Virus record (IMG/VR): IMGVR_UViG_3300035698_014034
Span: 1-22,094 of that record
Length of the DNA: 22,094 bases
Direction: 5' to 3' (one strand)
Origin: a virus
Numbering within the stretch: the stretch's first letter is position 1; the number at the start of each line of letters is the position of its first letter. Below are positions 1 to 22,094 of this stretch, one piece after another. The notes under the pieces were generated by a model. The model saw only the letters and a program-made list of their open reading frames with translations. It did not search any database and had not been told where the DNA came from. The translations under genes and the position numbers were made by a program.

Positions 1-58
1 ATATACGAGAAATTTAATTAATCACGATCAGCCAATGCCAAACACACGTTGTTGGTTG

Positions 59-120
59 AGATGAGGGCAACAATTCTTCACATACCACCCCCCCAAATGG
101 TAAGCCCTCATCTTTTTTTT
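59..120 (+). terminator. Hairpin followed by T8 tract, likely terminator of an upstream operon
   Basis: Bases 59-68 (agatgagggc) are perfectly complementary to 104-113, giving a 10-bp stem. The stem runs straight into a run of eight T at 113-120, with more T-rich sequence after it. The loop is long (about 35 nt) and carries a run of seven C at 88-94. A T-tract alone can end transcription in archaea, and the stem makes a terminator more likely. The upstream gene it would terminate lies outside the window. Confidence 0.5.
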
Positions 121-203
121 ATTTTAGCGTTTACAGAGTAAATACAAATTCTAAACAAAATAGAACATTTTAAAAGCTTCAAAATTTTTGAAACAAAAAG
201 ATG

Positions 204-227
204 AGGTAACACTTCAAGGTAACACTT
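204..227. repeat. Tandem direct repeat, 11 bp, 13-bp period
   Basis: The 11-mer aggtaacactt occurs at 204-214 and again at 217-227. The spacing (13 bp) is slightly more than one helical turn, so a dimeric regulator could bind both copies on nearly the same face. It lies upstream of the TATA-like boxes of the first operon, which is where an operator would be expected. Function is inference. Confidence 0.55.
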
Positions 228-244
228 AAAAAAAAAATAAAGGT

Positions 245-293
245 GCTGTATCAGAAAAAATCATTAGTTGGCGCTAATGACTTCTAAAACAGC
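245..293. repeat. Extended imperfect palindrome / stem-loop upstream of first promoter
   Basis: Bases 245-256 pair with 282-293 at 10 of 12 positions. Nested inside, 261-267 (tcattag) pairs perfectly with 274-280 (ctaatga) around a six-base loop. The whole element spans 49 nt and sits directly upstream of TATA-like sequences at 299-310 and 336-344. It could be an operator palindrome or a structured RNA. Confidence 0.55.
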
Positions 294-335
294 TTGAATA
301 TATAAATATAATGATTTAACGAATTAGTAAACCGA

Positions 336-345
336 TATATAAAAG
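336..345 (+). promoter_or_regulatory. Archaeal-type TATA box candidate for the early operon
   Basis: The sequence tatataaaag at 336-345 resembles an archaeal TATA box. A start about 25 nt downstream would give a leader of roughly 65 nt before the first gene at 438. A second candidate, tatataaatata, is at 299-310. No clear BRE can be claimed in this A-rich context. Confidence 0.45.
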
Positions 346-437
346 CTTAAAAAGGACGAGAAGACCGAAAACAAGCACAACACCAAAGCTAAGAAAAAAA
401 GTATTACCCGTAGGTATTACTAATAATGGAGAAAAAA

Positions 438-614
438 ATGTTATGCCAATATTGTGGAACAAGACTACCAACTTGCAGATATGGTAAAAGAAGAGCAAAG
501 ATAATTTCTCATACCAAGAGATGCAAAAAAGCAAACCCAAGAGAACAAAGAAAAAATCCAGAAACATATACATTAGGAGATTTTTGGATAAAAACAACGG
601 AGGAAAACCAATGA
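438..614 (+). CDS. Small zinc-finger-like protein (58 aa)
   Basis: First gene of the rightward operon. The protein begins with C3-x2-C6 followed by C13 and an H-x3-C pair (SHTKRC), consistent with a small zinc-binding fold, then a basic Lys/Arg-rich stretch suggesting nucleic acid binding. I chose ATG 438 because GGAG at 428-431 lies at proper distance. An in-frame ATG at 426 would add four residues but lacks a good site. The family is not recognised. The next gene begins three bases before its stop codon ends. Confidence 0.6.
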   Translation: MLCQYCGTRLPTCRYGKRRAKIISHTKRCKKANPREQRKNPETYTLGDFWIKTTEENQ

Positions 615-814
615 ACAGGAAAATAAAAATTGGATGGATTGATGCAGATGCATTAAAGAAATCAATGAAGAACAAGAAGACAGCCAAGCGGTGTACCAAG
701 TGCATATACTACCCACAAGCAAAACGAGAAAGACCCAAGAGTCCAGAGTGCCAACACCATATACTAATGAACACCGAGAACTTTTGCACAGAAAGAACGG
801 AGGAGGAACAATGA
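611..814 (+). CDS. Small Cys-rich hypothetical protein (67 aa)
   Basis: Start ATG 611 is preceded by GGAGG at 599-603. The middle holds CTKC followed by further Cys and a CQHH motif, then another Cys near the C-terminus, so one zinc site is plausible. The N-terminus (MNRKIKIGWIDADALKKSMK) looks like a short structured segment. Many tailed viruses carry such small proteins of unknown function. It overlaps the next start by ATGA. Confidence 0.6.
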   Translation: MNRKIKIGWIDADALKKSMKNKKTAKRCTKCIYYPQAKRERPKSPECQHHILMNTENFCTERTEEEQ

Positions 815-1161
815 GAAGCAAACAGGCAATGAGCACAATTAAATGGACACAGAAAAACCGAATCTACCTTGAGAGACTGGGTATCATTGATGGAAGAACT
901 GGCAAGGTCAAGAAGTCGGGACCCAATATGAACAAATTCCTGAACGAATGTGTGACTTTACTTTTAGAGAACCAGATGCACCCCACAGCAAGTATGATGG
1001 CAACAAGGGAAGAACTGGGGGAAGCATGGAAGAGATTTCAGGTAGGAGTCATGAATTCCCAAATTCAAGAATTGACCAATAATATAATTGCGATCGCAAA
1101 TACCCAACAAATCAGCCTTCGAGAAGACTTGCCCGAGATAGAAATAGAGATAAAAGAATAA
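811..1161 (+). CDS. Hypothetical protein (116 aa)
   Basis: Strong ribosome site GGAGGAGGA lies just before ATG 811, overlapping the previous gene. The product is mostly helical by composition. It has a basic N-terminal third (IKWTQKNRIYLERLG), a TGKVKKSGPNMNKFLNECV segment that could be part of a DNA-binding helix, and a long helix toward the acidic end (IEIEIKE). I do not recognise the family. The segment with KFLNECVTLLLE resembles the second half of a ribbon-helix-helix-type fold, but this is weak. Confidence 0.6.
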   Translation: MRSKQAMSTIKWTQKNRIYLERLGIIDGRTGKVKKSGPNMNKFLNECVTLLLENQMHPTASMMATREELGEAWKRFQVGVMNSQIQELTNNIIAIANTQQISLREDLPEIEIEIKE

Positions 1162-1193
1162 AAGCAGACGCAAAACAAGCGCGTCCCAAAAAT

Positions 1194-1301
1194 ATGCATA
1201 CCACAAAAGGAATGTCAAAAAAAATAGAAGCTTTTAAAAAGGTCAAAGTTAATATGATGTTCACTGGGAGCAAAACGCAACCAGGGAGGCAACCCAAATG
1301 A
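1194..1301 (+). CDS. Possible small basic ORF (35 aa)
   Basis: An open frame from ATG 1194 overlaps the next gene by ATGA, the usual junction in this operon. The predicted peptide is basic (MSKKIEAFKKVKVNMM in its centre). No good ribosome site precedes 1194. An internal ATG at 1212 follows AGGA directly, with no spacing. It fills an otherwise unexplained 136-nt gap but could be chance. Confidence 0.25.
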   Translation: MHTTKGMSKKIEAFKKVKVNMMFTGSKTQPGRQPK

Positions 1302-1432
1302 GAAGTACGAAACAAGAAGAACCAAGAACCACAGCGAAAAGAGCAGAACAGAATCAAAACCCAACTACAGGAGACACAACGGTGGAAGAAGCAGAACAAC
1401 TGCTTTTTAACGCAACAAAAAAGGGTAACTAA
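1298..1432 (+). CDS. Small hypothetical protein (44 aa)
   Basis: ATG 1298 follows GGGAGG at 1284-1289. The peptide is hydrophilic, with Gln/Thr/Asn-rich sequence and a short amphipathic end (VEEAEQLLFNATKKGN). No family is recognised. Codon use (AGA, GAA, CCA, ACA) matches its neighbours, which supports translation. Confidence 0.45.
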   Translation: MRSTKQEEPRTTAKRAEQNQNPTTGDTTVEEAEQLLFNATKKGN

Positions 1433-1434
1433 AA

Positions 1435-1536
1435 ATGGAATCAGAATACGAAGACGAGTTCGAAAGAGCAGGATTCCAAGACTACGAGCAATTTATGTCA
1501 GAGTACGGAAACGAGGTGGACGAGTATGGCAACTAA
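1435..1536 (+). CDS. Very acidic mini-protein (33 aa)
   Basis: ATG 1435 lies two bases after the previous stop. The peptide is dominated by Glu, Asp and Tyr (MESEYEDEFERAGFQDYEQF). Similar acidic mini-proteins occur in this window at 13868 and 15560. Acidic small viral proteins sometimes mimic DNA or bind basic partners, but nothing here proves that. Confidence 0.45.
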   Translation: MESEYEDEFERAGFQDYEQFMSEYGNEVDEYGN

Positions 1537-1645
1537 AAGCAAATGCCCACAATGTCAAAAGACGACTTGCGAAGAAGGAGTGATGCCAGAGAACGGTGTG
1601 GATTATCCAATCCACCACTGCTCAGAGTGTGGATGGTGGGGATGA
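1526..1645 (+). CDS. Small zinc-ribbon protein (39 aa)
   Basis: ATG 1526 overlaps the end of the preceding ORF and is preceded by GAGGTGG. Two knuckles are visible, CPQC near the N-terminus and CSECG near the C-terminus, spaced as in rubredoxin-like zinc ribbons. It is small enough to be a single zinc ribbon. Function unknown; nucleic acid or protein binding are both usual for such folds. Confidence 0.6.
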   Translation: MATKSKCPQCQKTTCEEGVMPENGVDYPIHHCSECGWWG

Positions 1646-1771
1646 TGAGAACCCAAATCATCCAATGGGCAGAAAACAAATACAAGTTCTTCGGAACTGG
1701 TACAAAAAACACAATTTATTTTTATTTAGTATTTTTTTTAAGAAGAACATATCTATAGGAGGACGAAACAA
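1646..1771 (+). terminator. T-rich gap, possible terminator or attenuator
   Basis: This 126-nt gap holds a T-rich tract at 1715-1739 (including T8 at 1732-1739), rare on this A-rich strand. Oligo-T is the usual archaeal terminator signal. A strong ribosome site, TAGGAGG, follows at about 1756-1762 for the next gene. Open frames through the gap lack ribosome sites and read as low-complexity Phe/Tyr, so I do not call them genes. Confidence 0.35.
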
Positions 1772-2134
1772 ATGGCACAAAAAAAACAAATACCAAGGAA
1801 GCACATCGCAAAAAAGATAACAGCAGAACAGGAAGAAACAATAAAACAAATACAGCGAACCCAAAGACAGGCAACATGGGCAGAAGCAAAACACGAATAC
1901 TTCGAGAACCAGAAAACATACGACAGAGTAGAAGTTCTGAGCAAACAACTCGCAGAGGAAGCGAAAAAGAGGAGAACCCTCACTATTTCTGAAACAAAGC
2001 TAGGAATCACAATGGTGTTAACCAAACAAGACTGCAAAGCACTAGGCTTCACAGGCAACGAACAGACCAAGGAAGGAATCAAGGAAGTCCGAAAGAGACT
2101 GAAACTACCAGAAAAAGCAATAAGGGGGAAATAA
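1772..2134 (+). CDS. Hypothetical helical protein (120 aa)
   Basis: ATG 1772 follows a strong TAGGAGG. The protein is Lys/Glu/Gln-rich and predicted helical over residues 15-70, suggesting a coiled coil. The C-terminal half (LTISETKLGITMVLTKQDCK, then GFTGNEQTKEGIKEVRKRLKLP) looks globular and could contain a small helix-turn-helix-like unit. I do not recognise it. It opens a block leading to the recombination gene at 3123. Confidence 0.6.
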   Translation: MAQKKQIPRKHIAKKITAEQEETIKQIQRTQRQATWAEAKHEYFENQKTYDRVEVLSKQLAEEAKKRRTLTISETKLGITMVLTKQDCKALGFTGNEQTKEGIKEVRKRLKLPEKAIRGK

Positions 2135-2136
2135 TA

Positions 2137-2313
2137 ATGAAAGAAAACATGAGGATCGACAACTTCACAAAGCATGAATTACTGATTTTTATGGGAGATG
2201 CAGAAGACGAAGAGCCAAGAGAAACATTCACTCTCAAACCACAGGAACAAAAGAATGTAGACATCAGCACAATCACAAGGATAGCAATCAACGGAGGAAC
2301 CCCAAATGAATGA
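2137..2313 (+). CDS. Small hypothetical protein (58 aa)
   Basis: ATG 2137 follows a GGGGG stretch in the end of the preceding gene, and its stop overlaps the next start. The peptide has a short hydrophobic helix (KHELLIFMGD), an acidic patch and a C-terminal beta-like part (VDISTITRIAINGG). No family recognised. Codon pattern fits the operon. Confidence 0.5.
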   Translation: MKENMRIDNFTKHELLIFMGDAEDEEPRETFTLKPQEQKNVDISTITRIAINGGTPNE

Positions 2314-2923
2314 AGAAAAAGAATTAAGCCCAGAACAGGAAATCGAAGCAAGAAAAGAACAGATGAAAGAAGAAAAAGTAACAAAAGCACCAGAGGAAGA
2401 ACAAGTACAAAAGGGATTTATTAGATACGGAGAGCCAGCGATCACTGACCCAATGCACGCACACCCAGACTACGATGGAATGATAAAGCTAGCAATAGAA
2501 ATCCCAGAGATGGTAAGAAAATGCGAATCCAAGATCCACGCACTAACAAACAAACAAGCAATCATCGATACAGAGCTCCGAAAGATAGAAGAAAAGACGC
2601 TTAAGGATGTGTTCGAAGACGAAACAGAAACCGAGATAGAAATCCCAGTGGACAAAAGGTCAATGACAAAGGAAGAGAAAGCAGACTACAAGCCAGCATT
2701 TAAGAAAGAATACAAGGCAAAGTACACAAACGAAAAGATGCGACAAACTGAAACACAAATCAGACTAAGCAACGACATCGGATACCAGGAACTACTAGAG
2801 CACAGACAGAAAGCAATCGATGAACTAAAAGAAACAACAAGAACGATAGACGAATCTAGAAGACAGATGCGAGCAATGGAAATGATCATTGAACTAATGA
2901 GACTAAAGGCAAGGGCGATATAA
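2306..2923 (+). CDS. Coiled-coil protein (205 aa), function unknown
   Basis: Starts at ATG 2306 after CGGAGG, overlapping the previous gene. The N-terminal 30 residues are Glu/Lys-rich. Residues about 55-205 form long charged helices with heptad-like spacing, interrupted by an acidic linker (ETETEIEIP). Its position directly before a winged-helix gene and the annealing protein resembles the place where tailed viruses keep nuclease-inhibitor or recombination accessory proteins with coiled coils. That role is an inference from context only. Confidence 0.6.
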   Translation: MNEEKELSPEQEIEARKEQMKEEKVTKAPEEEQVQKGFIRYGEPAITDPMHAHPDYDGMIKLAIEIPEMVRKCESKIHALTNKQAIIDTELRKIEEKTLKDVFEDETETEIEIPVDKRSMTKEEKADYKPAFKKEYKAKYTNEKMRQTETQIRLSNDIGYQELLEHRQKAIDELKETTRTIDESRRQMRAMEMIIELMRLKARAI

Positions 2924-3136
2924 ATGGGGCAGTACGATGTTTTGGAAGTGCTCCAGAAAGCAACTGGACCAATAACAACCAGAGAAATAGCAGAACAACT
3001 GGATGCACCAATGAACCAAGTAAGCACAAGCCTCAACAAACTAAGAAAATGGCGAAACATCGATATGGTAACAATAATAAAACCAAAATACAACACCGCA
3101 TACATCTTGAGAGAGGATAAAAATGGCAAACGCTAA
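2924..3136 (+). CDS. Winged-helix DNA-binding protein (70 aa)
   Basis: The ATG follows the previous stop directly. The pattern is a MarR/ArsR-like winged helix: helix 1 (YDVLEVLQKATGP), helix-turn-helix (ITTREIAEQLDAPMNQVSTS, recognition helix continuing LNKLRKW), then a beta wing (IDMVTIIKPKYNTAYIL). At 70 aa it is a minimal single domain, probably acting as a dimer. It could regulate the operon or be a replication accessory. It overlaps the annealing protein gene by 14 bases. Confidence 0.7.
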   Translation: MGQYDVLEVLQKATGPITTREIAEQLDAPMNQVSTSLNKLRKWRNIDMVTIIKPKYNTAYILREDKNGKR

Positions 3137-4073
3137 AGACTTTTATGACAATGTGAACGAACAAGAAAATCTATTTGACTATGAAGAAGAAACAGACCCA
3201 GAAGAAATCGACTTTGAAGAAGAAGCAGACAAATATCTGCAACAAGCAGAAGAGGAAAAACAAATGACAGAAGAAACAAATACCAAGGAAGGAATATTAA
3301 AATATTTTGCAAAGACAGCAGGAATCAAACTGGAAGGAAGCGAGGTCTGGATAAATCCAACCGCAGAAGCCAAGAGAAACTTAATCGAAAAGCACGCAGA
3401 GATTACAGCAAAGGTAGGATCATCAGTCCTACTAAAAATGGCAGACGATGGAAAATATAGGTCAATAGAATTCCCAGCAGAAGAAGGAACAGATCCAAAA
3501 AAAGTACCAATGAAACCAAAGGAAGCACCAAAGAAAGAAGCCCCAAAGGAAGAAGAGCCACAAACAGGAGGAGCAGAGCCAGAAGTCAGAACAACCACAA
3601 CAACCAGTGAAAAATGCGAACCAGACACAGGAGAGAGAACAGTAACAATGAATGGAACATGGCAATGGAATGACGAAATGACCGATAAAGAGGCATTTAA
3701 CAATTTAAGCAAAATCAAGTGCAAGACCGAAAAGAAAAACAATCTGACATACATCAGCTGGAGTGACGCATGGACAGAACTGAAGAAAATCTATCCAGAC
3801 GCAACATACAAAGTACACGAAAACATGAATGGGATGCCATACTTTCATGACATAACAGGAGCCTTCGCCAAAGTCAGCGTAACAGCAGCAGGAATAACAT
3901 ACACAAACCATCTGCCTGTAATGAACCACATGAACAAGAGCCTAAAGCTACATGAGATGACAACCTTTGACATTAACAAAGCAGTACAGAGATGCTTTGC
4001 AAAAGCGATCGCAATGCATGGACTGGGACTATATGTCTATCGAGGCGAAGACTTGCCAGAGGATGACAAATGA
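3123..4073 (+). CDS. Single-strand annealing protein, Sak3/DUF1071 family, with long acidic N-terminus
   Basis: Residues about 206-316 match the DUF1071 (Sak3) family of viral single-strand annealing proteins: LTYISWSDAWTELKKIYPDA, then a central beta part, LPVMNHMNK, and the hallmark end DINKAVQRCFAKAIAMHGLG with YRGEDLPED. These proteins anneal complementary ssDNA in viral recombination and replication. The first ~200 residues are unusual. Residues 15-55 are very acidic, 57-120 look like a small folded domain, and 122-165 are a Lys/Glu/Pro linker. Most family members are shorter, so this is probably an added interaction region. The start ATG lies inside the previous gene, after GAGAGG. Confidence 0.8.
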   Translation: MANAKDFYDNVNEQENLFDYEEETDPEEIDFEEEADKYLQQAEEEKQMTEETNTKEGILKYFAKTAGIKLEGSEVWINPTAEAKRNLIEKHAEITAKVGSSVLLKMADDGKYRSIEFPAEEGTDPKKVPMKPKEAPKKEAPKEEEPQTGGAEPEVRTTTTTSEKCEPDTGERTVTMNGTWQWNDEMTDKEAFNNLSKIKCKTEKKNNLTYISWSDAWTELKKIYPDATYKVHENMNGMPYFHDITGAFAKVSVTAAGITYTNHLPVMNHMNKSLKLHEMTTFDINKAVQRCFAKAIAMHGLGLYVYRGEDLPEDDK

Positions 4074-4225
4074 GCTTAAAACCATTTGTTAAATTCACAA
4101 ACAACTATGAGGATAAAGTAATCGCTTTCGGAGGACAAGTCGTAATAGCATACGGCTGGAAGGTTATTAATTTATTTTTTATGTGGTTTGATTTCACCAT
4201 AGGATTCAAGGAGGAAAGCGAATGA
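4070..4225 (+). CDS. Small probable membrane protein (51 aa)
   Basis: Overlaps the previous stop by ATGA. The C-terminal half is strongly hydrophobic and aromatic (VVIAYGWKVINLFFMWFDF, then TIGF), enough for one membrane segment, and the end is acidic (KEESE). It is T-richer than its neighbours, as expected for a membrane peptide. Function unknown. Confidence 0.5.
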   Translation: MSLKPFVKFTNNYEDKVIAFGGQVVIAYGWKVINLFFMWFDFTIGFKEESE

Positions 4226-4407
4226 AAACATGTCCAAATTGCAAGAAACAGTACGAACCAGAACTACAAAGACAACACCCAGAGAAACACATCCAGGATG
4301 AGTTCCCGAATGCCGAAGCATGGAAAAGGGAACAACATATCTCTGGAATCTGCTCAGACAAATGCTGGCTAGAATTTATAGGACCACCACCAGAAGATGG
4401 AGATTAA
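4222..4407 (+). CDS. Small zinc-finger protein (61 aa)
   Basis: ATG 4222 follows AAGGAGG and overlaps the previous stop. CPNC near the N-terminus and CSDKC near the C-terminus, with H residues between, suggest one zinc site. The CSDKCW element resembles the end of small zinc proteins of the treble-clef type. No specific function can be given. Confidence 0.6.
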   Translation: MKTCPNCKKQYEPELQRQHPEKHIQDEFPNAEAWKREQHISGICSDKCWLEFIGPPPEDGD

Positions 4408-4408
4408 A

Positions 4409-4543
4409 ATGAGAACAAAACAAGAAATAATCGAAATTTTGGGACAGCCATACAAAGAGTTGGAACAAACACTGAACATCAAAATAAGGAATGGTCAGAC
4501 AGTAGAGGGTGTCAGGAAGGCACTATGGTGGGTGATGGCATAA
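4409..4543 (+). CDS. Small hypothetical protein (44 aa)
   Basis: ATG 4409 follows the previous stop (TAAAATG). The peptide is a helix-rich module (KQEIIEILGQPYKELEQTL) ending in VRKALWWVMA. Its TAA overlaps a following ATG (TAATG), typical for this operon. No family recognised. Confidence 0.45.
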   Translation: MRTKQEIIEILGQPYKELEQTLNIKIRNGQTVEGVRKALWWVMA

Positions 4544-4800
4544 TGGAAATAACCAACGCAGGAATCGAATGCATGGAAGAATATGGTGGAAGCTTTGTCA
4601 AGGCATTAGCAAACGCATGGTACAAGGCAGACCCAGTAAACAGAAGGATCCTTGAAAACAACTTCCCATACTTTGAAGAGTACGAGAATCAGGCAGAAAG
4701 AAGGAACACCACCCAAAGGATAGATCCAGTGGTTATGAAACACAACCTATCAGAAAACGAAGTAAAAAAATTCAAGAAGCACCAGGAGGAAATACAATGA
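4543..4800 (+). CDS. Conserved-type small viral protein (85 aa)
   Basis: The N-terminal pattern GGSFVKALANAWYKADPVNR followed by FPYFEEYENQAER is a type I know from many tailed-phage genomes as an uncharacterised small protein. The C-terminal part is charged and helical. I chose ATG 4543 for the TAATG junction. ATG 4525, six codons upstream and preceded by AGGAAGG, is a real alternative. Function unknown. Confidence 0.6.
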   Translation: MEITNAGIECMEEYGGSFVKALANAWYKADPVNRRILENNFPYFEEYENQAERRNTTQRIDPVVMKHNLSENEVKKFKKHQEEIQ

Positions 4801-5009
4801 AAATAATAAAAACACTAAGAGCATGGCATCAGGACAGAAGACAAGTCAGCATGGAGAAACATGAAATCGACTACATCAAGAGACTAGCAAAGAAATATCT
4901 GAGAAACGCAGAAGGAATAGTAGACTACCAACTAATGAAAGTAAGAGCAAGTAGCTTAAAGAAAATGTGCAAATATATACTGAAGACCAAACCAGACACC
5001 AGGAGGTGA
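4797..5009 (+). CDS. Small basic hypothetical protein (70 aa)
   Basis: Overlaps the preceding stop by ATGA and follows AGGAGG. Basic and helical throughout (IDYIKRLAKKYLRNAEG, then KKMCKYILKTKP), so nucleic acid binding is possible. No family recognised. Its end contains the strong ribosome site of the next gene. Confidence 0.55.
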   Translation: MKIIKTLRAWHQDRRQVSMEKHEIDYIKRLAKKYLRNAEGIVDYQLMKVRASSLKKMCKYILKTKPDTRR

Positions 5010-5014
5010 GATAA

Positions 5015-5242
5015 GTGCCAATATTTCCGACAGTAAGAAAAATAGTATTAGAAGTAGAGATAAATGATGTAAAAAAGAAACAAAAAATAGATTTGTGCGA
5101 GACTATGGATCCAGAAATATTCAAAAGAGTATCAAAAAACGCAGAAGCTATTGATTTACACAAAGAATTAAATGGTTTTTTGGCAGAATTCGGTCAGGAA
5201 CACAGTACGGAGTTGTTAATTGTTATTGGAAAAAGAAAATGA
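5015..5242 (+). CDS. Hypothetical protein with GTG start (75 aa)
   Basis: GTG 5015 is chosen because AGGAGGTGA (5001-5009) lies at ideal distance and no ATG is available. The protein starts with a beta strand (RKIVLEVEIND), then helices, and ends with a hydrophobic strand (ELLIVIGKRK). Codon use includes more T-ending codons than adjacent genes. No family recognised. Confidence 0.55.
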   Translation: MPIFPTVRKIVLEVEINDVKKKQKIDLCETMDPEIFKRVSKNAEAIDLHKELNGFLAEFGQEHSTELLIVIGKRK

Positions 5243-5254
5243 CCAGGAGATAAG

Positions 5255-5572
5255 ATGTTGTGGAGCACAATAAAGCGAGCTAGGGACATAGTGAGAGCAA
5301 ACGAAGTTGTATTCTGTGAATCAATCCCTCCTTATTATTTCCATTTCAAAGTCAAACAAAGAGATGGACAATGGACAGACGTATGGTACAAGAAGACACC
5401 AGCAGGAATGGCGTGGGACTGCAACAGCTCAACCAAGAAGAAGAATGGAGACTCATGGGGTTGCGTAATGAACACCAAGGCAGACAAGACAAGACCATAC
5501 TGCTCCCACACATTGGCATGCAAAATAAAACTAGAAAGACTTGTAGAAGCAGAACAGGAGAAGAAAAAATGA
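5255..5572 (+). CDS. SWIM-type zinc-finger protein (105 aa)
   Basis: After GGAG at proper distance. The N-terminal half is a beta-rich unit with FHFKVKQRDGQWTDVWY. The C-terminal half holds the SWIM signature: WDCNSS, then GC, then PYCSHTLACK, matching the C-x-H-x2-A second part of SWIM fingers. The spacing between the first Cys pair is longer than usual (Cys-x13-Cys rather than C-x-C). SWIM fingers bind DNA or protein, so a role in recombination or regulation is plausible. Confidence 0.6.
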   Translation: MLWSTIKRARDIVRANEVVFCESIPPYYFHFKVKQRDGQWTDVWYKKTPAGMAWDCNSSTKKKNGDSWGCVMNTKADKTRPYCSHTLACKIKLERLVEAEQEKKK

Positions 5573-5937
5573 AAAGAACACTACAACAAAAAATATTCAT
5601 ATACACCAATCCAGGACTATTCTTGAAGAAAATCCTAGAACTGGACAGCGTAGAAGAGAAGGTCGCATGGATACTGAAACACAACAAGCACATCAGGAAC
5701 TGTGACAAGTGCCTACTTTTCGAATACTGGCAAGAAGTGGACGCACTAAAAAACATCGAAACACACGACATTCACAACCTAACATCAGCAGAAAGCATCA
5801 CCAGATGCAGAAGATACATCCAAAACGATCTGGGTCTTTTTTTACCAACACAAACAAAGATCATAGAAGCAAGAGCCATATCTGCTGAAGCAGTAAAAAA
5901 CTGGGCAACACTAAAAAAGGGAGATGAAAATGATTAA
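5569..5937 (+). CDS. Hypothetical helical protein (122 aa)
   Basis: ATG 5569 follows CAGGAG and overlaps the previous stop. The central part has CDKC plus another Cys (RCRRY), but helices dominate (PGLFLKKILELDSVEEKVAW). It looks globular rather than coiled. No recognised family. An in-frame extension to 5371 is inside the previous gene and is rejected. Confidence 0.55.
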   Translation: MKRTLQQKIFIYTNPGLFLKKILELDSVEEKVAWILKHNKHIRNCDKCLLFEYWQEVDALKNIETHDIHNLTSAESITRCRRYIQNDLGLFLPTQTKIIEARAISAEAVKNWATLKKGDEND

Positions 5938-6256
5938 AACACTAAAGAAATTACTCGGATTTAAACCACCAAAGAAAAAGTCAAAGCCAAAGAAGACAGG
6001 AATCTTCTGCAAGAATTGTGGTCAAGATATTTTTATCAGAAAAAACGGAAATCAATTCATGTCTGGGTGTGGAAGTATAGCATGCTTTAATGCGCTTCCA
6101 TGTGAAACACTAAGAGAGGCAGTAGAATACGCAGAATCAATCTTCGGAAAGCCATTCACCGAACTAACATGGGAAGGACAAGTTGTAATAACACAAGGAA
6201 AATGGGTCTATGATGAAAGCAAGCCCAGAGAATTCCCAATAAGCAAAACAATCTAG
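5930..6256 (+). CDS. Zinc-ribbon protein (108 aa)
   Basis: I chose ATG 5930 because AGGGAG at 5918-5923 is well spaced; ATG 5924 would touch it. A basic Lys/Pro-rich leader (KPPKKKSKPKK) is followed by a zinc ribbon CKNCG...CGSIAC whose second half resembles topoisomerase/RPB-like C4 ribbons (FMSGCGSIAC). A C-terminal helix-strand part follows. DNA binding is a reasonable inference; exact role unknown. Confidence 0.6.
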   Translation: MIKTLKKLLGFKPPKKKSKPKKTGIFCKNCGQDIFIRKNGNQFMSGCGSIACFNALPCETLREAVEYAESIFGKPFTELTWEGQVVITQGKWVYDESKPREFPISKTI

Positions 6257-6267
6257 CGGAGGAAGAA

Positions 6268-6393
6268 ATGCAAATACCAAAAAGAAAAGAACTAGCTGAG
6301 ATGTCAACCCAGGAGCTGTATGTTTTGGCAGGAAGAACAATAATAATCGACAAAAAGGTAAAAACAGAACTAATCCAGAGAGGCGATTATTAA
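6268..6393 (+). CDS. Small hypothetical protein (41 aa)
   Basis: GCGGAGGA precedes ATG 6268 by a suitable distance. The peptide is a pair of short helices (ELAEMSTQELYVLAGR and KVKTELIQRGDY). Its stop overlaps the next start (TAATG). No family recognised. Confidence 0.5.
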   Translation: MQIPKRKELAEMSTQELYVLAGRTIIIDKKVKTELIQRGDY

Positions 6394-6644
6394 TGAAGCT
6401 ACCAATAAAAAAGAAATACTTTGACCAAATCGAATGTGGAGAAACCCACTACGAATTAAGAGATGCTCATATTACATTCGTGTGTGAAGAGACAGGAGAA
6501 ACAATGACAAAGAAGGTTCTTCAAGCAGGAACCGATTGGACAAAATGGGCAAGGAAACTCAAGAGACAATTAACAGATAAAGAAGTCCAGGAACTATTCG
6601 AAGACGAAGTTTTAATATGGTTCAGACTAGAGGCAAACAAATGA
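6393..6644 (+). CDS. ASCH-like small protein (83 aa), tentative
   Basis: The start MKLPIKKKYFDQIECGETHYELRDA recalls the ASCH/YqfB pattern in which a Lys-x2-Phe helix is followed by G-x-K-T-x-E-x-R. Here the Lys is replaced by His/Glu-like residues (GETHYELR). ASCH domains bind RNA or modified nucleosides. The remaining sequence is short for a full ASCH barrel, so this could be a divergent or truncated member. It overlaps the next gene slightly. Confidence 0.4.
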   Translation: MKLPIKKKYFDQIECGETHYELRDAHITFVCEETGETMTKKVLQAGTDWTKWARKLKRQLTDKEVQELFEDEVLIWFRLEANK

Positions 6645-7084
6645 AAGAAGACAAACCAAAAGAAGTACCACAAACAGGATGTTCGTGGACAAAATGTAAA
6701 GACACAAACACAATATCAATGAGCCTGCAGGCATTAAGAGCAGAAGAAGGAAAGATTGTCCCCATCAAAGATATGGGAATCCCAATGAGGTTCTGCAGAT
6801 ACCACCAACTGATAGCCCAATCAGGAGTAATGGGAGCATTACAAAATTCAGATGACCCAACCAAGTGGATGCTGTATGGACCAGTGGAGATAGTAACAAT
6901 AGCAGAGACAGTGGTCAGTGCCATGGTATTCTCAGGACAGTACGACAAGATGCTAGAAATAAAGAAACAAACAGAAGAAATGCTAAAAGCAAAGAAGAAC
7001 AAGGAGGTCATATCAGATGAAAATAAAGGAACGGATGCAAAAGAGGAAGGAAGCGACTCTGAAGATTCAGACAGGAACAAGTAA
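6641..7084 (+). CDS. Hypothetical protein with Cys/His motif (147 aa)
   Basis: ATG 6641 follows AGAGG and overlaps the previous stop. Residues 14-19 (CSWTKC) and about 52-55 (CRYH) could bind zinc. A central helical part (VEIVTIAETVVSAMVFSG) is followed by a charged Lys/Glu tail rich in Asp/Ser. No family recognised. The last ~70 bases overlap the next gene in another frame. Confidence 0.55.
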   Translation: MKEDKPKEVPQTGCSWTKCKDTNTISMSLQALRAEEGKIVPIKDMGIPMRFCRYHQLIAQSGVMGALQNSDDPTKWMLYGPVEIVTIAETVVSAMVFSGQYDKMLEIKKQTEEMLKAKKNKEVISDENKGTDAKEEGSDSEDSDRNK

Positions 7085-7475
7085 TGCCTTAAAGTGTAGC
7101 AAGGGAAGGTCAGAAACAGTCAGCCACAAGATTGCAAAGTTTTGGGTGTGCAACTTCTGCTGGGAGAGAGGACTAGACTTCGCCACAGAGGTGGTCTTTA
7201 AAGACAACCAGAGAGCAGATGTGGTTGTCAAAGACTGGAACATCGCAATAGAAATACTGGGAACAGAGAAGGCAACAGACTTCATCAAGAAGAGATACCC
7301 AATGCCTGCAGTACCAATAGACGCAATGATGCCAGTAGAGAAAATCTGGGACATGATGCGAGACTTAGAAGACACAAACGGAGAGGGCTCTGACTATTAT
7401 CTTAAAAAACATTTTAATGACCCACAGCTTCTAAAGTCCAGAAAGCTGGTGTCAAGCATGGAGGATTTGAAATGA
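7017..7475 (+). CDS. PD-(D/E)XK nuclease-like protein (152 aa)
   Basis: A strong AGGAGGT site precedes ATG 7017 inside the previous gene. The core SHKIAKFWVCNFCWERG, then FATEVVF, then RADVVVKDWNIAIEILGTEK matches the layout of small PD-(D/E)XK proteins: helix with Glu/Cys region, then E, then R-x-D, then the E-x-x strand. The second catalytic block reads EIL with Lys three further on, rather than E-x-K, as in several divergent archaeal homologues. It may be a DNA-cutting or DNA-binding protein. The CNFC pair could bind metal. Confidence 0.5.
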   Translation: MKIKERMQKRKEATLKIQTGTSNALKCSKGRSETVSHKIAKFWVCNFCWERGLDFATEVVFKDNQRADVVVKDWNIAIEILGTEKATDFIKKRYPMPAVPIDAMMPVEKIWDMMRDLEDTNGEGSDYYLKKHFNDPQLLKSRKLVSSMEDLK

Positions 7476-7849
7476 AAACAATAAAAACTATTATCAGTTT
7501 GGTGCTGTTTTTTATTATATCTGTGGTGGCAGTATCAGCAGAGAAAATCGAATACGAGTATACAATTTGTGGAGGAAGCATGCGACCAACGTACAACAAC
7601 GATGTAGAATGCGGAACTTTTAGAGTTCAAACGATCACAGGAGTAGACGCAAAAATCAATGACACAGTATGCTTTAATCCAATTTGGTCGTTTTTTGAAT
7701 ACAAACACATATACAGATACCAATATGTCTGCCACAGAATCATAGACAAGAACGCAACCCACGTATTAACAAAGGGGGACGCAAACAAGGTCTCGGATTA
7801 CTGGGTAAAAAATAATAATGTAGCATTAATCGTAAAAGGAGAATGGTAG
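7472..7849 (+). CDS. Sec11-type signal peptidase I homologue (125 aa)
   Basis: One N-terminal membrane segment (residues 7-22) is followed by the signature GGSMRPT with the nucleophile Ser36. VCHRII (His88) and LTKGDAN (Asp103, and Asp109 close by) follow, the Ser-His-Asp arrangement of archaeal/eukaryotic Sec11 rather than the Ser-Lys dyad of bacterial LepB. The protease would act on the outer face of the membrane, cleaving exported preproteins. At 125 aa it is a compact version. ATG 7472 follows TGGAGG. In a virus it could process virion or exit proteins. Substrates are unknown. Confidence 0.75.
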   Translation: MKTIKTIISLVLFFIISVVAVSAEKIEYEYTICGGSMRPTYNNDVECGTFRVQTITGVDAKINDTVCFNPIWSFFEYKHIYRYQYVCHRIIDKNATHVLTKGDANKVSDYWVKNNNVALIVKGEW

Positions 7850-8169
7850 ACACAATGAAATCTGACAAGGAAGAGAACAGATGGTGCGTGGATTGTGACA
7901 TGGGAAGGGGATGCCCATGCTATCAAGAAATAGAAAGCTACCCATGCGGAAATTTCATCCCAAAACCAAAGAGGAAAAGCAAAATGAACATGAAACAAAA
8001 GATAGAAGAGTGGCTAGACAAAGCCCCAGAAGGAATGCAAATAACTCCAATCGAAGTAGAGAGACTGGAAGAGCCATTATTGAGCATGGGTGGAAGGATG
8101 CCGATATTAGTAACCAAGGGATATGGCATAACAATCAACGTAGTTGTGGATAAATATACGGAGGAATAA
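7843..8169 (+). CDS. Cys-rich hypothetical protein (108 aa)
   Basis: Starts in the end of the signal-peptidase gene, after AAGGAG. The N-terminal half is Cys-rich (WCVDCDMGRGCPCYQE and a later CGNF). A basic linker and a helix-plus-strand C-terminal part follow (KIEEWLDKAPEG, GYGITINVVVDKY). An internal ATG at 7984 could separate two proteins, but its ribosome site is weak. No family recognised. Confidence 0.5.
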   Translation: MVDTMKSDKEENRWCVDCDMGRGCPCYQEIESYPCGNFIPKPKRKSKMNMKQKIEEWLDKAPEGMQITPIEVERLEEPLLSMGGRMPILVTKGYGITINVVVDKYTEE

Positions 8170-8170
8170 A

Positions 8171-8455
8171 ATGAATGTCCCCTTCGATAAATATATAGTT
8201 TGGCAATGCACTAAGTGTGGAAAGTGGCAGGGCAAACAGAACAATAAGTGGACACCAGGAATGACAGAGAAAAGCAACCAGTACGCAATAGGAAGATTAA
8301 CACTGAACTGCCTGAGATGCAGGAAGTCAGTAAAGTTTAAAGACAACATTAAAGGAGGTGTCAGGGGCAGGCACTTCTGGTTCAACCACCCAATGGAAGC
8401 AACCAAAATGATTCAAAAACAGGAAGAATTAAAAGCAGCAATATCTAAAGAATAA
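8171..8455 (+). CDS. Zinc-ribbon protein (94 aa)
   Basis: ATG 8171 after CGGAGGA. WQCTKCGKWQ and LNCLRCRKSVKF form a typical four-Cys zinc ribbon. Then a Gly-rich basic region (KGGVRGRHFWF) and a C-terminal helix follow. It closes the first long block: no further gene follows for about 150 bases. Nucleic acid binding is likely; role unknown. Confidence 0.6.
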   Translation: MNVPFDKYIVWQCTKCGKWQGKQNNKWTPGMTEKSNQYAIGRLTLNCLRCRKSVKFKDNIKGGVRGRHFWFNHPMEATKMIQKQEELKAAISKE

Positions 8456-8473
8456 ATAATCGACTGATGAGGA

Positions 8474-8544
8474 AAGGGGTGTGTTAGGATTTTGAATACT
8501 TGGATTGCCTCCAAAGACTTCTACAATCTTGACCCACCTCCCTT
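8474..8544 (+). ncRNA. Structured intergenic element (possible RNA or terminator)
   Basis: The end of the first operon is followed by a segment able to fold: 8474-8483 pairs with 8535-8544 at 9 of 10 positions (one mismatch, one G-U). An inner hairpin 8500-8504/8510-8514 has a five-base loop. The segment is G/C-richer than its surroundings and has no open frame. It may be a structured RNA, a terminator or an operator. The CTGATGA at 8464-8470 resembles a C box but no matching D box is seen. Confidence 0.35.
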
Positions 8545-8551
8545 AAATCAA

Positions 8552-8564
8552 AACATTTAAATAT
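8552..8564 (+). promoter_or_regulatory. TATA-type promoter of the Alba operon
   Basis: aacatttaaatat at 8552-8564 contains TTTAAATAT, a good archaeal TATA box. A transcription start about 25 nt downstream (near 8587) would leave a short leader with AAGGAGG (8598-8604) and ATG 8610. The same 13-mer recurs at 17183-17195 before the structural module. Confidence 0.55.
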
Positions 8565-8609
8565 CAGAGAATTAAAGAAATATTATCTTAGCAGTACAAG
8601 GAGGAAAAC

Positions 8610-8906
8610 ATGGTCAACACAGAAGCAAACGAAAATGACAATTGTGTATTTATTGGTAAAAAACCAACAATGAGCTACGTTTTTGCAGTACAAACACAAG
8701 CACAAACTCAACCTTTAATCAAAATTCTAGCTAGGGGCAGGAGCATCAGTATGGCAGCAGACGTTTCTCAGATAGCTCTGAACAGATTTCTTCAAGGATG
8801 GCAAATGTCAGAAATCAATCTATCAACAGAAGAGAAACAAACCAACACATCAGAAGAACACATAGACCGAGTAAGTGTAATAGAAATAATCTTAACCAAG
8901 AAGTAA
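8610..8906 (+). CDS. albA: Alba-family chromatin protein (98 aa)
   Basis: Alba dimers bind DNA and RNA and help organise archaeal chromatin. The match is clear along the full length: CVFIGKKPTMSYVFAV, then LARGRSISMAADVSQIALNRFL and the C-terminal strand VSVIEIILTKK. The two DNA-binding lysines (K17, K18 in GKKP) and Arg42/Arg44 in ARGR are present. Length is typical of Alba. Differences are a Gln/Thr-rich helix (VQTQAQTQP) where host Albas have a hydrophobic helix, suggesting changed dimer or filament contacts. It has its own promoter and is first in its unit. Confidence 0.9.
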   Translation: MVNTEANENDNCVFIGKKPTMSYVFAVQTQAQTQPLIKILARGRSISMAADVSQIALNRFLQGWQMSEINLSTEEKQTNTSEEHIDRVSVIEIILTKK

Positions 8907-8948
8907 TCAGAATCACGTTAATTCAATAAAGAACAGGAGGGGATAAAA

Positions 8949-9392
8949 ATTCCTACAATTAGTGAAATCCAGGACTATCTAGTTAAAAACCAAAAATCGG
9001 AAATAGATCCAATAGAGGATAAATCTAAATATAGAGTCAGCAGGCAACTTGCCGAATCAGTAAAAAAAATCAAACCTCTTTCTAAAGGCAGATGCAACTT
9101 GTGTAGTTTGGAGACAGAACGACTCGTCCCAGCTACAATGGAAGTCTGCATTGCATGTTCAAACAAATTTATTAAACGTGGTTCGGGACTAAAAGTAATC
9201 AAGAAGGAAATCAAAGACACACATTGTGACAATTGCCTAGTCCGAACATTTACATCCTTTCTAGTTAATCCCCTAATGTGTTATAAGTGTGCCAGAAAGA
9301 TAGCCAGAACACACCAGTATGGAAACCAAGAAATGAATAAACAAATAGTTCGAGAGGACAAGGAGAAATCCAAATTTAAACAGGAGACATAA
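8949..9392 (+). CDS. Double zinc-ribbon protein with apparent ATT start (147 aa)
   Basis: A perfect AGGAGG (8935-8940) lies eight bases before ATT 8949, and the frame from there is open and protein-like (PTISEIQDYLVKN). No ATG, GTG or TTG is available before TTG 9099, which would cut away the first Cys of the ribbon. Two four-Cys modules follow: C49-x2-C52 with C67-x2-C70, and C93-x2-C96 with C111-x2-C114. The start could also be a sequencing error of ATG. The codon use is T-richer than its neighbours. Possible nucleic acid binding; family not recognised. Confidence 0.6.
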   Translation: MPTISEIQDYLVKNQKSEIDPIEDKSKYRVSRQLAESVKKIKPLSKGRCNLCSLETERLVPATMEVCIACSNKFIKRGSGLKVIKKEIKDTHCDNCLVRTFTSFLVNPLMCYKCARKIARTHQYGNQEMNKQIVREDKEKSKFKQET

Positions 9393-9393
9393 A

Positions 9394-10782
9394 ATGAAAT
9401 GTGAAAGATGCTATACTTCAATTGAAAAAGAACAAAAGACAAACACAGGATGTGAACTATGTGACAAGTGGACATGGGTAGACATTGCAGAAGTCAAACC
9501 AAACGACAAGAATCCAAGAACAATAACCAGGGGAGAGCTGAACAAGCTAATCAGAAGCATCAAAGAGTTCGGATACAGATTCCCAATACTTGTCAACACC
9601 CACAAAGAAAGAACCATGATGATCATTGCAGGACACCAAAGAGTCAAAGCAATGGAGAAAATAGGAGCAAAACAAATCCCAATATTCACAGTAAGCCTAA
9701 CAAAAGAGAACGAACACTTGCTAAACATAGCAGACAACGAAATCTCAGGAGACTGGGATGAGCAGAAACTATATGATTTACTAAAAGAATTACAGGATGG
9801 TGGAGCAGACCTAACATTGACAGGATTCGATGAGCCAATGATTGATGAGATTATGGCAGCAAACGAAATGAACGAAAAGGAAGGAATGATAGATGTAGCA
9901 CCAGTAGCACCAGACAAACCCAAAACAAAGTACGGTGAGATTTATAAGCTTGGAGATCATAGATTAATGTGCGGAGATTCAACAAGCGAAGAAGACATGA
10001 CAAAGCTAATGGCAGGAAAGACTGCAGACATGAGTTGGACTGACCCACCATACGGAGTAAGCTATAAGGGAACTAACAATCCAAATGGTAGATCATGGGA
10101 ATTATTAAAGAACGATGAACTACGAGGGAATGATTTATACATATTTCTCAAAGGAATTTATACAAACTTATTCAAATTTACAAAAGAAGGAGCAGCATTG
10201 TACAGTGCCTATGCAAGCGTAAATCACAGAATATTCGAACAAACACTAAACGAATCAGGATGGATAGTTAAGCAATTATTAATCTGGGAGAAGGGACATG
10301 TACTAGGACACTCAGACTATCACTGGTGTCACGAACCAATCTTATACTGCAAAAGAGGAGAGAAGAACACAACATGGTATGGAGACAGAACACACAAAAC
10401 CACCATCATGAGTTCTACAATCGAACAGCTCCAGGACTTAACCAAAGAAAAGCTAATTGCCATTATCAGTGGCATAAGGGAAGACTCAGACATCATACAT
10501 TTAAGAAAGGATCCTTCAAACGAATACTTGCACTCAACCCAGAAGCCAGTAGAACTGAGCAAGATAATGATTAAGAACAGCTCTAGACCTAATGGCTTGA
10601 TACTTGAACCATGTGCAGAAAGTGGAAGCACCTTGATGGCATGCGAAACATCCAGCAGGAAATGCTATGCAATGGAACTCGATTCCAAGTATTGTGATGT
10701 AATCCTAACAAGATGGGCATCATTCACAGGCAAGGACCCAATCAGGGAATCAGACGATAAGAAGTGGAGTGAAATCAAATGA
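9394..10782 (+). CDS. ParB-like domain fused to DNA methyltransferase (462 aa)
   Basis: Three parts. Residues 1-25 form a four-Cys zinc knuckle (C3, C6, C20, C23). Residues 28-150 are a ParB/sulfiredoxin domain with KNPR (39-42) and GHQR (80-83). Residues 180-445 are an N6-adenine/N4-cytosine methyltransferase with DPPY (217-220), HSTQKP (380-385) and the SAM-binding end. The motif order DPPY before the SAM motif is the beta-type layout. Its SAM motif is ILEPCAESGST instead of the usual FxGxG type, so SAM binding may be weak or altered. Such ParB-methyltransferases are common in tailed viruses and modify viral DNA. Overlaps the next gene by ATGA. Confidence 0.8.
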   Translation: MKCERCYTSIEKEQKTNTGCELCDKWTWVDIAEVKPNDKNPRTITRGELNKLIRSIKEFGYRFPILVNTHKERTMMIIAGHQRVKAMEKIGAKQIPIFTVSLTKENEHLLNIADNEISGDWDEQKLYDLLKELQDGGADLTLTGFDEPMIDEIMAANEMNEKEGMIDVAPVAPDKPKTKYGEIYKLGDHRLMCGDSTSEEDMTKLMAGKTADMSWTDPPYGVSYKGTNNPNGRSWELLKNDELRGNDLYIFLKGIYTNLFKFTKEGAALYSAYASVNHRIFEQTLNESGWIVKQLLIWEKGHVLGHSDYHWCHEPILYCKRGEKNTTWYGDRTHKTTIMSSTIEQLQDLTKEKLIAIISGIREDSDIIHLRKDPSNEYLHSTQKPVELSKIMIKNSSRPNGLILEPCAESGSTLMACETSSRKCYAMELDSKYCDVILTRWASFTGKDPIRESDDKKWSEIK

Positions 10783-10943
10783 AGATAGTAATTGGAAGAA
10801 ACAAGTGTGCAATGGAAGAAGCGGTCTTCACACTGCAGATAATCCTAACCAAGAGACGATCAATATCATTCAGCATAAACAGACCACTAACAACAAGCGA
10901 ATTCATCAAGAAAATAACAGAAAAAAATGACACGATTTTTTAA
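10779..10943 (+). CDS. Small basic hypothetical protein (54 aa)
   Basis: Starts in the ATGA overlap with the methyltransferase. The N-terminus is KIVIGRNKCAMEEAVF, followed by beta-rich basic residues (TKRRSISFSINRPL) and a helix. No family recognised. It is followed by a 50-nt gap and the next ribosome site. Confidence 0.45.
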   Translation: MKIVIGRNKCAMEEAVFTLQIILTKRRSISFSINRPLTTSEFIKKITEKNDTIF

Positions 10944-10993
10944 TATCACATTCATTGAAGTGCCTAGAAGCACAAGAAACGGAGGAATAGACA

Positions 10994-11392
10994 ATGAGCA
11001 AAGAAAAAATAAAAGTAAATCTAACAAGAGACGAAGTCAGCAGCTACTTCAAAAATACAATGAAAGCAGCAACACCAGATGGATGCTGGCATTTTGTGTG
11101 CGGATTCAGCGAACAACAATTGGAAGACATGGAATTCGAAATCAAACAGAAGATGGACATAAGAGAGTTCAAAGACTCACGATCAGTGGAACCATACGTA
11201 GATGCAAGGATATTCAACAAGATGAAAATCCTGCCAAGCAAAGTAGCCAAGATGGACCCAACACAGCTAAACCTAACCCCAGACGTAATCATAGCATTCA
11301 GGGAACAACTGTTCGATTTAATGGGAATTACAGCATACAAGCCAAAGCAGCAGATCCTTCCAGAGATTGAGGAAGCATCCACAGAAGAATAA
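10994..11392 (+). CDS. Hypothetical protein (132 aa)
   Basis: ATG 10994 follows ACGGAGGA. The protein is mixed alpha/beta with aromatic residues (GCWHFVCGFSEQQLEDMEF) and a central DSRSVEPYVDARIFN segment; the C-terminus is acidic. No known family recognised. Spacing places it in the same unit as the methyltransferase. Confidence 0.55.
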   Translation: MSKEKIKVNLTRDEVSSYFKNTMKAATPDGCWHFVCGFSEQQLEDMEFEIKQKMDIREFKDSRSVEPYVDARIFNKMKILPSKVAKMDPTQLNLTPDVIIAFREQLFDLMGITAYKPKQQILPEIEEASTEE

Positions 11393-11394
11393 TA

Positions 11395-11637
11395 ATGGTT
11401 GTAAAGAAGATACCCAGAGCAATCAGGGTAGATTTGTTGGACAAGCTCAAAGCGATTGACCCTGACATAAATAAAGCATTAGAAACCTTATTGAGCGCAG
11501 ATTCACGCACCAAACCAGCTGAACATCTAAAAGGGAATGAAATCAAAGAGTTATCCAACAGCATATGGCCATTTATCAAAGACAGGGTAGAATTCACAGT
11601 AGAACAAGCAATATCAGAAGCAAAGCGAGGATACTAA
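11395..11637 (+). CDS. Hypothetical protein (80 aa)
   Basis: Starts two bases after the preceding stop, with no clear ribosome site other than GAAG in the preceding gene. Composition suggests four helices (DLLDKLKAIDPDINKALETL and FTVEQAISEAKRGY). The N-terminus is basic, VVKKIPRAIRVD, slightly resembling a ribbon-helix start. No family recognised. Confidence 0.5.
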   Translation: MVVKKIPRAIRVDLLDKLKAIDPDINKALETLLSADSRTKPAEHLKGNEIKELSNSIWPFIKDRVEFTVEQAISEAKRGY

Positions 11638-11729
11638 CCCAGAGATAAAAAGGGGTATCAACCAGCTTGAGATAACTTAAAAACAAAAAGACAACAATAT
11701 TAACGGACCTTAGTTCGGAGATAACATAA
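11638..11729. other. Gap at the start of a T-richer island
   Basis: About 90 bases without a gene. They include taacttaaaaacaaaaag-type A-rich sequence and a short hairpin (ccgaa-type arms around 11707-11718 are weak). The following genes are clearly T-richer than those before. A promoter could lie here, but I cannot identify a convincing TATA box. Confidence 0.3.
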
Positions 11730-11834
11730 ATGAAATGTGGAATTTGTGGAAAAGAATTAGAACAGACATCAGAGCATGAATATACATGCAAATGTACACC
11801 AGATGTAATAATTTCAAAATTAGACTTAATTTAA
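11730..11834 (+). CDS. Zinc-knuckle mini-protein (34 aa)
   Basis: ATG 11730 is weakly supported by CGGAG at 11715-11719. The peptide starts MKCGICGKELEQ and later has CKC, a probable zinc-ribbon half. Codon use is T-richer than the upstream genes. It could be a complete mini-protein or a fragment of a larger zinc protein. Confidence 0.4.
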   Translation: MKCGICGKELEQTSEHEYTCKCTPDVIISKLDLI

Positions 11835-11872
11835 ATGAAAAACCAAATAGATAATAACATAGGCGAACACAT

Positions 11873-11986
11873 TTGAAAGATGTATATATCGTGCTTTTTT
11901 CTATCCCATGTATGTGGATGATGGAGATTGGTGGCATCTTACTACTTAGTAAATATTTAGAATGGAGAGATAAAAATGATTTGTAA
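11873..11986 (+). CDS. Possible membrane mini-protein with TTG start (37 aa)
   Basis: TTG 11873 overlaps the stop of a 14-codon frame. The peptide is strongly hydrophobic (DVYIVLFSIPCMWMMEIGG, then ILLLSKYLEW), one membrane span plus a charged tail. No ribosome site is convincing. An internal ATG (residue 14) is an alternative. It overlaps the next gene by 11 bases. Confidence 0.3.
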   Translation: MKDVYIVLFSIPCMWMMEIGGILLLSKYLEWRDKNDL

Positions 11987-12116
11987 AATTTTATTAACTG
12001 TATTATGTTTAACTGGGTTAATACTTAGTGTATTTTTTGGTTTTATAGTATACAATATAAATAGAGCGTCTAAAATATCAGCAGACGAAATGGATAGATT
12101 GAACGAGGGCGATTAA
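11976..12116 (+). CDS. Small single-span membrane protein (46 aa)
   Basis: ATG 11976 is preceded by GGAGAG. A hydrophobic segment covers residues 4-27 (ILLTVLCLTGLILSVFFGF), then a basic turn (NINRASK) and an acidic tail. The first half could be a signal anchor. It is T-rich as expected of a membrane peptide. Function unknown; sits just before the methyltransferase. Confidence 0.5.
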   Translation: MICKILLTVLCLTGLILSVFFGFIVYNINRASKISADEMDRLNEGD

Positions 12117-12117
12117 A

Positions 12118-12858
12118 TTGATAAAACATTATTTAAAAAATATTGGAAAAGCTGTGTTATTTCCGAAAGCAGGATGCCTACCAAAACCTACACATATTGA
12201 ACCTGGTTTAATTACATTTCATAATAATGACTTCTTACATGAAGCTAAATTTAGTAATGCTTTAAATGCGGCAAGAAAAAGTACAGGTGAAGATTTACCT
12301 GGCGTTTGGAGAACATATACGGCTGCATGGTTTGGAAAATATTGTCAGAGTCTACCAGGCGACTTTGTAGAATTTGGAGTAGACAAGGGCTTTACTTCTT
12401 ATGTTGTAATGCACTACGGGGATTTCAACGATTGTAAAAAAACATATTGGTTAATGGATACTTTTGAGGGATTAGATATTAGTCAAATGAGCAAAAAAGA
12501 AATAGAAATAGTCAAACCAAGTCGTTACAAATATGGTGGCAATTATGAAAATATTAAATCTGTATTTAAAGCATTCAAAAAATGTAAAGCTATAAAGGGA
12601 AGCGTCCCAGGCTCGCTAAACAAAATAACATCAAAACGAATTTGCTTTGCATATATCGACATGAACAACGTGTATCCCGAAATTGAAGCTGCAAAGTTTG
12701 TCTGGGACAGAATGCCAAAAGGTGGAGTAATTCTCTTAGACGACTATGCATTCAGCGAAAAATATATTATGCAGAAAGAGGCATTTGATGTTTTTGCAAA
12801 AGAAAGAAAAACAAGCGTATTAACATTATCAAATGGCCTGGGCCTAATAATGAAATAG
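12118..12858 (+). CDS. TylF/MycF-family SAM methyltransferase (246 aa)
   Basis: TylF-type enzymes are metal-dependent O-methyltransferases that act on sugar hydroxyls. Visible motifs are the SAM loop VEFGVDKG (84-91), DTFEGL (114-119), IDM (Asp181) and DDY (208-210), with Asp181/208/209 placed like the family's metal ligands. The start is TTG 12118; no nearer ATG exists and the frame before is closed. The gene is T-rich and unlike its A-rich neighbours, which suggests recent acquisition from a host. It could methylate glycans or a cell-surface polymer. Substrate unknown. Confidence 0.75.
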   Translation: MIKHYLKNIGKAVLFPKAGCLPKPTHIEPGLITFHNNDFLHEAKFSNALNAARKSTGEDLPGVWRTYTAAWFGKYCQSLPGDFVEFGVDKGFTSYVVMHYGDFNDCKKTYWLMDTFEGLDISQMSKKEIEIVKPSRYKYGGNYENIKSVFKAFKKCKAIKGSVPGSLNKITSKRICFAYIDMNNVYPEIEAAKFVWDRMPKGGVILLDDYAFSEKYIMQKEAFDVFAKERKTSVLTLSNGLGLIMK

Positions 12859-12881
12859 AACACAAGGAGACAAGAAATACA

Positions 12882-13070
12882 ATGATAGAAATTAAACTAT
12901 TGAAATCAAAGACTGTATCAGAACTCAGAGAAAAAATAGATAAGTTCAAAACATTAGGCTGGAAAGAACTAGCCAGACAAGAACCAACAATGCAACTCAG
13001 ATACGGACAAGAGAGTCCACATGCAGGCAATATATGGAATTGGGCAGTAGTTCAAGAACCAGAAGAATAG
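12882..13070 (+). CDS. Small hypothetical protein (62 aa)
   Basis: ATG 12882 after AAGGAG. A short beta strand (IEIKLLKSKTVSEL), a helix, GWKELARQEP and a C-terminal strand (WNWAVVQEPEE) give the layout of DUF1737-like small domains. This resemblance is weak. Function unknown. Confidence 0.5.
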   Translation: MIEIKLLKSKTVSELREKIDKFKTLGWKELARQEPTMQLRYGQESPHAGNIWNWAVVQEPEE

Positions 13071-13081
13071 AGGAATGAAAA

Positions 13082-13366
13082 ATGGAAAAAGAATATCCCA
13101 AATTAGTACCACACAAAGAACCATATGAAAGACTAAAAGAACCAGCAGAAAGACTTCTACCAATACCAGAAGAGAGAGACAATTGGAAGCATAGAAGCTC
13201 AGGAATGAAGTGTAAAACATGTATGTGGTTTGTACTAAAGAAGAAGCCAATAGGCAGATGCAGATACAATGCACCAGGATCAGGACAAAAGATGGGATTC
13301 CCAGCAGTGTTCGAAACCGATTGGTGCGGACAACACAAGATAGACGAAACCAAATACCAAGAATAA
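13082..13366 (+). CDS. Small Cys-motif viral protein (94 aa)
   Basis: Residues 42-80 show CKTCMWFV, then GRCRYNAPGSG, then FPAVFETDWCGQHK, a pattern I know from tailed-virus and prophage small proteins without known function. The four Cys with a His suggest a metal site. The N-terminal half is Pro/Glu-rich. The next gene's ribosome site follows immediately. Confidence 0.65.
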   Translation: MEKEYPKLVPHKEPYERLKEPAERLLPIPEERDNWKHRSSGMKCKTCMWFVLKKKPIGRCRYNAPGSGQKMGFPAVFETDWCGQHKIDETKYQE

Positions 13367-13383
13367 ACAAGGAGATGAAACAG

Positions 13384-13644
13384 ATGGCAAAAAAAGAAGT
13401 AGTACAAGAACAACCAATGGAAATCACACTAGAGATATTAAAGCACAACAACAAGATGCAAGAAATGGAATACGAAAGAGGCACAGAGAAGCTCAAGCAT
13501 GAGATGGCACAAGAAAGACACAGGATAGAAAATGCTGAATGCAAGAAGCGAGACATGCAACACTTCGAAAGAGAGAAGGACGTAATTCTATTTAGAAAGG
13601 ACAACTGGATAAGCACCAAGAAGCCAGGAGAGAAGAGGTTCTAA
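13384..13644 (+). CDS. Charged coiled-coil protein (86 aa)
   Basis: ATG 13384 is preferred over 13375 because AAGGAG at 13369-13374 is then properly spaced. The protein is Glu/Lys/Arg-rich with Met and a heptad-like pattern (ILKHNNKMQEMEYERGTEKL). A single long helix is likely. No function recognised. Confidence 0.5.
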   Translation: MAKKEVVQEQPMEITLEILKHNNKMQEMEYERGTEKLKHEMAQERHRIENAECKKRDMQHFEREKDVILFRKDNWISTKKPGEKRF

Positions 13645-13656
13645 TACACACAAACA

Positions 13657-13785
13657 ATGACTGAAGCAGAGGAACTACAGGAAAGGGTAGCACAAAGGTA
13701 CTACAAGAAGCCATACAAGGACCTATGCTCAGACAGGAAAATAATAGTGAATCAGCTCATTATTATCAATTATATGCAAGAATGA
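13657..13785 (+). CDS. Small hypothetical protein (42 aa)
   Basis: ATG 13657 has only a distant AGAGG site. The peptide reads EAEELQERVAQRYYKKPYKD then a hydrophobic end (IIVNQLIIINYMQE). Its stop overlaps the ATG of a following frame (ATGA). Codon use is consistent with neighbours. No family recognised. Confidence 0.4.
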   Translation: MTEAEELQERVAQRYYKKPYKDLCSDRKIIVNQLIIINYMQE

Positions 13786-13972
13786 ACGAAAGATTTATAC
13801 ACTTTGACAACAAGAATCATACATGGGCAGTAAAAAAGCACAGAAAGCAAGCCACTGGTGACATCAGATGCAAGATTATGAATCTGATGAGTGGATTTTT
13901 ATTAAGAACAAATCTCAGGACGACAAATATGAAGACTGGGATGATGAAGAAGAAGAACTAGAAGAAGAGTAG
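13782..13972 (+). pseudogene. Interrupted/frameshifted coding region
   Basis: No single frame covers this interval well. The first frame (13782-13961) looks coding at its beginning (NERFIHFDNKNHTWAVKKHRK) but loses that character after about residue 28. The -1 frame looks coding from 13823, but has a TGA at 13859-13861. It resumes as an acidic peptide from ATG 13868 (QDYESDEWIF, ending EEEELEEE) to the TAG at 13970-13972. An A-AAA-AAG slippery heptamer sits at 13832-13838. Because TGA is a normal stop here, decay or a sequence error is likelier than readthrough. Confidence 0.4.
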
Positions 13973-14002
13973 TTTCGGAGAGATTCGTGAAAGAGGTTTA
14001 AA

Positions 14003-14494
14003 ATGGACTTTATGATTGATATGGAAGAATCAAAACCAGTACAAGTAGCAAAGAAACAACTGACAATCTGCATAAAAGCAGTGCCACCCAGCGTGAATCA
14101 CATCTGGAAACACACCGCAAGGGGTAAGTTCATCAGATGTTACATGACATCAGCAGGCAAAGAATTCAAAAACATCCTTGCAGAATTAGTACCAAAAGAC
14201 TTCTCTCCGCTAAATTCACGCTTGAAAATGAATCTGACTCTAACCTTCCCAGACAAAAGGCGAAGAGACATTGACAACTATTCGAAAGGCATACTGGACG
14301 CACTGGCTCCAGGAGTGTATGCAGATGACTCTCAGATCGAAGAGATGCATATCTACAAGAGATATGACAAAGGGAATCCGCTGATAGAGATTAAGATAGA
14401 AGAAATTGGAACAAACGTAGAAGAAATAGATGAAAGTGACGCTTTGTACAATTCAATTGAAAACTTTGTAGAATCACAAAAAAAAACAAAATGA
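14003..14494 (+). CDS. rusA: RusA-family Holliday junction resolvase (163 aa)
   Basis: RusA cleaves four-way junctions as a metal-dependent dimer, resolving recombination intermediates. PPSVNHIW near residue 28-35 and the core RRRDIDNYSKGILDAL with YADDSQIEEMHIYK show the conserved acidic residues Asp89, Asp91 and Asp108/109. The N-terminal 20 residues and a C-terminal acidic extension are extra. ATG 14003 follows GAGGT. It works logically with the Sak3-like annealing protein upstream and precedes the packaging genes. Overlaps the next ORF by ATGA. Confidence 0.85.
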   Translation: MDFMIDMEESKPVQVAKKQLTICIKAVPPSVNHIWKHTARGKFIRCYMTSAGKEFKNILAELVPKDFSPLNSRLKMNLTLTFPDKRRRDIDNYSKGILDALAPGVYADDSQIEEMHIYKRYDKGNPLIEIKIEEIGTNVEEIDESDALYNSIENFVESQKKTK

Positions 14495-14592
14495 AAATCA
14501 AAATCACCATAATACCAAAGGAGGAAGAACAACACCCATCATATTGCTCATGTTTAGAATGTGAGCAAAGGCGTGAGTTCACAGGACAATAA
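14491..14592 (+). CDS. Cys-rich mini-protein (33 aa)
   Basis: ATG 14491 overlaps the stop of rusA. The peptide has CSCLEC in the middle (SYCSCLECEQRREF), a possible metal-binding loop. Its stop lies one base before the TerS start. Support is the junction and codon use; no family recognised. Confidence 0.4.
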   Translation: MKIKITIIPKEEEQHPSYCSCLECEQRREFTGQ

Positions 14593-14593
14593 A

Positions 14594-15118
14594 ATGCCAG
14601 CAGTAAGCGTACAAAGAAAACAACAAATAGAAAGAAGACGAATGTCAGCATACACAATGGTTCAACAGGGTGTATCCCAAGGAATCATCGCAGAGAAGCT
14701 GGGAGTGACCAGAAGACAAATCGAAATCGACTTGTCAAAGATACGAAAAGAAATAGCAGCCAAACTAACAAAGAACGACTACCTCATCAGGATTGTAGAT
14801 TACAACGAAAGACAGAGAGAAAGGATCCAGAGATGGTGGAAAATGATATCTGACCCAAAATCAAGCAAGCGAGACATCGCTAAAGCATTGACAGAATTAA
14901 GAAACGAAGATGATCAACTATTAAAGAAAGACCAAATGATAGGATTATTGCCAAAAGAACAAAGTCCACTAACAATTGAAACAAACACAGATGGAGATGG
15001 AATAAGCAACATCCAAATCAACATCATCCAACAACAAGAAGAACCCGAACTTGTAGAAAATGCGGAACTACCAAAGGTAGAAACCACTAGGGAACCTAAG
15101 ATAAAAAAGAAAGCGTAA
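14594..15118 (+). CDS. Putative small terminase / DNA-binding protein (174 aa)
   Basis: Residues about 14-50 form a helix-turn-helix (YTMVQQGVSQGIIAEKLGV, then TRRQIEIDLSKIRKEIA), as in small terminase subunits that recognise packaging sites. A central helical part could mediate ring formation. The C-terminus is Gln/Glu/Pro-rich. It precedes the large terminase by about 500 bases, with one gene between. ATG 14594 is preferred to 14561 because 14561 lies inside the previous ORF. Confidence 0.65.
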   Translation: MPAVSVQRKQQIERRRMSAYTMVQQGVSQGIIAEKLGVTRRQIEIDLSKIRKEIAAKLTKNDYLIRIVDYNERQRERIQRWWKMISDPKSSKRDIAKALTELRNEDDQLLKKDQMIGLLPKEQSPLTIETNTDGDGISNIQINIIQQQEEPELVENAELPKVETTREPKIKKKA

Positions 15119-15148
15119 GGGTATAGACAAAATAAGAAGGTGAGACTA

Positions 15149-15544
15149 ATGCACAAAAGAAAGAAACTTAGTGATGATAGGTTTAAACCATTTAATAAAA
15201 TTTATCAAAGAATAAAACCAAAAGAGATCCTTAAAGCAGTTAAGGATTGGTACAACAGAGAAGATGTGGTTTATTATATCCCAGCAATAAACACCGCAAC
15301 ACCATACAAACTTCACCAAGACATATGCACCAAGCTAGGTATCTTTCAAGAAATCTCAGATTACAATGGGCTAGGAATGAATATGGACAAAGAATTTATA
15401 CACTTCGCAAGAGACAATATGTACGAAAATACTGGCAAATATAACGCATACACAATTATGGACTGTGCCTTGAATTATGTATCTGACATATTAGGAGAAA
15501 AGAATCTTGAAAGCATAATGAAACAAAACCGAAGTAGAAAATAA
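15149..15544 (+). CDS. Hypothetical protein between terminase genes (131 aa)
   Basis: ATG 15149 follows AGAAGGTGA; an in-frame GTG 15140 lies inside that site. The protein is basic at its N-terminus (MHKRKKLSDDRFKPF) and mixed alpha/beta later (NTATPYKLHQDICTKLGIF, then ALNYVSDILGEKNLESIM). No family recognised. Codon use is T-richer than TerS. Position suggests a packaging or capsid accessory role. Confidence 0.55.
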   Translation: MHKRKKLSDDRFKPFNKIYQRIKPKEILKAVKDWYNREDVVYYIPAINTATPYKLHQDICTKLGIFQEISDYNGLGMNMDKEFIHFARDNMYENTGKYNAYTIMDCALNYVSDILGEKNLESIMKQNRSRK

Positions 15545-15559
15545 TCGAGGTGACTCATC

Positions 15560-15640
15560 GTGAATGATGAAGAAGAAATAGATAGTTACGAAGCATACGC
15601 AGAAGACGAACAAGGAGAAGAAGACGAAGAATGGCAATAG
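15560..15640 (+). CDS. Acidic mini-protein with GTG start (26 aa)
   Basis: GAGGTGA (15547-15553) lies six bases before GTG 15560. The peptide is almost entirely Glu/Asp (NDEEEIDSYEAYAEDEQGEE). It overlaps the TerL start by ten bases, so it could couple translation to TerL. Possibly only a leader peptide. Confidence 0.4.
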   Translation: MNDEEEIDSYEAYAEDEQGEEDEEWQ

Positions 15641-17028
15641 AGTGGACACAATCACCAAAGCAAGTCTTGGCTTATCAGACATTAACAGACAAGAAACATA
15701 CTGAGATATTTTATGGTGGTGGAGCAGGAGGCGGTAAGTCATACCTAGGCTGTGCATGGCTGTTATTATCTTGTATCCAATATAAATCCAGCAGATGGCT
15801 CATGGGCAGAGCAGTGCTGAAAACATTAAAACAAACAACCCTTCTAACCTTTTTCGAGATATGCAGAACATGGGGAATTAAACCCAAGCGAGACTACAAC
15901 TACAATGAGAACTCAGGATGCATCAAGTTCGCAAATGGATCAGAGATATATCTGAAAGACTTGGCACATTATCCAGCAGACCCAGAGTATGACAGTTTAG
16001 GATCCACAGAATATACAGGAGCATTCATCGATGAAGCATCACAAATCAAGAGCAAAGCCAAAAACATAGTCATGTCCAGGATAAGATACAAGCTGCATGG
16101 GTTTGGGATCATACCCATGATACTGATAGCCAGCAACCCATCAAAGAACTTTTTATACAAGGAATTCTACAGACCATGGAAAGAAGGAAAACTTCTACCA
16201 TACCGCCAATTCATACCAAGCTTAGTTGGAGACAATCCATTCATAAGCAAACACTACATCGACAACCTACACAAACTAGATCCAATCAGCAAAGAGAGAC
16301 TGCTGTATGGGAACTTTGACTATGACGATGACCCAGCAAAGTTATATGATTACGATGACATACTGGACTTATTCACCAACACCCCAGAAGACAGAGAAGG
16401 CAAGTATCTGATATGCGATGTAGCACGTAAAGGAAAAGACCTAACAGTCATAGGATACTGGGAAGGGATGCTACTAAGAGGAATATGGGCATACCAATTC
16501 AAAACCCAGAAGACAATATTCAGTGGAGTCAAAACAATTTATGATTATCCAATAGCAGCAACAATAAAGATATTGAGAAACCTTCAAGAGAAGCTACATG
16601 TCAAGATGAGCCACACCCTAATCGATGAGGATGGAGTTGGTGGAGGAGTTGTTGATGGTCTCAATGGCAGCAGGGGATTCGTAAACAACAGTGCAGCAAT
16701 GCAGACAGGACAACAGAAAGCAAACTATTCAAACCTAAAGAGTCAATGCCATTTCTTATTGGCAGATTACACCAAGCGAGGTGACATAGGAATCAGAACA
16801 TCGAACCAAGACTTCCAGGAGGCAATCATTGAAGAACTAGAACAAATCAAACAAAAGGATATAGACAAAGATGGAAAGCTTGCGATCATCAGCAAGGACA
16901 TAATCAAAGACAACATAGGGAGAAGTTCAGACTTTTCAGACATGCTCATGATGCGTATGCTATATCAGATAGCACCAAGAAGAGTGGCTCTGTTGAGGGA
17001 CCCAGAGAACGTAACAGGATTAATGTAA
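15631..17028 (+). CDS. terL: Terminase large subunit (465 aa)
   Basis: The packaging motor that translocates viral DNA into procapsids and cuts it. The ATPase part shows Walker A GGGAGGGKS (29-37), Walker B GAFIDEA with Asp134/Glu135, and the coupling motif IASNPS near 166-171. The nuclease part (RNase H-like) has Asp263 in YLICDVARKGKD, the acidic cluster IDEDGVGGG (332-334) and Asp437 in SDFSDML. All three nuclease acids are present, so it should be active. Length is typical. The start lies in the end of the acidic mini-protein gene. Followed directly by a ribbon-helix-helix gene. Confidence 0.9.
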   Translation: MAIEWTQSPKQVLAYQTLTDKKHTEIFYGGGAGGGKSYLGCAWLLLSCIQYKSSRWLMGRAVLKTLKQTTLLTFFEICRTWGIKPKRDYNYNENSGCIKFANGSEIYLKDLAHYPADPEYDSLGSTEYTGAFIDEASQIKSKAKNIVMSRIRYKLHGFGIIPMILIASNPSKNFLYKEFYRPWKEGKLLPYRQFIPSLVGDNPFISKHYIDNLHKLDPISKERLLYGNFDYDDDPAKLYDYDDILDLFTNTPEDREGKYLICDVARKGKDLTVIGYWEGMLLRGIWAYQFKTQKTIFSGVKTIYDYPIAATIKILRNLQEKLHVKMSHTLIDEDGVGGGVVDGLNGSRGFVNNSAAMQTGQQKANYSNLKSQCHFLLADYTKRGDIGIRTSNQDFQEAIIEELEQIKQKDIDKDGKLAIISKDIIKDNIGRSSDFSDMLMMRMLYQIAPRRVALLRDPENVTGLM

Positions 17029-17029
17029 A

Positions 17030-17191
17030 ATGATAGAACTACATTTAACAAAAACAACAGTAAGCGTGGGCAGAAGCACAAAGGCAGAACTAGATGATCA
17101 TAAAACAAAATGGGACTCTTATGATGACGTTATCAGGAAACTAATAAGAGAGAACCGAGACATGACAAAACAATTAAAACAGAACATTTAA
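17030..17191 (+). CDS. Ribbon-helix-helix-like protein (53 aa)
   Basis: The pattern KTTVSVGRSTKAELDDHK then SYDDVIRKLIREN is that of CopG/antitoxin-like ribbon-helix-helix proteins: a short strand (TTVSV) for DNA contact and two helices. Such proteins bind operators as dimers. It starts one base after the TerL stop. Its own stop codon lies inside the TATA-like box of the portal promoter, so it could regulate its own operon. No partner toxin is seen next to it. Confidence 0.55.
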   Translation: MIELHLTKTTVSVGRSTKAELDDHKTKWDSYDDVIRKLIRENRDMTKQLKQNI

Positions 17192-17196
17192 ATATA
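17183..17196 (+). promoter_or_regulatory. TATA-type promoter candidate for the structural operon
   Basis: aacatttaaatata at 17183-17196 repeats the 13-mer found before Alba (8552-8564). It overlaps the last bases of the ribbon-helix-helix gene. The portal ATG is at 17230 after AGGAGG (17217-17222), so a start about 25 nt below the box would fall near the ribosome site. That would give a very short leader. A second TATA-like tract, atattata, is at 17207-17214. Confidence 0.5.
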
Positions 17197-17229
17197 TCAC
17201 AACCAAATATTATACAGGAGGCGCTACCA

Positions 17230-19731
17230 ATGAGAATACCATTCACAAAATATAACCTATCTTTTAACAAATCCAATTCTGATACTGTAGAAATAGAAAA
17301 GAGAGTCCTAGATGAATTTATAGGAACGGATTCAAGATTTAAAGGGGATAGACCAAAACTAAATCCAAGCGAATCAATGGGCGATGACCAGATTCTGATG
17401 CCATACATTCCAATACCAATGGACATCATATATGACACAGCAAGATACAGCGATGTATTGCGAACCATCCACCAGAACATACGAAAAGAAATATTCCGAA
17501 AAGGATACGAGATCGTGGAACTCTTTGCAGTTAAATGTGAAGACTGCGATAAGGAGTTCGAGCAACCAGTGGACGAATGTGACGAATGCGGTAGCACCAA
17601 TTTGAGAGAGCCAGACATCAAACAAAAGAAAGTCCTGCAGACATTCTGTAAGGATGTTAACGATAACGGTCAAGACTTGGTATTGGTCTCAGAGAACTTA
17701 AATGACGATTTAGAAACAATCGACAACTCATACTTATTGATGGTTAAAGATTATTATTGGAGCAACGGAGGAGAACTTATAGGGGAAGTCCCAGTAGAAC
17801 TAATCCGAGCAGATCCAAGATTTATGTTTATCATGGCAGATAAGATGGGAAGACCAGCCAGGAACCAAGGAGGCGATCAGCTTTCTGTATGCTTTGAACA
17901 CAGAGAAACGCTTCTAGTGAATGTAACAGAATGTCCAACATGTGGCAAGGAAACATTCCCTGCAAACTTTAGATCGCAAAGCCCAGAGGGACAATATCTC
18001 TATTACAACAGGAACGAGGTATGCCACAGAGCCAAATACAACCCAAGCTTGACATACGGATTCTCAGTCATATACGCAGTCTGGATGAAGGTAGTGACAT
18101 TGATGAACATGGATCAATACATGAAGGATTACTACGCAAAGCAAAGACCACCAAGAGGACTGCTATTCGTAAACACTCCAAACATGGACAGCCTAACCAA
18201 AGCATGGAACTGGATGCTTGATGAATTCAAAAAGAACCCACACCAAATACCACCGATCGCAATCGAACAAACTTCTGGCTCCAAAGGGAACCTAGTCAAT
18301 TTTATAGACATGATGAAAGGACTGGACGAGATGCAGTACATCGAATGTCGAAACGAAATGCGAAGACAGATAGGGGCAGTGTACGGAGTAATGCCATTAT
18401 TCCAGGGAGACATATCTACAAGCGGAGGACTCAACAACGAAGGACTTCAAATCACAGTAACCAACAGAGCCATCGTAGACGGACAGGGAGTATTCAATGA
18501 CGGATTCTATCCATGGGTATGCAAACAGATGCAAGTCACAGATTACAAGATATGGTTACCACCAAATGAAGAAGAAGACTTAATCCACAATGAAGAGCTA
18601 TTCAGCAAAAAGATAGACAACGCATCCAAGATGCAGGGAATGGGCTTCGATGTAATTTTAAATGAAGAAGGAGACTTCGAGTTCGACCCACTGGATGAAC
18701 CAGTAGAGAAACCAGACCCAATGGGAGGAATGATGGGTGGAGCACCAGGCGAAGAAGAAGTTCAACCAGATGCTGAAGAACCAGAAGCCGAACCAACACC
18801 AGATGGAACCCCTGACATGGGCGCACCAGAAGTGGCATCAATGCAAGAGATGGGTGGAGAGCCACCAGTGGCAAGCATGAGCAAATCATTAAAAAAAGGT
18901 AAGGTCTATCTAAGCCCAGGCGAACAAGCACCACAAGGTGCAAACGTCCAGATGGGACCTCATGGGGGCAAATTTTATGAAGAGAATACAAACAACGTAT
19001 CACAAAAGCCAAACATTACACCTTATAATCAAAACAAATTAAATAGCATAAACCAGGCATTGAACCAAAGCCCAGAACCAGACAAAAAAGCAAAACTAGA
19101 AGAAGCCAAGAAGTTGATAGAAGCTGGAAAAAGCACAAGGTTGAACATGAATTCTTTTAAATCACAACAGACAACCCAAGCACCGAAAGAAGAAAAGACA
19201 CAAATAAGTTCTACAAGTAAAAACATACTAAAGCCTTTAGTAGAAGGATGGGATGCAACAAAGGACAACGAAATGCTATCATTAAGAGCAGCAACAAAAG
19301 AGATATTTCATTCACCATACCTAGAAGCACACAATGACAAAACATACAAAGTAGATCCAAAAGTCGTAGATGCAGTAAAAGAATTATACGAAGTAACGCA
19401 ACCAAAGCTCAAAAAAGAATATGGAGAAACGGTGACGTTATATAGAGGAATGAGTGAATACATGGTACAAAGGCACAAAATGGAATTAGGGAATGATAAA
19501 GATATACCTATGTCAGGATTAGAAAGCTGGAGCATCGATAAACAACAGGCTCAAGACTTTGGAACTGACGGCATCATCGTAGAAGCACAGATTCCAACAA
19601 ACAGGGTTCTATTTACTGGAGACACCGATCCAACAAATTCATTGACTGTGCCAGAAGAAAAAGAGTTCTTTGTTATTGGACACAAGCTAAAAGGAACAAT
19701 CACACCAGGACCCAAAGATGAATTCAAATGA
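17230..19731 (+). CDS. Portal protein fused to ADP-ribosyltransferase domain (833 aa)
   Basis: The portal is the dodecameric ring at the capsid vertex where TerL docks. Residues about 20-480 are portal-like (YSDVLRTIHQNIRKEIFRKG, GFSVIYAVWMKV, QIGAVYGVMPLFQGDIST). Two metal-binding inserts are visible: C103, C106, C117, C120 and C221, H224, C235, C238. A Pro/Glu/Met-rich linker (490-555) leads to a YLSPGEQAPQGANVQMGPHG segment. Residues about 665-833 form an ADP-ribosyltransferase with Arg739 (LYRG), Ser766 in ESWS and the Glu motif E810-x-E812 (EEKEFFV), the R-S-E type. ARTs transfer ADP-ribose from NAD to proteins. Such a domain on a portal is unusual and may modify targets at assembly or injection. 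It overlaps the MuF gene by ATGA. Confidence 0.85.
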   Translation: MRIPFTKYNLSFNKSNSDTVEIEKRVLDEFIGTDSRFKGDRPKLNPSESMGDDQILMPYIPIPMDIIYDTARYSDVLRTIHQNIRKEIFRKGYEIVELFAVKCEDCDKEFEQPVDECDECGSTNLREPDIKQKKVLQTFCKDVNDNGQDLVLVSENLNDDLETIDNSYLLMVKDYYWSNGGELIGEVPVELIRADPRFMFIMADKMGRPARNQGGDQLSVCFEHRETLLVNVTECPTCGKETFPANFRSQSPEGQYLYYNRNEVCHRAKYNPSLTYGFSVIYAVWMKVVTLMNMDQYMKDYYAKQRPPRGLLFVNTPNMDSLTKAWNWMLDEFKKNPHQIPPIAIEQTSGSKGNLVNFIDMMKGLDEMQYIECRNEMRRQIGAVYGVMPLFQGDISTSGGLNNEGLQITVTNRAIVDGQGVFNDGFYPWVCKQMQVTDYKIWLPPNEEEDLIHNEELFSKKIDNASKMQGMGFDVILNEEGDFEFDPLDEPVEKPDPMGGMMGGAPGEEEVQPDAEEPEAEPTPDGTPDMGAPEVASMQEMGGEPPVASMSKSLKKGKVYLSPGEQAPQGANVQMGPHGGKFYEENTNNVSQKPNITPYNQNKLNSINQALNQSPEPDKKAKLEEAKKLIEAGKSTRLNMNSFKSQQTTQAPKEEKTQISSTSKNILKPLVEGWDATKDNEMLSLRAATKEIFHSPYLEAHNDKTYKVDPKVVDAVKELYEVTQPKLKKEYGETVTLYRGMSEYMVQRHKMELGNDKDIPMSGLESWSIDKQQAQDFGTDGIIVEAQIPTNRVLFTGDTDPTNSLTVPEEKEFFVIGHKLKGTITPGPKDEFK

Positions 19732-20819
19732 TAAAACAACTTATCCTCGAAAACATTTATCCCCAAGAAGGGAAGGAGACATTAATCACTCCTGAGATTA
19801 TTGGAAGGATAGAAAAGATAATCGTCAAATACGCAGAGCCATCAGCAGAAGAAGCAACACTAGAGATTGACACAGAATACGAAGAGAACCTTGTAGCCAT
19901 AACAGGAAGCAAGGATGGAGTCTGGTATCCAAGAAACTGGAACGTGTCAACCCAAATGTACCAGGGAATCAATGTTGCAAGCGAAGGGCAAAGCACAATG
20001 AACGCAGAGAGATGGGTAAGTTCAGGACCATTGACAATCAAATACATATCGAGTCAACTAACAGACTTCATCAAGAAGCTAATTATTATTTATGAGGGGG
20101 AAGACATTCCAGAAGAAATGGAAGAAGGAGAGATAGAGCCAGAAGAAGAACCGATCGAGAAATCAATCAAGAAGGATGCAGGCATGGTCTCAACCGCCAC
20201 CGCAGGATGTAGCAATCCAACACACACACAAAAGAAAAGGCAATATTACCTCGAAAAGATGCACGAACAAGTAGTATCGGAGTTCAACTCAGACATGAAA
20301 AAAGAGGTAGCAAAGAAGCCAATGGACGCAAAGAGCCTAAGAGAATTCATTGAACGATCAATGTTTAACAGGAAGTTCGATGGAATGAGCAAAAGCATCA
20401 GCGAACAAATCAAAGATTACATACTCAGAGCAACAGTAAAGAAATACGATGAGCCAAGAGTCACCAAGTACATCAAGCGTAAAGCTGGCAAAGAAAACTA
20501 CAAAGGACAATTTAACAACATATTCAGAACCGAGAACCAGGCAATGAAGAACGGAGTACGAGAATGGAGCTATTCACAAACAGACCCAGAAGGGGATAAG
20601 AAATACAAATGGATAGGACCCAAGGACCATCGAACAACCAATATCTGCAAAAGGATAACCAAACGAACAGCCAATGGATTCACCATGTCAGAACTAAAAG
20701 ACGTGATTCATCAAGAAGTAGAGAGAGCCAAACAAGAAGAAGAACTTCCTGAAAACTTCGAAGAAAGAGACTGGACACCCCACTTCCGATGCAGGCACAC
20801 ATTTGTGAGGATTATGTAA
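19728..20819 (+). CDS. MuF/SPP1 gp7-like head morphogenesis protein (363 aa)
   Basis: The C-terminal 70 residues match the MuF ending: WIGPKDHRTTNICKRITKRT (Asp300, Arg302, Cys307), a helix, then WTPHFRCRHTFV with Cys355. MuF proteins sit on the portal or inside the head and are ejected or help assembly. The N-terminal part has a distinct beta/helix domain (VWYPRNWNVSTQMYQGINV) and an acidic linker (145-150). It follows the portal with an ATGA overlap, the usual order. N-terminal function unknown. Confidence 0.75.
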   Translation: MIKQLILENIYPQEGKETLITPEIIGRIEKIIVKYAEPSAEEATLEIDTEYEENLVAITGSKDGVWYPRNWNVSTQMYQGINVASEGQSTMNAERWVSSGPLTIKYISSQLTDFIKKLIIIYEGEDIPEEMEEGEIEPEEEPIEKSIKKDAGMVSTATAGCSNPTHTQKKRQYYLEKMHEQVVSEFNSDMKKEVAKKPMDAKSLREFIERSMFNRKFDGMSKSISEQIKDYILRATVKKYDEPRVTKYIKRKAGKENYKGQFNNIFRTENQAMKNGVREWSYSQTDPEGDKKYKWIGPKDHRTTNICKRITKRTANGFTMSELKDVIHQEVERAKQEEELPENFEERDWTPHFRCRHTFVRIM

Positions 20820-20820
20820 A

Positions 20821-21396
20821 ATGCCAAGAACACCATACCCAATCGATGGAGTAATATATGACACAGACAAGTCAACATTCGCAGGAGCAATAATAGAAGT
20901 TTACAATTTACACTTAGATGACACACTCAGCACAACCTCCAATGCGGATGGACAGTACACTCTTGATAGAGCAAACGCAACAAAGGAATGGGAAAACTAT
21001 CAGCAAATTATAATCAGAGCCTACATAGATGGCAAATATTTCAAACTAGCAGAATACAGAGGAATCATGACAGGAGATTCACTGACAAAAAATTTAAACT
21101 TACAATTCTCACAACCATCACATCCATTCACAGTCGCAATTCCCCAAATCGAGAAGCACGAGCATGATCCAATCAACCAAGCCAAAAGAGTCATAGATGC
21201 ACAATGTCCAAAAGATATCAGATTCGATGCAAACGACCTAGCACCAACATACATAGGCTTGAACTATTACAACTACAACGCATCAACTGACCACAACACA
21301 TGGACGGTAATGAAATTCACATACTCTGGGGACAATGCAACACGAATACAACAGAGAGAGGCAGTTGCTTGGGATGATAGGGCAACACTATTTTAA
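20821..21396 (+). CDS. Virion protein with carboxypeptidase-regulatory-like domain (191 aa)
   Basis: Residues about 5-105 look like an Ig-like beta-sandwich of the CarboxypepD_reg type: YPIDGVIYDTDKSTFAGAII, then TTSNADGQYTLD, then IIIRAYIDGKYFKLAEYRG. Such domains decorate virion surfaces or tail parts and bind cells or sugars. The C-terminal half has Tyr/Asn-rich sequence (LNYYNYNASTDHN) and is not recognised. It starts one base after the MuF stop and overlaps nothing. Function inferred from location. Confidence 0.55.
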   Translation: MPRTPYPIDGVIYDTDKSTFAGAIIEVYNLHLDDTLSTTSNADGQYTLDRANATKEWENYQQIIIRAYIDGKYFKLAEYRGIMTGDSLTKNLNLQFSQPSHPFTVAIPQIEKHEHDPINQAKRVIDAQCPKDIRFDANDLAPTYIGLNYYNYNASTDHNTWTVMKFTYSGDNATRIQQREAVAWDDRATLF

Positions 21397-22094
21397 ATGG
21401 CATACAAATTCAATGCATTCACAAAAAAACTGGATATAAATACAGGCTACCTCAACATAGAAGACGGAACATCCTCAGGACAAATCATCTTCTGGAATGG
21501 AACAATATGGGCACACACAGAAACTTCTGAATTGTTTTGGGATGATACTAATAAAAGAGTGGGGATTGGGACTGATAGTCCGAGTGAATTATTGCATTTA
21601 TATGCAACTGGACAAGCAATTATAAAATCAGAAACAGCAGCAGGAAGAGTTATGGAATTTGGGTCAGATGATAATGAATTTTTTACACACATCGGGACAA
21701 TCAGTTCTCATACTTTTAATTTAATAGCAAATAATAAAAAACTTATAGAATTAGACGGAGGAGCTGGAGACCAAATTAGATTTTTTGGAAATAGTGATAA
21801 TGAAATTGTAAGATTTAAGGGAGATACTGGCAATGTAGGAATAGGAACAACAACCCCAGCACAGACATTAGAAGTCAATGGAGTCATACAAGCTGATGAT
21901 GCAATCTATTTTACGCAAACAGACGGTAATGAGAATATAGACAGCGCAGCAGACGGATATTTGGATCTAACAGCTACAACAGCAATTAGATTTAATAATG
22001 CGACTGCTGATACAGACGTAGTAACAGACTTTGTAGGCACAACTAATACTGGTAAACTTTCTTGGTTTGAGGCTAATGATGTGTTTGTCTTCGA
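21397..22094 (+). CDS. Tail/appendage-like protein, 3' end outside window
   Basis: Open from ATG 21397 to the window end (232 codons). Two copies of the VGIGT-x2-P motif are visible: KRVGIGTDSPSELLHLYATG and GNVGIGTTTPAQTLEVNGVI. Such repeats are frequent in trimeric beta-structured tail-fibre or adhesin proteins, often with an endosialidase-chaperone C-terminus (not in view). Codon use changes after about 21535: earlier codons are A-rich, later ones T-ending, suggesting a recombined distal part. Receptor binding is a likely role. Confidence 0.6.
   Translation, partial: MAYKFNAFTKKLDINTGYLNIEDGTSSGQIIFWNGTIWAHTETSELFWDDTNKRVGIGTDSPSELLHLYATGQAIIKSETAAGRVMEFGSDDNEFFTHIGTISSHTFNLIANNKKLIELDGGAGDQIRFFGNSDNEIVRFKGDTGNVGIGTTTPAQTLEVNGVIQADDAIYFTQTDGNENIDSAADGYLDLTATTAIRFNNATADTDVVTDFVGTTNTGKLSWFEANDVFVF

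What the first reader, a model, noticed from the sequence alone, without database searches (positions are those of the whole stretch)
17230..19731. Portal protein carrying a C-terminal ADP-ribosyltransferase
The portal is fused through a flexible linker to a domain with Arg739, ESWS (766) and an E-x-E pair at 810/812, the R-S-E layout of toxin-like ARTs. ARTs in phages are more often free or linked to MuF-like proteins. Twelve portal copies would put a ring of enzymes at the packaging vertex, which could modify host or virion proteins at assembly or at entry.
Basis: partly seen in the sequence, partly recalled or inferred. Interest (0 to 1): 0.85.

Follow-up and report, generated by a model that had tools for sequence, protein, structure and literature searches.

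The report
Virus portal carrying a swappable enzyme
The ring protein through which this tailed virus loads its DNA carries an ADP-ribosyltransferase at its end, joined by a short conserved peptide behind which related viruses carry different enzymes; this suggests that the virus stores exchangeable host-modifying enzymes inside its head.

Summary
Window 17230-19731 is one intact 833-codon ORF. It has a zinc-ribbon portal (residues ~56-500, related to haloarchaeal and methanogen-virus portals) and a C-terminal ADP-ribosyltransferase: Pfam DRAT above its curated cut-off, R739, ESWS 765-768, E810-x-E812, and Foldseek hits to known ARTs. The fusion is not an artefact. The closest relative (portal core 80% identical, same sequence in three metagenomes) has the same layout but a different ART family. 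Homology stops at the end of a ~30-residue 'tag' (KVYLSPGEQAPQGANVQMGPHGGKFYEE) and resumes at the next gene (MuF). A second close pair (86% identical cores) switches module at the same point. More distant portals carry tag-RelA/SpoT or a tag-zincin. The tag also precedes a free ART next to the portal in HCTV-5, and occurs in zeta-toxin, Nudix/PAP2-ART, MuF and prohead-protease proteins.

Best reading: the portal C-terminus is a docking point for exchangeable, capsid-interior effectors, organised like MuF polymorphic toxins. Portal/head-protein effector fusions, ARTs included, are already published, so this is a new variant. Activity, target, release from the portal and the tag's function are untested. 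The host is unknown, perhaps archaeal.

The parts
17230..19731 (+). portal-tag-ADP-ribosyltransferase fusion gene, 833 aa
17395..18729 (+). portal core, residues ~56-500
   Evidence: phrog_18178 E 4e-43; tblastn to HCTV-5, HVTV-1 and vir335 portals; 80% identical to L007, 64% to L010
17536..17589 (+). zinc-ribbon cysteines C103/C106/C117/C120 in the portal; conserved in the archaeal-virus portals compared
   Evidence: alignment
18700..18891 (+). acidic Pro/Gly/Met-rich flexible linker, residues ~491-554
   Evidence: sequence; low conservation
18892..18987 (+). conserved 'tag' KKGKVYLSPGEQAPQGANVQMGPHGGKFYEEN, residues 555-586
   Evidence: profile hits in portals, ARTs, zincins, zeta toxins, MuF proteins and prohead proteases
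18988..19251 (+). low-complexity linker, residues 587-674
   Evidence: no homology to L007 from here to 19726
19252..19728 (+). ADP-ribosyltransferase domain, residues ~675-833 (Pfam DRAT 717-819)
19444..19446 (+). catalytic Arg739 (LYRG)
19522..19533 (+). ESWS, the S/T motif
19657..19665 (+). E810-K-E812, the E-x-E motif
19728..20819 (+). MuF-like head protein gene, start overlaps the portal stop (ATGA)
   Evidence: weak Pfam MuF; homologous to HCTV-1/HCTV-5 gpF-like proteins; 72% identical in L007
15631..17028 (+). terminase large subunit, upstream neighbour
   Evidence: Pfam Terminase_3 49 bits

Best explanation
The gene encodes a portal subunit whose capsid-facing C-terminus carries, behind a flexible linker and a short conserved tag, an R-S-E (E-x-E) mono-ADP-ribosyltransferase. 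The part after the tag is an exchangeable cassette: close relatives carry a different ART or another module at the same junction, as in MuF polymorphic toxins. I infer that up to twelve enzyme copies are built into the portal ring and sit inside the filled head. I infer that at infection they, or a released fragment, act on a host target by transferring ADP-ribose from NAD+. Shown here: the fusion, the ART assignment, the swapping at the tag, and the tag's recurrence on head proteins and effectors. Inferred: location, activity, release or ejection, and the host target.
For: Portal and ART assignments. Close-pair swap 1: the window and L007 are 84% identical in TerL, ~80% in portal core and 72% in MuF. 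DNA homology runs to 18914, then the 68-bp tag, then nothing until 19726. L007's module is PF03496 at 48.5 bits (cut-off 23.4), and the same sequence was assembled from three metagenomes. Close-pair swap 2: L096 (portal-tag-ART, PF03496 46.7 bits) and L082 (portal-tag-other-tag-HTH/coil) are 86% identical in the core and unrelated after the tag. L061 = portal-tag-RelA/SpoT at 53 bits. L052 = portal-tag-HEIGH zincin-like. Relatives without an enzyme: L058, L010. The tag also occurs before the free ART of HCTV-5 and on zeta-toxin, Nudix-PAP2-ART, prohead-protease and MuF proteins. 42 of 51 tag ORFs lie in stretches that also hold a portal, MuF or prohead-protease ORF. Portal C-termini form the capsid-facing crown (PMC8703570). 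Precedent for a head-packaged, injected ART is T4 Alt (PMC5512222).
Against: No virion proteomics or activity data exist for this virus. The portal ring normally stays in the virion, so covalently attached enzymes need cleavage or another way out, and no cleavage site was demonstrated: the tag's terminal Glu is not invariant. No random-contig control was available for the 42/51 figure. The ART model has only moderate confidence. The window's own fusion is known from one assembly.
Confidence: 0.6

Rival explanations
1. The ART acts during assembly in the producing cell, or on virion/packaging proteins, and never enters the next host. It could protect the packaging machinery or modify late host proteins.
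For: The enzyme is covalently part of the portal ring, which normally stays behind. PMC9503650 raises the possibility that such ARTs counter immunity aimed at portal or terminase.
Against: Relatives put RelA/SpoT, zincins, zeta toxins and Nudix/PAP2 domains in tag-linked proteins, a typical effector repertoire that is hard to explain as virion maintenance.
Confidence: 0.2
2. The ART is produced as a separate protein by internal initiation near residue 547-550 or by proteolysis, so the long ORF is mainly a genomic arrangement.
For: Met550 aligns with the N-terminus of free tag proteins (L048 MPKSATIEKGKTYL). GTG547 has GGAG at 8 nt. HCTV-5 has a free tag-ART gene in this slot.
Against: Met550 has no well-placed SD, and the GTG is GTT in L007. 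The linker reading frame is kept across window, L007, L096 and L061.
Confidence: 0.15
3. The ART is a decaying or inactive passenger acquired by recombination.
For: The module comes and goes between close relatives. No ADP-ribosylhydrolase partner was found in the window.
Against: All catalytic motif positions are intact in the window and in divergent homologues. Different ARTs occupy the same slot independently, and L007 keeps intact R / STS / E-x-E motifs.
Confidence: 0.1
4. Sequencing or assembly fused two genes.
For: In HCTV-5 the portal and the ART are separate genes.
Against: The same architecture was assembled from three metagenomes for L007 and seen in L096, L061 and L052. The junction DNA is 76-78% identical to L007.
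Confidence: 0.02

Closest known systems
MuF polymorphic toxins of temperate phages (PMC5576092)
   Same: Head-morphogenesis protein with a variable C-terminal enzyme that includes ART, metallopeptidase and RelA-type domains; gene next to portal/terminase.
   Different: Here the carrier is the portal itself, with a separate short MuF gene after it. A conserved ~30-residue tag marks the junction. That survey covered bacterial phages and prophages; relatives here are mostly archaeal-virus-like.
Portal/head-protein effector fusions surveyed by Aravind and colleagues (PMC9503650; PMC5512222)
   Different: No mention was found in the passages read of a DRAT-type ART on a portal, of close-pair module swaps, or of a shared junction peptide.
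Free ART gp109 of halovirus HCTV-5 and C-terminal ART of HVTV-1 gp115
   Same: ART linked to the same tag, in the head-gene cluster; portals homologous to the window's.
   Different: Separate gene, or fused to a zeta-toxin protein; PF03496-type ART rather than DRAT-type.
T4 Alt with its capsid-targeting sequence
   Same: Virion-packaged ART with a short head-targeting peptide (works-like comparison only).
   Different: Alt is not fused to the portal. No sequence relation between the T4 targeting peptide and this tag was tested.
DraT, dinitrogenase reductase ADP-ribosyltransferase
   Same: The catalytic half of the Pfam DRAT model matches above its cut-off.
   Different: The N-terminal half of the DRAT model is not matched. 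No evidence that nitrogenase is the target; no DraG partner in the window.

Membership tests
HK97-type phage portal proteins | sequence match to portal profiles; gene between TerL and head genes | tested here: met
   phrog_18178 E 4e-43; Pfam Phage_portal below its cut-off (24.7 vs 39.1); between TerL and MuF
HK97-type phage portal proteins | dodecameric ring with capsid-facing C-terminal crown | not testable with these tools
   general knowledge of portals (PMC8703570)
ADP-ribosyltransferase superfamily, R-S-E clade | Arg, S/T-x-S/T-like and E-x-E motifs in order on an ART fold | tested here: met
   Foldseek ART hits, model of moderate confidence
ADP-ribosyltransferase superfamily, R-S-E clade | NAD+-dependent transfer activity | not testable with these tools
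   needs the purified domain
DraT (nitrogenase regulation) | full-length DRAT domain | tested here: not met
   only model positions ~146-251 of 256 match
DraT (nitrogenase regulation) | partnership with DraG | tested here: not met
   no ADP_ribosyl_GH in the 22 kb record; the record is a fragment
MuF polymorphic toxins | MuF domain fused to a variable C-terminal toxin | tested here: not met
   the MuF gene is separate and has no toxin domain detected
Polymorphic toxin-like organisation | conserved carrier with C-terminal module exchanged between close relatives at a fixed junction | tested here: met
   window vs L007; L096 vs L082; L061, L052
Polymorphic toxin systems | adjacent immunity gene | tested here: inconclusive
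   the next gene is MuF and no ADP-ribosylhydrolase was found; unknown immunity types cannot be excluded

The most novel reading that the evidence does not exclude
The ~30-residue tag is a capsid-interior docking or targeting element used by a broad group of tailed viruses to load different enzymes (ARTs, RelA/SpoT, zincins, zeta toxins, Nudix/PAP2) into the head. Portals are one of several carriers. The tags' own sequence similarity also drives cassette exchange by recombination.
Probability: 0.35. Interest if true: 0.8.

Novelty: new variant of a known kind. Interest (0 to 1): 0.62.

Why it matters
If right, portal proteins serve as carriers for exchangeable virion-borne effectors in the way MuF proteins do. 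A short sequence motif would then let one find such cargo systematically, including in archaeal viruses, where injected effectors are little known. The cultivable haloviruses HCTV-5 and HVTV-1 carry the same tag on ART, zincin and zeta-toxin proteins, which makes the idea testable now.

Tried and rejected
Tried: single-protein scans with the whole portal or the ART alone found no relatives in viral contigs; tblastn of the ART alone against phages found nothing. Phmmer and profile searches of PDB by sequence gave only chance hits such as ferritin and hydrogenase. The AlphaFold job without an alignment was useless. An alignment scan with very diverse portals or tags could not be run.

Rejected: fusion artefact, because of independent assemblies and four related architectures; free ART by internal start, because no conserved SD was found; DraT-type nitrogenase regulation, because the match is partial and no DraG partner is present. 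The tag as a simple prohead-protease cleavage site ending in Glu was considered and not adopted, because the Glu is not invariant.

An archaeal host is suggested by portal and MuF relatives, but TerL is closest to Cellulophaga/Flavobacterium phages at ~48%, so the host is left open.

Full report
OBSERVATION. The window is a 22,094-base IMG/VR viral record. ORF 17230-19731 encodes 833 residues without a break. Residues 78-551 match portal family phrog_18178 at E 4e-43. tblastn finds only portals of haloarchaeal viruses (HCTV-5, HVTV-1, HCTV-1), a Methanomassiliicoccales virus and a Methanofastidiosa virus. Residues 717-819 match Pfam DRAT at 35 bits against a cut-off of 25 (39 bits for the domain alone). 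It is conserved in homologues only 19-26% identical, found in large proteins of halovirus-like contigs. With four sequences AlphaFold gives pLDDT 64.5 overall and 74-87 in the core. All leading PDB matches are ADP-ribosyltransferases (C3bot, Certhrax, CDTa, iota-type), and leading named viral matches are ARTs or MuF/head proteins. The match is therefore more than a chance motif.

IS THE FUSION REAL? The closest relative, L007, is identical over the portal gene in three metagenome assemblies (L007, L008, L009). It has a portal of 781 residues, also ending in an ART, but of family PF03496 (48.5 bits, cut-off 23.4). Comparing window and L007: TerL is 84% and MuF 72% identical. DNA homology covers 17176-18914 at 78% and the 68 bases 18916-18983 at 76%, then nothing until 19726, where the MuF gene starts. 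The ART block alone has been exchanged. Two relatives at 64% portal identity have no ART: L058 ends at residue 520, L010 at 598 with a zinc-ribbon-like tail.

THE TAG. The last homologous piece before the exchange is a ~30-residue motif, in the window KKGKVYLSPGEQAPQGANVQMGPHGGKFYEE. In the 14 tags aligned, the invariant positions are K, P, G, G, G, G and an aromatic Y. A profile finds it in the portals of window and L007. It is also at the N-terminus of the free ART gp109 of HCTV-5, twice in the zincin-like proteins HVTV-1 gp113 and HCTV-1 gp106, and in zeta-toxin proteins of HCTV-5, HVTV-1 and HCTV-1. It occurs in prohead proteases or the gene behind them (L047-L050) and on a MuF protein (L064). 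The ART of HCTV-5 gp109 recurs at the C-terminus of HVTV-1 gp115, a tagged zeta-toxin protein (phmmer E 5e-107), so cassettes move between tagged carriers.

MORE CARRIERS AND MODULES. L061 is portal-tag-RelA/SpoT (53 bits, cut-off 27), and its next gene is tag, SAM lyase (40 bits, cut-off 28), MuF. L052 is portal-tag-zincin-like with HEIGH; its Pfam matches are below cut-off. A DNA pattern for the tag found 47 stretches in viral contigs. Among them L096 is portal-tag-ART (PF03496 46.7 bits, PF01129 25.3 bits). L082, whose portal core is 86% identical to L096, is unrelated after the tag. It is fused to a second tag plus an HTH/coiled-coil part that is a separate gene in L096. L116 is portal-MuF-tag with a nuclease-like tail (unconfirmed by Pfam). 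Genes directly after other portals are Nudix-PAP2-tag-ART (L104, L074). Of 45 tagged proteins scanned, DRAT matched 5, PAP2 7, Nudix 5, PF03496 2, and zeta toxin, RelA/SpoT and HNH one each. 42 of 51 tagged ORFs share the fetched stretch with a portal, MuF or prohead-protease ORF; no random background could be measured. A portal tree puts window with L007 and L096 with L082 as close pairs with different modules, and places the enzyme types on scattered branches (several deep nodes poorly supported).

MECHANISM. Established knowledge: the portal C-terminus forms the capsid-facing crown in known tailed phages (PMC8703570), and T4 Alt is an ART packaged in the head and injected with the DNA (PMC5512222). 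Inference: the ARTs sit inside the head at the portal, up to twelve copies, and act on a host target early in infection, after release from the ring. Release is the weakest step, because no cleavage site was demonstrated. An internal start that would give a free ART is not supported: Met550 lacks a placed SD and the GTG547 alternative is not conserved in L007. No ADP-ribosylhydrolase partner is present in the record.

KNOWN OR NEW. [quoted passage not shown] A paper on archaeal tailed viruses lists the HVTV-1/HCTV-5 ART only among metabolic genes (PMC8651126). What appears not to be described, within the passages and searches made here, is the conserved tag as a fixed junction and the exchange of enzymes behind it on portals. 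I therefore call it a new variant of a known kind.

HOST. Portal and MuF relatives with known hosts are archaeal viruses, but the TerL is closest to Bacteroidota phages. The host stays open.

Noticed in passing
L061:9395-11998: Gene after the RelA/SpoT-bearing portal encodes tag, SAM lyase (PF23780, above cut-off) and a C-terminal MuF-like domain: a possible head-borne anti-restriction protein.
   Followed up: partly
L074:3904-7227 and L104:4593-7322: Gene overlapping the portal end encodes Nudix, PAP2 phosphatase, tag and ART in one polypeptide; L074 adds a second ART (ART-PolyVal, just below cut-off).
   Followed up: partly
window 15631-17028 versus 17230-20819: Mosaic packaging module: TerL is ~48% identical to Cellulophaga/Flavobacterium phages while portal and MuF resemble archaeal-virus proteins.
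   Followed up: partly
window 12118-12858: TylF/macrocin O-methyltransferase-like gene (39.6 bits, cut-off 23), possibly for glycan modification.
   Followed up: no
window 7472-7849: Small secreted-looking protein with GGSMRPT, resembling the signal-peptidase active-site motif; no Pfam match.
   Followed up: no
window 9394-10782: ParB-N domain fused to an N6/N4 DNA methylase.
   Followed up: no
L071 (G004:50414-72006): A 100-kb halovirus-like contig with several DRAT-like ART domains in very large proteins.
   Followed up: partly
L007 residues 547-580: The KKGKV motif is doubled just before the tag (IKKGKVSVRKPLKKGKVYL), as if a partial tag duplication remained from cassette exchange.
   Followed up: no
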